Assembly (NCBI GenBank): GCA_029260715.1 | Contig: JAJDCS010000010.1 | Span: 62,001-126,000 of the forward strand | DNA length: 64,000 nt | Source: Phycisphaeraceae bacterium | GTDB taxonomy: Bacteria; Planctomycetota; Phycisphaerae; Phycisphaerales; Phycisphaeraceae | Reading direction: 5' to 3' | Part shown: piece after piece, positions 1 to 64,000 of the stretch | How the letters are laid out: every line of letters begins with the position of its first letter | Numbering within the stretch: the stretch's first letter is position 1 | The notes under the pieces: model-generated | Told to the model about the DNA's origin: nothing | What the model saw: the letters and a program-made list of their open reading frames with translations, nothing else | The model's database searches: none | Program-made: the position numbers and the translations under genes

Positions 1-965
1 TTCCATTTGTAGGCCTGTGCCCTATTAATAAGCATAATGCGGCGATAGCTATCTTCAGCGTGACTAACATTTTTTCCAGTAAAAAAGTCTAAAATTCGTA
101 TCGCAATGTCGTACTCTTTTTTTTGGACTAATTCGAAAGTAACATTGTTGATTTGAGCATCTGATTCTTTTAGCCTATCGGGGCACAATCGACGCCATAT
201 AACATGCGCCAACTTAATCCCAATTTCATAAATACATTGATATGCACTTTCGAAGTATTCGCGGGGCACCTCTAATGACTCCCCAACAGCCAAATCCTCT
301 GAGATATGGTGCTTGTGCTTGGCGCAAACAGCCAAATACTGCGAAGAAATTTTTCCGTCAGTATGCACAAATAAGTTTCGTCTTTCTGTCAACTCAATGA
401 ATTGCGGCCAGCATGGCAGATCTTTGTTAAAAGGCGTATTAAGTTTTTCTTTGAGCCATTCAAACTGTTCGGCGTGGCTCTTCCTTATAATAGATTCGAT
501 TTCCTTCTCAACAATAAACTCTTTGGCATCATTCAAGTCCCGAAAATTCATCATCTGCGTATAGGACAACGCTTTTTCCGACGCATTGAGTAGTTCGGGC
601 TTGGCGGCAAACATGAAACGTATTATTCGGCCTAAGAATGAGTCGTACTGCGAAACAAGAGAGATTATAAAATTTCTAGGAATTAATCGTAATGAATTGC
701 GATAGTGCTGACGCTCACGAGCTATTTTTTTTGCATTTGCGATATCTTCGATTTGAAGGGTGTAGGTAGTCCCTTCTTCGGTTTTTTCTTTAACCTCACC
801 ATGCTTTTCCAAAAATTTGCTGTAAGCTTCATCCAGTTGTTTACCCACCGTATTGGCCACGTGCATCATGAGTGGCAAGGTTGTATGTAACGATTCGATA
901 TCTTCAGTAAATCGTGAAATGTCTTCAGTTAAAATCTCTGTCGGATGTGGGGCTTCAGCACTCAC
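1..965 (-). CDS. Partial HEPN-like protein, C-terminus beyond the window edge
   Basis: An open frame on the minus strand starts at GTG 965-963 and runs without a stop off the left edge, giving 321 visible codons. A GGAG lies about 10 bases upstream of the GTG, and an in-frame TGA at 974-972 closes the frame further out. A TATAGT-like box at 1021-1016 could be its -10. Residues 196-201 read RNLFVH, an R-x4-H motif like the catalytic motif of HEPN ribonucleases, preceded by an acidic and aromatic stretch (PQFIELTER). The rest is hydrophilic and helical, with no signal peptide or membrane segment. I do not recognise a named family. HEPN proteins are common in toxin, abortive-infection and other defence systems, so that role is an inference only. 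The gene is clearly more AT-rich than its neighbours, with many AAA, TTA and ATT codons, which suggests transfer. Confidence 0.75.
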   Translation of the reverse strand, partial: MSAEAPHPTEILTEDISRFTEDIESLHTTLPLMMHVANTVGKQLDEAYSKFLEKHGEVKEKTEEGTTYTLQIEDIANAKKIARERQHYRNSLRLIPRNFIISLVSQYDSFLGRIIRFMFAAKPELLNASEKALSYTQMMNFRDLNDAKEFIVEKEIESIIRKSHAEQFEWLKEKLNTPFNKDLPCWPQFIELTERRNLFVHTDGKISSQYLAVCAKHKHHISEDLAVGESLEVPREYFESAYQCIYEIGIKLAHVIWRRLCPDRLKESDAQINNVTFELVQKKEYDIAIRILDFFTGKNVSHAEDSYRRIMLINRAQAYKW

Positions 966-1192
966 GAGTGTTCATCTCCAACGGGGAGCAAATCGTAAAT
1001 CATTTGTACGTGATTACTATAGTGCCGGGCGACATGGCCAGCGAATGTAGCCAGACCATTGCGCTTAGTAGGAACATAGGTCTTGCTTCGAATTAGGGCA
1101 ACATGTCAGCAGACAGGCCTGGCACTTTGCTTGAGAGTTACTCGTCTATTGCTCTATAAACCAAGCCCAGAAATTAATTCGACCTGCCTTCA

Positions 1193-3949
<2,757 letters not shown>

Positions 3950-4012
3950 GGGGAGTGCTTTCTGTGTCTTTTGGGGTCTTTTACAGAGCGGATGCAGCGA
4001 ATCGTAGCATGT

Positions 4013-4046
4013 AACCCCGGGGATTTCGATTGCCCCCGGAAGGGTT
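4013..4046. other. Imperfect hairpin in the acnA/miaA divergent region
   Basis: The sequence can fold with AACCC pairing GGGTT and CGGGG pairing CCCCG around a 10-base AT-rich loop. It lies between the two divergent starts (3949 and 4072) with no T-run on either side, so it is unlikely to be a terminator. It could be a binding site or a leader structure of either gene. Only the inverted repeat itself is seen. Confidence 0.35.
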
Positions 4047-4071
4047 CATGCGGCGTAGAATCGCGTGAGAT

Positions 4072-5082
4072 ATGCCTAAACCGATGAAACCGCAACCGAT
4101 TGTGATCCTTGGCCCGACGGCTGGTGGCAAGAGCGAGTTGGCTGTTGCGTTGGCGGAGGCGGTGGGTGGTGAGGTGATCGGTGCGGACTCGATGCAGGTT
4201 TACCGTCACATGGACGCTGGCACCGCCAAGCCGTCGGAGGCGTTGCGCGGGCGTGTGCCGCACCACCTGATTGACATTGTCGAGCCGACGGAGCGGTTTA
4301 CGGTAGCGGATTGGTTACATCGGGCGGATGCGTTGATCGGGCAGCTTCAAGGGGCTGGGAAAGTCCCGATCGTAGTGGGCGGAACGAATCTATATATAAG
4401 GGCGCTGCTGGAGGGGTTGTTTGACGGGCCGAACCACGACGCGGCGCTGCGCGAACAGTTGGAGGGTGTGCCGAGCGGCGCGCTTCACGAGCAGTTGGCT
4501 GCGGTCGATCCCGAATCGGCTGGGCGTATCCACCCGAACGACCGGCGGAAGTTGGTCCGGGCGTTGGAGGTGCATCGCCTCACGGGCAAGCCGATCAGCG
4601 AACTGCAGAGCCAGTGGCGGGAAGACGCGGACGGGCCGGCGAATTATCGGCACGACCCGATTCTTGTCGGGCTTGATTGGCCTGTGCCAGAGATCAACCG
4701 GCGGATCAACCAGCGCGTGAAAACGATGTTCTACCCGGAAAAAATTGTACCGGGCACACACGCGGGACCACAGCAGGAAAATACGATCGCATCGCCGCCT
4801 ACTCTCAGCTTGTCAGACGAAACGCAACAATTGCTTAAAAAAGGTCTTATGGGCCAACAAGCCCGTGAAGCGCTTGGGTATAAACAAGTGATTGACTACC
4901 TGAAGGGGCGCTGCACACTTGACGAAGCGTATGAAAAAACCAAGGTGCTGACCCGTCGGTTCGCAAAGATGCAACGCACTTGGCTTAAACGATTTAGAGG
5001 CGTGAAATGGCACCCGGCGGCGGAGCGGTCGGCGAGCGAATTGGCCGAAGAATTTTTGCCTTTTGTAACACCGCTTGAATAA
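4072..5082 (+). CDS. miaA: tRNA dimethylallyltransferase
   Basis: Transfers a dimethylallyl group to N6 of A37 in tRNAs that read UNN codons. The P-loop GPTAGGKS is at residues 14-21 and the catalytic region GADSMQVYR at 37-45 carries Asp39. RRKLVRALEV and the C-terminal QAREALGYKQVIDYL are typical of the family. After RVKTM (Met219), about 30 residues replace the short linker of other MiaA proteins; this stretch is AT-richer and lacks the usual GLLDEV helix, so the tRNA-contact region is atypical. The start ATG 4072 could also be ATG 4084. It stands alone, with topA 127 bases downstream on the same strand. Confidence 0.95.
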   Translation: MPKPMKPQPIVILGPTAGGKSELAVALAEAVGGEVIGADSMQVYRHMDAGTAKPSEALRGRVPHHLIDIVEPTERFTVADWLHRADALIGQLQGAGKVPIVVGGTNLYIRALLEGLFDGPNHDAALREQLEGVPSGALHEQLAAVDPESAGRIHPNDRRKLVRALEVHRLTGKPISELQSQWREDADGPANYRHDPILVGLDWPVPEINRRINQRVKTMFYPEKIVPGTHAGPQQENTIASPPTLSLSDETQQLLKKGLMGQQAREALGYKQVIDYLKGRCTLDEAYEKTKVLTRRFAKMQRTWLKRFRGVKWHPAAERSASELAEEFLPFVTPLE

Positions 5083-5209
5083 TATATTTACAGATTTCAC
5101 TTGACAACCGCCCTAAAGATTGCTCAAGTTACCGGCCGATCCCTACGCGATAGGAAGGGTTAGGGATGGGATTGAAGGGTTTGTCGTAGGCGTAGCGAAG
5201 ACGAACATC

Positions 5210-7867
5210 ATGGCCAAAGCAGGCAATAAAAAAGGAAGCACCCCCCGGAAGACCCGGAAGACCGCAAAGTCTGGGAAGGGTGGCGGGTCTGCCAAGGGCG
5301 GCGTTAGTGCGGCATCGGCTGAAGGCAAGCACTTGGTGATTGTCGAGAGCCCGACGAAGGCCAAGACTATTAATAAATACCTTGGCGGAGATTATCTGGT
5401 CATGGCCAGCGTTGGGCACGTGCGTGACCTGCCGCCTCGCAACCCCAAGGGCGTTAAGAACCCTGTGCCGGGGGTTGACCTGGAAAACAACTTCGACCCG
5501 ACGTACGAAGTCCTCGCCGCGAAGAAAAAGACGGTGACGGAATTGAAACGTGCGGCCAAGAAAGCGGTGGACGTTTGGTTCGCGACCGACCTTGACCGCG
5601 AGGGTGAGGCTATCGCGTGGCACCTCGCTCAGGCGCTGGAAGTGCCGACGGCCCAGGCCAAGCGCGTGGTCTTTAACGCGATCACCAAGTCCGAGATTGA
5701 ACAGGCTTTTTCCAAGCCGCGCTCGATCGACGATGGGCGCGTGAACGCCCAGCAAGCCCGGCGAATCCTTGACCGGATCGTCGGGTACCAAGTGTCGCCG
5801 CTGCTGTGGAAAAAAGTGGCCGGTGGGCTCAGCGCCGGGCGTGTGCAGTCTGTGGCCGTGCGACTCGTCGTCGAGCGAGAGCGCCAGATCGAAGCGTTCA
5901 TGCCCGATGAGTATTGGAAGATTGCCGGCTACTTCGCCACTGACTTGGCTGGGGTTGGCAAGCTCACCACATCTTGGCAAGCATGGTTAGCCGACGTGGC
6001 TGAGGGCAAGGAGCGTACGAACAAAGAGAAGTTGGCCTGGCTGGGCGAGCACCAGTGCTTGCAGGGTGAATTGATCGAGGTCGGCGGCCAGCCGTTCAAA
6101 GCCACCACGCGGGACGAAGGCCTGGCGGTCGCTAAAAGCCTGGGGTTCACGGTTGACGAAGCCAAGCAGTGGGAAGACCCGAAGGGCAAAGGGCCCGCCA
6201 AGTCGCGCGTGGCCTACACGGGGCACCTGGAGCCTGGGCCGTCCTTCGCGATTAAATCGATCCAGACGAAGCGCACGACCAGCCGCCCGCCCGGGCCGTT
6301 TATCACCAGCACGCTCCAGCAAGCCGGGGCCAACCGCCTGGGCTATGCGCTGCAACACACCATGCGCATCGCTCAGCAGCTCTACGAAGGCATTGAGGTC
6401 AAGGGCATGGGCTCGGTCGGGTTGATCACCTATATGAGGACCGACTCGACGCACCTGTCCAAAGAAGCGATCGGCATGGCCCGGTCGTACATCGGCGGCG
6501 AATGGGGCGACGACTATCTGCCAGAGAAGCCGAACTACTACACGTCCAGCAACAAAGCGGCGCAGGAAGCGCACGAGGCGATCCGCCCCACCGACGCGAA
6601 CCTGACACCCAAGCGGCTACGCGCGTCGCTGAGCAACGACCAGTTCCGGCTGTACCAGTTGATCTGGGAGCGGTTCCTGGCGTGCCAAATGACACCCGCA
6701 CAGTGGGACTCGACCAGTGTGCTGATCGAAAGCGACCCGCATCAAGCTGTTTTCAAAGCGACGGGGCGCACGCTGGTGTTCGACGGCTTTTACAAAGCGG
6801 CGGGCATCCCCAACAGCGGCGACAGCGCGATCCTCCCGGCGTTAACGGAGAACCAGCCGCTGGGTGCGATGCAGATCGACCCGCGTCAGCACTTCACCAG
6901 CCCGCCGCCGCGGTACACCGAGGCGTCGTTGCAGAAGAAACTCGAAGAAGAGGGCATCGGCAGGCCCAGCACGTACGCACCGATTATCCAGACGATTCAG
7001 GACCGCAAGTACGTTCAGCCGGTCGCGCCGCGAGACCGGCGCATGTACGCCACGGACCTGGGCAAGGTCGTGACCGACAAGCTGATCGAAGGGTTTCCAA
7101 AGATTATGGACGTGGCTTACACGCGTCACATGGAAGCTGAACTGGACAAGATCGAGGAAAACCACCAGGACTGGGTCACGATGCTTCGTGAGTTCTACGA
7201 CCCATTCAAGAAGAACCTGGACACGGCCCACGAGTCGATGGTGCACGCCAAGGCCGAGATGGAGCCGGCGCCTTACAAGTGCGAAAAATGCCAGGCCGAC
7301 ACGGTGTACCGCTTCGGGCGCAACGGGCGGTTCCTCTCGTGCGGTCGGTACCCGGATTGCGACTACGCGGCGCCGATCGACCGCGAGGGCAAGCCCCAGA
7401 CCCCGCAGCTATCCGACATCGTTTGCCCGAAGTGCGGCGGTGGCATGACGCTGCGCGTGGGTCGGTTCGGGCCGTTCCTGGGCTGCGAGCAATACCCCAA
7501 GTGCAAGGGCATTGTGAACATCGACGCCAAGAAGGGCACGATCAAGCTGCCCAAGCCGCCGCCTCTGCTGACCGACCTGAAGTGTGCGAAATGCGACGCC
7601 CCGATGAACATGCGGCGGTCGAAGCGCGGGCCTTGGCTGTCATGCTCGAAGTTCCCCAAGTGCCGCGGTCGCATGGCCTGGTCGACGGTTGAGGAGGACA
7701 AGCAGGCCCAACTGGAAAAGGCCCTGGCCCAGCACGAAGCGGAGAACCCCCAGCCCGAAATCCGCACCACCGAGGGGCGCGTCGTCGGGGAAGACTACGT
7801 GCCGCAAGTGGCCGGGGATGACGGCCAGGCGTCCGAGCCTGACTCGGATACGCTCGACGCGGCGTAA
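5210..7867 (+). CDS. topA: DNA topoisomerase I (type IA)
   Basis: Relaxes negatively supercoiled DNA through a tyrosine-DNA intermediate. The start is set at ATG 5210; a TTG at 5120 would add 30 residues that look non-conserved. After a Lys/Gly/Ser-rich tail the TOPRIM domain begins at about residue 40 (HLVIVESPTKAKT, Glu46) and includes DLDREGEAIAWHL. The active-site tyrosine is Tyr408 in LITYMRTDS. Three C-terminal four-cysteine zinc ribbons start at Cys691 (CEKC, CPKC, CAKC), and an acidic tail follows. The total of 885 residues fits a TopA with a three-finger C-terminus. It converges on the glycosyltransferase gene that ends at 7903; I see no clear terminator in the 35-base gap. Confidence 0.96.
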   Translation: MAKAGNKKGSTPRKTRKTAKSGKGGGSAKGGVSAASAEGKHLVIVESPTKAKTINKYLGGDYLVMASVGHVRDLPPRNPKGVKNPVPGVDLENNFDPTYEVLAAKKKTVTELKRAAKKAVDVWFATDLDREGEAIAWHLAQALEVPTAQAKRVVFNAITKSEIEQAFSKPRSIDDGRVNAQQARRILDRIVGYQVSPLLWKKVAGGLSAGRVQSVAVRLVVERERQIEAFMPDEYWKIAGYFATDLAGVGKLTTSWQAWLADVAEGKERTNKEKLAWLGEHQCLQGELIEVGGQPFKATTRDEGLAVAKSLGFTVDEAKQWEDPKGKGPAKSRVAYTGHLEPGPSFAIKSIQTKRTTSRPPGPFITSTLQQAGANRLGYALQHTMRIAQQLYEGIEVKGMGSVGLITYMRTDSTHLSKEAIGMARSYIGGEWGDDYLPEKPNYYTSSNKAAQEAHEAIRPTDANLTPKRLRASLSNDQFRLYQLIWERFLACQMTPAQWDSTSVLIESDPHQAVFKATGRTLVFDGFYKAAGIPNSGDSAILPALTENQPLGAMQIDPRQHFTSPPPRYTEASLQKKLEEEGIGRPSTYAPIIQTIQDRKYVQPVAPRDRRMYATDLGKVVTDKLIEGFPKIMDVAYTRHMEAELDKIEENHQDWVTMLREFYDPFKKNLDTAHESMVHAKAEMEPAPYKCEKCQADTVYRFGRNGRFLSCGRYPDCDYAAPIDREGKPQTPQLSDIVCPKCGGGMTLRVGRFGPFLGCEQYPKCKGIVNIDAKKGTIKLPKPPPLLTDLKCAKCDAPMNMRRSKRGPWLSCSKFPKCRGRMAWSTVEEDKQAQLEKALAQHEAENPQPEIRTTEGRVVGEDYVPQVAGDDGQASEPDSDTLDAA

Positions 7868-7902
7868 GCACGGCCGACGGCTGATCGCGTCGCGGCGTGG
7901 CA

Positions 7903-9123
7903 TCACACCGTTTCCAGTACCCACTGCCAGGTTAATAGATCCTCGGACGGCGGCAGGGCCATGCGCTGTCGCAGGCGCGACGTCCATGTGGCATTAAAGT
8001 TCGCCACCGAGTTGAAGGCCACGAACCGTTGGGCAGATGAGGAAGGCTTGTAATCTTGCGACCGGCCCAGTTGTGTTTTGACTGCCTTGACGAAGGCGTC
8101 TTCATCAAGCACGTTGCACACTTGGCCGAGCCCGAATCGGTGTGTGACCATGCCGACCCACCCGAATGTTGAACTGATCACTGGCCTTTGCGCAGCGGCG
8201 GCACGCAGCAGGATGCTGGCGATCGCGTAGTGGCGTGGGTAGGCCACGGACACCACATCCATGGCTGACAGCGTGGCGTGCATCTCTTCGTCGGTGAGGA
8301 AGCGGTCGATCAAGACAGCATTGCCGGACTGCACCAGGGGCGCGAGTTCATTTTCGAGCCAGGGCTTAAAGTCATCGCTCACACGGCCGGCTAACAGCAA
8401 ACGGTCGGTGGCGCCGAGGTTCGCTCGCTTGAACGCATGCACGAGCCGGTCGATCCCCTTGGCACGGTTCAACGTCCCACAGCAGCCGATATAGCGTCCG
8501 TCGGCAGGCAGGCCCAATTTTTGCCTGGCTTCTACGGGGGTAAGCGGCGGGCGAGGCAGGATCGGGTCGGGCAGCAATTCGCAGCGCGCCGCTAAACCGC
8601 CGCCGCGATGCTGGACGTAATCGTATCCCAGCACATCAACATAAAACAACCGATCCCACGAGGCCGCGGCGTTGGCGGCAACCGACAGCCGGCCTGACAG
8701 CCGCCGGTGCAGCGTCGGCTGGACGCTTGCGAACCGGGTGCCGTGCAGCGCCGCCTCAGCTTGCGTTCCCTTCGGGAACGGCCGCATCCCTAACAACCGC
8801 TGCAAGCCTATGAGTTGAGAAACACCATCTGCCGAGGGGACAAACACATGATCGGGCCGGTGTCGCAACACGGCTTGGCGCAGGGCGCGCAGGTTTGTCA
8901 CCGCGGTCTTTAGCGGTGTATCGTGTTTGTAGTTCAAGTCGCTATCAATCTCGATGCCATCGCTTATTGGTTTAACTTTTTCTTCATACTCACCGGACGC
9001 CACCGCCTGGCTGCTGGTGACGAACGTGACGCGCGGCGTCAGTTGCTTCAGCGCGGGCAGCATGTACCCCACGTATGTGAGGTGGTGGCCTGTGTGCGCG
9101 GCATCAAAAACCAAGGCATGCAT
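7903..9123 (-). CDS. Glycosyltransferase, GT-B fold
   Basis: Predicted to transfer a sugar from a nucleotide donor during extracellular glycan synthesis. The N-terminal half begins HALVFDAAHTGHHLTYV, a glycine/histidine-rich acceptor-side loop. The C-terminal half has the donor-side Rossmann pattern of group 1 transferases (YIGCCGTLNRAKGIDRL, then LLLAGRVSDDF, then RPVISSTFGW). The usual pair of glutamates spaced E-x7-E is not obvious; AYPRHYAIASILLRAAAAQ occupies that position, so donor binding may be atypical. ATG 9123 is chosen; a GTG two codons upstream (9129) is equally possible. There are no membrane segments. It is divergent from another glycosyltransferase at 9405. The 281-base gap holds no gene that I can see. 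Confidence 0.8.
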   Translation of the reverse strand: MHALVFDAAHTGHHLTYVGYMLPALKQLTPRVTFVTSSQAVASGEYEEKVKPISDGIEIDSDLNYKHDTPLKTAVTNLRALRQAVLRHRPDHVFVPSADGVSQLIGLQRLLGMRPFPKGTQAEAALHGTRFASVQPTLHRRLSGRLSVAANAAASWDRLFYVDVLGYDYVQHRGGGLAARCELLPDPILPRPPLTPVEARQKLGLPADGRYIGCCGTLNRAKGIDRLVHAFKRANLGATDRLLLAGRVSDDFKPWLENELAPLVQSGNAVLIDRFLTDEEMHATLSAMDVVSVAYPRHYAIASILLRAAAAQRPVISSTFGWVGMVTHRFGLGQVCNVLDEDAFVKAVKTQLGRSQDYKPSSSAQRFVAFNSVANFNATWTSRLRQRMALPPSEDLLTWQWVLETV

Positions 9124-9404
9124 GGTCACTTACTCTAAAGGCGAGTTTACGAGGCTGGTAATATACCCGTATCCATCGCGGCCCGATGCGGCTGGCGAAG
9201 CAGTGCCCCAGGCGCATTTTATGAATGGACGATTTTAGGCCCCACGGGTAGCTCCTTTGGTTTTAGATGGAGGCGGCGGTGGCGATGGGCGCCATAAAGG
9301 CACTCACAAGCACCGCACGCTCTAAGCACACCGATCTAGCCTATGATTACAGTCGAATTAAACGCTACGCGTAGGCGCAGCGTCCTTGCCACGAGAGAGC
9401 TGTT

Positions 9405-10640
9405 TTGCCCAAGACGAAGCCCCAAAAGACATTATTAATCCTCAGCCAGGTATATGTGCCCGACCCGGCGGCGGTGGGGCAGTACCTTGCGGACGCCGCG
9501 GCGCAGATGGCCCGGCGCGGGTGGCGCGTGGTCGTGCTGACGGCTAACCGCGGTTACGACGACCCTTCGGTGAAGTACGCCCGGCGTGAGACAATCGACG
9601 GCGTTGAGGTGCGCAGGCTGCCGTTCTCGTCGTTCGGCAAGCGGTCGATCCTGATCCGGCTGCTGGGCGGGGTAGTGTTTGTGTGTCAGGCTGTGCTGCG
9701 GGGGCTGTTCACGCGCGGGCTGTCGTGCGTTCTGGTGAGCACATCGCCGCCGATGTGTCCGATGGCGGCGGTGGTGATCGGGCGGCTTCGCCGTGTGCCG
9801 ATCAAGTACTGGGCGATGGACCTGAACCCCGACCAAATGATCGCCCTTGGGCGAGTCAGCGAGCGGTCGGTGTTTGTGAAGCTGTTCGAGTGGCAGAACC
9901 GGCTGGTGCTGTCGCGCGCGGCGGACGTGGTGGCGCTGGACCGGTTCATGGCTCAGCGCCTGGTGAAAAAGTTACCCTCAGCCGAGAGCAAGATTTCGGT
10001 GCTGCCGCCGTGGCCGATACAGGAACACCTCGAACCGATCGATCACGAGCACAACCCGTTCCGAAAAGAGCACGGCTTGGAGGGGAAGTTCGTCGTCATG
10101 TACAGCGGAAACCTGAGCATCGCATCGCCGGTGGACACCGTGCTGCAGGCTGCGCTGCGGTTGCAAGAAGAGCGCGACCTGGTGTTCATGTTCATCGGTG
10201 GCGGGCTTGGCAAAAAAAGCGTGGACGACCTGATCCGCGAGCACCGCCCAAGCAATGTGGTTTCGCTGCCTTACGAGCCATTGGAACGGATCCGGTACTC
10301 GCTGTCGGCAGCGGACGTACACCTGGTAGCGGTGGGTGAGGCGATCGTGGGGATCTGCCACCCGTGCAAGGTTTACGGGGCGATGGCGGTGGGCCGGCCG
10401 CTCCTGCTGCTGGGGCCCGACCCGTGCCACGTTTCGGATATCATCACCAGCCACAACATCGGGTGGCACATCAGCCACGGCGACGTTGACGCGGCTGTCG
10501 AAACGATCCGACGAATCGCCCAGACAGACCGAACTGAGCTGGCCACAATGGGAGCGGCGGCGAAAGGGCTGGTGGCGGATCGGTTTAGCCACGCCGTTTT
10601 GAGTAGTAATTTTTGCAGTGTGCTAGAGAAGCGGGGTTAA
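9405..10640 (+). CDS. Glycosyltransferase, WbuB/WcaI-like GT4
   Basis: A group 1 glycosyltransferase like those that build colanic acid or O-antigen. The N-terminus reads LLILSQVYVPDPAAVGQYLAD, the opening strand and loop of WbuB/WcaI-type enzymes. MDLNPDQMIALG and the C-terminal CKVYGAMAVGRPLLLLGP are also typical. A central hydrophobic segment (LLGGVVFVCQAVLRGLF) suggests membrane association. The frame has no upstream ATG, so TTG 9405 is taken as the start, with a GAGAG-rich stretch a few bases upstream. It leads a plus-strand series with a secreted hydrolase-like gene and an O-antigen ligase/polymerase gene, which supports an exopolysaccharide or O-chain role. The sugar specificity cannot be read from sequence. 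Confidence 0.85.
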   Translation: MPKTKPQKTLLILSQVYVPDPAAVGQYLADAAAQMARRGWRVVVLTANRGYDDPSVKYARRETIDGVEVRRLPFSSFGKRSILIRLLGGVVFVCQAVLRGLFTRGLSCVLVSTSPPMCPMAAVVIGRLRRVPIKYWAMDLNPDQMIALGRVSERSVFVKLFEWQNRLVLSRAADVVALDRFMAQRLVKKLPSAESKISVLPPWPIQEHLEPIDHEHNPFRKEHGLEGKFVVMYSGNLSIASPVDTVLQAALRLQEERDLVFMFIGGGLGKKSVDDLIREHRPSNVVSLPYEPLERIRYSLSAADVHLVAVGEAIVGICHPCKVYGAMAVGRPLLLLGPDPCHVSDIITSHNIGWHISHGDVDAAVETIRRIAQTDRTELATMGAAAKGLVADRFSHAVLSSNFCSVLEKRG

Positions 10641-10744
10641 TCTGTGTTTTAAAGCCCTGTTTGGCCGCGGTCGGCGGTAGCGCCTAATGTGATAAGGCGG
10701 TTGTAGCGTCTCGGATATATTGTGACGGCCAGAAAGATTGTTTT

Positions 10745-11572
10745 ATGTTACTTAAGCCAAGTCTACGAGCATTGGTTCTCGGAAGTGCGGCGCTGTCTGT
10801 TTTGGCGGTATCGCTGCACGCCCAGCCTAAGACTAAGACGGCTGAATTCCCCGTTTTTGATGCGATGCTCTATTCGCGCAAACCCGGCGCCGAGGACTTG
10901 GGGCTGAACCGGCTCTACATGATCTACGCGGGGAACGTGTGGAGAAAGGGCCAGAGCCGTGATGAACCGATTGAGCACCAAGTACGCGCGACGGTCAGAG
11001 AGGTTCCGCCGGGTTCGTTGGTCTGTGTCGATATCGAGCACTGGCCCGTCAAAGGCCCCGAAACGGTGGATAGCATCCGCAAACTCATCGCGGTCATGGT
11101 TTGGATTCGTGACGAGCGACCGGATTTAAAGCTGGGCTACTACGGGGTGCTACCCACTCGTGATTACTGGCGTGCCCTTAAAGGACGCGAACACTCCGAT
11201 TATCAAAAATGGGCACAAGAAAATAAACGGCTTGAAGAGCTCGCGCGGCACGTCGACGTGATCTTCCCGTCTCTTTACACCTTCTACCCGGACCGGCACG
11301 GCTGGGAGAAATACGCCCGAGCAAACCTGGAGCAGGCGCGCATCTACAACAAGCCTGTATACCCGTTCCTTTGGCCTCAATACCACAACAGCGGCCAGCA
11401 TCTCAAAGGCCAATACTTGGACACCGATGACTGGGCCAACGAGCTGCGATTGTGTTATGAGCTGGCGGACGGAATTGTAATCTGGGGAGGGTGGAAAAAA
11501 ACTTGGAACGACCAAGCCCCGTGGTGGGTGGCAACGCAGGCTTTTTTGGAGAACGGCAGGCAGCGTCGATAG
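10745..11572 (+). CDS. Secreted hyaluronidase-like (GH56-like) hypothetical protein
   Basis: A 275-residue protein with a signal peptide (LRALVLGSAALSVLAVSLHA, cleavage near residue 26). GSLVCVDIEHWP (Asp96, Glu98) resembles the D-x-E catalytic segment of GH56 hyaluronidases. Later strands RPDLKLGYYGVLP, HVDVIFPSLYTFYP, KPVYPFLWPQYH and LADGIVIWGGW follow a TIM-barrel order and are aromatic-rich as in a sugar cleft. This suggests a glycoside hydrolase acting on extracellular polysaccharide. It is shorter than animal GH56 enzymes and I cannot place it in a numbered family with confidence. It sits between a glycosyltransferase and an O-antigen ligase homologue, so it may trim or release the glycan made by this locus. 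Confidence 0.6.
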   Translation: MLLKPSLRALVLGSAALSVLAVSLHAQPKTKTAEFPVFDAMLYSRKPGAEDLGLNRLYMIYAGNVWRKGQSRDEPIEHQVRATVREVPPGSLVCVDIEHWPVKGPETVDSIRKLIAVMVWIRDERPDLKLGYYGVLPTRDYWRALKGREHSDYQKWAQENKRLEELARHVDVIFPSLYTFYPDRHGWEKYARANLEQARIYNKPVYPFLWPQYHNSGQHLKGQYLDTDDWANELRLCYELADGIVIWGGWKKTWNDQAPWWVATQAFLENGRQRR

Positions 11573-11710
11573 CGCCATGTGGATTGAATAGTTTAGCGGT
11601 GGGGTGGTGTATGCACACAGAACTGTTTACTGCGTTATGAAGCGTCAAACCATGCCGCTGTCAATGCGGCTAAGGTTCTATATCGGATGGTTTTCGTCGC
11701 GAGGTGAACC

Positions 11711-13045
11711 ATTAAAACCCTTATAATTTACGCAGCGATTGTGGGGGCGATAGTGGTATCGCTGGCGCGTTGGCCCGCGGTGGCGATCGGGGCCATGCTG
11801 TGTACCTACGGGCTAGAGCAATGGGCGCAATCGAGCCACATTATTTTTGTGGCACACCCGGCGTTGACCAATTACGTAACCGGCCTCATCTTGCTAATGG
11901 CGTTGGCGGTTAGCCTGCTCAAGGGACGACCGATCTTCACAGATTTGCCGGTTGTGGCGTGGGTGACTTATGCGCTATTTGGCCTGTCATTCTGTTCGAT
12001 ACTGTGGTCCATCTACCCCACAGGGAGCCTTGAGCGATGGATGGCTTTTTGGCCTTACATCGTCACGAAGGTGGTGTTGACACCCCTGCTGGTTACGCGC
12101 CCCAAGGACATTCAACACGGATTCATGTCAACCCTGGCTTTGGGGTCGGTCATCCTTGTATTGCTGTTCACGACCGCGGATTGGTATGGCAGAAGCATCA
12201 TACTCATGGGCAGCGCCGGGGTGACGTCCAGCGGTCAGAACTTGAGCAACCCATTGGCAATAGCTTCGCTGGCAGGCGCCGTGACGCTGGTCGCCATCTT
12301 GATGAACTTCCAGGGGATCGGCAGGGCTTGGCAAATCCTGCGGTGGTTCATCGCAGCCATAGGCTTGGCATTGTCAATTAAGAGCGGGTCGCGCGGGCAG
12401 ATGATCGGGTTGATCTTCGCGACTTTGGTGTTTCTGCCAATCAGCCGTAAATTCAAGAGCCTCGGCGGATTCTTGGGAGCGGCGACCACTGTGGTCTTTA
12501 TCGGCGCGTTGACATACTGGGCATTTCAGCAATACGCGGAGACATACCGGTGGGATTTAGAGGAGATGTCCGAATCTTTTGTAAGTGCCCGGCTCATGAC
12601 CTCGCAAATATTGCTGGAGAGATGGGTCAGTAGTTCGCCCTGGAACTGGTTAATGGGGTTAGGCAGTTCGGCTTCTTTCGACCCCAACCTTCTTGGCAAC
12701 TACCCCCACTTGGTCATGGCGGAAGTCTTAGGAGAGGAAGGCATAGTAGGTTTCGGATTGTTCGTGACGGTAATATTCTTAGCATTCCGGTCCATTGTGG
12801 TGATCTACCCTGTTGCCCAGCCATACGCCGACGCGCGCGGTGTTTTAGCAGCCTTAGGCGCTTTATTTGTGTTTGAGTTGGTGCTGTCGTTTAAGCAAGG
12901 GGCGTTGCTGGGCGTATCACACATGTTTACGTACGCAATCATGCTGGGCAAGTTTGAGTTGGTCGTGCGGCGACAGGTAGAAGCTTCCCAAGGTGTGGAG
13001 ATAGCCCAGCGACACCCGCCACCGCGATTAGCCAACACTCGATGA
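11711..13045 (+). CDS. O-antigen ligase / polysaccharide polymerase family membrane protein
   Basis: A protein of about 444 residues with ten or more hydrophobic segments and a periplasmic-loop pattern of the Wzy_C/WaaL type (IKSGSRGQMIGLIFATL). Such proteins join or polymerise undecaprenyl-linked glycans at the outer face of the inner membrane. The conventional start is GTG 11741, which has no ribosome-binding site. The same frame extends upstream to ATT 11711, preceded by GAGGTG, and would give a natural N-terminus (M-KTLIIYAAIVGAIVVSLA); an in-frame TGA at 11705 limits it. I therefore favour an ATT start, without proof. Neighbouring glycosyltransferases support the function; ligase and polymerase cannot be told apart here. 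Confidence 0.8.
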   Translation: MKTLIIYAAIVGAIVVSLARWPAVAIGAMLCTYGLEQWAQSSHIIFVAHPALTNYVTGLILLMALAVSLLKGRPIFTDLPVVAWVTYALFGLSFCSILWSIYPTGSLERWMAFWPYIVTKVVLTPLLVTRPKDIQHGFMSTLALGSVILVLLFTTADWYGRSIILMGSAGVTSSGQNLSNPLAIASLAGAVTLVAILMNFQGIGRAWQILRWFIAAIGLALSIKSGSRGQMIGLIFATLVFLPISRKFKSLGGFLGAATTVVFIGALTYWAFQQYAETYRWDLEEMSESFVSARLMTSQILLERWVSSSPWNWLMGLGSSASFDPNLLGNYPHLVMAEVLGEEGIVGFGLFVTVIFLAFRSIVVIYPVAQPYADARGVLAALGALFVFELVLSFKQGALLGVSHMFTYAIMLGKFELVVRRQVEASQGVEIAQRHPPPRLANTR

Positions 13046-13090
13046 CAGCAGCGATTTTCCGATGCAGACGGCTGGGGTTGCTTTATTTAA

Positions 13091-13912
13091 TCAAAGGCTG
13101 CATACAAAATCGCTGATCAGTCTCGCTGTGTGCTGTGACTGCTCCTCTTGCGGGCAGTGCCCGCAGTGTTCGATGACGCGTAGCGAGGCGGCGGGCAGCT
13201 GCTTTACCAACCGTTGGCTGACCCAAAGCGGGACGACACGGTCTTGGCGCCCGTGGATCAGCAGCGCGGGCAGGTCTAAATTCGCGTATTGGGGGGTCAG
13301 TTCGTCGATGTTGTCGGGCAGGATGTGTCGCGCCGCGGCAATCAAAGCCGATTTGGCGCCCGGCAGGCGCAGCGAACGCGCATACGCTTCGACCAAGTCA
13401 TCGGGTACCGGGGTGTCGGGGTGGTAAGCGGTCTTGATCACACGTTTCGTCTGGAATGCCGCGGGCAAGAGGCGGGTGATCAGCCAACCCAGTGCGGGGA
13501 GGCGCAACGCGGCAATGAACCCAGGCATGGCCTGACGGTAAGCGGGGCTGTCAATCAGCACGAACCGCGTCAACGGGTTGGGCTGCCTGCTCGCCAACCG
13601 CAACGCCGTCATCAACGCCACACCGCCACCCATAGAGTGCCCAATGAGCGTCACGTCGGTTAACCGCAAATGATCGATCAAGCCCTCGATCAGCTCGGCC
13701 TGATCCAACAAGCTGTACCTTCCGTCTGCGGGCTTGTCTGAATCGCCGAAGCCTTTGAGGTCGACCGCGATCACCTCGTTGTGTTCCGCCAGTGACTTGC
13801 GGACACGGCTCCATGTGTGCAGGTTAGCCCCGAAACCGTGCAGCAAGAGAACCGGGGGGCCGGCTCCCTCTCTGAAGCCGTACAAGCGGACGTCGTCAAC
13901 CAGAAACTCCAC
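13091..13912 (-). CDS. Alpha/beta hydrolase
   Basis: A 273-residue single-domain hydrolase. The oxyanion segment LLLHGFGANLHTW follows the first strands, the nucleophile elbow GHSMGG gives Ser93, and Asp224 (GRQDRVVPL) and His252 (HCGHCPQEE) complete the triad. A lid insertion at about residues 125-200 separates the core halves. This arrangement is shared by epoxide hydrolases, haloperoxidase-like esterases and C-C bond hydrolases, so the substrate is unknown. There is no signal peptide. It is convergent with the O-antigen ligase gene (45-base gap) and divergent from the exported protein gene at 14038. Confidence 0.85.
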   Translation of the reverse strand: MEFLVDDVRLYGFREGAGPPVLLLHGFGANLHTWSRVRKSLAEHNEVIAVDLKGFGDSDKPADGRYSLLDQAELIEGLIDHLRLTDVTLIGHSMGGGVALMTALRLASRQPNPLTRFVLIDSPAYRQAMPGFIAALRLPALGWLITRLLPAAFQTKRVIKTAYHPDTPVPDDLVEAYARSLRLPGAKSALIAAARHILPDNIDELTPQYANLDLPALLIHGRQDRVVPLWVSQRLVKQLPAASLRVIEHCGHCPQEEQSQHTARLISDFVCSL

Positions 13913-13952
13913 AGGTTACCCTATTTACAGATTTTTTCGACAGATGACACGG

Positions 13953-13958
13953 TATAAT
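13953..13958 (+). promoter_or_regulatory. TATAAT -10 element upstream of the exported LolA-like gene
   Basis: A perfect TATAAT lies 79 bases before the chosen start at 14038, in the divergent gap after the hydrolase start. No good -35 hexamer is seen 16-18 bases upstream; that stretch is T-rich. It is a plausible sigma-70-type promoter by sequence only. Confidence 0.4.
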
Positions 13959-14037
13959 AACTCTGAAAATTCATGCCTGATTGTATCGACCGGTTGAACA
14001 AAACGAAGCACTAACCCGCCACATGAAATATCTCGCT

Positions 14038-14862
14038 ATGAAAAAAACCAATTACCAACTCCGTTTGTTTCTTTTGGCTTGCGTGGCGGTTCTTCACGCC
14101 GCGGCCTCTCTTACTGCTCACGCGGAGGCGCCCGACGACGCGCGGGCGCTCATCGAGAAAGTCGTTATCGCTATGGGCACCGCTCAGCACCTCCACGAAC
14201 TGAAAGACGTTGAGTACGTCTACATCTACCGCGACGGCGAAGACGGCAAAATGGACGTCTCTGTCGAGCGGTACATGTTCGATGGCGAGGTGTCTTGGGG
14301 GGAGTATGTTCTGCGGGAAAAGCACGTGCTGCCCGAGACAAAGGGGCGGGTGGCCCAGGGCTATAACGGCTCAGAGACTTGGATGACCGTGGACGGCGCA
14401 TCCGTGACCGATGCCCAGGGGCTGAAGATGGCTGACTTTCTGCGCAAAACAAATTACTACTGGTTTGCCATGATGTTCAAGCTGTTGGACCCCGGCATTC
14501 ACTATAGCTACGAGGGCACGCGACTTGTTGAGGGCACGCAATACGCGTTGGTCAAAATGACCTTTGATCAGGGTGTGGGCGACGTGTCCGATACGTACCT
14601 GCTCTACATCAACCCCGATACGTACCTGGTGGACCGGTTCCTGTTCACGGTGATGGACTTCGGCATGACCGATCCGCTGTTGATGGAGGTGTCGTACGAA
14701 GAGGTAGACGGTTTGAAGCTGCCCACCTATCGGCGATTCACACCCGCGGACTGGCAGGGTCAGGTAAAGGGCGGCGCCTGGACAGAAGAAATTAGCATCA
14801 ACGTCAGATTCAACAACGGCATTTCGCGGGCGATGTTCGATAGCCCCAAAGAAATAGATTGA
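14038..14862 (+). CDS. Exported LolA-like (DUF6503-like) hypothetical protein
   Basis: A 274-residue protein with a clear signal peptide (KKTNYQLRLF, then a hydrophobic core, cleavage near AHAEA). After it, ALIEKVVIAMG and the long alternating strands (VEYVYIYRD, YGYNGSE-like QGYNGSETWMTVDG, YALVKMTF, YLLYINPDTYLVDRF) look like the open beta-barrel half of LolA/LolB-like lipid or lipoprotein carriers. Similar proteins are annotated as outer membrane lipoprotein-sorting protein or DUF6503. A periplasmic role in handling hydrophobic ligands is inferred, not shown. ATG 14038 gives the best signal peptide; ATG 14023 and TTG 13981 are alternatives in frame. Neither has a strong ribosome-binding site. 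Confidence 0.65.
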   Translation: MKKTNYQLRLFLLACVAVLHAAASLTAHAEAPDDARALIEKVVIAMGTAQHLHELKDVEYVYIYRDGEDGKMDVSVERYMFDGEVSWGEYVLREKHVLPETKGRVAQGYNGSETWMTVDGASVTDAQGLKMADFLRKTNYYWFAMMFKLLDPGIHYSYEGTRLVEGTQYALVKMTFDQGVGDVSDTYLLYINPDTYLVDRFLFTVMDFGMTDPLLMEVSYEEVDGLKLPTYRRFTPADWQGQVKGGAWTEEISINVRFNNGISRAMFDSPKEID

Positions 14863-14976
14863 ACCGGCGGGCACTTCGTATAGAGCGGTTTTCGTTAGGG
14901 GCTGCAACAAACGATCGTGCGCCGGGACCACTTCCTGATCCGTCTTAGGCGAACAGTTCGTCGCGCGCGGTGTGGA

Positions 14977-15339
14977 TTAATCCGAGTCCGTGTTTGTGTG
15001 TGCTTGGTGGGGCTTGTTTGCCCGGGGCTTGCGTAGGTTGATATACAACACGCCCCCAAGCCCGCCCACCAGCGAAAACGGCACGGCTAGCATAAGCAAA
15101 ATGGAATAGTAGAAGCCGCTTGCCAAGTCGCCGCTCGCCTGCTGGGTAGCGGCGATCGTGTCGCCGCCGCTGGCGGCTGCTGTGGTGTCGCTGTTGGACA
15201 GGTTCTCACTGCACATGGGGCACGCCAATGCGGACCCGCCACGCGCCACTGCGGCCAACACCACCAGGATGACGGCGGCCCGCTTGCCCCACAAGCCTAT
15301 GTTTCGTGCTCTCATTTTGTTAGCCGGTGTATCGTTCAA
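14977..15339 (-). CDS. Small exported membrane protein with Cys-Pro-Met-Cys motif
   Basis: A 120-residue protein starting at TTG 15339, which has AAAGGA eight bases upstream; an internal ATG at 15315 lacks one. It has an N-terminal signal sequence (GKRAAVILVVLAAVARGG), then CPMC at residues 40-43, a Ser/Thr/Ala-rich spacer, and one transmembrane helix (FYYSILLMLAVPFSLVGG). The CxxC at the predicted mature N-terminus could bind a metal or be redox-active. I know such short proteins from planctomycete genomes near oxidase assembly genes, but no function is established. It lies on the minus strand downstream of the PDZ-protein gene (63-base gap). Confidence 0.65.
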   Translation of the reverse strand: MNDTPANKMRARNIGLWGKRAAVILVVLAAVARGGSALACPMCSENLSNSDTTAAASGGDTIAATQQASGDLASGFYYSILLMLAVPFSLVGGLGGVLYINLRKPRANKPHQAHTNTDSD

Positions 15340-15402
15340 TGCCTGCGTCCTTTTGTCACAACCCTAAAACGGATCATAAACCCAACCCGCCTCGGCGTGA
15401 AA

Positions 15403-16176
15403 TTAGTGCCCGGGAGGCTGGGCCCGCTCGGGGTCATCGGGCGAGGGTATTACAAAGTCAACGGGTGCGGGCCTGTGCTGTTGGCTGACGATTTTTTGTT
15501 TCTGAACGGTCCACGCGTCGGCAAACGGCTGCTGTAGCTGCCCGGCGTTGCGGTACATCGCCTGCAGGGCTGAGAGGCTGGCGAGCTGGATCGAGACCGA
15601 GACCTTCTCCGCGTCGCGGTAGACCTCTAGCCTTACGACCCCGCCGGCCTGGCGACGCTGTATCTCGTTGATGAACTCGTTAGCCGCCATGTTCGCGCTG
15701 AGGCCCGTGGCAAACGCTTGCCCGTCGATGCCGACAATTAAATCACCCGCTTGCAGGCGCGTGTAGCCGGGGAAGCCGGGGAAGGTCTTGACCACCAGCA
15801 AGCCCGGCTGGTTCAACCGGCTTAGTTCACCGGCGGCGAATGACTGGTGCTGGATGCCGATCGCGCCGCGTCCCGCGTCCTTGAACCGTTCTTGTCGGAC
15901 CAGGCGCAACACGTGGTGACGCGCGACCGTCAGCAACCGGTGCCGCTGCTCGGGGTGCTGGGCGGCTGCGTACAGGGCGCGCAGGGCTTCGTGGTCAAGC
16001 GGCTCAAGCAGCAATCGCTGTGTCGCCTCTTGTCGTGCGGCGAAGTCGTCTTGGCCCAAGCCGTCGAGCCACTCGCGGACAAGCTGCGAAGGCTCACTGC
16101 CTAGGGCCGCGCTGGGCCACCACGCCGCGACGACACTAAAAAATATAAAAAGACATACTCGACGCGGGTGTCTCAT
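15403..16176 (-). CDS. Exported PDZ-domain protein
   Basis: 257 residues: signal peptide (LFIFFSVVAAWWPSAALG), an N-terminal helical region like a HEAT or tetratricopeptide unit (residues about 28-95), then a PDZ domain at about 100-200. The PDZ carries GAIGIQHQSF, LVVKTFPGFPGYTRLQAGDLIVGIDGQ and VVRLEVYRDAEKVSVSIQL, the usual carboxylate loop, ligand strand and closing strand. No protease domain is present, so it is likely an adaptor or regulator in the periplasm. Its start is 48 bases downstream of the kinase-like gene stop on the same strand, suggesting co-transcription. Confidence 0.75.
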   Translation of the reverse strand: MRHPRRVCLFIFFSVVAAWWPSAALGSEPSQLVREWLDGLGQDDFAARQEATQRLLLEPLDHEALRALYAAAQHPEQRHRLLTVARHHVLRLVRQERFKDAGRGAIGIQHQSFAAGELSRLNQPGLLVVKTFPGFPGYTRLQAGDLIVGIDGQAFATGLSANMAANEFINEIQRRQAGGVVRLEVYRDAEKVSVSIQLASLSALQAMYRNAGQLQQPFADAWTVQKQKIVSQQHRPAPVDFVIPSPDDPERAQPPGH

Positions 16177-16224
16177 GGTCGATCCCGGTAACGGGCTTAT
16201 TCTGACGGGCCAGCGCCCCCCTGG

Positions 16225-17367
16225 TTAAACCGATTCGAGCACGCTCTCCATGGCGTCGGCCTGCTCCTGGATCCAACGCACCTTGCGTTCGATCATCAGG
16301 AGGAACCCCACGCCGTCCATCTGGGCGAACGACCCGGTGGCGGCGATAGGGATCACGCTTTCTGCGATCAGCGCCTCGATCATCAGCCACGGGACGGTCC
16401 GCAGTTCAGCTTTGGCCAGCACGCAGTTGGGCACCGAGTCGTACCCGCGCAGGAAGCTCTCGAACCGCCGCTTGTCGATGTGGTTGGGCCAGCTGGCTGG
16501 GTCGTCACCGCCGCCGAGGATTGAAAACTGCAGCGCGCCGTTGGCCACATCGATCACCCGCTGCTGTATCCTGGCCGCGTCGTAGTCGATGACCGCGACG
16601 ACCTTGTGCCCGCGGAAGAGCATGTTGCCAGGGTGCCAGTCGCTGTGGACGATCTGCATGGGCCAATCCGACAGCCCCATCTCATTGACGCGCATGGCTG
16701 CGGCGTTGTAGCTGGTGTGCAGGAATTGGACGGTGTTTTGGATGCGTTGGGCCTGGCTTGATGCGTTTTGCGGGTCGACACGGGCCAAGGTGTTCGGGAT
16801 CGCGCCCATCGATTTTGTGACGCCTCGCGCGCCGTGGTACGAACCCTGTGACGGCTCGTACTGGGGCACGTAGTCCAGCAGCAGCTTGTGGAACAGTGCC
16901 AGCGTCTTGCCGGCGTCGGCGGCCGCGGCGGCGGAGTTATCAAAACTCGTGCCGCTGATGTACTCGAACAACTCGTAGATGTGGTCCTTGTACTGGGGCA
17001 TGGAGTTGTTGTCGTCGTCCGTGCCAACGAGGTGCGGCAGGGGGAACTGCTTGTTGGCTAGGTAGAGCTGAAGGTCGTGGCTAAACGCGACTTTGTGTGG
17101 GTCGTCCTTGCCGCAGGCGCGTCGCTTGAGCAGGAACGTGCCATCGGAGGTTCGCAGGATCAGTTTGGGAGACTTGCGTGAACCCCGTGGGAATTCCTGG
17201 ACCGACTGGATCGTGCCCACGTCGTATCGGCTCATGACAATGGCCAACTCGTCGGCGGCGAACTTCTCTCGCTCGTCAGAACCGGGTCGGAGTGAACTGC
17301 CCGACCCGCTGGCTGGGCTGACGGTGGGCTGGCTTGAAAGCCTTGGAAATCGGGGTGCGCCGCTCAT
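16225..17367 (-). CDS. Aminoglycoside phosphotransferase-family kinase
   Basis: A 380-residue small-molecule kinase of the APH/choline-kinase fold. The ATP-side lobe has LILRTSDGTFLLKRR, with the lysine that would contact phosphate. The catalytic loop VHSDWHPGNMLF places the base at Asp243, and VIDYDAA gives the metal-binding Asp261. The substrate is unknown; homoserine kinase-like and spore-coat CotS-like members share this layout. The first 40 residues are Ser/Pro-rich and may be disordered. There is no signal peptide. It is 87 bases downstream of yicC on the same strand. Confidence 0.8.
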   Translation of the reverse strand: MSGAPRFPRLSSQPTVSPASGSGSSLRPGSDEREKFAADELAIVMSRYDVGTIQSVQEFPRGSRKSPKLILRTSDGTFLLKRRACGKDDPHKVAFSHDLQLYLANKQFPLPHLVGTDDDNNSMPQYKDHIYELFEYISGTSFDNSAAAAADAGKTLALFHKLLLDYVPQYEPSQGSYHGARGVTKSMGAIPNTLARVDPQNASSQAQRIQNTVQFLHTSYNAAAMRVNEMGLSDWPMQIVHSDWHPGNMLFRGHKVVAVIDYDAARIQQRVIDVANGALQFSILGGGDDPASWPNHIDKRRFESFLRGYDSVPNCVLAKAELRTVPWLMIEALIAESVIPIAATGSFAQMDGVGFLLMIERKVRWIQEQADAMESVLESV

Positions 17368-17454
17368 TGGATTTTGAGCTTTCTGCTGATGAATTGCCTT
17401 TCTCCTTGCTCGCCTCTGCGGGGCCCCCTCCCGATGAGCCCCGCGAACACACGT

Positions 17455-18354
17455 TCATTCTACATTTTGCACCTGCTCTTTGATCCGATCAATCGAGCCT
17501 TTGACCTCCACGATCGCTTTGCTGATCCTCGCGTCGTTGGATTTGCTGGCTATGGTGTTGGCCTCTCTAAGCAATTCCTGTGCTAGGAAGTCTAGTGTCC
17601 GTCCTGCCGGTTCTCCATCGGCATCGCGGATAATCTGCTCGAACTGCTCCATGTGGGCTGCCATGCGTGTCACTTCTTCAGAGATATCGGCTTTTTCGGC
17701 GAACATCGCCACTTCTCGGACCAGGTCTTTCTCTTCCAACTGTAGCTGGGCACGGGCCATAAGATCGTCGATCCGCGTGCGCAGCCGCTGGTGGTACTCT
17801 TCGATCACCTCCGGCGCCCGCTGGCCTATCACCTCCAGCAGTGCGCTGATGGCCCGTCTTTGTTTGAGCATGTCCTCGGCGAGCATCTGCCCCTCGGTGC
17901 TGCGCATGGCCATGAGCTTGTCGCAGGCCCGCTGAATCAGCTTCGCCACCACGGGCCGGGCTCTGTCGATCATTTCCTGCTCGTCTTGCCCCGTGTCCAA
18001 TACCCCCGGCAGTGCCAACAGCGAGGTCAGGTCGATATGGATATTCGGCGCCTCCGATGCCAGCCGACCGTGGAGGGTTTCGAGGTGGCTCAGATAATCT
18101 TGCAGCACTTCGCTGTTGATTCGCGGGGCGGAATCGGGGGTGGCGTCGTGCATGCGGACGGTCATCGCCACCGACCCGCGGGCCAGGCGTTTGCGTAACA
18201 GCGCCTCGACTTCGGACTCCAACCCGCCGATATGCTCGGGCAGCCGTACCGTCGCCTTGAAGTAACGGTTGTTGAGGCTGCGCACCTCCACGGCGTAATG
18301 CACCCCGTCTACTTGCTCGGACGCGTCCCCAAAACCCGTCATGGATCGGATCAA
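17455..18354 (-). CDS. yicC: YicC/YloC family endoribonuclease
   Basis: A 299-residue protein with the family start MIRSMTGFGDA, then VEVRSLNNRYF and LLRKRLARGSVAMTV, a long helical middle and a conserved C-terminal half (EVARMAAHMEQF-like EEVTRMAAHMEQFEQII, and GRTLDFLAQELLREANTI, KSNDARI). YicC proteins are metal-dependent endoribonucleases involved in RNA turnover. Its ATG overlaps the secG stop by four bases (ATGA), so the two are translationally coupled. The length matches the family (about 290) with no missing block. Confidence 0.93.
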   Translation of the reverse strand: MIRSMTGFGDASEQVDGVHYAVEVRSLNNRYFKATVRLPEHIGGLESEVEALLRKRLARGSVAMTVRMHDATPDSAPRINSEVLQDYLSHLETLHGRLASEAPNIHIDLTSLLALPGVLDTGQDEQEMIDRARPVVAKLIQRACDKLMAMRSTEGQMLAEDMLKQRRAISALLEVIGQRAPEVIEEYHQRLRTRIDDLMARAQLQLEEKDLVREVAMFAEKADISEEVTRMAAHMEQFEQIIRDADGEPAGRTLDFLAQELLREANTIASKSNDARISKAIVEVKGSIDRIKEQVQNVE

Positions 18355-18749
18355 GGCGCCTCCTCTTGCGATTGGGCCGCCTGTGGGGTGGTGTCGGGCG
18401 CTTGGCTTATTGGATCGGCGGGCGGTGTATCGGCCTGACTTTGTTGGGACGCTTGACCCGTGTCGGACATGACCGCCGGAACGACTTCCTCGTTACCGGG
18501 CTTGATCGACCACGTTAGGCCGATCGCCAGCACCAAAAACGCGCCGAAGCAGAACACCGTGAACCACGTCAGCACGTCGCCTGCCTTGGCGCCGAACACC
18601 GACTGCGAACTGCCCCCGCCCCCGCCGAAGGCGCCGCTCAGCCCACCGCCACGCGGCTTCTGGATCAAGATCACCAGCATCATGAACACGCACACCAAGA
18701 CAAACAAGGTGGCCAATAGCGAAACGTACCAAGTGCCTAACATCAACAT
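18351..18749 (-). CDS. secG: Preprotein translocase subunit SecG
   Basis: A small SecYEG subunit that assists protein export. It has two transmembrane helices (residues about 5-28 and 60-82) joined by the conserved IQKPRGGGLSGAFGGGG and SVFGAKAGD motifs. An Ala/Gln/Pro-rich tail of about 45 residues extends past the second helix, longer than in E. coli SecG and probably disordered. AGAGGG lies seven bases before the ATG. It sits between tpiA and yicC; a tpiA-secG pairing is common in bacteria. Confidence 0.92.
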   Translation of the reverse strand: MLMLGTWYVSLLATLFVLVCVFMMLVILIQKPRGGGLSGAFGGGGGSSQSVFGAKAGDVLTWFTVFCFGAFLVLAIGLTWSIKPGNEEVVPAVMSDTGQASQQSQADTPPADPISQAPDTTPQAAQSQEEAP

Positions 18750-18834
18750 GCCGTTACCCTCTTTGCTAAATTTCTAACCGTCGTCCCAACACCCCTTGAT
18801 AGGCTGATCGTGCGTTTGAGCGCGTTTACGGCGC

Positions 18835-19632
18835 TTAGCCCACCGCGGCAGCCACCGTCGCGGACGCCGCCTCCACAATCGCCACAAAATCGTCTGCTTT
18901 GAGCGACGCCCCGCCGATCAGCCCGCCGTCGATATCTGGCTGGCTGAATAGCTCGGCCGCGTTCGAAGGCTTGACCGACCCGCCGTATTGGATGCGTGTG
19001 GCCTGGGCTACTTTGTCGCCGAACATGGCCGCCAGCGTGCCGCGGATCGCCCGGTGGGCCCCTTGCGCGTCGTCGGGCGTGGCGGTGCGGCCTGTGCCGA
19101 TGGCCCAGACCGGCTCATACGCGATAACCACCCGGCCCATCTGGCCCGCGCCGACGCCGGCAAGACCGTACTGTGTCTGGGCTGCGTTGACCGCGTCGGT
19201 CTGGCCCAACTCACGCTGCTCAAGCTTCTCGCCCACGCACAACACCACGTCCAGCCCAGCTTCCAGTGCTGCCCGCACCTTGCGGTTAATCAGTTCATCG
19301 CTTTCACCGATGACGTGGCGACGCTCGCTGTGGCCGGCCAAGACCGTTTCCACGCCCACGTCTTTGAGCATGGACATGCTCACCTCGCCGGTGAACGCGC
19401 CGTTCGACTCGTGGTAGCAGTCCTGTGCCCCCAGCTTGACCGTCAGGCCACCGCTAGCCGCTTTCAACACCGTGCCAACCTGCAACAGGTACGGGAACGG
19501 CGGAAAGACCACCGCCTCCGCCTTGTCCAAGCCGCCCACGCGTTGGGCGATAACCTCGGCCAGTTGCTTGGCGTCCCGAGCGTGCAGGTTCATCTTCCAA
19601 TTACCGCCAACGATCGGCGTGCGCTGTGACAT
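18835..19632 (-). CDS. tpiA: Triosephosphate isomerase
   Basis: Interconverts glyceraldehyde 3-phosphate and dihydroxyacetone phosphate in glycolysis. ATG 19632 is chosen over an upstream in-frame start (19665) because GAGGG lies five bases before it and the protein then begins normally, with GGNWKMN and catalytic Lys13. The electrophilic histidine is in LAGHSERRH, the catalytic glutamate in AYEPVWAIGTG, and the phosphate loop in GGSVKPSNA and GGLIGGASL. 265 residues, slightly above the usual 250. It is followed 85 bases later by secG. Confidence 0.96.
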   Translation of the reverse strand: MSQRTPIVGGNWKMNLHARDAKQLAEVIAQRVGGLDKAEAVVFPPFPYLLQVGTVLKAASGGLTVKLGAQDCYHESNGAFTGEVSMSMLKDVGVETVLAGHSERRHVIGESDELINRKVRAALEAGLDVVLCVGEKLEQRELGQTDAVNAAQTQYGLAGVGAGQMGRVVIAYEPVWAIGTGRTATPDDAQGAHRAIRGTLAAMFGDKVAQATRIQYGGSVKPSNAAELFSQPDIDGGLIGGASLKADDFVAIVEAASATVAAAVG

Positions 19633-19719
19633 TGAAACCCTCATAACACACAAGGCCATCCTCAATGGTCAACACCCACCAGGACGGCCCCATCTTTGGA
19701 TCAAAATCTACAAGCCCTG

Positions 19720-19725
19720 ATTATA
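19720..19725 (-). promoter_or_regulatory. TATAAT -10 element upstream of tpiA
   Basis: A perfect minus-strand TATAAT lies in the 139-base hemC-tpiA gap, 87 bases before the tpiA start. The -35 region (about 19743-19748) is a weak match. It would let tpiA-secG-yicC be transcribed separately from hemC. Evidence is sequence only. Confidence 0.38.
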
Positions 19726-19771
19726 CAGCAAGATGATCGCCTCACACCACCCCGCAACCGCACACCAACTC

Positions 19772-20716
19772 TCACCGTCCCGCGAGCACCGCCTGGGCCC
19801 CACGGGTGATGAGATCGCTTGCCGCGCCGTTTGTCGCTTTATCTATTTGTTTAAAAAGCACTTGCGTGTCGTTTTCAATACACGTTACACCGTCTTGACT
19901 TAGCACTTTCCCACGCACGCGAACCCCCCCGTCGCCGTTGCTTCCAATAGGCTCGACCAGCGCGGCGATCGCTGAGTGGCAGTCGCCTTGCAACGACGCG
20001 ACGATCCGCCGCTCCCCGTGCACGGCTGCGGCGGTCCAGGCGTCGTTTAGGGGTAAGCACCGGGTTAGCGTGGTGTGGTCGGCTGCCCGGCACTGCACCG
20101 CCAGCGCCCCCTGACCCGCAGCCGGCAGCACCACCGAGGGGTCGATCGCCCGCGTGGCGTGTTGGCCCAGCCCCGCGCGGCGCAGGCCCGCCACCGCCAG
20201 CAGCGTTGCGTCGTACAGTCCGTCTTCAAGCACCTTGCGTAGGCGCGTCTCAATATTGCCCCGGATCAGTTGGATCTGTAGATCAGGCCGCACGCGCTTA
20301 AGCTGCGCCGCTCGACGTGGGCTGGCCGTGCCCACAACCCCCCCTTGTGGCAGCCCGTCGATCCCGCCTTGGTGTCTGCTGATCAGGCAATCGCGGGCGT
20401 CCTCTCTAGCCGGCACCGCCGCGATGACCAATCCCTTGGTCACTTCATCCGTGGGCAGGTCCTTTAGGCTGTGCACCGCCACGTCCGCCCGGCCGTTTAG
20501 CACAGCCTGCTCCACCGCTCGCGCGAACAGCCCCTTGCCGCCCGCATCCGCCAGCGACGCATCCACCAACCGGTCACCCTCCGACTCGATCCACCGGTAC
20601 TGCACCTCCAACCCGGCGTTCACCAAGGCGAGCATTTGCCCGATGGTTTGGGCCTGCGCCTGGGCCAGCGGGCTGCGACGAGAGGCGATCACAATGGGGC
20701 GGCGGGTTCTGCGCAA
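19772..20716 (-). CDS. hemC: Hydroxymethylbilane synthase (porphobilinogen deaminase)
   Basis: Polymerises four porphobilinogens into hydroxymethylbilane in tetrapyrrole synthesis. The 314 residues show SRRSPLAQAQ, HSLKDLPT (Lys85, catalytic Asp86), GTASPRRAAQL and VVLPAAGQGALAVQ. The dipyrromethane cofactor cysteine is Cys246 in LQGDCHSAIA, where most homologues have proline two residues on. AAAGGA five bases before the ATG supports the start. The next pathway enzyme, uroporphyrinogen-III synthase, is fused in cobA-hemD at 33990. Confidence 0.95.
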   Translation of the reverse strand: MRRTRRPIVIASRRSPLAQAQAQTIGQMLALVNAGLEVQYRWIESEGDRLVDASLADAGGKGLFARAVEQAVLNGRADVAVHSLKDLPTDEVTKGLVIAAVPAREDARDCLISRHQGGIDGLPQGGVVGTASPRRAAQLKRVRPDLQIQLIRGNIETRLRKVLEDGLYDATLLAVAGLRRAGLGQHATRAIDPSVVLPAAGQGALAVQCRAADHTTLTRCLPLNDAWTAAAVHGERRIVASLQGDCHSAIAALVEPIGSNGDGGVRVRGKVLSQDGVTCIENDTQVLFKQIDKATNGAASDLITRGAQAVLAGR

Positions 20717-20808
20717 TTGAATCCTTTATCAATGGGTTTTACTATAGCGGACGTTGGGTTGCACGGGTCCCTTGCCGGGGCTGGTTTTACACATCACTGG
20801 AACACCTC

Positions 20809-21741
20809 ATGAGCGGACGATCCCTTTGCGTGGCATTAACCGGGGGCACGGGATACGTCGGGCGACACGTGTTGCCACGCCTGTTGATGGCCGGCCACCG
20901 CGTGCGGGCGCTGGTGCGCAACCCCGACAAGCTGACCAACACCGACGCTCGGCTGAAACCTATTAAAGGCGGGTTGTTCGACGACGCGGCCCTGCGCGAG
21001 TTGGTCAAGGGGGCCGACGCCGTCGTGCACCTGGTCGGCATCATTATGGAAGTTCCCCGGCAAGGCCAAACGTTTGAGCGCGTGCATGTCCAAGCCACGC
21101 AGCGGTTGCTTGCCACAGCCAACGCCGCCGGGGTCAAGCGTTGGGTACACATGTCCGCCCTGGGCAGCAGGCCCGACGCTGTGAGCCAATACCACCGCAC
21201 CAAGTGGCAGGCCGAGCGGGCGGTGCACGGCAGCGGGTTGGATTACACGGTCTTCCGCCCGTCGATCATCCACGGCCCGGACGGTGAGTTCATGCACATG
21301 GTCAAGGGCTTCTGCTGCAACCTGTTCCCGCCGTTCATGCCGTACTTCGGGGCGGGCTTGCTCGGCCGCGGCGGGGCGGGGAGGCTTCAGCCTGTGTGGG
21401 TCGAAGACGTCGCCCGCTGCTTTGTGGAGTCGCTGACCAACCCCCGCACCGTTGGCGAGACGTACCCCCTGGGTGGGCCGGATGTTTATACCTGGCCCGG
21501 GCTCTACGAAACCTGCCACCGCTACATCCCCGGCGCCAAGCGGGGGCGCAAAGCGATGGCTGTGCCGGTTTGGTACGCGAACCTTATCGCTGGCAAGCCG
21601 GGCGTACCGTTTAACCACGACCAGGTCATCATGAGCCAGGAAGACTCGGTTTGCGATACGGTTAAGGTGCAGGAACACTTTGGCATCGAGTTGGCGTCGT
21701 TTGAGCCGACGTTCGAGGCGTACGCGCCGCAGATCATTTAG
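20809..21741 (+). CDS. NAD(P)-binding NDUFA9-like atypical short-chain dehydrogenase
   Basis: A 310-residue extended SDR-type Rossmann protein. The dinucleotide motif TGGTGYVGRHV lies at residues 11-21, ADAVVHLVGII marks the fourth strand, and YHRTKWQAE keeps the Y-x3-K spacing. The overall pattern is closest to the NDUFA9/YfcH-like atypical SDRs, often quinone- or lipid-related in bacteria. It has no membrane segment. There is no complex I gene nearby, so the name does not imply respiration. Downstream after 17 bases is the symporter gene, probably in the same transcript. No clear ribosome-binding site precedes the ATG. Confidence 0.8.
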   Translation: MSGRSLCVALTGGTGYVGRHVLPRLLMAGHRVRALVRNPDKLTNTDARLKPIKGGLFDDAALRELVKGADAVVHLVGIIMEVPRQGQTFERVHVQATQRLLATANAAGVKRWVHMSALGSRPDAVSQYHRTKWQAERAVHGSGLDYTVFRPSIIHGPDGEFMHMVKGFCCNLFPPFMPYFGAGLLGRGGAGRLQPVWVEDVARCFVESLTNPRTVGETYPLGGPDVYTWPGLYETCHRYIPGAKRGRKAMAVPVWYANLIAGKPGVPFNHDQVIMSQEDSVCDTVKVQEHFGIELASFEPTFEAYAPQII

Positions 21742-21758
21742 CCTCTGAGTAGGCGCCC

Positions 21759-23078
21759 ATGAAAATCAACAAACACACTATCCTCACCGCTGGCATCCTT
21801 GGGGGGTTGGTGGTGGGCGTTGTTGTGGGTGAAGGGCTGTACCGCGCCTACCAGGGCGACGTGCCGTTGGCGGCGCTTGAGGGTCTGAGCTTTGTGGGCA
21901 ACACGTTCTTCATCGGGCTGTTGAAAATGGTGCTGGTGCCGCTGGTGGCGTCGTCGGTGATTATCGGCGTGTCTTCGATCGGCGACCCGTCGCAGCTTGG
22001 CCGCATCGGCGGGTACACGGTGCTGTACTACTTCGCGACGATGGCTATCGCTGTGGTGCTGGGCGTTGTGATCGTTGTCTCCGTCCACCCCGGTCGCGGT
22101 TTTGATGAAGGCTTCCGCAACCAGCAGGCCCAGGCCTTTGAGCAAGGCGACAGTGTTGAACAGCAGCGCAGCCAAGAAGCCCAAGCGACAGGCCTGTGGG
22201 GCGCGTTTAAGAACATTGCTACGCAGTTGATCCCCAGCAACCCGATCGGCGCCGCGGCCAACGGGCAGTTGCTGCCGGTGATTTCGTTTAGCTTGATCAT
22301 GGGCATTGTGCTGACGGTGATTGGCCCGCGTGGTCGGCCGGTGCTGGACTTCTTCGACAGCCTCTACGCGGCGGTGATGAAGCTGGTGGACTGGGTCCTC
22401 TGGCTGGCGCCGGTGGGGGTGTTGTGCCTTGTGGCGTGGACTGTGGCGCGCATCGGCACGGCCAGCCTCATCGGGCCGCTAGCGAAGTTTATTGTGACGG
22501 TGCTGCTGGCTCTATCTATCCATGGCTTAATCGTCCTGCCGCTGGTGCTGTGGGTGTTTGGTCGCACCAACCCGTTCCGGTACATGCACCAGATGCGTCA
22601 AGCGCTGCTGACGGCGTTCGGCACCGACTCAAGCTCCGCGACGCTGCCCGTCACCATTGAATGCGCCGAGAAGATGGGCGGGGTGTCTAAGCGGGCCGCG
22701 GGGTTTGTGCTGCCGCTGGGCGCGACGGTGAACATGGACGGCACGGCGTTGTACGAGGCTGTGGCGGTGGTGTTTTTGTTCCAGTGCTACGGGATCGCGC
22801 TGGGCCCGACGCAGCTTGGCATTATTGTGGTCACGGCGACGCTTGCGGCGGTGGGGGCGGCGGGCATCCCAAGCGCGGGGCTGGTGACGATGGTCATCGT
22901 CGTCCAAGCGGTAAACAACTCGCTGGGGCTGCCGCAAGACCAACAGTTGCCTCTTGCTTCGGTGGGTGTGATCCTCGGGGTCGACCGCGTCTTGGATATG
23001 TGCCGCACGACGGTTAATGTCTGGGGTGACTCCGTGGGCGCTAAGATCATCACGCGTATCGCGCCCGACCCCGCCTAA
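21759..23078 (+). CDS. Dicarboxylate/amino acid:cation symporter (DAACS family)
   Basis: A 439-residue inner-membrane secondary transporter for C4-dicarboxylates or acidic amino acids driven by Na+ or H+. Family signatures are the serine-rich re-entrant loop DSSSATLPVTIECAEK, the cation-site helix LPLGATVNMDGTALYE, and AAGIPSAGLVTMVIV. About eight transmembrane helices can be drawn. A hydrophilic Gln/Ala-rich loop (residues about 110-150) is longer than in GltP or DctA. Substrate choice between glutamate, aspartate and succinate cannot be fixed by eye. Confidence 0.92.
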   Translation: MKINKHTILTAGILGGLVVGVVVGEGLYRAYQGDVPLAALEGLSFVGNTFFIGLLKMVLVPLVASSVIIGVSSIGDPSQLGRIGGYTVLYYFATMAIAVVLGVVIVVSVHPGRGFDEGFRNQQAQAFEQGDSVEQQRSQEAQATGLWGAFKNIATQLIPSNPIGAAANGQLLPVISFSLIMGIVLTVIGPRGRPVLDFFDSLYAAVMKLVDWVLWLAPVGVLCLVAWTVARIGTASLIGPLAKFIVTVLLALSIHGLIVLPLVLWVFGRTNPFRYMHQMRQALLTAFGTDSSSATLPVTIECAEKMGGVSKRAAGFVLPLGATVNMDGTALYEAVAVVFLFQCYGIALGPTQLGIIVVTATLAAVGAAGIPSAGLVTMVIVVQAVNNSLGLPQDQQLPLASVGVILGVDRVLDMCRTTVNVWGDSVGAKIITRIAPDPA

Positions 23079-23169
23079 ACGCCACCCCCCTAGATAACCA
23101 ACCCCTTAACCGGATAAGATGGCTCTTGATTAGGTACCGACGCCGTCAACTCTTAAAAAGGTGAGCCTT

Positions 23170-24066
23170 ATGGCTGTTGATCGTTTGCGTGTCGCTTCGC
23201 TACAGTATTTTATGCGTCCCGTTGAGCGGTTCGAGCAGTTCGCCGCCCAGGTCGAGGCGCTGGTCTGGACCGCGGCTGACTACCACTGCAAGCTGCTTGT
23301 TTTCCCCGAGTACTTCACCTGTCAACTGCTGACGCTCGGCGATTTGAAGCGTCCGATCCATGAACAGATCCGCCACCTGGCCAAGCACGAGCAGCGGATC
23401 GTTGAGTTGATGAGACGCCTGGCCAAGGAGAGCGGGCTGTACATCGTCGGCGGGACGCTCCCGGCTGTGGACCCGCCCGACGAGCAGACGGTCTACAACG
23501 AGTGTTACATCTACAGCCCCCACGGCGACTGGGACGTACAGGGCAAGCTGCACATGACGCGGTTTGAAAAAGAGGAGTGGCTGGTCTCGTCGCACGCCAA
23601 GTTCAAGGTGTTTGACACCGAGATCGGCAAGATGGCGATCACGATCTGTTACGACGTGGAATTCCCCGAGCTTGCGCGCGCCGCGGCTCGCCAAGGCGCG
23701 TACCTGTTGATTGTGCCAAGCTGCACGGACGAACGCCAGGGTTTTTTGCGCGTGCGGTACTGCGCCCAGGCGCGTGCGATTGAGAACCAGCTTTATGTGA
23801 TTCACTCCTGCACGGTCGGTTCGCTGCCTGCGGTGCCGGCGGTGTCTCTGAACTACGGGCAGGCCTCGATCCTCACGCCCAGCGATTTTGCCTTCTCGCG
23901 CGACGGTATCCTTGCCCAAGGCGAACCCAACCAGGAGAGCATGGTTATTGGTGAGCTAGACATGGACCGGATTATCCAGACGCGCGAGCGCGGCACCGTC
24001 CTGCCGTTGCACGACAGTGTCAGTTCCTCGCAGGTGGCCTCGACGCTCGAGACCGTCAAGCTATGA
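23170..24066 (+). CDS. Carbon-nitrogen hydrolase (nitrilase superfamily)
   Basis: A 298-residue amidase-type hydrolase with the full catalytic triad: Glu47 (FPEYFT), Lys126 (GKLHMTRFE) and Cys160 (ICYDVEFPE). The opening RVASLQYFMRPVERFEQFA is typical of the hydrolase half of bifunctional GNAT/carbon-nitrogen hydrolase proteins. ATG 23170 is chosen because AAGGTGAG precedes it; a GTG at 23161 overlaps that site. Its stop overlaps the next start by four bases (the GNAT gene), so here the two halves are separate, coupled proteins. The amide substrate is unknown; it is not an obvious N-carbamoylputrescine amidase. Confidence 0.9.
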   Translation: MAVDRLRVASLQYFMRPVERFEQFAAQVEALVWTAADYHCKLLVFPEYFTCQLLTLGDLKRPIHEQIRHLAKHEQRIVELMRRLAKESGLYIVGGTLPAVDPPDEQTVYNECYIYSPHGDWDVQGKLHMTRFEKEEWLVSSHAKFKVFDTEIGKMAITICYDVEFPELARAAARQGAYLLIVPSCTDERQGFLRVRYCAQARAIENQLYVIHSCTVGSLPAVPAVSLNYGQASILTPSDFAFSRDGILAQGEPNQESMVIGELDMDRIIQTRERGTVLPLHDSVSSSQVASTLETVKL

Positions 24067-24785
24067 GCAAGAAAACCCCCTCAAGTATTATTGTTAGAAA
24101 CACCCAGCCGCAAGATGTCCCACAGATCATCGAGTTGTGCCGCCGGGTTTATCCCAACGGCGTTCCGTGGGGCGAAGACCAACTCTCTTCGCACCTGCGC
24201 ATGTTCCCCGAGGGGCAGATCGTCGCGGTGGACACGCAAACCAACCAGGTCGTGGGCATGGCCGCCAGCCTCGCCGTCCTCTGGGACGATTACGACCTGA
24301 ACACCAACTGGCGGGACTTTACCGACAGCGGCTACTTCAAAAACCACGACCCGCAGGGGCATACCCTCTACGCTGCGGAGGTCATGGTCGACCCAACTAT
24401 GCAGGGCCGGGGCATCGGCAAGAAAATCTACGCCACGCGACGCGATATCTGCCGCGCCCTCAACCTCCGGCGTATCCGCGCCGGGGCGCGTCTGCGTGGG
24501 TACGGAAAATACGCCGATCAAATGCCGCCCGAAGAATACGTGAAAAAAATCATCACGAAAGAGATTGGCGACCCCACGCTCTCCTTTCAGATTAAGCAGG
24601 GGTTCCGCGTGCTGGGCGTCGTGCGGGACTACCTCCAGCACGACCCCGCCAGCCACGGCCACGCCGCCATCATTGAGTGGATCAACCACCAAGCCGCCAC
24701 ACGCCGCGACTACACCGGACGCGACCCGCGGTTTGCCAAGCCTCGCAAAAAACGGACCGACCCACCAACGCCCGACCCGGCTTGA
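24063..24785 (+). CDS. GNAT-family N-acetyltransferase
   Basis: 240 residues of the GNAT fold. The acetyl-CoA loop reads MQGRGIGKK (Gln114 to Lys121), after the beta4 strand AAEVMVD. The N-terminal strand and helix (IIVRNTQPQDVPQIIELCRRVYP) are typical. LRGYGKY and the C-terminal FQIKQGFRVLGVVRDYL match the acetyltransferase half of GNAT/nitrilase fusion proteins. It is translationally coupled to the nitrilase gene (ATGA overlap), which argues that both act on the same metabolite or acylated amine. The Pro/Lys-rich tail of about 25 residues appears disordered. Confidence 0.88.
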   Translation: MSKKTPSSIIVRNTQPQDVPQIIELCRRVYPNGVPWGEDQLSSHLRMFPEGQIVAVDTQTNQVVGMAASLAVLWDDYDLNTNWRDFTDSGYFKNHDPQGHTLYAAEVMVDPTMQGRGIGKKIYATRRDICRALNLRRIRAGARLRGYGKYADQMPPEEYVKKIITKEIGDPTLSFQIKQGFRVLGVVRDYLQHDPASHGHAAIIEWINHQAATRRDYTGRDPRFAKPRKKRTDPPTPDPA

Positions 24786-24798
24786 TCACCCGATTGTC

Positions 24799-24826
24799 TT
24801 GGCAGCCGTATCGCCTACGATATAAA
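24799..24826 (+). promoter_or_regulatory. Sigma-70-like promoter for the CDGSH-aguA pair
   Basis: TTGGCA at 24799-24804 and TATAAA at 24821-24826 are separated by 16 bases, a good -35/-10 pair, 87 bases upstream of the CDGSH gene. The start site would fall within or next to the inverted copy of the dispersed repeat at 24836. Confidence 0.5.
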
Positions 24827-24835
24827 CCACCCGCC

Positions 24836-24860
24836 ACGAGCCGTCCGCCTCGGGCGGATC
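24836..24860 (-). repeat. Dispersed palindromic intergenic repeat, inverted copy
   Basis: Read on the minus strand this 25-base stretch differs at one position from the core of the copy at 36316: a palindrome TCCGCC-(3 bases)-AGGCGGA followed by CGGCTCGT. It lies between the GNAT and CDGSH genes. See the copies at 26203, 36316 and 49877. Confidence 0.75.
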
Positions 24861-24913
24861 TGCGGGCGGGCTCTTTGCCGCCCTGAAATTACCTTTTAAC
24901 AAAGGAGCGTCCC

Positions 24914-25120
24914 ATGGCCCGCCTGATCCGCCACGAAGCCACCGGCCCACAGGAAGTCAAGCCTCAAGAAAAGAGCGTTTGGGTCTGCATGTGCGGCCTA
25001 AGCCAGACGCTGCCGATGTGTGACGGCTCACACAAGATGGCCCGCCAGGAAGAGCCGGGCAAGTGCTGCGTCTACGACAAAGACCGCAAGGCCGTGGTCG
25101 AGGTGCGGGAAGACGATTGA
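24914..25120 (+). CDS. CDGSH iron-sulfur domain protein
   Basis: A 68-residue protein that is essentially one CDGSH zinc-finger-like domain. The [2Fe-2S] ligands are Cys25, Cys27, Cys36 and His40 in CMCGLSQTLPMCDGSH, the exact C-x-C-x8-C-x3-H spacing of the mitoNEET family. There is no membrane anchor, so it is cytoplasmic. An AAAGGAG precedes the ATG. Its TGA overlaps the TTG start of the agmatine deiminase gene, implying co-expression. Redox or Fe-S transfer to a partner is known for the family; the partner here is unknown. Confidence 0.92.
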   Translation: MARLIRHEATGPQEVKPQEKSVWVCMCGLSQTLPMCDGSHKMARQEEPGKCCVYDKDRKAVVEVREDD

Positions 25121-26160
25121 AAACCGAGAAGCTACAGCCCGCGCCCGATCGGACCGCCCGCGAACTTGGCTACCACATGCCCGCCGAGTGGGAAACGCTC
25201 GAATGCGTCTGGGTCACCTCGCCGCACAACCCCGACACCTGGCCCGGATGCCTCGACGAAGCCCAACGCCAGTTCGCTGACATGGTTGAAAAAATGTCCG
25301 CCCACATCGAGGTGCGCGACACGCGACAACTTGGCATCCCCACCAACGACTCATGGATACGCGATTACGGGCCGATCTTCGTCACCGACGCCAACGGGCG
25401 CGTAGCCTGCCACGACTTTGTGTTCAACTGCTGGGGTGACAAGTACGGGCCTTATGACGACGACGACCGCGTGCCCCAACACGTCGCCGCTAAGTTAAAC
25501 ATTCCGCTGTGGCGGCATGAGCTGGTGCTTGAAGGCGGGTCGATCGAAGTCAACGGCCGAGGCACCGTCATGACCACGCGCCAATGCTTGCTGAACCCCA
25601 ACCGCAACCCCAGCCTCAGCCAAGCCCAGATCGAGCAGCGCCTGCACGACGCGCTGGGCACGACGCACGTCATCTGGCTTGACGACGGCATCGCCGGCGA
25701 CGACACGGACGGCCACATCGACGACATCGCGCGTTTTATCAACGCCGACACGGTCGCCGCCATCCGCGCCGACCGGTCGCACCCCGATCACGCCGCGCTC
25801 GAACACAACTGGCGGACTTTGACGAAGGCACGCGACCAAGACGGCTCACCCCTCAACCTTGTCGAGTTGCCCGTGCCCAAGCCGGTGTATTACGACTACC
25901 CGCCCGCCCCCCCGGAAGACCCGCACGCCCTGGTTGGGCCGCAGCAGTTACCGGCTAGCTACGCGAATTTTCTGATCGCTAATAAAGCTGTGTTCGTGCC
26001 GGTGTTTGGTCAGGCTAACGATGAGGTCGCCTTGCGTGCGATTGAGCGGGCGATGCCGGGTTACGCGGTGGTTCCTGTGCGGGCCCAGCGGCTGGTGGTG
26101 GGTTTGGGGGCGACGCACTGTCTGACGATGCAGCAGCCGGCGGGGGGTGCTGGTCGATAA
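25117..26160 (+). CDS. aguA: Agmatine deiminase
   Basis: Converts agmatine to N-carbamoylputrescine and ammonia, a step in putrescine synthesis. It belongs to the peptidyl-arginine deiminase fold. Motifs: WIRDYGP (Asp83), LEGGSIE, TDGHIDD (His200) and the nucleophile Cys335 in GATHCLTMQQP, where AguA usually has GGGNIHC. The frame extends upstream, but TTG 25117, overlapping the CDGSH stop as TTGA and preceded by GGGAAG, is the most likely start, giving 347 residues. The expected partner amidase (aguB) is not adjacent; the nitrilase at 23170 is of another subgroup. Confidence 0.9.
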   Translation: MKTEKLQPAPDRTARELGYHMPAEWETLECVWVTSPHNPDTWPGCLDEAQRQFADMVEKMSAHIEVRDTRQLGIPTNDSWIRDYGPIFVTDANGRVACHDFVFNCWGDKYGPYDDDDRVPQHVAAKLNIPLWRHELVLEGGSIEVNGRGTVMTTRQCLLNPNRNPSLSQAQIEQRLHDALGTTHVIWLDDGIAGDDTDGHIDDIARFINADTVAAIRADRSHPDHAALEHNWRTLTKARDQDGSPLNLVELPVPKPVYYDYPPAPPEDPHALVGPQQLPASYANFLIANKAVFVPVFGQANDEVALRAIERAMPGYAVVPVRAQRLVVGLGATHCLTMQQPAGGAGR

Positions 26161-26202
26161 GGCGTATTCAGATTCATTTGTACGCCAAGCGTGTCAAGAG
26201 GA

Positions 26203-26239
26203 GGACCGCTCCCTTATCCGCCTGAGGCGGACGGCTCGT
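26203..26239 (+). repeat. Dispersed palindromic intergenic repeat
   Basis: A 37-base element between the convergent aguA and mrpG genes. It begins GGACCGCTCCCT and continues with the TCCGCC/GGCGGA palindrome and GGCTCGT. It matches the copy at 36316 at all but two or three positions. Confidence 0.8.
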
Positions 26240-26250
26240 TGCGGAAGATT

Positions 26251-26616
26251 CTAATGTCTGTCTTCATCCAGCTCGTCGCTGAGGGTGCCTTCCCACTTGG
26301 GGCAGCCGTCCAGGTGCGCCGCTTTGGCTAGCACGTGCGCCCCCACGGGGTTGGCCACGAATTGGAAGATGATCACCAGCGCGACCTTGGCCACAATGTT
26401 GACGACGGTCGCGTCTTGGTGCGTGCTGAGGTTGAACATCGCCGCGATCAGGAGCCCGGTGACCCCAAGCGTGACGCCCTTGCTCGCCGCGTGCATGCGG
26501 TGGTAGAAATCTGGCAGCCTGCACAGCCCGACCGCGGCCAGCGCCATGAAAAACAAACCGAACAGCAGCGCCGCCACTGTGAGCAGGTCTAACACCATGA
26601 TCGTTGTTTCATGCAT
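26251..26616 (-). CDS. mrpG: Mrp Na+/H+ antiporter subunit G
   Basis: The last gene of the mrp operon. 121 residues with three transmembrane helices (LLTVAALLFGLFFMALAAVGL, GVTGLLIAAMFNL, VNIVAKVALVIIFQFV). The MnhG signature is the central RLPDFYHRMHAASKG. It is an accessory membrane subunit of the hetero-oligomeric antiporter. ATG 26616 is used; a second in-frame ATG six codons on is possible. It is 15 bases downstream of mrpF. The hydrophilic tail (KWEGTLSDELDEDRH) is ordinary for the family. Confidence 0.93.
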   Translation of the reverse strand: MHETTIMVLDLLTVAALLFGLFFMALAAVGLCRLPDFYHRMHAASKGVTLGVTGLLIAAMFNLSTHQDATVVNIVAKVALVIIFQFVANPVGAHVLAKAAHLDGCPKWEGTLSDELDEDRH

Positions 26617-26631
26617 CGCTACACCCCGCTG

Positions 26632-26997
26632 TTAAGAACCGGCCCCTTCACGCGACTGCAGTTTCTTTCTTAGGTGCGGGCGGCCGATGTACTGGGCCAT
26701 GGCCACCGTGCCGGTAAAGCCCAGCAACGCAAGCACCAACACGCCGTCGAACAAAACCAGCGAGCCCAGCCACATCGTCAGCAAGATCACCAGCCCGATG
26801 AGCTGGACCGCGACGATGTCCACAGCCAGCGCCCGGTCTGCCAGGTGTGGCCCACGCAGCAGCCGGTACACGCACGCCAGCACGCACGACACGAGGACGA
26901 TAATGGCGAACTCCTCGGTCCACTGGAGCAACTGCCCGTGCCACGTTTGGCCGGCAACGGCGGCGCTGGCTAGCATCGGCGTGATCAGCCCTGCCAT
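26632..26997 (-). CDS. mrpF: Mrp Na+/H+ antiporter subunit F
   Basis: 121 residues, three membrane helices. The loop YRLLRGPHLADRALAVDIV with its conserved aspartates is the MnhF hallmark. The N-terminus carries about 25 more residues than a typical MrpF before the first helix, perhaps because translation starts within mrpE (13-base overlap). The overlap supports coupled translation. Confidence 0.93.
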   Translation of the reverse strand: MAGLITPMLASAAVAGQTWHGQLLQWTEEFAIIVLVSCVLACVYRLLRGPHLADRALAVDIVAVQLIGLVILLTMWLGSLVLFDGVLVLALLGFTGTVAMAQYIGRPHLRKKLQSREGAGS

Positions 26998-27467
26998 GAG
27001 AACAACTCCTTCATCATCCGGTCGCGCAGTTCATCAAGCTCCTTGACGGCTGATTCCCGGTCCTTGGCGTACATGCAGTGAACGTAGAGATACCGCTTGT
27101 CGTCGGATACGTCGGATGACAGTGTGCCGGGCGTCAGCGTGATCGCGTTGGCCAGACTGGTGATCTGGAAATCCGTCAGCCCGTCGATGGGGTAGCGGAT
27201 GAAACGCGGCGTCATCTGGTACCCGGGCGTGATGACTTCCCACGCCACGACTAGGTTCGCCTTGATCAGGATGCGGATGAAGTAGGCCAGGAACGAGACC
27301 AGTTGTAGGCCCCTGCGTCCGTACTCCTCGCCGGGCATGGTCCGGCTGACCACGCCTAACAGGACGTAGCCCAGCAGCATGCCCGCAGCCAGCCCATAGA
27401 TGTCGAACGTGCCCCACATGAACATCCACAGCACCGCGAGCAGGATGTTGAACAGGAATAGTCTCAT
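26985..27467 (-). CDS. mrpE: Mrp Na+/H+ antiporter subunit E
   Basis: 160 residues, an MnhE protein: two or three N-terminal helices (LFNILLAVLWMFMWG, AAGMLLGYVLLGVV, FLAYFIRILIKANLVVAWEV) then the cytoplasmic part with ANAITLTPGTLSSDV and a short C-terminal HCMYAKDRESAVKELDEL helix. The ATG overlaps the mrpD stop by four bases and the 3' end overlaps mrpF. It is an integral antiporter subunit, required for assembly in the family. Confidence 0.94.
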   Translation of the reverse strand: MRLFLFNILLAVLWMFMWGTFDIYGLAAGMLLGYVLLGVVSRTMPGEEYGRRGLQLVSFLAYFIRILIKANLVVAWEVITPGYQMTPRFIRYPIDGLTDFQITSLANAITLTPGTLSSDVSDDKRYLYVHCMYAKDRESAVKELDELRDRMMKELFSWQG

Positions 27468-29116
27468 CGCCTGACCTCCCCGTTTGACGCCAATGGGTTC
27501 AATTTCGCCGCGGCTACCACCGTGTTTTCAGCGGGCAGGTGGGGGGGGCTGTGCTGCTCTCCCAGCACGGCGGCGATGTACGGGCGAGGGTCGAGCACTC
27601 TTTGAGCGGCGTACCGCGAGACGTTCATGTAAGCCTGCGCGCCAAACCCCATGCTCAATGCAAACACAACCAACAACGCCACACTGAATAGCCCGCCTGC
27701 TGTGGCCGGGCGAACCTCCGGGTGTTCCACGTGCTTGCCCTGTGGGGGCGACCAGAACCCGTAGCTCCAGATCTTTAGCATGGAAAGCAGCGTGAGCAGG
27801 CTGGTCGCCACGGCGAAGCCCGTCAGGCTGTATTGCTGCTGGTTAAAGCTTTCCTTGACCAGCACCCACTTGCCGAAGAACCCCGACAGCGGGGGCAGCC
27901 CCGCCAGCGAGAGTGCCGCGATCATGAACAGCGCCGCCAGCCACGGGGCCCGCTTGAGCAGCCCGCCGATTTTTTCGAGGTCGTCGCTGCCGGCGTGGTC
28001 GATCATCAGCCCGCCGCACAGGAACAGGCAGCACTTGACCACCATGTTGTGCAGGATAAAGAAGATCGCCCCGGCGACGGCCATCTCTCTACTGATCAGC
28101 GTCTGCGTCGGGGTCAGCCCGCTGACCGCCGCGATCCCCAGGCCGATGCCCATGAGCATGTAGCCCACCTGGCTGATAATGTGGATCGACAAAATACGCC
28201 GCACCGAGTGCATCGACACCGCGCCCAAGACGCCCAGGAACATTGTCACAATCGCCGAGACAATGATCAGCGGCGCCACAATGCTCGACACCTCTTGGGA
28301 CGACCCGAACATCATCACGAAAACCCGGATCATGACGTACGCGCCGACCTTGGTCAGGAGCCCCGCGAACAACCCGCCCACCGCCGCGGGCATGGTGTGG
28401 TATGTATCAGGCAGCCAATACCACAGCGGGAAAATCGCCGTCTTGCCGCCGAACACCAGCAGCAGCATCGCAATCACCGGGATCGACGACACGGGCAGTT
28501 GCCCCGACACGGCGATCCGTGTGATGTCAGCCATGTTCAGCGTGCCGAGCTGGCCATAAATCAGCCCGGCGCATGTGACGAACAGCGTCGACCCGATCAG
28601 GTTCAGGATGACATACTTGTACGCCTGGCGGATCTGCTGGGGCGTGGTGCCCACGACGAACATGGCGTAGGAGGCCATGAGCATGATCTCGAACGCCACG
28701 AACAAGTTGAAAAGGTCGCCGGTGATAAAGCTCCACTGCACGCCCATCATCAGCAGGTGGTAAAGCGGCTGGAAAAACCCGCCGCCGAACCGGTCCGATA
28801 GCTGTGAGATGCAGTAGATGAACACCGCCAAGCACACCACCGACTCGACGCCCAGCATCAGCGCCGACAAGGGGTCGACGACAATGGTGATACCGAACGG
28901 CGCCGGCCAGTTGCCCATTTGGGATACCAGTATCCCGGCGTCCGCCCCGTGGCCCTGGCACACCGTGATCAGCGCCCAGATCGCCACGCCGCAGTTAGCC
29001 AACAGGAAGACCAGGCCGATGAATGCCTGGAGCGTGCGTCGACCGTGCGCAAACAACGAAAGGATCCCCGCCAGCATCGGCAAGACGACGAACAGAACTA
29101 TCAGGTGTTGTGACAT
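27464..29116 (-). CDS. mrpD: Mrp Na+/H+ antiporter subunit D
   Basis: A 550-residue complex I NuoM/N-like proton-channel subunit with about 14 membrane helices. The key charged residues of this class are Glu143 (LFVAFEIMLM), Lys225 (VFGGKTAIFPLWYWLPDTY) and Lys256 (LLTKVGAYVMI). ATG 29116 is chosen because the protein then starts MSQHLIVLFVVLPML with AGG a few bases upstream; TTG 29128 would add four residues. The C-terminal 60 residues beyond the last helix are hydrophilic. It is coupled to mrpE by a four-base overlap. Confidence 0.94.
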   Translation of the reverse strand: MSQHLIVLFVVLPMLAGILSLFAHGRRTLQAFIGLVFLLANCGVAIWALITVCQGHGADAGILVSQMGNWPAPFGITIVVDPLSALMLGVESVVCLAVFIYCISQLSDRFGGGFFQPLYHLLMMGVQWSFITGDLFNLFVAFEIMLMASYAMFVVGTTPQQIRQAYKYVILNLIGSTLFVTCAGLIYGQLGTLNMADITRIAVSGQLPVSSIPVIAMLLLVFGGKTAIFPLWYWLPDTYHTMPAAVGGLFAGLLTKVGAYVMIRVFVMMFGSSQEVSSIVAPLIIVSAIVTMFLGVLGAVSMHSVRRILSIHIISQVGYMLMGIGLGIAAVSGLTPTQTLISREMAVAGAIFFILHNMVVKCCLFLCGGLMIDHAGSDDLEKIGGLLKRAPWLAALFMIAALSLAGLPPLSGFFGKWVLVKESFNQQQYSLTGFAVATSLLTLLSMLKIWSYGFWSPPQGKHVEHPEVRPATAGGLFSVALLVVFALSMGFGAQAYMNVSRYAAQRVLDPRPYIAAVLGEQHSPPHLPAENTVVAAAKLNPLASNGEVRR

Positions 29117-29143
29117 CACGCCTATCAATCCTGCAATAACAGT

Positions 29144-29488
29144 TTAATGCGCGGGCTCCACAGCCAACTCGTTGAGTTCCAGTGTCTTGGCACGCCGCCA
29201 CGACACCACCAGCAGCGTGAGCAAAAACGCCTGCACCGCGAACCCGATCACGATCGCCGTCAGGATCAACGCCTGGGGCAGCGGGTCGACAAGCCCTTGC
29301 CAGGAATGCCCGCCCAGCACGGGCGGCTGCAGGCCGATCGGCGAGCGGCTCGTGGCGATGATCGCCAGGTTCGCGCCGTGCCCCAGCAGGAACACGCCCA
29401 TGCACACGCCCTTGAGCTCACGCCCCAGCATCAGGTACACCGACGACGCGAAGATCACACCGACCATGATCGCGGTCAAAAGTGTCAT
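29144..29488 (-). CDS. mrpC: Mrp Na+/H+ antiporter subunit C
   Basis: 114 residues, three helices, homologous to NuoK. The motif VYLMLGRELKGVCMGVFLLGHGANL and DPLPQALILTAIVIGFAVQAF are MnhC signatures. The frame is open further upstream, but the ATG at 29488 overlaps the mrpB stop in the ATGA pattern used throughout this operon. The stop lies 27 bases before mrpD. Confidence 0.93.
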   Translation of the reverse strand: MTLLTAIMVGVIFASSVYLMLGRELKGVCMGVFLLGHGANLAIIATSRSPIGLQPPVLGGHSWQGLVDPLPQALILTAIVIGFAVQAFLLTLLVVSWRRAKTLELNELAVEPAH

Positions 29489-29922
29489 TGCTCTAGCTCC
29501 CTGGACAACGCGTTGATCATGCCGACCACCACGCCCATGACCACAAAGAACACGCCTAAGTCGAACACCATGACCGTGGCCCACTCCACGTCAAGGGGCT
29601 TGCCCGAGCTGGTGGGCAGCTTCAGGTACCCGTGCTCGGACGTGAAGAACGGCAGCCCCGCCAACAGGGCCCCCAGCCCGGTGCTCACCGCCAGGAGCAG
29701 GCCCATGGCGATAAACGAACGCTCCGTAAACGGGAGCATGCGCGTCAGGCTGCGAGGCCCCTCGCTCATCCGGTGCACGATCATCGCCAACGCTGCCACC
29801 AACCCCGCTACAAATCCGCCTCCGGGCGACTGATGTCCTTTGAAGTAAATGAACATCGCAAAAACCAAACTAAGTGGCACCAACAACCGCGTCGCGACTC
29901 GTAAAATCACCGTTGTCATCAT
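29485..29922 (-). CDS. mrpB: Mrp Na+/H+ antiporter subunit B
   Basis: 145 residues, four helices. FKGHQSPGGGFVAGLVAALAM near the N-terminus is the MnhB signature. Its ATG overlaps the mrpA stop, and its stop overlaps the mrpC start, both by four bases. The loop LKLPTSSGKPLDVEWATVMVFDLGVFFVV is typical. Integral membrane subunit. Confidence 0.94.
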   Translation of the reverse strand: MMTTVILRVATRLLVPLSLVFAMFIYFKGHQSPGGGFVAGLVAALAMIVHRMSEGPRSLTRMLPFTERSFIAMGLLLAVSTGLGALLAGLPFFTSEHGYLKLPTSSGKPLDVEWATVMVFDLGVFFVVMGVVVGMINALSRELEQ

Positions 29923-32639
29923 GACTGGGGGCTCCGGTTGGCGACTGCGGGCTGGGCGTGGCCGTCCCCGGAACTGTTGGAAGGATCGGGGATATCCACA
30001 CGCAGCAGGCCGCCCGGCTCGCCGGCGTAATCACCAAAACCACCGGCGTCGTTGCCGTATTCGCCCGGCGAGCAGTATTCGTCGTCCAGGCGTGGCACCT
30101 TACGCAGCAGCGTCCAAACGCCCATGGCCGCCAGCGCCAGCACCGTGATCTCGCCCATGGTGTCGAACCCACGGAAGTCGACGAGGATCACGTTCACAAT
30201 ATTGTCGCCGCCGCCGCCGGGGTGCAGCGACGCTTCGTCGTGGTGCCCGTCTCCCTCGTGGAACTGCGAGCGGTCCACCAAGCCGCTGGTGAGCTGTTCG
30301 CGTGGGAAGTGCTCGGTGTCGATACCGTGGTGGCTGTTTCGCATGAAGTATTGGCCCAGGGTCGAGGCCGTGCCGTTGTTGACCGCCATCGACGGGTTCG
30401 GCGGGCGGACGACCAACGAGCTGGTCAGCGTCAGCCAAAACATCACCCCGCCGACCAAAATCGACAGCACCACGCGCGGGGCCACCCACATGCGCGCCTT
30501 GGGCGCCTCACGCGGGATCAGGCTCAACACCAACAAGAACAAAATCAACGACACGATCTCGATGCTGATCTGCGTCAGCGCCAAGTCCGGCGCCCGGTAC
30601 AAGTAATACACAGCCGTCACGGCAAACCCGCACGTGCCCAGCACCAAGACCCGGCTGGCACGGTCGGTCACAATCGGCAAGAGCACCGCGGTCAGGCACA
30701 CCAGCACCGTCAGCAGCACGCCCAGCGTCAGCTCGCTGAACTGATCGGTCTCAAACACGATGCCTTCGGGCCACTGCCGCGCGAAGGCTGTCAGATCAAA
30801 TCCGAACGACCAGAAAAACAGCCCCACCATCGACACCGCGACGAACGTGATGTACGACCCTAAGTGTCCACGTTGCACAAATCCGAACGCCTGCGGGCCC
30901 ACGATCTTCGTGACAAGTGTGTAGAAACCGGGGTACGCGTGGTCGAAAGGGTCTTTGAATACGCCGCGTAGCACCGGCGCCAGCCCCAGCGTCACACCCA
31001 GCGCGATCGCGACGCCGCTCATGATCAGCGGTAGTTCCGGGTGTGCCAGGTGGGCCGCCACGTCCAGCAGGCTTGGCAGGTGGGCTTCATAAAAACGGCT
31101 GGGCTCGATGTGATGGAGCACCCAGTGGTCGAACAGCCCCGGCGCCAACCCGCCCACGAACTGGAACGACACAATAATCAGCCCCGGGATCCATAAGAAC
31201 GCGGGCCATATGCCCGTTTCGTGGCCGTGGTCGCCGTGGCCGTGACCCCCGCCGTGCGCGTGGTCGTGGCCGTGCTTGTGCCCCGACGGCTCGCGGTCGA
31301 GCACCAGCGTGCGGAACAGCCGCACAAAAATCGCGACGTTGAACATCCCCGTAGCCACGCCGGCGCTGACCAGCACCCAAAACCAGGGGCTTGGGATCGC
31401 TTCTTTGGCGTGGTAGATCTGATAGAAGAAAAACTCTTTGGCGGTGAAGCTCAGCGTGCCGGGTCCGGCCGCCAAGCCGTAAGCGGCCAGCAGCAGCACC
31501 AGGCTCATGATCATCGCCTGCCCGCCGCGCCAGAAAAAGCCCTTCAGCTCCGGCAGCTCGCGCGACGCCACGTGCCCGATCGCGCCCGCCAAGATAAATA
31601 ACGGGGCTTTGTACAGCGCGTGGTTCAAAATCTGCGTCACGTCCCAGACCAGGTTCGGCTGGTGGTGGTACTCAAACGCCGACAACCCGTACATGCACAT
31701 GAGCAAGCCGAGTTGGCTGACCGTGGTGTACGCAAAAATTTGCTTGAGGTCGGTTTTCTGTAGCGCGATAAACGCGCCGTAGACCATGGTCAGCGCGCCC
31801 AGCGGGATGATGAGCCTCGGCCAGATCGGCAGGGCCGCGGCCATGATCGGCCACATCCGCCCCGTGAGGTACACGCCGGCTTTGACCATCGTCGCCGAGT
31901 GCAGGTAGGCCGACACGGGCGTCGGCGCGGCCATCGCACCGGGCAGCCAGAAGTGCAGCGGCACCTGGGCGCTCTTGGCCGCGGCGCCAGCGAAGATCAG
32001 CAAAAACGCAACGGTGGTCAGCGCGTCGCCCGTCACACCCGCAGCCGCCAACTCTGAAAACGACCAGCAGGCGGTGTGGCTGCCCATGAGCACCAGCCCG
32101 GCCATCATGGCCAAACCGCCGGCGCCCGTCACGATGAACGCCTGCATGGCTTTCTTGACTGACGACGGGTCGTCCCGCTCCCAGCCGATCAACAAAAACG
32201 AGCTGATCGACGTCATCTCCCAGAACAACAGCAGCAACACAAAATTGTCAGCGAGCGCTACGCCCAGCATGGCGGTCATGAACAAGAGCAAGCTTGGGTA
32301 GAACCGGAACAGGCTCGCCTCGTCGGGGCCGAAATACGCGCGGGCGTACAGCACAATCAGCAGGCCGATGCCGCTGACCAGAAACGCGAAGAAAAGACCC
32401 AACTGGTCCGCGTTGAACTGAAGGTTTAGCTGAAGCGACTCCATCCACGCGATGGAAAACACGCCGGCCTCGAAGCCGTGGTCGCGCACGAACAAGCCTA
32501 GCAGCCACATCGCCAACACCGGCCCAAGCACGGACATGCCCACGCGCAGGCCAACTTCCTTGCGTGGCAGCAGCATCCCCGCGGCCCCGCAGAAAACCGG
32601 GGCAAGGATCGCCAGTGTTAATTGCCATGTTGGGTTCAT
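29919..32639 (-). CDS. mrpA: Mrp Na+/H+ antiporter subunit A, with His-rich loop
   Basis: The first gene of the operon and the largest subunit, 906 residues against about 770-800 for many MrpA proteins. The NuoL-like half has Glu141 (LLFWEMTSIS), Lys222 (AAAKSAQVPLHFWLPGAM) and His247/Lys253 (HSATMVKAG). The C-terminal part carries the DUF4040-type segment (GFAVTAVYYLYRAPDLALTQI), normal for group-1 MrpA. Residues 454-473 form a loop with nine histidines in 20, absent from ordinary MrpA. A second His-rich hydrophilic loop precedes the last helices (DTEHFPREQL to GHHDEASLHPGGGG). The antiporter exports Na+ for H+ and fits salt or alkaline stress tolerance. Confidence 0.95.
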   Translation of the reverse strand: MNPTWQLTLAILAPVFCGAAGMLLPRKEVGLRVGMSVLGPVLAMWLLGLFVRDHGFEAGVFSIAWMESLQLNLQFNADQLGLFFAFLVSGIGLLIVLYARAYFGPDEASLFRFYPSLLLFMTAMLGVALADNFVLLLLFWEMTSISSFLLIGWERDDPSSVKKAMQAFIVTGAGGLAMMAGLVLMGSHTACWSFSELAAAGVTGDALTTVAFLLIFAGAAAKSAQVPLHFWLPGAMAAPTPVSAYLHSATMVKAGVYLTGRMWPIMAAALPIWPRLIIPLGALTMVYGAFIALQKTDLKQIFAYTTVSQLGLLMCMYGLSAFEYHHQPNLVWDVTQILNHALYKAPLFILAGAIGHVASRELPELKGFFWRGGQAMIMSLVLLLAAYGLAAGPGTLSFTAKEFFFYQIYHAKEAIPSPWFWVLVSAGVATGMFNVAIFVRLFRTLVLDREPSGHKHGHDHAHGGGHGHGDHGHETGIWPAFLWIPGLIIVSFQFVGGLAPGLFDHWVLHHIEPSRFYEAHLPSLLDVAAHLAHPELPLIMSGVAIALGVTLGLAPVLRGVFKDPFDHAYPGFYTLVTKIVGPQAFGFVQRGHLGSYITFVAVSMVGLFFWSFGFDLTAFARQWPEGIVFETDQFSELTLGVLLTVLVCLTAVLLPIVTDRASRVLVLGTCGFAVTAVYYLYRAPDLALTQISIEIVSLILFLLVLSLIPREAPKARMWVAPRVVLSILVGGVMFWLTLTSSLVVRPPNPSMAVNNGTASTLGQYFMRNSHHGIDTEHFPREQLTSGLVDRSQFHEGDGHHDEASLHPGGGGDNIVNVILVDFRGFDTMGEITVLALAAMGVWTLLRKVPRLDDEYCSPGEYGNDAGGFGDYAGEPGGLLRVDIPDPSNSSGDGHAQPAVANRSPQS

Positions 32640-32880
32640 AAGCCTCTAATCTCGTGAGCCCAGCCAACTCTCCTAAAGACGACGCAACCCGTTTTCCACG
32701 CCATCCCGATCACAGACGCGTTGTATTCCATCGGTACCGCAGCACCCCGGACTCAAGCTAAACACCTTATGATTGTACATTTGTCAACCCGGATCGCTCA
32801 TTTTTAATGCCGACGGTAACGCCTGTGCGGGATATGACGGCTGTTGTGAGCCGACGCCGTCACCGTGTAAGTTATAAGAC

Positions 32881-33432
32881 ATGCAATACCAGAACCTATG
32901 GGCGCCGTGGCGCATGGCTTATATCAACACGATGGCCGGCCACGACGGGGCCGCGACGCCTCCTACCGAGCAAAGCAAGGCCTGCTTCATCTGCGAAGCC
33001 GCCAAAGTCACCGTCCCCAGCGACGACGCGGGCCAACAGCTCGTGCTGCTGCGTGACAAACGCGGGCTGATCATGCTCAATCTATACCCCTACGTGAACG
33101 GCCACCTGCTCGTAGCGCCCCTGGACCACACGCCCGACCTGCCCGGGATGACCGCCCCGCAGCGGGCCGACCTCCTGGAGCTTGTCACACTGGCCCAGAG
33201 CCTGCTGCAAGCGGCGATCAACCCGCAGGGCTTTAATATAGGACTGAACCTCGGCCGCTGCGCCGGCGCTGGCCTGCCGGGACACCTGCACGCCCACGTC
33301 GTGCCCCGCTGGAGCGGCGACACGAACTACATGCAGACGATCGGGCGCATCCGTGTGATCCCCGAAGCGATACAAGCTACGTACACCCGCCTCCGTGATA
33401 CACTCAATACACTGCAACAAACCAAGCAATAA
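32881..33432 (+). CDS. HIT-family nucleotide hydrolase
   Basis: 183 residues, a histidine triad protein that hydrolyses or transfers nucleotide phosphates. The triad H-x-H-x-H is at residues 135-139 (GHLHAHVVPRW). The N-terminal QNLWAPWRMAYI and CFIC (Cys35, Cys38) belong to the bacterial Ap4A phosphorylase-like/HIT subgroup, where the cysteines may hold zinc. It is divergent from mrpA; the 241-base gap holds no gene that I can see. A hairpin follows its stop. Confidence 0.9.
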   Translation: MQYQNLWAPWRMAYINTMAGHDGAATPPTEQSKACFICEAAKVTVPSDDAGQQLVLLRDKRGLIMLNLYPYVNGHLLVAPLDHTPDLPGMTAPQRADLLELVTLAQSLLQAAINPQGFNIGLNLGRCAGAGLPGHLHAHVVPRWSGDTNYMQTIGRIRVIPEAIQATYTRLRDTLNTLQQTKQ

Positions 33433-33444
33433 AAGCTAAAGGCT

Positions 33445-33474
33445 TGAGCCGCGGGGCATCAAACCCACGGCTTC
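33445..33474. other. Stem-loop just after the HIT gene
   Basis: AGCCGCGGG and CCCACGGCT form a stem with one mismatch and an eight-base loop, starting 12 bases after the HIT stop codon. No T-run follows, so intrinsic termination is doubtful. It may stabilise the transcript or belong to an intergenic repeat family. Confidence 0.4.
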
Positions 33475-33499
33475 CGCTATAGATAACACCGACGCGATG

Positions 33500-33539
33500 A
33501 AGACAAAACAACAACCCCTTGGCCCAAGACCAAGGGGTT
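33500..33539 (-). terminator. Rho-independent terminator of the PilZ gene
   Basis: A perfect 10-base stem (33513-33522 with 33530-33539) around a seven-base loop. On the minus strand it is followed by TGTTGTTTTGTC, a T-rich tail. It begins 57 bases after the PilZ stop, so it ends that transcript. Confidence 0.8.
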
Positions 33540-33595
33540 CACAGAGAATAGCTTCTTTTAATATGGCCCCCGCAACGACGAGTGAGAACCCGAAA

Positions 33596-33955
33596 TTACG
33601 CGGCTGTCTTGGACACGAACTGGACGCCGATCTGGTGTCCCTGCTTGGCGGGTTTGCACCGCACCACGTGCCCGTAGCGGTTGAAGCCTTGCTCCGGTCC
33701 GTGCGGCGTGAAGTACACCACGATCTGCGTGCCCGGCTCGACCGGTTCCTGCACAAACCCACCCAAGCCCGTGTTCGAGATGTTCAACAACTGGATCGTC
33801 CCGATACGGTTCGCGTGGTCGGTCGGGTCGCTGCCGGACTGGAGCGAAGTGACTTTTCCGGCCATCACACGCCGGTTCGAATCGCGACGCTCAAAACGCA
33901 GCACATCGGGGTCATTTGGTTCCGGCCGTACTAATTTGAGAGCAGCTTGCGACAT
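33596..33955 (-). CDS. PilZ-domain protein
   Basis: 119 residues, essentially a lone PilZ domain. The c-di-GMP-binding hallmarks are visible: an arginine cluster (RFERRDSNRR, about residues 20-29) and the NISNTGLGG turn about 30 residues later. It probably senses c-di-GMP and controls a partner such as motility or polysaccharide export; no partner is adjacent. AAGGAG lies eight bases before the ATG and a strong terminator follows, so it is likely monocistronic. Confidence 0.88.
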   Translation of the reverse strand: MSQAALKLVRPEPNDPDVLRFERRDSNRRVMAGKVTSLQSGSDPTDHANRIGTIQLLNISNTGLGGFVQEPVEPGTQIVVYFTPHGPEQGFNRYGHVVRCKPAKQGHQIGVQFVSKTAA

Positions 33956-33989
33956 GATCAGCTCCTTATAAGCTCATCTGAGCCACTAG

Positions 33990-35579
33990 ATGGATCGGCG
34001 GAATAATCGGAAGGGTTTACACAGGTTGACAAGGACCGAAAAAAAACAGGTGGGTCTGGTCTGTCTGGTAGGCGCGGGCCCGGGCGATCCGGGTCTGATA
34101 ACCACGCGTGGCCAAGAATTGCTGAAGAAAGCCGACGTGATCGTCTACGACGCGCTGGCGAACCCCGCGTTGCTCAAACTCGCCAAGGCAGACGCCCAGC
34201 GGGTATTCGTGGGCAAACGCGCCGCCCAGCACGCACGGAGCCAAGAGCAGATCAACGAGCTTTTGGCGGACCACGCCCAGCGGGGCAGCTTGGTCGTGCG
34301 CCTCAAAGGCGGCGATCCTTATTTATTCGGGCGCGGGGCTGAAGAAGCGGCTTACCTGGCCTCGCGGGGTGTCGAGTGCCAAATCTTGCCCGGTATCACC
34401 GCGGGCATCGCCGCGCCTGCCTACGCCGGCATACCCGTCACCCACCGCGAAACCGCTAGCACCGTCACGTTCGTCACCGGGCATGAAGACCCCACGAAAG
34501 ACCAGTCCGCCATCGATTACGCAGCGCTGGCTGCGCTGGTCGGCGCCGGCGGGACCGCGTGCTTCTATATGGGGATGGGCAGACTCCAAGCGATCTCCGA
34601 TCAACTACAAACCCAAGGCCTAAGCGCCGACACCCCCGCCGCGGTCATCCAGTGGGGCACCACCCCGCGTCAGCGGTCGCTCCGCGGCACGCTGGCGAAC
34701 ATCGCCGCCGATGCCGCAGCCGCTAGCCTGGGCGCGCCTGCCATCATTGTCATCGGTCCGGTCGCAGGGATGCGCGAGCCCGGCTTGGATTACTTCACCA
34801 CACGGCCACTCTTCGGCAAGACGGTTGTCATCACACGCACGCGCCAACAGGCCTCCGACCTGCGAGCCATGCTCGACGACCTGGGCGCCCTGACGCTCGA
34901 AGCGCCCACCATTGAGTTGGTCCCGCCGCAGAACTGGTCAGAAGTGGACGAGGCGATCCAGCGGATTAGCCAATACGACTGGCTCGTGCTCACTAGCGCA
35001 AACGGCGTGGCCGCACTGGCACAGCGGCTCGAAGCGCTGGGCCTCGACGCCCGACATTTCTCCAACACACACATCGCCGTCATCGGCGAAGCCACCGGCG
35101 ACTCGCTGCGTCAACAGCTAGCCATCCGTGCCGACCTCATGCCGCCTCGCTTCGTTGCGGAATCTCTAGCCGAAGAGCTGATCCAGAAACACCAGGTTGA
35201 AGGCAAACGCTTCCTGCTGCTGCGCGCCGACATCGCCAGGCCCGCGCTGCCGAAGCTACTCACCCAGGCGGGCGCGGACGTCACCGAATTGACCGTCTAC
35301 CAGACCAAACGCCCCGAAGCGCTGCCGGATGATGTCCTTTCAGCCCTGCGCAACAATGAAGTGGATTGGATCACCTTCACCAGCTCCTCAACGGCTCGGA
35401 ACATGGTCGACTTGCTTGGCGATGAGCGGGGCTTGCTGGACCGTGTGAAGATCGCCTCGATCGGACCGATCACCACGGACACCCTGCGCGAGTTGAGCCT
35501 GACACCCACGATCGAAGCGACCACGTCCACCATCCTCGGGGTGGTCGAGGCGATCACTGGCGCTGAAGCGTCAAAGTAA
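33990..35579 (+). CDS. cobA-hemD: Uroporphyrinogen-III C-methyltransferase / synthase fusion
   Basis: A 529-residue two-domain enzyme. The SUMT half (about 22-260) has GAGPGDPGLIT, RLKGGDPYLFGRGAEEA and PGITAGIAAPAYAGIPVTHR; it adds two methyl groups to uroporphyrinogen III toward sirohaem or cobalamin. The HemD half (about 272-529) begins FGKTVVITRTRQQA and closes the tetrapyrrole ring. Such fusions are known in many bacteria. The start is uncertain: ATG 33990 has no ribosome-binding site, and GTG at 34050 (QVGLVCLVGAGPG) would match shorter CobA proteins. hemC is elsewhere, at 19772. Confidence 0.92.
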   Translation: MDRRNNRKGLHRLTRTEKKQVGLVCLVGAGPGDPGLITTRGQELLKKADVIVYDALANPALLKLAKADAQRVFVGKRAAQHARSQEQINELLADHAQRGSLVVRLKGGDPYLFGRGAEEAAYLASRGVECQILPGITAGIAAPAYAGIPVTHRETASTVTFVTGHEDPTKDQSAIDYAALAALVGAGGTACFYMGMGRLQAISDQLQTQGLSADTPAAVIQWGTTPRQRSLRGTLANIAADAAAASLGAPAIIVIGPVAGMREPGLDYFTTRPLFGKTVVITRTRQQASDLRAMLDDLGALTLEAPTIELVPPQNWSEVDEAIQRISQYDWLVLTSANGVAALAQRLEALGLDARHFSNTHIAVIGEATGDSLRQQLAIRADLMPPRFVAESLAEELIQKHQVEGKRFLLLRADIARPALPKLLTQAGADVTELTVYQTKRPEALPDDVLSALRNNEVDWITFTSSSTARNMVDLLGDERGLLDRVKIASIGPITTDTLRELSLTPTIEATTSTILGVVEAITGAEASK

Positions 35580-35600
35580 TTTTTTAAATCAGCCCCCGTA

Positions 35601-36236
35601 TCACCGCCCGCTGGAAATGGCGATGGCTTGCTCGCGGGTGTGCTCCGCACCAGTGGCGGCGTCGGTGAAAATGAGCTTGACAGTGACTTGCTCTAGGCTT
35701 TGTGTGGCTTGCGCGTCAAGCGGGACTTCCAACGTGTAATGCGTGCCGGTGATGCCCGTGCGGTAGGCTTGCTCGAATTCGTCGGGTGTGAACCTGCGGG
35801 TCGCGACCGGTCGAGGCGGGGCGTCGGCGTTAATCGCCACCACTTGCGCCACCGCCGGGCCCACCGCGGGCAGGAACCGACCACGCTGATCCAGTGTTTG
35901 GGTGTAGAGACGAATCACGTCATCTACGCCGTCGCCGTTGGTATCCACCGCCCCGGAGAATCGGCTGAACTTGACCGCCACAACCTGTGGCAGCGCCCCC
36001 GCCGCGACACCCTCGACACGGGGCTTGGCGTCGATGCGCTGCTCAAGTGTGTGTACCAACGCAGCCTTCTGCTGGGCCTGTGCCTGAAGATCCGCCACGC
36101 GACGCTGCAATTGCAGGTTCTCGCTACGCAGCCGGTCGTTTTCGTTCTCGAAGTTGCGCGGGCCGGACTGACAACCGACAGCCATGCCCACAACAGCCAG
36201 ACACGCAACAACTTTACTGCGGCTGGTGTGTTTCAT
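35601..36236 (-). CDS. Lipoprotein with coiled coil
   Basis: A 211-residue predicted lipoprotein: signal peptide KVVACLAVVGMAVGC with acylation at Cys22. Residues about 28-70 form a coiled coil (ENDRLRSENLQLQRRVADLQ). The rest is a beta-rich domain with the acidic turn DTNGDGVDD, a possible calcium-binding loop, and a C-terminal strand set (HYTLEVPLDAQATQSL, VTVKLIFTDAATG). No named family is recognised. It overlaps nothing and is followed 21 bases later by the convergent cobA-hemD stop. Confidence 0.7.
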   Translation of the reverse strand: MKHTSRSKVVACLAVVGMAVGCQSGPRNFENENDRLRSENLQLQRRVADLQAQAQQKAALVHTLEQRIDAKPRVEGVAAGALPQVVAVKFSRFSGAVDTNGDGVDDVIRLYTQTLDQRGRFLPAVGPAVAQVVAINADAPPRPVATRRFTPDEFEQAYRTGITGTHYTLEVPLDAQATQSLEQVTVKLIFTDAATGAEHTREQAIAISSGR

Positions 36237-36315
36237 GGCTTTCTGTATGAGCGCGTGCGTGAGAAGTCGGGGGCCATCTGTTGGGCCTCTCTCAAGATCA
36301 GGCGTTGCACCACAC

Positions 36316-36352
36316 GGTCCGCTCCCTGATCCGCCTGAGGCGGACGGCTCGT
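36316..36352 (+). repeat. Dispersed palindromic intergenic repeat
   Basis: A 37-base copy (GGTCCGCTCCCTG, then the TCCGCC/GGCGGA palindrome, then CGGCTCGT) in the 144-base gap between clpP and the lipoprotein gene. After it comes GGCGAGGGTTTTTA, echoed after the copy at 49877. Confidence 0.8.
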
Positions 36353-36380
36353 GGCGAGGGTTTTTACGCCCGTGGCAGGA

Positions 36381-37022
36381 TCAGTCCCCGCCTTTGCCCT
36401 CGTCATCGCTGATGTGGTTATTGCCGATTGCCTCGGGTATGTGCTGGAGCACCGCGTCAGCCACGCCGTAGTCAATCGCCTCTTGCGCGTCGAGCCACTT
36501 GTCTCGCTCACAGTCTCTGGCGATCGTCTCATGATCTTTGCCGCTGTGGTGGCACATCAGGTCGTACAGGCGCTTGCGTACACGGATCATCTCTTTGGCC
36601 TGGATGCCCAGGTCCGTGGCAGGCCCTTGCATCACGCCGCCGATCAGCGGCTGGTGCAGCAGCACACGGCTGTTGGGCAGCACGTACCGCTTGCCCGCCT
36701 CTCCGGCCATCAGCAGCAGCGACCCCATCGACGCCGCTACGCCGATGCAGTACGTCGCCACGTGCGGGCGGATGAACTGCATCGTGTCGTAGATGCCAAG
36801 CCCCGCGCTGACCGACCCGCCGGGCGAGTTGATGTAAAAATGAATGTCCTGCTTCGAGTCTTCGTTCGAGAGGAACAGCAGTTGGGCGACGATCAGGTTA
36901 GCCGACACGTCATCGACCGGCCCACCCAGAAACACCACCCGGTCCTTGAGCAGGCGTGAGTAGATGTCGTAGGCGCGCTCGCCGCGGCCGGTCTTTTCAA
37001 CCACCATGGGGATTAAGGTCAT
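36381..37022 (-). CDS. clpP: ATP-dependent Clp protease proteolytic subunit
   Basis: The serine peptidase chamber of ClpXP/ClpAP. ATG 37022, with GAGGG nine bases upstream, gives 213 residues and the normal start [21 protein letters not shown]. The triad is Ser98 (GVAASMGS), His123 (LLHQPL) and Asp174 (ERDKW); NSPGGSV forms the oxyanion strand. The frame is open 48 codons further upstream but that stretch is not conserved. No clpX or tig gene is adjacent. HHSGKD instead of the usual N-T-G turn in the handle is a small variation. Confidence 0.95.
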
Positions 37023-37145
37023 CGTCGCGGGCCCTCGTGTTGGGTGTATCAATGAAAGAACGCGGATTGTAGCACCCCCGGTGCGCCGTAGCCAACGCGG
37101 CGTATCGGTTGGCCGCAACGGCCTGAACGCATACCATGCTGGTTC

Positions 37146-38051
37146 ATGCCCACGTCCATCAGCCAACCCGCCGCAGGTTACGCCCCCACCGCCGCCGCGC
37201 CATCGAGCCGGGCAACGGTGGGCCTAGCCGGGCCTTGCTTGGCGCTGTGGAAGCGTGAGATCGTCCGGTTCTTCCGCCAGCGTAACCGTGTCATCGGCGC
37301 TTTTGCCACGCCACTGGTGTTTTGGCTGCTGCTTGGGCTTGGGCTCAACCGGACGTTCACCGTCCCAACCCCCGCGGCTGCGAATCAAACCGCGCCAACG
37401 CAACTTTCCCACACGGCTGAAGGCGGCGTGGGCTACCTCGAATACTTCTACCCCGGCACGGTCATCCTGATTCTGCTATTCACGGCGATTTTCTCGACCA
37501 TTACCGTAATCGAAGACCGCCGGGAAGGGTTTCTCCAAGCGGTGATCGTTTCGCCCATCCCGCGATCGGCGATCGTGGGTGGGAAGGTGCTGGGCGGTGC
37601 GACGATCGCGACGATCCAAGGCGTGGTGTTCTTGGCGTTGTGGCCGGTGGTGGGGCATTGGCCGGGACTGGGCGCGATGGCCGCGGCGGTGGGCGTCATG
37701 TTCATCGTCGCAGCGGGGCTGACCACGCTTGGGCTGTGCCTGGCGTGGCCCATGGACTCCACGGCTGGGTTTCACGCTGTCATGAACCTGTTCCTGATGC
37801 CCATGTGGTTCCTAAGCGGCGCGGTGTTCCCCCTGGACACCGCCCCTATGCCCATGCGCATCATCATGTACCTCAACCCGCTGACCTACGGCCAAGCGGC
37901 TTTCGCGGCGCTACTGCAAGGCAGAGACACGCCCTTGGCTGGGGCGATGCCGTTGGGCGTGTCCCTGGTGGTGACGGTCGGCTTTACGATCGCGGGTTTG
38001 TGGCTGGCGACGCGGGTGGTCAGCAAAGTGCGTAAGGACAACTCAGCATGA
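37146..38051 (+). CDS. ABC-2 type transporter permease
   Basis: 301 residues with a cytoplasmic N-terminal stretch and six membrane helices; the long periplasmic loop after the first helix ([12 protein letters not shown] to [12 protein letters not shown]) and the coupling segment [27 protein letters not shown] are classic for DrrB/NodJ-like ABC-2 permeases. There is no ATPase gene beside it. Its stop overlaps the SCO gene start (ATGA), so it is expected to be co-expressed with SCO and DUF420, a set seen with haem-copper oxidase genes in related bacteria. The substrate is unknown. Confidence 0.85.
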
Positions 38052-38815
38052 CCAGCCAACCCGCTCAGCGCCAACCTGCTGATCAGCGTGTTTGGGTCGC
38101 GTTGCTCGCGCTGGCCTCGCTGGGCACCACCGCGATGGTCACGATCAACGTCTGGGGCAGCCGCCAGTCCCCCACAAACAACGCAAGCACGCCCCAACCC
38201 CCGATCGCCGCGGTGATCGCAGACGACAACACCAACACGCCGCGCGTGCTGCTAACGCTCCCGCGGTTCACCCTCACCGATCAATCGGGCCGTCAGGTTG
38301 GGTCCACCCAACTGCAAGGCCGCCCGTGGATCGCAGACTTCATCTTCACACGCTGCGCCGGGCCTTGCCCCATGATGACCTCGCGCATGGCTGGGCTCCA
38401 GAGCGAACTATCGAAGCGCCCACAGCGCAAGGCCGCTCGGCTCGTGAGCATCAGCGTTGACCCGGAGCACGACACACCCGGCGTGCTGAACAGCTACGCC
38501 AAACTCGCACACGCCGACGCCGACCGCTGGCTGTTCCTCACCGGCCCGCGTCAAGCCGTCTGGCAACTGGTCCGTGACGGCTTCAAGCTGCCCGTGGGCC
38601 AAGACGCCGACAACGCGGCCATGCCGATTTTCCACAGCCAAAAGTTTGTGCTCGTGGATCAAGCGGGACGCATCCGCGGCTTCTACGACGGCCTCACGCC
38701 CGAGGGGAAAGACAAACTGATGAAAGACCTTGACGCAATCATCCGTGAACCCTCGGCCCCGCGTCCGCCCAGCACCGCCCGCATCGACGCGCCGGCCAAC
38801 CCAGCGGACCGGTAG
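38048..38815 (+). CDS. SCO1/SenC family copper-binding protein
   Basis: 255 residues: an N-terminal membrane anchor (ALLALASLGTTAMVTINVW), a low-complexity linker, then the thioredoxin-like SCO domain. The copper ligands are Cys103 and Cys107 (TRCAGPCP) and His196 (PIFHSQKF). SCO proteins deliver copper to the CuA site of cytochrome c oxidase or act as thiol reductants. The Pro/Ala-rich tail is short. Overlap with the ABC permease gene and the near-contiguous DUF420 gene (8 bases) indicate a single transcript. Confidence 0.93.
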   Translation: MTSQPAQRQPADQRVWVALLALASLGTTAMVTINVWGSRQSPTNNASTPQPPIAAVIADDNTNTPRVLLTLPRFTLTDQSGRQVGSTQLQGRPWIADFIFTRCAGPCPMMTSRMAGLQSELSKRPQRKAARLVSISVDPEHDTPGVLNSYAKLAHADADRWLFLTGPRQAVWQLVRDGFKLPVGQDADNAAMPIFHSQKFVLVDQAGRIRGFYDGLTPEGKDKLMKDLDAIIREPSAPRPPSTARIDAPANPADR

Positions 38816-38823
38816 CCGCCGCC

Positions 38824-39267
38824 ATGGACCTGTCATTCCTTCCACACGTCAACGCCGCGCTGAACTCAGCCGCGTTTGTGTTGCTGGTCACCGGCTTCGT
38901 GTTCATTAAAAATGGGCGTGTCGCGCCGCACCGCGCCTGCATGATCGGCGCCGCAACGTTCTCGGGGCTGTTCCTGATTTGCTACGTCGTGCATTACGTG
39001 TGGCGAGCGTCCGTCATGGGAGGGTCGCACACGCCCTTTAACGGCGTGGGTGTGATAAAAAAGTTTTACTATGCGCTCCTGCTTAGCCACATCGCGCTGG
39101 CTATCTTTGTGCCGTACCTGGCGGGGCGGCTGATCTGGCTGGGAGCCAAGGGGCGGTACCCCGCGCACAAACGCCTGGCTAAAATCGGCTTCCCCGTCTG
39201 GCTCTACGTCTCGCTGACCGGTGTATTCGTCTACGTCATGCTGTATTGGCTCAACCCGCAGCCTTGA
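38824..39267 (+). CDS. DUF420 membrane protein
   Basis: 147 residues with four membrane helices. The conserved elements are FLPHVNAALNSAAFVLL with an N-terminal histidine, HRACMIGAATFSGLFLICYVVHY, and the FYYALLLSHIALAIF helix, i.e. histidines and tyrosines at helix ends. DUF420 proteins relate to CtaM, an oxidase assembly factor in Bacillus. It is placed 8 bases after SCO, as expected for an oxidase biogenesis role. Confidence 0.88.
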   Translation: MDLSFLPHVNAALNSAAFVLLVTGFVFIKNGRVAPHRACMIGAATFSGLFLICYVVHYVWRASVMGGSHTPFNGVGVIKKFYYALLLSHIALAIFVPYLAGRLIWLGAKGRYPAHKRLAKIGFPVWLYVSLTGVFVYVMLYWLNPQP

Positions 39268-39316
39268 TCGACCTCAACCGATTACCCCAAACACGCAACT
39301 CAACTATGATTCTCAT

Positions 39317-40252
39317 ATGGACCGCGCTGACTCGGACAACACGCCCTTTTCCCCGCCCTCGGCTGCCGAGGTCGAGGCCTACCTGGATAAACACCCACCG
39401 CGCGGCCCATCAAAATCTACGGCTTGGCTCAAGATCGCCCTGCTAGCCGGTTCGCTTGTGATCAGCTACTGGGCGTCCTCGCCCTTAGCCGCGGCGCTGC
39501 CCTGGGCGGTAATGGGCGTGATCCTGGTAGACCTCCTCTCCGCGGCACGGCGCAAGCGCCTCGCGGAGCGGCACCTGGCTCAAGCCCAAGAAGACGCGGC
39601 AATCCACCGCTGGCTCGCCGCGCTGCGGTGCGCTTGGGAGTTGGTCCCCGCCCCGGCGGTGACACCGACCATGCACGGCCGGGCCGTCTTGTTAATCGCC
39701 CACTGCCTCGACCAACTGAACCGCCACGACGCGGCCATCGTCGCGTACCGGTACCTGATCGACCGCATCCCCCCCGGAGACCCGTTGGCGGTCCAACTCA
39801 AGATCCAATACGCCATGGCTCAACTCGCCGGCGACCAGCTCACCGACGCGGACGACACGCTGCGCAGGCTCCTAGGCAACACCGACGCGCTCAAGCAGCC
39901 ACACCTGCGCGCGGCGTACAAGCTGGCAACCCTCTACCAGCAAGCCGGCACCAACCACTGGGCGGACGCCGTGACACAGGACGCGGACAGCTTGATCAAC
40001 GAGCTTCGCCCGCTAGGTATTGAAGCGGGGTTCGGGTACGCGTTGTTAGCGCTGTGTCACTACCAGCAACGGCAACACAGCCCCCACACGCCCGACGGCA
40101 CACCGCACGATCACCAAGACGCCGCGTGGTGGGCCCGCGCCACACTGTTGCTGCCCGTGCGTAAGCTCGTGGCGCGCTTGCCCCAACTGAAGCAGCTTTC
40201 ACTACACCTCCAAGCTCAACAGCCGCCGCCCGCACTAACCTCCGCTTGCTGA
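39317..40252 (+). CDS. Membrane-anchored TPR-like protein, first of a pair
   Basis: 311 residues from ATG 39317 (the frame is open to GTG 39221 inside DUF420, but that part is not natural). An acidic N-terminus, a two-helix membrane region (WLKIALLAGSLVISYWASSPL and ALPWAVMGVILVDLL), then a helical-repeat domain with paired helices such as AQAQEDAAIHRWLAALRCAWEL, DAAIVAYRYLIDRIPPGDPL and LKQPHLRAAYKLATLYQQAG, i.e. divergent TPRs. Probably a scaffold on the inner face of the membrane. Function unknown. Confidence 0.65.
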   Translation: MDRADSDNTPFSPPSAAEVEAYLDKHPPRGPSKSTAWLKIALLAGSLVISYWASSPLAAALPWAVMGVILVDLLSAARRKRLAERHLAQAQEDAAIHRWLAALRCAWELVPAPAVTPTMHGRAVLLIAHCLDQLNRHDAAIVAYRYLIDRIPPGDPLAVQLKIQYAMAQLAGDQLTDADDTLRRLLGNTDALKQPHLRAAYKLATLYQQAGTNHWADAVTQDADSLINELRPLGIEAGFGYALLALCHYQQRQHSPHTPDGTPHDHQDAAWWARATLLLPVRKLVARLPQLKQLSLHLQAQQPPPALTSAC

Positions 40253-40262
40253 CACAGACCAT

Positions 40263-41195
40263 ATGAACGCCTCACCATCACTCAACGCCGCGGCGCCGCC
40301 GCCCAACCGCATCGCCCTTTCGGGGCAATGCCCCGCGTTCGACCACCACCGGTTCCGGCGAGAGTTGACCGCGGACGCATTGATCCGAAGAACCATACTG
40401 GCCGCGGTCATCATCTACTTCTTGATCGGATCAGAAATCGCCCAAACCCACCCCTCGTGGTCCGGGATATGGATGATCGCTGTCTTGTTCGCGTGGTTCT
40501 GGGTCAGCCTGATCGGCGCGCGCGTGGCGAGACAGTTGCCGGGCATGACGGCTTTGGCCCAGCAAGACCCCGCCGCCGCCGAGCCGTTGATCGCCCAGGC
40601 GCTTCGGCGCCACCCGCTGCCACGCAAGCTCAGGCTGCTCTTGTACGAACGGCTAGCCATGACCCGGCTGCGTCAGGGGCGATACACCGAAGTCGTCATG
40701 ATCTGCCAGTCGGTGCTGACCAAAACGCCGGCCCAACCCAGCGGCGAGACCAGCGGGCCGGTCAGTGCCAGACTGAGACGCCTGGCATCATTTTTCGTGC
40801 TCAGGCCAAGCGTGCTTGCCGCGCTGCGGCCGAACTTGTTGCTGATGCTCGTTGAGGCGAGACTCTGGCACGGCGACGCGGTGGGTGCCTACTTCGACCT
40901 GCTCCAGTTGCACGGCTGTGAGTTAAACCTGACCGACCGCTTGCGCCTGTTGCTGTTGCAAACCCGCTACGAGCTGGCGATCGGCAACCCCAAAGCTGTG
41001 CTGGACCACGTCGCTCAAAAGATACGCGTGGCGGAGTTGATGCCCACGGTTCAGTGCGGCACGATGCACGCCATGCTCGCCGCCGCCGCTTACCAAGACA
41101 GACGCCCGGACCTTTACGATTGGCTGGGCCGTCGCGCCGAACTGCTGTGCACACCCGCGCAATGGCAAGCAGCCGTTGCGGGGCGGGGCGCGTAG
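40263..41195 (+). CDS. Membrane-anchored TPR-like protein, second of a pair
   Basis: 310 residues, starting 11 bases after the previous stop. Same design: two helices (RRTILAAVIIYFLIGSEIA and GIWMIAVLFAWFWVSLIGA), then helical repeats (QDPAAAEPLIAQALRRHP, RKLRLLLYERLAMTRLRQGRY, HGDAVGAYFDLLQLHGCEL, LLLQTRYELAIGNPKAVLDHV). It looks like a paralogue or partner of the preceding protein. Unknown function. Convergent with smc (21-base gap). Confidence 0.65.
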   Translation: MNASPSLNAAAPPPNRIALSGQCPAFDHHRFRRELTADALIRRTILAAVIIYFLIGSEIAQTHPSWSGIWMIAVLFAWFWVSLIGARVARQLPGMTALAQQDPAAAEPLIAQALRRHPLPRKLRLLLYERLAMTRLRQGRYTEVVMICQSVLTKTPAQPSGETSGPVSARLRRLASFFVLRPSVLAALRPNLLLMLVEARLWHGDAVGAYFDLLQLHGCELNLTDRLRLLLLQTRYELAIGNPKAVLDHVAQKIRVAELMPTVQCGTMHAMLAAAAYQDRRPDLYDWLGRRAELLCTPAQWQAAVAGRGA

Positions 41196-41216
41196 CGCAC
41201 GGCTACAGAGGCCGAC

Positions 41217-45098
<3,882 letters not shown>

Positions 45099-45212
45099 CG
45101 ATGACGACCTCCATGTCGATTATCGGTCTGTGGCCGGTCCTGGCTCTTCAATTTCACTCCCACCCCGCAGCCCTTCAACGATCCGGGCTGTAAGGGCTAA
45201 TAATAGGTGTTG

Positions 45213-47093
45213 TTAGGGGAAAAATAAAGGCGGGGGGACCGGCTCGTCGTCGGTCGCGGCTGAGTCGCCCGGCCCCAGCGCGTCCCAGTCTTCCGGGCGT
45301 GACTGCGCGGAGCCGCCCACCGGCTCATACACACCTTGGTCTTTGTCGGTTTCGGGGCGAGGCTCATCGGTCGCGGCTTGCTGGGCGTCGGCGATGGCCT
45401 GGGCGATCGGGTTGATCTGTAAATGCGTGTCGCTAGGAATCGTGCCCTGCTGACACAACTGATACACCGCGCTGGCAACCTCGCTGTAAGTCAGGTCCAA
45501 CCCCTCGGCCGGCTGACTCATCGTAGGCTTGTGGGCTAATAGGTAGATGAACTCCGCGGCGGTGGCGGGGATCTCAGCGGTGCGCCCGTCGACCTGCCCG
45601 GGCTTCTGCGAAAAAACGGCGATCGACTCGCCCGCACCACGCACCATCAGCCGATTGCCCCACAGAGTCGCTAAGAACGGCGTGCGGAAGCCCAGCGTGG
45701 GGTTGAAGATCACCAGCCGGGGCAGTCGCTGGTGGGCGATATAAACAAGCGGCCTGCGCGCAGGCACCAGGTCGAGCACAAACTTAAACCGCTCGGCGTC
45801 TGGGCCGTCGATCGCCATGCGGTGGATACTCGGGTCGTTGACGGTGACCAGCGACTCGTAGGCCGCCACGCGCACGCTCTGGTCGTGATCGTCTAGCAAG
45901 CCCTGCAACAAGTTAGACCCTCGGATACTGCTGGGCAGGTTGACCAACATGCGCGCGACACGCCGGCGCGACTGGACATCGCCTTGCTGAGCCAGGCGCG
46001 ACAGGTGTTCGACGGTCGCTTCGTCTTCCATCCTGGCGCCGGCTTCCAAAGCGGTGAGTGTGATCTGCGGGTCGGCGTGGTTGTAGAGCGGGCGGATCAC
46101 CGGCAGCACAATCTTGCCCATAGCGACCCACGCCAACAGCACATCGGGCCCATAGCGTGGCTGAGCCAGCAGCAGGTCCGCCAATTGCTGGGCTTTGGTT
46201 TGCTCAAAGCCGGGGGCGCGTTGGGTAAATAAGTGCCCGATCAATTCCAGCAGCGTTTCGGGGTTAGTGCTGTACCGCTCGGGGATGTTGAGTGTGATGT
46301 ACACGTCGTTGACGGCTGAAGCTGTGTCCCACTTGTCGTAAGGGGCTTTGGGGAACCGCTCGTTGATACGGTCGGCGATCAGCCTGCTGCGTTGCCAACT
46401 GGGTTGGTTGAGCAGCAACTCCAACTGCCTGCTGGTGGTGGCGACGCCCCCGGACAGGACCACCGCCTGGCGCTGGATCTGTAGCTTGCGCTCTTGGGGC
46501 GTGCTTTCGTCAAATGGGTTGATATACAGCGGCCCGCTGGCTTGGCCTAACTTGTGACGGTACTGCAACGACCGATCGCCCGCGCCCTGCACAAGATCGA
46601 CCGTCCACAGCCGCCCGCCAAGGAGGCTGGTGGTCTGTGTCTGGGGCAGGCTGGTAACGAGCACGTCAAACCGCGTGCCCTTGGTCGCGCCTGGCGGGAT
46701 CAGCCCTTGGACCTGGACCACGGCGGTGTCGAGGCTGGCAAGCATCCTTTCGGGTGTCATCTGCCCGGTGCCTAGCGCCGCGCTACCCACGCCGCGTTTG
46801 CGCATCTCATTAATCAGCCACTGCCGCAAGAAAGCGGGCACCTCGGCCGAACCGGTGCCCTGGAGGTTGACGACCAGGCCGTACCCGCTGACCAACTGTG
46901 GACCGCTGCCTCGTAAACGGGTCATGGAGCCGACCGTCCCGTGGAGGAACGCCGGGCCGGTGTACGTCGGGGGCGGGACAGGCGAGGTGGCTTGCTCAAC
47001 TTTTTTACACCCGCCTAGCCACACCGCCAGCACCACCGCCAACGTGCGGGCCAGCCCAGACGATCGGTTTGATTGTGACGTGGATGGGTGCAT
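45213..47093 (-). CDS. Lipoprotein with FlgI-like domain and HEAT-like repeats
   Basis: 626 residues from ATG 47093. A lipobox (VVLAVWLGGC, Cys29) indicates a lipoprotein. Residues about 50-290 resemble the flagellar P-ring protein FlgI: VSGYGLVVNLQGTGS, VVQVQGLIPPGATKGTRFDVLV, TTSLLGGRLWTVDLV. Residues about 300-440 are helical repeats of HEAT type (DPQITLTALEAGARM, ARMLVNLPSSIRGSNLLQGLLDDHDQSVRVAAYESL). A beta-rich segment and a Pro/Asp-rich tail follow. No flagellar gene is near, so a ring or scaffold role in another envelope complex is inferred. The name FlgI should not be transferred. Confidence 0.65.
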   Translation of the reverse strand: MHPSTSQSNRSSGLARTLAVVLAVWLGGCKKVEQATSPVPPPTYTGPAFLHGTVGSMTRLRGSGPQLVSGYGLVVNLQGTGSAEVPAFLRQWLINEMRKRGVGSAALGTGQMTPERMLASLDTAVVQVQGLIPPGATKGTRFDVLVTSLPQTQTTSLLGGRLWTVDLVQGAGDRSLQYRHKLGQASGPLYINPFDESTPQERKLQIQRQAVVLSGGVATTSRQLELLLNQPSWQRSRLIADRINERFPKAPYDKWDTASAVNDVYITLNIPERYSTNPETLLELIGHLFTQRAPGFEQTKAQQLADLLLAQPRYGPDVLLAWVAMGKIVLPVIRPLYNHADPQITLTALEAGARMEDEATVEHLSRLAQQGDVQSRRRVARMLVNLPSSIRGSNLLQGLLDDHDQSVRVAAYESLVTVNDPSIHRMAIDGPDAERFKFVLDLVPARRPLVYIAHQRLPRLVIFNPTLGFRTPFLATLWGNRLMVRGAGESIAVFSQKPGQVDGRTAEIPATAAEFIYLLAHKPTMSQPAEGLDLTYSEVASAVYQLCQQGTIPSDTHLQINPIAQAIADAQQAATDEPRPETDKDQGVYEPVGGSAQSRPEDWDALGPGDSAATDDEPVPPPLFFP

Positions 47094-47235
47094 GTGTGTC
47101 TCGAACAGCAGGCCGGTTAATATTTTATAGTAAGGCGAGTGTATACAGTGATTTTCCGCCGCTAGAGCCGCAGGGTCAAGCATACCCGACCGGGCATGCT
47201 AACAGGGCCTGGTGCGCGTTACACTACCACCAGAT

Positions 47236-47856
47236 ATGCCTTTAGCGATGCAAAACGATATCGATCAGGTCTTGATCCACCGGGCGGACATTGCCCGGCG
47301 CGTGGAAGCGTTGGCCAAGCAGATCGCCGAGGACTTGGCTCTAGCGTCAGCGTCCACGAGCTCTGACGAGCACGACCATGCCGGGCGAATCACCCTGGTG
47401 CCGATCCTCACGGGCAGCCTGGTCTTCGTCGCCGACCTGATCCGGTGTCTGCCCGTGCGCATGCAGGTGAAGGTGATCTCGATCAGCTCCTACCCCGGCC
47501 CCAGCACGACCAGCCAAGGCCCGACGATCCTCGGCGGGTTGGACACCCTGCCCAAGCGGCTCGACGGCGCCAATGTGCTGCTGATTGATGACATCCTCGA
47601 CACCGGGCGCACGCTTGCGATGGTCATCGACCACCTCAAAGCCAAAAAGCCCCGGTCGATTCACACCTGCGTCATGCTCCGCAAGCAGCGGCCCGAAGAG
47701 GCGCGATTCAACGCGGACTACGTCGGCTTCGACATCCCCAACCGGTTTGTGGTCGGCTACGGGCTGGATTACAACGGCTACTACCGCAACCTGCCCGATA
47801 TCGTCACGCTGCGAGCCGAGGCGATCCACCAGCGGCGCCACGCGGAGGCTGTATGA
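47236..47856 (+). CDS. hpt: Hypoxanthine phosphoribosyltransferase
   Basis: Purine salvage enzyme that makes IMP or GMP from hypoxanthine or guanine and PRPP. The PRPP motif VLLIDDILDTGRT has Asp118 and Asp119; VPILTGSLVFVADLIR, ISISSYPG and FDIPNRFVVGYGLDYNGYYRNLP are HPRT signatures. About 206 residues; a hydrophilic insert (SASTSSDEHDHAG) follows the first helix. The start is uncertain between GTG 47212, ATG 47236 and ATG 47248; none has a strong ribosome-binding site. It overlaps the next gene by four bases. Confidence 0.93.
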   Translation: MPLAMQNDIDQVLIHRADIARRVEALAKQIAEDLALASASTSSDEHDHAGRITLVPILTGSLVFVADLIRCLPVRMQVKVISISSYPGPSTTSQGPTILGGLDTLPKRLDGANVLLIDDILDTGRTLAMVIDHLKAKKPRSIHTCVMLRKQRPEEARFNADYVGFDIPNRFVVGYGLDYNGYYRNLPDIVTLRAEAIHQRRHAEAV

Positions 47857-48464
47857 CCCGCCCGCTTGCCAAGGACGACCCCACGAAGGCAACACCGACT
47901 TGGCCACGCCATACCCCATTCGCCGAGCCCGGCTCGGACACCACCGAACTAACCACGTCCCGGCTGATGACCCTGCTGCCTACGGAGCTACTCCAAGGCG
48001 GCGAGGCGATTGTGCTGCTGCTAAAACCCAGCCCGTGGTACATCCTGCTCGAATCGATCCACTTCTTAGCGACCCTGACGGTCCTGTTGGGCTTAACGAT
48101 GTGGGTGTACAACTGCGGTTACAACATCGGTCTGACCCCAAGAGAAATGGCCTTGGCGGGGGCGGGGCTCGCCGGCGTGCGCCTGTTCTGGCAGTTCCTG
48201 GAGTGGCTTAGCCGGGTATACGTCCTGACCGATCGGCGGGTGATCCGCGTCAAGGGCGTGATCCGTGTGCAGGTGTTCGAGTGCCAACTCCAGCAGGTCC
48301 AGCACACGACCACAACATTCTCGCTGCGCGAGCGATTGTTTGGCTTGGGGTCGATCCACTTCGCCACGGCTGGGACCGGCGGCGTTGAGGCGTCGTGGCT
48401 CATGCTCGCAAAACCACTAGAGGTACACCAGACCGTGGTGACGGCGCTGAACCGGTATCGGTAA
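47853..48464 (+). CDS. Bacterial PH-domain (bPH2/YdbT-like) membrane protein
   Basis: 203 residues: an N-terminal soluble stretch of about 50, two membrane helices (SIHFLATLTVLLGLTMWVY, ALAGAGLAGVRLFWQFLEWL), then a bPH2 domain (YVLTDRRVIRVKGVIRVQVFECQLQQVQHTTTTFSLRERLFGLGSI, in parts). The RVIRVKG and L-x-Q-V-Q pattern is typical of YdbS/YdbT-type proteins. The ATG overlaps the hpt stop. Function unknown; bPH2 proteins are membrane-associated and sometimes stress-related. Confidence 0.8.
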   Translation: MTRPLAKDDPTKATPTWPRHTPFAEPGSDTTELTTSRLMTLLPTELLQGGEAIVLLLKPSPWYILLESIHFLATLTVLLGLTMWVYNCGYNIGLTPREMALAGAGLAGVRLFWQFLEWLSRVYVLTDRRVIRVKGVIRVQVFECQLQQVQHTTTTFSLRERLFGLGSIHFATAGTGGVEASWLMLAKPLEVHQTVVTALNRYR

Positions 48465-48471
48465 TGTCGCT

Positions 48472-49797
48472 TTACCCGTTGCTTCTAATCCGTAGCGACG
48501 CCGCGTGCCCGTCAAGCCCCTCGGCTTCAGCCAGACGCGCCGCCGCATCGATATCACCCCCCGGCATGCCGGCGGGGTACGCCACCGTGCCCGACCGCTT
48601 CAAAAACGTGTACACGCTCACGCCGCTGGTGAATCGCGCGGTGGTGCCGGTGGGCAAGCAATGGCTTGGCCCGGCAATGTAGTCGCCCGCCGCGACAGGC
48701 GCCCCGTCGCCCAGAAAAAACTCGCCGCCGTGGCGCAGCCGCCCCAGCCAGGCTTGCGCGTCGCGCACCGCTAAGTTCACGTGCTCTGCCGCAATGCGAT
48801 CCGCCACTTGAACGGCAAGGCTTTCATCGCCGACCAGCACGGCTGCCGACCCGTCTTTTAACGCCGCTTCGATCGCGGCCCAGCGCTGGCGGCTGGCGAG
48901 CTGCGTTTCAATCTGTTGGTTGATCCGGTCAATCACTCCCCGCGACCACGCGACAAGGAAGCACCGCCCTGGGTCATGCTCAGCTTGCGCGATCAGGTCA
49001 GACGCGACGCGCGCGGGGTCGGCAGAATCATCGGCGATGGTGAGTATCTCGCTAGGCCCGTAGAAGCCGTCGATACCCACGCGCCCGTTCAACTGCAGCT
49101 TGGCCAACTGTGTGTACACGTTGCCGGGGCCGACGACCATATCGACCGGCTGCACACTGGCGGTGCCTAATGCGAGCGCCGCGACGCCCTGCGCCCCGCC
49201 GATGCGATACACACGCTCGATGCCCAGCATTTTGCATACCGCCAGCACCAGCGGCGACACCGCCCCCCCCGCGCCGCCCTCCGTGCGCGTCGGCGGTGGC
49301 GTAACCACGCTGATCGCCCCGGCGGGCACACCGGCCACCAGCGCCGGCACAGCCAACATGATGACTGTCGAAGGGTACGCCGCCTTGCCGCCCGGCACCG
49401 CCAGCCCCACACTCGACACAGCCGTAAATCGCAAGCCCAGGCTCGCCCCGCCGACGGTCACCGCCTGCGGGGGCTGGGGCATGATGTGCCGCTGGTAGGC
49501 TTGCACATGGTCAATCGCCCGTTGCAGGGCATCTCGCAGCTTCGCGTCGAGTTGATCCAGCGCCCCCGCCAACTCATCAGCGGGCACACGGATATTGCTT
49601 TGCTCAAACGCCGGATCGGTCCATTGACGCATGTACCGCACCACAGCCTCGTCGCCTTGGTCACGCACGTCTTGAATAATCTTGGCCACCGTGGCGGCCG
49701 CGTCGCCCGTGTCCCACGCGGACCGGCGCAGGTCGGCGAACCAGCCCATCGCGTCCAGATCATTGATTGATTGAAGCTCGAATATTTTTAGTGACAT
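48472..49797 (-). CDS. hisD: Histidinol dehydrogenase
   Basis: The last step of histidine synthesis, histidinol to histidine with two NAD+. 441 residues, near the usual 430. Zinc and catalytic signatures: AQAEHDPGRC, AAGDYIAGPSHCLPT and EGLDGHAASLR. The nucleotide region GPGNVYTQLAKLQLNGRVGIDGFYGPSEI is intact. AGGTGA lies just before the ATG. Convergent with the PH-domain gene (7-base gap). No other his gene is adjacent, so histidine genes are scattered. Confidence 0.95.
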   Translation of the reverse strand: MSLKIFELQSINDLDAMGWFADLRRSAWDTGDAAATVAKIIQDVRDQGDEAVVRYMRQWTDPAFEQSNIRVPADELAGALDQLDAKLRDALQRAIDHVQAYQRHIMPQPPQAVTVGGASLGLRFTAVSSVGLAVPGGKAAYPSTVIMLAVPALVAGVPAGAISVVTPPPTRTEGGAGGAVSPLVLAVCKMLGIERVYRIGGAQGVAALALGTASVQPVDMVVGPGNVYTQLAKLQLNGRVGIDGFYGPSEILTIADDSADPARVASDLIAQAEHDPGRCFLVAWSRGVIDRINQQIETQLASRQRWAAIEAALKDGSAAVLVGDESLAVQVADRIAAEHVNLAVRDAQAWLGRLRHGGEFFLGDGAPVAAGDYIAGPSHCLPTGTTARFTSGVSVYTFLKRSGTVAYPAGMPGGDIDAAARLAEAEGLDGHAASLRIRSNG

Positions 49798-49876
49798 TCG
49801 ATCACCTGTTAAGGCGTGTTCTACAAAACCGTCTTTGCCGTGCGTTTGTGCGGTTCATCGGGGCTTGCTGCCATCC

Positions 49877-49904
49877 GGACCGCTCCCTGACGGTCGCGGC
49901 TCGT
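49877..49904 (+). repeat. Dispersed intergenic repeat, shorter variant
   Basis: GGACCGCTCCCTGA continues as CGGTCGCGGCTCGT, so this copy lacks the TCCGCC/GGCGGA palindrome but can pair GACCG with CGGTC. It is followed by AGCGTAGGTTTTATAA, like the flank of the copy at 36316. It lies in the 129-base hisD-dprA gap. Confidence 0.65.
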
Positions 49905-49926
49905 AGCGTAGGTTTTATAAGCGCGT

Positions 49927-51096
49927 CTATCGCGTCGCGGTTGCTTCCTGCTTTCGTAACCGCCACCGTCCGTTGTCGCGGCGGACCACCCCGCGTATTT
50001 CCAGCATGGTCAGGTCCGCCTGGATTGTAGACACGGGCAGGCCGGTGGCGGCTGCGAGTTGGTCAAGCGGACGGGCCTGACCCAGCGATTCGACCAGTTG
50101 GCGCTGTGTCTCGGTCAAAGAAGCCGTCTGAACAGCAGGCCTCTGTGGCTCCGCACCGCTTTGCTCTTCACCCAGCCCAACCTTGAGCAGTTGCCCGGTT
50201 TCGCCCAGCGCGTCGAGCACGTCGGCGGCGTTAGTGACCAGCGTCGCCCAGCCCTCGCGCACCATTTTGTGGCAGCCCGCCGAACTACGCGAATCCACGC
50301 GACCCGGCAACGCCATCACCTCGCGCCCGTGCTCCTCAGCGGCCAACCTCGCCGTGATCATCGCGCCCGAGCCGGTCGGCGCTTCGATCACCAGCGTGCC
50401 CAGCGACAGCCCGGAGATGATCCGGTTCCGCCGGGGAAACTGCTCGGGTCGCGGCGGGGCGGCCATGGGCAGTTCGCTGACTACCGCGCCACGCCCTTCG
50501 CCGGCGATAGTGTTGAACAACTCCGCGTGCTCGGCGGGGTATGGCACGGCAAGCCCGCTGCCTAAAACGGCGATGGTGCGCCCGTTGACACGCATGGCTG
50601 CGCGGTGAGCAGCCGCGTCCACCCCCCACGCGCCGCCGCTGACGATGCACAACCCCGCCTGGGCGCACAAGGCGCTGAACCGGTCGGCCTGCTCTCGCCC
50701 GTACGCGGTGCAGCGACGCGTGCCCACAATAGCTAACGCAAGCGCATCGTCCTCGCGGATTTCCCCCTGGACGTACAACACAGGCGGCGGGTCGGGGATG
50801 TGCCGCAACAGCCGCGGGTAGCCCGAGTCAACAACCGTGAGCACGGTGGCGTTGTGTTGCTCGACCAGCTCCAGCTCTCGCTGCACAACTCGGTCGTCCA
50901 CTAGCCGATCGATCGCGTGGCGGATGCCGTCGGCTGACTTCGCGCCGATCCCCTTGATGCCGCCCAGCTCACGCGCCGTAGCGCCCAGCACCGCTTGGGG
51001 CGAGCCCATCGCCTGTACACAGCGATTGGTCAGCGTCGGGCCCAAGCCCGGCACGAGATTGAGAGCGAGCACGGCCTCGCGGTCGGAAACACCCAT
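49927..51096 (-). CDS. dprA: DNA-processing protein DprA
   Basis: Loads RecA onto incoming single-stranded DNA during natural transformation. 389 residues. N-terminal helix-hairpin-helix region (ATARELGGIKGIGAKSADGI, in part), then the Rossmann-like DprA domain with VGTRRCTAYGREQA, SGGAWGVDAAAHR, VLGSGLAVPYPAEH, FPRRNRIISGLS and APTGSGAMITARLA. The C-terminal 60 residues form a winged helix (RPLDQLAAATGLPVSTIQADL), common in DprA. It implies potential competence; other com genes are not in the window. There is no ribosome-binding site of note. Confidence 0.95.
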   Translation of the reverse strand: MGVSDREAVLALNLVPGLGPTLTNRCVQAMGSPQAVLGATARELGGIKGIGAKSADGIRHAIDRLVDDRVVQRELELVEQHNATVLTVVDSGYPRLLRHIPDPPPVLYVQGEIREDDALALAIVGTRRCTAYGREQADRFSALCAQAGLCIVSGGAWGVDAAAHRAAMRVNGRTIAVLGSGLAVPYPAEHAELFNTIAGEGRGAVVSELPMAAPPRPEQFPRRNRIISGLSLGTLVIEAPTGSGAMITARLAAEEHGREVMALPGRVDSRSSAGCHKMVREGWATLVTNAADVLDALGETGQLLKVGLGEEQSGAEPQRPAVQTASLTETQRQLVESLGQARPLDQLAAATGLPVSTIQADLTMLEIRGVVRRDNGRWRLRKQEATATR

Positions 51097-51168
51097 GGCA
51101 AAAGTGTAGCACGGATACCCTGTTAAGCGGATGGGCGGCCTAGCGGGGCGGGGGCAAGCGCGGGCGTG

Positions 51169-51861
51169 TTATTTTGCCGGTGGGACGGCCGCGGTGGGGC
51201 CTGGGACGATGCCGTACTCGCGTAGCCGGTGCTGGAGACGTTGGTTGCCCGGGGCGATGGCGTGGGCGTGGCGCAGCGAGGTGATGGCGTTGGTGGTGTC
51301 GCCGATCGATTCATAAAAATCCGCCAGCTTCACAAACGGGTCGGGGTCGCCCGGCGCGGCAAAATACGCCGCTTTGCGGTAGGCCAACTTCGCGGCGTCG
51401 ACATCGCCCAATTTGGCCATATACCTGCCCTGACGCAGGTAATCGCGGCTGGTGCCGTGGTCTGTCACAGCTTGGGTCAGCAGCTTGTGTAAATGCTCCA
51501 TGCGACGGCGTTGAAAAAGCGATTCAGCCAACGCGTCTAAAATGTCGGAAGTTTCCGCGTCGTTGTGGCGCAGCTCCAATGCCCTTTCCAGCAGGATCTG
51601 GGCGTCGAACGCCATGCCCTGCTGAAGCCGGATGAGTCCCAAGTGGTACAGGCTCTTCCAGTCGGTGGGGTCTTGCTCGACAGCCTGGACAAACCGCTTC
51701 TCGGCAGCGGCAAGGTTCTTGTCGTTCAGGGCGTCTATGCCGTGCTTGCGCAGCAGGGGGTTGGGCTTGGACTGACAGCCCACGCACACGGCAACCACCG
51801 CCACCACAGCTAGCCAACGGCAACACCCACTTTGGGTTGGCGTGCGACCTATCGCGAACAT
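51169..51861 (-). CDS. TPR-repeat lipoprotein
   Basis: 230 residues from ATG 51861, chosen because AGGAG lies six bases upstream. Lipobox VVAVCVGC gives Cys29. TPR units follow: NLAAAEKRFVQAVEQDPTDW, KSLYHLGLIRLQQGMAFDAQ, LLERALELRHNDAETS, VDAAKLAYRKAAYFAAPGDP and DTTNAITSLRHAHAIAPGNQ. Probably an outer- or inner-membrane scaffold. No partner is evident. The frame is open upstream to 51930 without a natural start. Confidence 0.8.
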   Translation of the reverse strand: MFAIGRTPTQSGCCRWLAVVAVVAVCVGCQSKPNPLLRKHGIDALNDKNLAAAEKRFVQAVEQDPTDWKSLYHLGLIRLQQGMAFDAQILLERALELRHNDAETSDILDALAESLFQRRRMEHLHKLLTQAVTDHGTSRDYLRQGRYMAKLGDVDAAKLAYRKAAYFAAPGDPDPFVKLADFYESIGDTTNAITSLRHAHAIAPGNQRLQHRLREYGIVPGPTAAVPPAK

Positions 51862-52030
51862 CGATGCTCCTGTGTCTAGCAAGGGGAGAAAGAAACCTCG
51901 ACGGCCACCCTTGTTTACGTCGCTCAGCATAAAGGCATGTCACAAGTCCGGCAAACCGAAGGCGATCCCCCCGGAAAGACTCACCTGTGTATATCTAGAA
52001 GTATTCCAAGCTCTTGGGGTTCGGTTCCGG

Positions 52031-52627
52031 CTACTGCCCCGGCGTGAGCGTACGGCCCTTGCCCTGCCGGTTCCACGCGCCGACCTCGCCTTGGCCCTGC
52101 TCGTCGGCGCGGATGGTGCTGACCGCCTGGCCCGTGCTGTTCCACACGCTCACCGCGCCGCCCTGGTCCGTGGCGCTTAGGCTCACAAGCTTCTGACCGG
52201 CCCCGTTGTACGTGGTTAACGCGCCTTCGCCGTCTTTGGTCACGCCCACCGCCACCACGCCCTCGCCGCGGCGGTTGTATGTCGCCATCAGGCCCTCCCC
52301 GTTCTTGGTGGCGCTGAGCCGCACGAGCTTCTGGCCTTCGCTGTTGTAGATATCCAGCGAGCCGGCGGACGCCTCCATCAGCAGGTGGCCGTCGCTGTTC
52401 ATCATGAGGACTCGCCCGCCCCGTGGGGTGGTGTCCAGCGTCACGACCGCGGCGCCCTGGCTGTCGACCACCTCCAGCTTGCGCGTGCGCACCAACTCGG
52501 GCACACGCCCCACGCCAGCTTGGCCCATGACCACGCCCAGCACCAAAACAGAGCCCAACGCTAATGACGCACCGCGCCAACGCCGATACCCCCGCTCGAG
52601 CTTCGCTACGCGATCTTCCAAGTTCAT
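52031..52627 (-). CDS. Anchored protein with about 23-residue tandem repeats
   Basis: 198 residues. A short coiled-coil start (LEDRVAKLERGYRRW), one membrane helix (ASLALGSVLVLGVVMGQ), then extracytoplasmic beta-type repeats. Four or five units of about 23 residues follow the pattern G-x-hydrophobic-x-x-Y/W-N-x3-G-Q/E-x-L/V-V: LDIYNSEGQKLVRLSATKNG, LMATYNRRGEGVVAVGVTKD, LTTYNGAGQKLVSLSATDQG, VSVWNSTGQAVSTIRADEQG. They resemble beta-solenoid or bactofilin-like repeats. AAGGA lies eight bases before the ATG. Function unknown. Confidence 0.65.
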   Translation of the reverse strand: MNLEDRVAKLERGYRRWRGASLALGSVLVLGVVMGQAGVGRVPELVRTRKLEVVDSQGAAVVTLDTTPRGGRVLMMNSDGHLLMEASAGSLDIYNSEGQKLVRLSATKNGEGLMATYNRRGEGVVAVGVTKDGEGALTTYNGAGQKLVSLSATDQGGAVSVWNSTGQAVSTIRADEQGQGEVGAWNRQGKGRTLTPGQ

Positions 52628-52789
52628 CGGCTGTGTCCTTTCGAAAGTTGGCCCGTCAACAAGGCAACCCAGAATCTTCTAAATACTTCCGTTTCGGTGA
52701 TACTAACCAAATAGGTCTCGGTGTGCAGCGCGGTGAGGATAAAACCTCGGCACCGCTTGGCATGAGCATCCACTGACAAGGCGGTCTTG

Positions 52790-53806
52790 TCAAAACGCAC
52801 CCGTCCACGACACGGTCAGAGCCCCGAAGCTGTCTTGGTCTTGCTGGCCCTTGAACTGGCGAGTCAGGTACGTCTGTGAATACCCCAATTCAAATTCGCC
52901 CCACAGGATCACCAAGCCGACCTGGACCTCGCCCACGAGGTCTTCGGCGTCCACACCATGGCTGGGCTTGTGGTTGTTGCCTTCGAGGATCGTGTTGTGC
53001 TCGACCGCCTTGGCGCCCAGGCGCACAAAAACATACGCGCCCGGCGAGGCGTGGGGCAGGCCGGTCGCGGCGGCGGGCTCTTCGATCCGGCCGGGGCCGA
53101 AGTCGTCGGGCAGGTTCACGCCCATGCGCACCAGCGCCCCGGCGTTGGCGTGGCGGCGGATCGTGCCCAAGGTGAAGCCGGCCTGGGAGATCAACTGCAC
53201 GGCGTCGGCGCCATGGCTGGTCAGCAGGGTGATCTTCCACTTGCGTTGGTAGATGAAATCGATGCCGGGCTCGTCGCCAAGCTGGTGGTCCCAGCCACGC
53301 GGCTCGGTCTCATCAAAAGTATCGTGAACACCGTGCTGGATGTCCTCCGCCAGCGCCGACGGGCCGATGAGGCCTAGGTTGACCTCGAAATGATCGAAGA
53401 CGGTTGCCGAAGCGCGTTGGAGGTACGCCCCAATGTAGAGCCAGCCGGCGTAAGGCTGATCGTTGGGCTGAAGCGTGGATAGCTCGATACGGTCGGGCGT
53501 ATAGATGTTCTGGCCGAAGGCGTAGCCGGCCGCGGTTTTCAAGGCATCGCCAGTGGCGGGGCTGAAAGGCAGCAGCGGCGCCAGGCGCTCGGCCCACCGC
53601 GGCTGGTGGGCGAATGTGAACTTCGTGCCGTGGGTGTAGTGACGGTCGGTGGCTTTGTTGGGCTTGAGGAAAGTGCTGTCGTTCTCAAAGAGAACCGTTA
53701 AGACGAACGGCTTGTGCCGGGGCGGTGTGCTGTCTTGCGGGGGCTGGGCGCGCGCCGGGGCGAGGGTGCAGCAGGCCGCCAAGATCAGTGCTGTTACGCG
53801 TTGCAT
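52790..53806 (-). CDS. LpxR-family lipid A deacylase homologue
   Basis: 338 residues with a signal peptide (ALILAACCTLAPARA) and a beta-barrel pattern of alternating strands. The active-site block FENDSTF...TDRHYTHG matches LpxR (Asn42, Asp43, Asp54, Arg55, Thr58). LpxR is an outer-membrane lipase that removes the 3'-acyloxyacyl chain of lipid A. The C-terminus ends in a strand with a terminal phenylalanine (LTVSWTGAF), as outer-membrane barrels do. It lies 63 bases after the 647-residue anchored protein on the same strand. Confidence 0.85.
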   Translation of the reverse strand: MQRVTALILAACCTLAPARAQPPQDSTPPRHKPFVLTVLFENDSTFLKPNKATDRHYTHGTKFTFAHQPRWAERLAPLLPFSPATGDALKTAAGYAFGQNIYTPDRIELSTLQPNDQPYAGWLYIGAYLQRASATVFDHFEVNLGLIGPSALAEDIQHGVHDTFDETEPRGWDHQLGDEPGIDFIYQRKWKITLLTSHGADAVQLISQAGFTLGTIRRHANAGALVRMGVNLPDDFGPGRIEEPAAATGLPHASPGAYVFVRLGAKAVEHNTILEGNNHKPSHGVDAEDLVGEVQVGLVILWGEFELGYSQTYLTRQFKGQQDQDSFGALTVSWTGAF

Positions 53807-53869
53807 GGCCCAAACAGTTTACAAAAGGTGCGGGCGGTTGGGGTATCTGTGTGGTCGTGTCCCACCGGT

Positions 53870-55813
53870 TTACTGCGTTTCGATTCTGACGGGCTGTTGG
53901 TCGGGGCTATCCTCGTCGGATTCGGACGGCGGCGGGGCGTCGGGCGAATACCCCGGCGGCTGAGGGAACGCCAACGCGGGGTCGAAACCCGCTTCACGGG
54001 CCTGGCGTTCCAGCACGGGACGCAGCCTGGCGTAGACGCGTTGACGCAGCCTGATCGGCGTGGCGGTCCATACACGCGAACGCAACTGCACCGATACGCC
54101 TGCCGAACGCATGTAAGCGGAAAAAGCGTCGGTGAGCATCTGATTAAACGGTGGCAGGCGTAGCCGCCCCTGCCCAGGGGCGATGGCTTGGACATCTTTG
54201 TCTTGCTGATACCTGCGGTGCGCGTCGCTGGCTAACTCAATAAAACGGTTGAACGTTTCGGGGTTGCCCTGCGCCAAGCCGTGTTGGAACGCGCGGTAGA
54301 GCATCTCACTGATGAATTGGTTCGTGTCCGACATCGTCGACAGGTGTTTGCTCAGTTGATCGGCGACAAGCTGGGCCAGCGGCTGGCGGTAACGACCGCT
54401 TTCGATATTGGTCCTGCTATCGCCATAGAAGCGGCGCGCCTTATCGAAAAACTCGCGTGCCTGATCCGCGTCGCCGTAGAGGTAGTGGTGCACGGTGGCT
54501 TCGAGCAGGAAGTTCTCGTGGCCCATGGCGAACATGTCTTGCTCGACTTGGCCGAACTGGCCGCTATCGAGCCGCTGCTTGGCGGTGTCCAGGGCTTTGT
54601 CGTAGACAGGCGCGAAGCGCGGGTCGGGCATGAGGTCGACGCGCTGAGAAACGGGGTCCAGCGACACGCGTCCGAACCGCGATAGCTGCTGGATGGCGTG
54701 CAACGACTGGCGGTTGGTGTTCAGCAAGTCGATTTCATGCACCTTAGGCTGACCGTCGTCGGGTTCCAGGCTAGAGCCTTCAATCTCCCCGGCGAGCGTG
54801 ACGCCCAGCTCCGACCAGTACAGCCCATGCGACGCGGGGTGCCGCCAATCAAGCGGGCCGTAGCGTTGCATGAGCCCGAGCATATAGGCGGGGTCCATGT
54901 GGTATCGCCCGCGTAGCGCGGCCTTGCGCAGGAACGCGTACATCGCCTCGAACGGTTCGGCTGATCGGGTATCCGCCAACACCGAGGCGAGCTGCGCGTC
55001 GTAGGGCAGGTCGGCAGCCGAGGCTTGCAACGGGGCGCCGCTGGTCGGTCCGGCTAGCCACGGCTCGTAAAGACGCACCGCGTTGATCTGCTGGAGCAAC
55101 GCCGTGTCGGGCTGGTAGCCGATCCACTTGAGCCGCAGCAGCAGCGACTGCACACTGGGGGTCTTCTCAATGAGCCTGTCCAAGCTGTCGGGCGCGTCGG
55201 CGATGGGCTTGAACCAATCAATCGTTTGTGGGGTGTCGGCGTCGGGTGGCGGAGCGCCCAGCACCAACTGCCACTCCAGGGCCAGCCGGTACTTGTAGTA
55301 CCAGTGCATGTCGTCCATGAATAGGCCGATCTTGTGGAAATAAAACCAGCCCAACTCGCGGTACAACTTGATCGCCGTGGGGTTGTAAACGATGCCCTTG
55401 TCGCGGAGCAACGCGATGCCTTTGCTGACCCAGTCCCACCGCTCTTCGGGGGTGTACGTAGCTACGGAGATGTTGTAGGCCATGTTCCAAGCCTGGAAGA
55501 ACCACACCTGGGGGAACCGCGGCTGAAGCGTGGTGATCCACTGGCTGAGCTGGTTGGCTTCGAAAAACTGCCCGTCGTCTTGGAGCACGCGGGCGCGGTA
55601 CCACAGCGCGTCGACCAACACACCGCGGAACGAACCCAGCGCGGTGGTCGATAGCGTGACCCAAGGCGGCAACGCCCCGGCGGTGTCGGCGTCGAGCGCC
55701 ATGGCGGGCTGGGGGCGGCGGGTGTTGACGGAATCGGCGATGAGCGCGACGCCGATCAGCGCGGCGAAAAACACCGTGGCCGAGATCAGCAGTGTGGCGC
55801 GGGTTGATCGCAT
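53870..55813 (-). CDS. Large anchored protein, function unknown, in the SPFH-ABC locus
   Basis: 647 residues. One N-terminal membrane helix (TLLISATVFFAALIGVALIAD) then a large helical domain rich in Trp, Tyr and Phe (GSFRGVLVDALWYRARVLQD, WFFQAWNMAYNISVATYTPE, YRELGWFYFHKIGLF) that resembles divergent TPR repeats. GLTLAGEIEGSS-like and beta elements are few. The C-terminus is Pro/Asp/Glu-rich. I do not recognise a named family. It is the last of six consecutive minus-strand genes (50-base gap after the permease) and is probably a periplasmic partner of that transporter. Confidence 0.6.
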   Translation of the reverse strand: MRSTRATLLISATVFFAALIGVALIADSVNTRRPQPAMALDADTAGALPPWVTLSTTALGSFRGVLVDALWYRARVLQDDGQFFEANQLSQWITTLQPRFPQVWFFQAWNMAYNISVATYTPEERWDWVSKGIALLRDKGIVYNPTAIKLYRELGWFYFHKIGLFMDDMHWYYKYRLALEWQLVLGAPPPDADTPQTIDWFKPIADAPDSLDRLIEKTPSVQSLLLRLKWIGYQPDTALLQQINAVRLYEPWLAGPTSGAPLQASAADLPYDAQLASVLADTRSAEPFEAMYAFLRKAALRGRYHMDPAYMLGLMQRYGPLDWRHPASHGLYWSELGVTLAGEIEGSSLEPDDGQPKVHEIDLLNTNRQSLHAIQQLSRFGRVSLDPVSQRVDLMPDPRFAPVYDKALDTAKQRLDSGQFGQVEQDMFAMGHENFLLEATVHHYLYGDADQAREFFDKARRFYGDSRTNIESGRYRQPLAQLVADQLSKHLSTMSDTNQFISEMLYRAFQHGLAQGNPETFNRFIELASDAHRRYQQDKDVQAIAPGQGRLRLPPFNQMLTDAFSAYMRSAGVSVQLRSRVWTATPIRLRQRVYARLRPVLERQAREAGFDPALAFPQPPGYSPDAPPPSESDEDSPDQQPVRIETQ

Positions 55814-55863
55814 GGCTTACCGGTAAAAAAATCCATTGACAGGCGGCGCCCGACCGGCCTCCG

Positions 55864-57687
55864 TCACACGGTCACACGCGCCAACTCGCGGGCGCGGAGC
55901 ATCGCCCACCCCACCGCGGCGCAGCCGCCCGTGCTGACCAGCCCGACCCACAGCACCGCCGAGGCCAGCGTCCGGCCGGCCACAACGCGACCGTCCGCGA
56001 CCAGCGGCACCGGATTGTAGTGGCTAAACGACGGAATCAAGAGCACAAAACCGTTGCCCACCAGCCGCACCACCACCTTTACCGCCTCCCACACCTGCCC
56101 GGACATCAGCCGCTCAAAGAAAGCGTGTATCAGCCACTGCAACGCCTCCCACCAAGCCCGGTCGCGCCCGGGCACGGGGACGTATAGCTGCATGGACTCA
56201 ATAAAAAACTCGTGGGCGCCCGCCGCCGCGTAGACCAGACCGCACAGCAGACACGCCACCGGGAAATCCAGCACCGCACCCGCAGCCAAGCCCAGCATCG
56301 CCAAAAAACCCAGACGCACCCATATCATCACCAACGCCCGCGCCAGGTTCGACTCAAACCGCCCGGCCTGGTAGAGCACCTCCAGCCCCTGGCCCGGCGC
56401 GAAGCTCACGCTCGACGCGAACGTGGCACGCGGGCTGTCCAAATCGACGTTATCAATACGCACATCGAGGCGCCCGTCGGCGTCGATCATCGACACGGGC
56501 AGGTCCACGATGTAATACTTCGAGTCGGCGACGACGATCGGCTTTTGCAAGCCCGTGCCCGGGTCGGTCGGGTACGGCCTGCCGTTGAGCCACATCGCCA
56601 AACGCACGCGCTGGTCAGGCGGTGTGGCTGACGAGACGGGCTTGAACCGCAACTGCACCCACTGGCCGAACGCTTTGGCGCGGTCCAGGCCGGTGAACAA
56701 GTAACGCTGGCTGCCAAGCGGGGGGATCGTGTGCCACCGCGCTTCGACGACGCGCTGGATCGCCAGCCGATCGCCGGGCGTCAGGTTGTCGGGCGCGTAG
56801 CGGGTAGGGTCGTCGGCTTGGAGTTGGGTGAGGCGTGTCTCGAACACGGCGTTGAGGTCGAGGTCCGGCGGGGGCTGGGCGGGCTGCGACCGGCGAGCCA
56901 CGAAAACCTGGTTGTCGATCGCGGCGCGGTCGTGTCGGTCGCGGTGGGGCTGCATCTGCATCACCTTGGCGAAAACATACACCCCCACGCCCGTCACCAA
57001 GACCAATAGCAGATTCAACAGCATGACCCCCACCCACTTGCCCAGCAGGTATTGCCCGCGGCTTAACGGCTTGGTCAGTGACAGGTACACCTGCTTGCGG
57101 CTCATATCACCGCAGACCGTCGCGCAAGACAACGCCACCGTCATCACGCTTAGCAACACGGCAGCGCTGGACAGCGACCAGGTCAAGAAAAACTGGATGC
57201 GGTACCGCAATAGCTCTTTGGGGTCGAGCATAAACGGCAAGGCTGGGACAATCAGAAGCAACCCCACGAGCATCGCCAGGACCAGCTTCATGCGGATCGC
57301 TTCGTCTATGAGCGTGCGAGCCACGCCCGCCCAAGCGATACCCGGCGACAGGGCCGCGCGGATTAAGCCGTGCCCAAAAAAGAAACCCAGCCACATACAC
57401 CCCACACCCACGACCACCACCGCCGACCCACGGTAATCCAACACCCACAGCGCGCCCGACCCCGCCGCCGCAGCGGACAGGCCCGCCAGCCAAGGCCAAT
57501 ACCACTCACGCGTCTGCCACCACCCGTAGCACGCCCACCCCAGCAGCAGCGCATCGGCCACCGCCACCCCGCCCAGCCACAGCGGGCGATACGGGACCAC
57601 ACCCCACAGCCACATCAGCAGCAACAGCCCCTGCAAAGCCAACAGGGCGGTGATCAGCAGAAGGAAACCAACGCGTTTAACAAACAA
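55864..57687 (-). CDS. ABC-2 type permease with large extracytoplasmic domain
   Basis: 607 residues, starting at TTG 57687 (GGAG 11 bases upstream). Helices cluster at residues about 5-120, 135-255 and 455-600. CGDMSRKQVYLSLTKPLSRGQYLLGKW is the cytoplasmic coupling motif of ABC-2 permeases that work with a separate ATPase. Between the second and third clusters lies a soluble domain of about 200 residues (QPHRDRHDRAAIDNQVF to YQAGRF) with beta-strands, placed outside the membrane by topology. The ATPase gene is immediately upstream (59-base gap). Substrate unknown. Confidence 0.8.
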   Translation of the reverse strand: MFVKRVGFLLLITALLALQGLLLLMWLWGVVPYRPLWLGGVAVADALLLGWACYGWWQTREWYWPWLAGLSAAAAGSGALWVLDYRGSAVVVVGVGCMWLGFFFGHGLIRAALSPGIAWAGVARTLIDEAIRMKLVLAMLVGLLLIVPALPFMLDPKELLRYRIQFFLTWSLSSAAVLLSVMTVALSCATVCGDMSRKQVYLSLTKPLSRGQYLLGKWVGVMLLNLLLVLVTGVGVYVFAKVMQMQPHRDRHDRAAIDNQVFVARRSQPAQPPPDLDLNAVFETRLTQLQADDPTRYAPDNLTPGDRLAIQRVVEARWHTIPPLGSQRYLFTGLDRAKAFGQWVQLRFKPVSSATPPDQRVRLAMWLNGRPYPTDPGTGLQKPIVVADSKYYIVDLPVSMIDADGRLDVRIDNVDLDSPRATFASSVSFAPGQGLEVLYQAGRFESNLARALVMIWVRLGFLAMLGLAAGAVLDFPVACLLCGLVYAAAGAHEFFIESMQLYVPVPGRDRAWWEALQWLIHAFFERLMSGQVWEAVKVVVRLVGNGFVLLIPSFSHYNPVPLVADGRVVAGRTLASAVLWVGLVSTGGCAAVGWAMLRARELARVTV

Positions 57688-57746
57688 AGCTGTGGCGACT
57701 CCGAAAATAAAACCTGACTGATGAACTCACACCTCAACACGGACGG

Positions 57747-59498
57747 CTACGGCGCGTCCGGGTCGTATGGCGGGACGTCTTCGACGGCTTCAGTGAACGA
57801 TTCATACGGTTTTTCTTCATGCGGCTGCGACGGGTCGGGCTGGCTGCGCTCGGACACCGTGTGAGGTGGAGATACGGGTTTGGGTTTAGCCGGTGACGCG
57901 TCATCGCTGCTAGCTGAGGCATCATCACGTGGCGAAGCGGGCGGTTGGGCTTCGGTCTTAACCGCTTCATGGGAGTCGGCGTCGTCGTCTTCATCACCCT
58001 CCCAGGGCTCCAACGCTTGCTGCTCTAGGATTTTCTCAAACGGTGACGGCGTACCCGCTTGAGGCGGACTTTGTGGCGCATCGGCTTGAGGCGGCGGGGC
58101 GGGTGGCGAGGCAGCGGGCGCCTTAGCGACGTCAGGCGGCGGCTCAGCTGCGGTGGGCTCGCTTGACGGGGTGTCGAGTGGCTCGGCGCTAACCAATTGC
58201 TCTATGACGGAAGTATCCTCGGTATCGGCTGTGGGTGGCTGCTGGGTATGGCCCGGGGTTTGTTGCTCGGTCGGCTCCACGGGCGGGGGCGCTGGGGGCT
58301 GTGCGGCTTTGACGAGGCGGTCGACCACGTCTGCTTCTTCCGGCTGCGTTGGACGCGCCTGCGGTTGCGCTTCAGAGGCCGTTGGTGTCTTCGGTTCGGG
58401 TTGGCCAGGCGGGGGGGAGGTCGTCCGCGGCGCAACTGTCGCCGCCCCGGCTGCGGTCAGCGCGGCGATGACCGAATCGCCCTGTGAAGCGTTGGAAGGG
58501 TCGGACTTAAGGAACTGGGCGATCTGGCCGCCCGCTTTGGCGCCGCCGGTGGAAACACCCTGTGTCTGGGCCTGACGCACGATGTCCAAAAACAGCGACT
58601 CGAGCTTGCGCCGCGGCTTGTCCACGTGATCGATGTGCTTGCCGCGCGCTTCGAGCATGGCCCCCAGGTCGCGCAGGTCGTCCTCATTAAGCCCCTCGAC
58701 CTGGATGGCGGTGATGTCCTTGCGTACCAATAGCTCGTCCACCGTGCCCGTGGCGCGGACCTTGCCGCCGTACATAATCGCGACGCGCGTGCACACGTCT
58801 TCCACGTCAGCCAGCAGGTGCGAGCACAGCAATATCGTCTTGCGCCGCTGGGACAACTCCAGGATCAGGTCCTTGATCTGCCTGGCGCCGATAGGGTCCA
58901 AGCCATTGGTCGGCTCATCTAAGATAAGTAATTCCGGGTCGTTGATCAGCGCCTGCGCCAGGCCGATGCGCCGCTGCATGCCCTTGGAGTATTGCCCCAC
59001 CGGGCGGTGCTGGGCACCCTGAAGCCCGACCATATCCAACAGCATGTCGATCCTCTGAAGGCGCTGGCGTCGCGGCAGGTGAAACAGCGTGCCGTAATAG
59101 TCGAGTGTCTCCCGCGCGTTGAGAAACGGGTACAGGTACGACTCTTCGGGCAGGTACCCGATCTGCATTTTTGTTTGAACGTCCTGGGGGTGCTTGCCCA
59201 GCACAGCCACGCGCCCGGCGGTGGGGTGCAGCAGCCCGAGCATGAGCTTGATCGTCGTGGACTTGCCCGACCCGTTGGGCCCCAGCAGCCCGAACACGTC
59301 GCCCCGGCAAACGTCTAGATCGATCCCGTCAACCGCGGTGACGCGCTGACGCAGCCAGAAATCGCGGAATACCTTGGTCAGCCCGATGCACTTGATCACC
59401 GGCTCGTACCGGGCGGGGGGCGCGGCGGCGCGAGCGGCGCCTTGGGGCGGGGTCGGCTTTAAGCCGGGCGGTGTGCTGGGCGATTCGGTTGAGGCCAT
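57747..59498 (-). CDS. ABC transporter ATP-binding protein with long Pro/Ala-rich tail
   Basis: 583 residues from ATG 59498 (CGGGA six bases upstream; TTG 59504 adds two). Residues about 35-320 are a complete ATPase: Walker A GPNGSGKST at 73-81, signature YSKGMQRR at 170-177, Walker B LLILDEPTNGLD at 190-201, H-loop CSHLLADVEDVC. The remaining 250 or so residues are Pro/Ala/Ser/Glu/Gln-rich with no domain, an unusually long disordered tail. It energises the permease at 55864. It lies just after the HflK-like gene. Confidence 0.85.
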   Translation of the reverse strand: MASTESPSTPPGLKPTPPQGAARAAAPPARYEPVIKCIGLTKVFRDFWLRQRVTAVDGIDLDVCRGDVFGLLGPNGSGKSTTIKLMLGLLHPTAGRVAVLGKHPQDVQTKMQIGYLPEESYLYPFLNARETLDYYGTLFHLPRRQRLQRIDMLLDMVGLQGAQHRPVGQYSKGMQRRIGLAQALINDPELLILDEPTNGLDPIGARQIKDLILELSQRRKTILLCSHLLADVEDVCTRVAIMYGGKVRATGTVDELLVRKDITAIQVEGLNEDDLRDLGAMLEARGKHIDHVDKPRRKLESLFLDIVRQAQTQGVSTGGAKAGGQIAQFLKSDPSNASQGDSVIAALTAAGAATVAPRTTSPPPGQPEPKTPTASEAQPQARPTQPEEADVVDRLVKAAQPPAPPPVEPTEQQTPGHTQQPPTADTEDTSVIEQLVSAEPLDTPSSEPTAAEPPPDVAKAPAASPPAPPPQADAPQSPPQAGTPSPFEKILEQQALEPWEGDEDDDADSHEAVKTEAQPPASPRDDASASSDDASPAKPKPVSPPHTVSERSQPDPSQPHEEKPYESFTEAVEDVPPYDPDAP

Positions 59499-59524
59499 GG
59501 TCAATCCCGTGTGGTGGGCGGCTG

Positions 59525-60811
59525 TCAGTTGCCCCGTGGGCGGTCCTGTTCTTCGCCGGTCAGTCTTTGGCGCTCCCGCTGCTGCTGGACCTGCGGATCG
59601 CGGCTGATATCAAGGTACGTCTGCCCAGGCGGCAGGTAAATCGTTTCGATATCGCCGGTCAAGATGCGTTGCTTGGCGTCCTGCCACAGCCGGTTGACGA
59701 CGATACGCGGGTTCTTGCGGTACTCGGGCAGCAGGCTGTTGAAGTAGTCGGCCTCGCCGCGGACCTTGGCCACGACCTCGGTACGGTAGGTCATGGCCTC
59801 ATTGATCATCTCCGCCACCGCGCCGCCGATGGTGGCTTGGCCCTGCTGGGCGGGGACGGCCAGCGAGGTGAATGCCTCGTCGAGTTGTTGGCTTAGCTCC
59901 TCGGTGAGCAACACGTCGGTGCCGTGGGTGGCTAGCTCGTAGTCGTCGATCAGTGTTAACAACGGCTCGTACGCCTCCCCAGCCGTACCCACAAGCAGGC
60001 GCGCGGCGAGTTCCTGGGCTTGCTCGACGAGCTTGGCGTTGAGGCTCTCGGCGTTGAGCACCGCGCGCACAGCCGTGCGCACGGGCAGCGGGTAAGCAGG
60101 GTCACGCGCGCTCAGGTCGGTGATGCGGATGCCGGTTTGCAACGCGTCAAGCATCTGCTGGGCGTGGCGCACGGCTTGGCCGGCTTTCTGGGAACGGATC
60201 AACTGATCGGCGGTCGTGGCGGCGGTGGCGAAAACAATGCTCTGCTCGGCGATATTTCGCACCAACCCACGCGCCGAGTCGGGGTCGCCGAAACAAGCGA
60301 GGAACTTGATCGGGTCTTCGATCGCGTAGGTGACCGACCAGCGCGCGTGGACGATCTGCGCGTCGCCGGTGAGCAGGTAGCCGTCCTTTTCGGGGTTCAA
60401 CGGCCCGGCCCGGGCTTGTTGCTGCTGCTCGTTTAGCCCAGCGCCGGGGTGCGGGGTCTGATACCAGAACGCCTGGTCCAGGGTGATCTGCTGGGGCGCC
60501 GCGGGGAGGGTGACCACGCGCTCGAAGGGGTAGGGCAGCGAGAAGTAAGGCCCGCCCGCCTGGAGCGCCTGCTCGCCGGGCTCGCCCACGACCCGCCCGA
60601 ACCGCAGGCGCAGCGCCGTCTGTTGTTGGCTGACGTTGAACACGCCGCTGGCTAGATACAGGATCAGTAAAAGCACCATCGCCACCTTGAGCACCCAAAA
60701 GCTCACGCGCAGCGCATCGGCCAACGACCGCTGGGCGGGGTCCAACCCGTCGTCAAGCGCAGCGGTGCCCGCGGCGAGCGGCGAAGCGGGAGCGGTTGGG
60801 TCGCTGTCCAT
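59525..60811 (-). CDS. SPFH-domain membrane protein, HflK-like
   Basis: 428 residues. One membrane helix (FWVLKVAMVLLLILYLASGVF, about 35-56) then the SPFH domain (VSQQQTALRLRFGRVVGEPGE, GPYFSLPYPFERV, ARWSVTYAIEDPIKFL). The middle carries the long helices and QAQELAARLLVG; the C-terminal ends with IETIYLPPG and polar residues. Canonical HflK and HflC form a periplasm-facing cage on FtsH; no ftsH gene is here. GGGGAA eight bases upstream supports the ATG. It begins 5 bases after HflC. Whether it truly pairs with FtsH is unknown. Confidence 0.85.
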   Translation of the reverse strand: MDSDPTAPASPLAAGTAALDDGLDPAQRSLADALRVSFWVLKVAMVLLLILYLASGVFNVSQQQTALRLRFGRVVGEPGEQALQAGGPYFSLPYPFERVVTLPAAPQQITLDQAFWYQTPHPGAGLNEQQQQARAGPLNPEKDGYLLTGDAQIVHARWSVTYAIEDPIKFLACFGDPDSARGLVRNIAEQSIVFATAATTADQLIRSQKAGQAVRHAQQMLDALQTGIRITDLSARDPAYPLPVRTAVRAVLNAESLNAKLVEQAQELAARLLVGTAGEAYEPLLTLIDDYELATHGTDVLLTEELSQQLDEAFTSLAVPAQQGQATIGGAVAEMINEAMTYRTEVVAKVRGEADYFNSLLPEYRKNPRIVVNRLWQDAKQRILTGDIETIYLPPGQTYLDISRDPQVQQQRERQRLTGEEQDRPRGN

Positions 60812-60816
60812 GGCGG

Positions 60817-61737
60817 TTAATTCCCCGGTGTGAAATCCTGTGTGCCGTCGCCCGTCTCGCTGAAAAGCTCGGGCAGTGAGAGCTGGTTGGCGTCGAGCAC
60901 GAACGTGGTGTTGTGGGGCAGCACGGTTTCGAGTGTCTGTATCCTGCGTAGGAATATGGCCAGGGATTCGTCTTGGCGGAAGGCGGTGTAGTACTGAGCG
61001 GCTTCCTGGTCGCCTTGGGCGCGCACGGTTTGTGCGCGGCGCTGGGCGAACGCCAGGATGCGCCGCTTGGCGGAGTTGGCCTGGCTGATGATCGCGTCGG
61101 CCTGGGCCTGGCCCGATACACGCGCGTTCGACGCCATGCGCTGGCGCGCCTGACGCATGGTCTCGAACACCTGCTGCGTGTTTTCTTCCGGCAGCAAGAG
61201 CCGACGCACACCGACCAGCCTGGCTTCAATGCCGTATTCCAGCAGCTTCAAGCGGTTGCCCAAGCCCGCCAACGCCTCTTGCTCGATCGCGGGGAGCATG
61301 ACCCGGCTGGGGTCGGTGTTCACCAACTGGTCCATGCGGTACCTGCCGATCGTGCCGCTGACCTCTTCGCTTAAAAGCGGCGCGAGTTTCTCTTGAGCCG
61401 ATCGGGTGTCCTGGAGCTTAACGAAGAACGTCAGCGGGTCGCTGATCCGCCAGGCCAAATAGGTGCGGATGACCACGCTCTTGCCGTCGCTTGTGGAGGC
61501 CTGCTCGAGGCGGTGTTCGAGCAGTTGCACGCGCGTGTCGTAGCGTTGGACTTTCTGGATAGGCCAGGGCAGCTTGAAGTACAAGCCGGGCTGGCGCTTG
61601 ACCGCCTCGGTGGAGGCTTTGTCGAAGGTCGTGAGCACCGCGACCTGGTCGTACCGCACCTGGAAGGCGAACATGTACGCCAGCAGCACCGCCACGATCA
61701 CCGCGCCAACCAGCAGTGTCAATCGGTTTTTGAGCAT
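60817..61737 (-). CDS. SPFH-domain membrane protein, HflC-like
   Basis: 306 residues. An N-terminal helix (RLTLLVGAVIVAVLLAYMFAF) followed by RYDQVAVLTTFDKAS, GLYFKLPWPIQKVQRYDTRVQL and RTYLAWRISDPLTFFVKLQD, the SPFH fold, then a coiled coil with MRQARQRMASNARVSGQAQADAI, typical of HflC. GGAGG nine bases before the ATG. Its size matches E. coli HflC (about 330). It is tightly coupled to the HflK-like gene downstream. Confidence 0.88.
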   Translation of the reverse strand: MLKNRLTLLVGAVIVAVLLAYMFAFQVRYDQVAVLTTFDKASTEAVKRQPGLYFKLPWPIQKVQRYDTRVQLLEHRLEQASTSDGKSVVIRTYLAWRISDPLTFFVKLQDTRSAQEKLAPLLSEEVSGTIGRYRMDQLVNTDPSRVMLPAIEQEALAGLGNRLKLLEYGIEARLVGVRRLLLPEENTQQVFETMRQARQRMASNARVSGQAQADAIISQANSAKRRILAFAQRRAQTVRAQGDQEAAQYYTAFRQDESLAIFLRRIQTLETVLPHNTTFVLDANQLSLPELFSETGDGTQDFTPGN

Positions 61738-61811
61738 GTCAGTCGTGCCTCCGTGTGGGCTATAAGTGTATCTTGGTTCACCTTTGTAAAGCGGCCACGC
61801 CGTCTTGTCCG

Positions 61812-63905
61812 TTACGGCTCCTCTTGCAACAGCGAGTCGATGGTCGACCGCGCGTCTTTGAGGTCCACGCGGAACGTGGGCATGCGCGCCTGATCGACCG
61901 CGAGGATGATTTTGCGGGCGTCTTTCAGGCCGTTGGCCAAAACGTCCAGGTACCGCTGGGCACGGAAATATTTAGGCGCGTTGCGGTAGGCGGCGACCTC
62001 GGCGTTGAACCGCAGCGCCGCGGCCTGCTCGTTGACGGCGCGCTCCCAGCGGTCGGCGCGCGCTTCGTAAATCAGCTTCGCCGCTTCGCCACGCGCGCCG
62101 GTCAACAACTGCTCAATCTTAAGCTCCTGCTCGCGCACCCGGCGCTGGGTCGCGAGCGTTTCGAGCGGGTCTTCCGGCTGGGCTTGCTGCTGGAGTTGTT
62201 CGAGGTCGATGATGGCTTGATTGATTTCATCTGCTTTCTGGGGCGACCCCGCGACCGACGCCAGCGCCTCGATCGCCTCTTGCCGGGCCTGCTCGACCAT
62301 GCTCTGACGCTCTTGCATCGCCCCGATCTGCTCAAGAAACGCCGCGGCTACGCTTTCGTCCGGGGGCGGGTAGACGTTGTTGAGCCCGACGAAGATCACT
62401 TGCAGGCCCAGGCCGGCCGCGTCTGCGTCCGCTTGGACCTGCCGCATCAGCCGTTCGCCCGCCGACGCGCGCCCCGCGCCCAGCAGCGTGTCGATGTCCT
62501 CGGTCATGAAGTAGGCATTGACCAAGCGTTCGGTGATCGCGGTGAGCATCGCGCGGTGGTCCGTGGCGGCGGACACGTGCCGCGATAAGTCCGTCAGCCG
62601 ATACTGGACCACCACCTCAGCCCCGACAAGCGACAGCCCCGCGGCGCCGCGCGGCGCGCCTTCGCCGCCGCTCTGGAACCACTGCGCCACCAGCGGCGTA
62701 GGCGCGGTCACAAAGTATTGCTCTTGACCCGCGTGGCGTTTGGTCCACAGCGCCGCAGCCGCGGTGTCCGTGGTCTGTGACGACCCGACAACAACCTGAT
62801 GCACGCGCCCCGTCGCGTATTTGCTTGCCCTGCCGATCGGCCAGGGCAGCTTCAGGTGCAGCCCCGGCCCCATCGGCTGACCGCTTACTTGCCCGAACCG
62901 TGTGACCACCGCCTGCTCATGGGGTGACACGATCACCAGGCTCGTCAGCAAGACCATGGTCAGCAAGCCGCCCGCCACTAGCGGGGTGACCGCACGGCTA
63001 AACAACAGATAAAACCAGCTACGCGAAATCTCGAAACCGAACTGGTAGTTCAGCGCGTCGCTGATGGCGTCGGCGATCGACCCGGGGCTGGTCATCCACC
63101 CGAGCATGCGGCTATCAAACGCGGGTCGCGTTGCCTGGCCCGCTTTGCGCGGGCGGTAGACGTTCAGCACCAGCGCCAGCAGCACCTCGACGCCGACCAG
63201 TGTCATGAGCCCCGGGATGACCAGCGCCAGCCACGCCAGCACGGCCGCGTTGCCGTAATGCGTAAGCACCACGCCCACCAGCAGCATGGCCGCCGACAAG
63301 CACCCCCCGATCAGGTAGCTCGCCCCGCCACGCAATAGCGCCCACTCGGGCGTGTGGGCCATGCCCGACTCGTACCGCGCCGCGACAAACGCCACGAAGC
63401 CCGCCAACGCCATGACCACCATCAGCACGGTGGTGTTCACCGGCTGGCGCACAGCCCCGTGAATCAGGCTGCCATCGACAAATGCCCTGTAATGGTCAAG
63501 CGATAACGCCAACCCAACAGCCAACAGGTACGCCAGCGTGATCAGGCTCACCACCGGCAAGCCCCAGCGGTAGAGTTGATTGAGCCGTCGTTTTGCTAGG
63601 TGAAGGTCATCGCCGTGGCTGTCGAACAAAGCGGTGGATTGCGCGTCGGGCTGCGTGAGCCGCTCGGTTTCCAGCGCCTCGATGCGTTCGAGTTGGTGCT
63701 GGTAATACACCAACGCCAGCACGCACCAGATGGGCAAGCCCCCGAACAGGTGCCACGCCCCGGCGTAAATGGCGGGGCTATCGGCGTACAGCCCGGCAAG
63801 CGTGAGCGTCAGCGCCAACAGAAGCTGAACCGCCAAGCCTAACAGGGCGGCGTGAGCGGCGCGGCGGTAGGTTTGATGGTCTTGAGCCATAGGGCTATCC
63901 GGCAT
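61812..63905 (-). CDS. Polytopic SPFH-domain protein (seven helices plus SPFH)
   Basis: 697 residues, much longer than HflK or HflC. Residues about 17-250 hold six membrane helices in three pairs; a seventh helix at about 305-326 leads into the SPFH domain (SPHEQAVVTRFGQVSGQPMGP, GLHLKLPWPIG, VVVQYRLTDL), and a coiled coil with Gln/Ala/Glu repeats follows (about 540-650). HflK-like residues are clear, but the extra helices are unusual. It is the first gene of the six-gene block. Start ATG 63905 or 63890; neither has a good ribosome-binding site. The 95 bases upstream to the window end hold no gene. Confidence 0.8.
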   Translation of the reverse strand: MPDSPMAQDHQTYRRAAHAALLGLAVQLLLALTLTLAGLYADSPAIYAGAWHLFGGLPIWCVLALVYYQHQLERIEALETERLTQPDAQSTALFDSHGDDLHLAKRRLNQLYRWGLPVVSLITLAYLLAVGLALSLDHYRAFVDGSLIHGAVRQPVNTTVLMVVMALAGFVAFVAARYESGMAHTPEWALLRGGASYLIGGCLSAAMLLVGVVLTHYGNAAVLAWLALVIPGLMTLVGVEVLLALVLNVYRPRKAGQATRPAFDSRMLGWMTSPGSIADAISDALNYQFGFEISRSWFYLLFSRAVTPLVAGGLLTMVLLTSLVIVSPHEQAVVTRFGQVSGQPMGPGLHLKLPWPIGRASKYATGRVHQVVVGSSQTTDTAAAALWTKRHAGQEQYFVTAPTPLVAQWFQSGGEGAPRGAAGLSLVGAEVVVQYRLTDLSRHVSAATDHRAMLTAITERLVNAYFMTEDIDTLLGAGRASAGERLMRQVQADADAAGLGLQVIFVGLNNVYPPPDESVAAAFLEQIGAMQERQSMVEQARQEAIEALASVAGSPQKADEINQAIIDLEQLQQQAQPEDPLETLATQRRVREQELKIEQLLTGARGEAAKLIYEARADRWERAVNEQAAALRFNAEVAAYRNAPKYFRAQRYLDVLANGLKDARKIILAVDQARMPTFRVDLKDARSTIDSLLQEEP

Positions 63906-64000
63906 GCGCTAGCGTGTGTATACCGCCATTCCGACCGACGATACAGCCCACGCTACCCTCGAATCGTTGCTTCCATGCGATCATAGCGCTACCAGGTTAA

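Follow-up and report, generated by a model that had tools for sequence, protein, structure and literature searches.

The stretch of DNA considered here (the window, 64,000 nucleotides) contains a gene, flgI-HEAT, whose product we take to be an old paralogue of FlgI, the flagellar P-ring protein, with a job outside the flagellum. A lipoprotein signal, an origin from FlgI, a HEAT block, independence of flagella and linkage to smc are supported for this protein. We tentatively propose, as a reading that stops just short of probable, that FlgI-HEAT is a lipid-anchored, non-flagellar scaffold on the peptidoglycan side of the envelope, possibly ring-forming and co-expressed with smc, with a structural role in FtsZ-less division. 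None of the papers listed by searches of an open-access library describes the protein in its title or in the opening of its abstract. The gene, the parts of its product and its two neighbours are as follows.

45213-47093, minus strand: flgI-HEAT gene, encoding 626 aa and a stop; lipidation is expected at Cys29
47007-47093, minus strand: lipoprotein signal peptide and lipobox LGGC (residues 1-29); h-region seen in the sequence, Cys invariant in aligned relatives
46212-46940, minus strand: FlgI-like region corresponding to P-ring IRU and OR (residues 52-294); Pfam FlgI, hhalign E 1.5e-25, structure match
45840-46211, minus strand: HEAT solenoid (residues 295-418); HEAT_2, model helices 296-417, matches to alphaRep/HEAT structures
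45408-45839, minus strand: C-terminal alpha/beta domain (residues 419-562), similar at its end to the last 38 FlgI residues
45216-45407, minus strand: tail (residues 563-626); helix 563-575, the rest mostly disordered, RPE at 579-581, Pro-rich end
41217-45098, minus strand: smc, downstream neighbour on the same strand after a gap of 114 bp; SMC_N and SMC_hinge
47212-47856, plus strand: phosphoribosyltransferase (hpt-like), divergent upstream neighbour; Pribosyltran match

Architecture of the protein

The open reading frame of the gene extends from 47183 to 45213 on the minus strand. The ATG at 47093 yields a short signal peptide that ends in LGGC (residues 26-29), and the coordinates 45213-47093 given by the first-pass annotation are therefore sound. 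The protein reads MHPS...LGGC, followed by 597 residues. Its earlier description as a lipobox protein holds as well: the Cys is invariant in both alignments of the family, one of 29 rows (from 30 loci, the truncated L019 being left out) and one of 66 rows (the window protein and 65 of the 80 named loci, the other 15 being near-copies or odd or over-long frames). When a crude pattern may match at any place within the first 260 residues, lipobox-like strings turn up in 75 of the 80 named members, 15 of the 18 members from other classes and 36 of the 40 class members picked for spread. Two of the other-class members (L185 and L189) carry SRRxFLK ahead of the lipobox, which resembles a Tat signal; this suggests that some members outside the class may be exported in folded form. 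FlgI-HEAT is hence a putative lipoprotein, expected to be lipidated at Cys29, and its lipobox replaces the plain signal peptide of flagellar FlgI, which is cleavable (PMC8298488).

The Pfam family FlgI (PF02119) matches the 626-aa form with E 1.8e-19 and 70.3 bits (cut-off 25.3) over residues 57-287, equivalent to profile positions 5-222 of 343, and likewise matches all 66 aligned class members and all 18 members from other classes (E 0.01 or better). The NCBIfam FlgI subfamily PRK05303 scores 55.8 bits, far under its cut-off of 300. When the family alignment of 29 rows is compared by hhalign with 33 canonical FlgI sequences, the N-terminal part aligns with E 1.5e-25. An AlphaFold2 model of the 626-aa protein (66 sequences; mean pLDDT 89.0, pTM 0.82) has FlgI chains as its four top Foldseek matches in the PDB (E 6.8e-13 to 3.3e-12; TM-score 0.39-0.40 by target length), and VIA-align against solved P-ring FlgI gives Z 15.4-15.8 over 195-202 residues (rmsd 8.1-8.5), placing model residues 52-294 on FlgI residues 20-248 (precursor numbering). 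Mature Salmonella FlgI is described as consisting of OR (residues 1-11 and 160-230), IRU (12-159) and IRL (231-346) (PMC8298488). With an FlgI signal peptide of ~19 residues, as we infer from the chain lengths, these limits mean that the structure match covers IRU and OR. In these two domains FlgI-HEAT resembles flagellar FlgI (Salmonella LP ring, PDB 7CLR and 7BGL) by sequence and fold, and the IRU part is the most conserved region of FlgI-HEAT; given the high rmsd, the model suggests an IRU-OR angle that differs from solved FlgI.

The FlgI motifs quoted in the first-pass annotation are present, and both Pfam FlgI and HEAT_2 score above their cut-offs; the assignment of the first domain to FlgI is borne out by profile score and fold alike. 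IRU and OR align, and an alignment over the full length of FlgI is not obtained: for IRL, the structure search gives no match and the profile comparison a weak one confined to the last 38 residues. As a marker of FlgI-HEAT, loss of the lysine preceding SLxGG, taken to be the rod contact Lys-95 of Salmonella, was rejected, since K stands at this place in merely 6 of the 28 motif-bearing canonical FlgI of the class (33 examined) and does not discriminate. The residue preceding the GxG motif is mixed in the canonical set and was hence dropped.

Pfam HEAT_2 (PF13646) matches residues 329-382 with E 3.6e-7 and 30.8 bits (cut-off 27.7) and is found in 63 of the 66 aligned class members and in every one of the 18 members from other classes, and residues 296-417 of the AlphaFold2 model form the helices of a HEAT solenoid. 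The solenoid (residues 295-418) resembles artificial alphaRep and natural HEAT_2/PBS-lyase HEAT proteins, with the difference that here it would lie between the FlgI parts of a putative exported lipoprotein. On moderate evidence, the HEAT block is probably inserted into FlgI, between OR and a diverged IRL, and not simply appended, because the last ~38 FlgI residues appear to recur after it in profile comparisons. For the 29-row family against canonical FlgI, a second alignment (E 0.084) places the last FlgI residues on the post-HEAT region, and the C-terminal domain alone gives E 0.007. The alignment of other-class members gives single-pair E-values of 4.2e-4 as a whole and 5.7e-5 for its C-terminal part; for the merged alignment the single-pair E-value is 5.1e-5. 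The latter two matches span 38-39 residues, and the reversed controls lie at 0.33 and 0.37. Among single sequences, hmmsearch places the FlgI end at the post-HEAT position in 14 of 138 (one below 0.01), and the reversed-sequence control yields 14 matches in all, every one with E 1.3 or weaker. Modelled alone, the C-terminal domain (residues 419-562, pLDDT 92.6) has no Foldseek match at E 0.001 or better, and its best VIA-align match reaches Z 2.8; the absence of FlgI among the matches listed does not speak against a relation to IRL.

The order given by the first-pass annotation, FlgI followed by HEAT, is thus right in that both parts are present; the order itself is probably HEAT within FlgI according to the profile comparison, which the structure search does not confirm. 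The third FlgI domain, IRL, appears to be replaced or strongly diverged in FlgI-HEAT. Likeness to flagellar FlgI probably resumes with the last 38 residues of the latter, whereas the HEAT block and an IRL unrecognised by structure set the two proteins apart. The Pro-rich tail that had been noted corresponds to the Pro-rich, mostly disordered end of residues 563-626, in which pLDDT falls below 50 at residues 585-618 and 622-626. The tail carries an RP(E/D) motif at 579-581 whose Arg579 is invariant in the 66 rows, and several of the class members shown end in TVPR; the motif and the last residues together fall at about 45216-45360 of the window. A viral structure library gave no match at E 0.001.

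Distribution, ancestry and flagella

FlgI-HEAT is present in 189 of the 198 genomes of the class, taken to be Phycisphaerae, and in 153 of the 155 that are of high quality. The initial protein query had matched 191 of 198 genomes at E 1e-5 (154 of 155 of high quality); two genomes (G166 and G180) were taken out of the count, as the family-alignment search shows their matches to be frames of ordinary FlgI, 384 and 416 aa long. The nine genomes without the gene are G016, G058, G098, G150, G157, G166, G173, G178 and G180, among which G016 and G166 are of high quality. FlgH occurs in 137 of the 198 genomes and FliG_C in 146, and ordinary FlgI is missing from 62. FlgI-HEAT is found in 131 of the 137 genomes with FlgH and in 58 of the 61 without. 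Twelve of the FlgH-less genomes still give a FliG_C match, hence the stricter count of 49 genomes that have neither FlgH nor FliG_C nor canonical FlgI; 47 of these harbor FlgI-HEAT, and the two misses (G150 and G173) have a completeness of 79% and 69%, respectively. Some FliG_C matches lie in long frames of about 510-680 aa (G111, G187, G117, G129, G141 and others, family f14). Such a frame accompanies a normal-length FliG frame in several f14 genomes and occurs in G111 and G187 together with the absence of FlgH.

Outside the class, FlgI-HEAT is found in 21 of 272 genomes (phylum sample 294) with E 5e-66 or better, distributed over four families (16 in f48, 3 in f89 and one each in f98 and f69); the remaining 251 have no comparable full-length match. 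Four of these 21 carriers (G437, G445, G452 and G250) are not among the FlgH-positive genomes. In two genomes of family f55 (G227 and G286) pieces are found that are possibly further copies. Other flagellated genomes of the phylum, such as those listed from family f66, show just a frame of canonical FlgI length and no full-length FlgI-HEAT among the matches listed.

The window genome itself is equipped with flagellar genes and has, on another contig, a separate flgI next to flgH, which answers the question, raised in the first-pass annotation, of whether flagella and a standard flgI exist alongside. The same annotation described the locus as devoid of flagellar genes, in agreement with the retrieved flanks of the 138 loci, which give no further match to a canonical FlgI profile or to the own-genome FlgH. 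Unlike flagellar FlgI, FlgI-HEAT is not found in flagellar loci and is kept without flagella; its independence of flagella is supported.

A maximum-likelihood tree of 105 FlgI regions (midpoint root) separates the 33 canonical FlgI of the class, as one clade with 100/100 support, from 72 HEAT-type rows, comprising 14 drawn randomly from the 66-row alignment and all 58 of L175-L232. The canonical rows are mostly top-scoring class FlgI, and L001 alone represents the window's own kind; long branches lead to OC_L188, CAN_L001 and HT_L229. Among the HEAT-type rows, those from the class and those from outside are nearly completely separated, with three changes in all, and neither group is a single clade. 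The tree fits one old duplication followed by mostly vertical descent. An essay from 2006 mentions P-ring genes in Planctomycetales, whose peptidoglycan it took to be lost (PMC1586193); these may or may not include the present paralogue.

Gene neighbourhood

The gene smc lies directly downstream of flgI-HEAT on the same strand in 112 of the 138 loci. Of these, 77 belong to the 80 named loci, 16 to the 18 loci from other classes and 19 to the 40 class loci picked for spread; the loci are not independent, and some genomes are possibly in both sets. A cruder gene-order script finds smc adjoining in 104 loci. Among the 40 spread loci, smc is not directly adjacent in 21, of which 2 have it within 5 kb, and the exceptions in the named set are L076 (gap 2781), L067 (no smc found over about 8 kb) and L116, where the contig ends. 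Gaps have a median of 79 bases in the named, 96 in the other-class and 67 in the spread class loci. In three loci (L111, L133 and L213) the two genes, as called by the script, overlap by 4 bases, which suggests coupled translation there. The SMC protein shows ordinary SMC_N and hinge matches, and the gene for ScpB is found in 60 of 61 class genomes. A match to the tubulin/FtsZ family (PF00091) occurs in just 3 of 61 class genomes, G035, G042 and G049, which belong to one genus of the class; these matches are weak (E 7e-9 to 6e-10).

Clustering of neighbouring genes yields no gene besides smc that exceeds 35 of the 138 loci. That figure is reached by ftsK in a single-linkage cluster; direct BLAST gives 27 loci, 26 of them upstream and on the same strand, and we use the lower figure, corresponding to 26 of the 80 named loci. 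In 10 of them ftsK is less than 750 bp away, giving the order ftsK - flgI-HEAT - smc (L084, L087, L090, L091, L100, L108, L113, L114, L117 and L129). In the window genome, ftsK is located about 53 kb off on the same contig. The hpt-like phosphoribosyltransferase is not widely conserved; 7 of the 80 named loci have a homologue in their flanks. A further cluster, represented by L136:14216-15352 and found in 16 named loci, consists of an opposite-strand gene that mostly comes five to seven crude ORFs further downstream, and the single representative scanned contains a LysM domain. Two adjacent plus-strand frames of the window (39221-40252 and 40263-41195) are convergent with smc and have no Pfam match at E 0.001. 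Scans for promoters (1 promoter-like site, 0.6 expected) and terminators (4 terminator-like sites, 2.0 expected, sd 1.8) were discarded as evidence, the counts being too near expectation.

Proposed role and alternatives

Flagellar FlgI assembles as a 26-mer ring around the rod. According to our proposal, FlgI-HEAT would be exported, lipidated at Cys29 and, by analogy with FlgI, held at the periplasmic face of the envelope in association with peptidoglycan; FlgI-OR has been likened to a peptidoglycan-binding domain (PMC8298488), and OR is thought to contact peptidoglycan. The FlgI part may then position or oligomerise the protein, perhaps as a ring or arc, and the HEAT surface and the tail may bind partners. 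Since smc usually follows the gene directly, the amount of FlgI-HEAT is probably coupled to the chromosome cycle, from which our best guess is a structural role in constriction or organisation of the envelope at division in FtsZ-less planctomycetes. Lipidation, peptidoglycan contact, oligomerisation, co-expression with smc and a link to division or segregation are the properties that we infer in this way. In a more specific version, which we regard as unlikely, a flagellar P-ring protein has become a ring or arc in the periplasm, anchored by lipid, that takes a share in envelope constriction or chromosome-coupled division of bacteria lacking FtsZ and is expressed in step with smc and, in some lineages, also with ftsK.

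The absence of FtsZ is reported for the phylum (PMC5147048), the way in which planctomycetes divide without it has been called unknown, and in P. limnophila ftsK is apparently essential (PMC6952346; PMC5147048). The terms flagell-, SMC and P-ring do not occur in the main text of the study of essential genes in P. limnophila (PMC10632474), nor do flagell-, SMC and FlgI in that of the corresponding study of Verrucomicrobium (PMC12283558). Several observations speak against parts of the proposal. In 21 of the 40 spread class loci smc is not the direct neighbour, and ftsK adjoins the gene in some of the named loci only. Should the 251 of 272 genomes outside the class that gave no comparable full-length match also be FtsZ-less, FlgI-HEAT is not required for FtsZ-less division generally. 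IRL, a contributor to subunit contacts in the P-ring, has no structural match here, and the two FlgI domains of the model appear to be arranged differently from solved FlgI. Moreover, SMC is cytoplasmic and FlgI-HEAT has an export signal, so contact between the two is not expected and the linkage may be transcriptional only.

The strongest rival is a plain tether. Pal and OmpA-like outer-membrane lipoproteins combine a lipid anchor with a domain on the peptidoglycan side, and the topology expected for FlgI-HEAT would by analogy be the same, although Pfam gives no OmpA-type domain. FlgI-HEAT would then be a general link between outer membrane and peptidoglycan, with its lipid in the outer membrane, the OR part on peptidoglycan and the HEAT part binding other envelope proteins, and would neither form a ring nor have a special link to division. 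The invariant lipobox, the resemblance of FlgI-OR to a peptidoglycan-binding domain (PMC8298488), the near-universal presence in the class and the absence of smc adjacency in 21 of 40 spread loci are in line with such a tether. The explanation leaves unaccounted for that smc is the one neighbour conserved across classes and that IRU, the best conserved stretch of the protein, has been kept in full; we consider it somewhat unlikely. That the linkage to smc is an inherited operon without functional meaning, with FlgI-HEAT performing an unrelated envelope job such as secretion or the collar of a surface appendage, appears distinctly improbable. Gene order can persist, P-ring-like collars could serve other machines, and 26 of 138 loci do not have smc directly behind the gene, but the adjacency is found inside and outside the class although other neighbours are shuffled, and the three 4-base overlaps suggest coupled translation there.

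A function at the flagellar motor, as an accessory that forms an extra ring round the P-ring, would be in keeping with the FlgI homology and the flagellar genes of the window genome. It is rejected as very improbable, as the presence counts and the aflagellate genomes contradict it: 47 of the 49 genomes without the three flagellar markers keep the gene, the retrieved flanks of the 138 loci give no further match to canonical FlgI or FlgH, and FlgH-bearing families such as f66 have no full-length match among the matches listed. The combination of HEAT repeats with a conserved smc neighbour also recalls the HAWK subunits of the eukaryotic SMC complexes condensin and cohesin, which have HEAT repeats and associate with SMC; for FlgI-HEAT the association is genomic only. 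A structural match to cohesin STAG1 is weak and merely one among many HEAT matches. FlgI-HEAT differs from HAWK subunits by its lipoprotein export signal, with an invariant lipobox, and it is hard to see what its FlgI part would do in the cytoplasm; the standard partner ScpB, moreover, is present in 60 of 61 class genomes. A cytoplasmic HAWK-like partner of SMC is hence highly implausible, and one that replaces ScpB is not supported.

The first-pass annotation had suggested a ring-forming scaffold in a non-flagellar envelope complex. Its FlgI origin, its lipoprotein signal and the lack of dependence on flagella stand, whereas the FlgI alignment is not full length. What is added here is the near-universality in the class, the retention without flagella and the conserved smc neighbour. 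As a core envelope protein with the ancestry of a ring-former, retained in aflagellate genomes and often located beside smc, FlgI-HEAT is a concrete candidate for a component of FtsZ-less planctomycete division, and would be a clear case of a flagellar part reused outside the flagellum.
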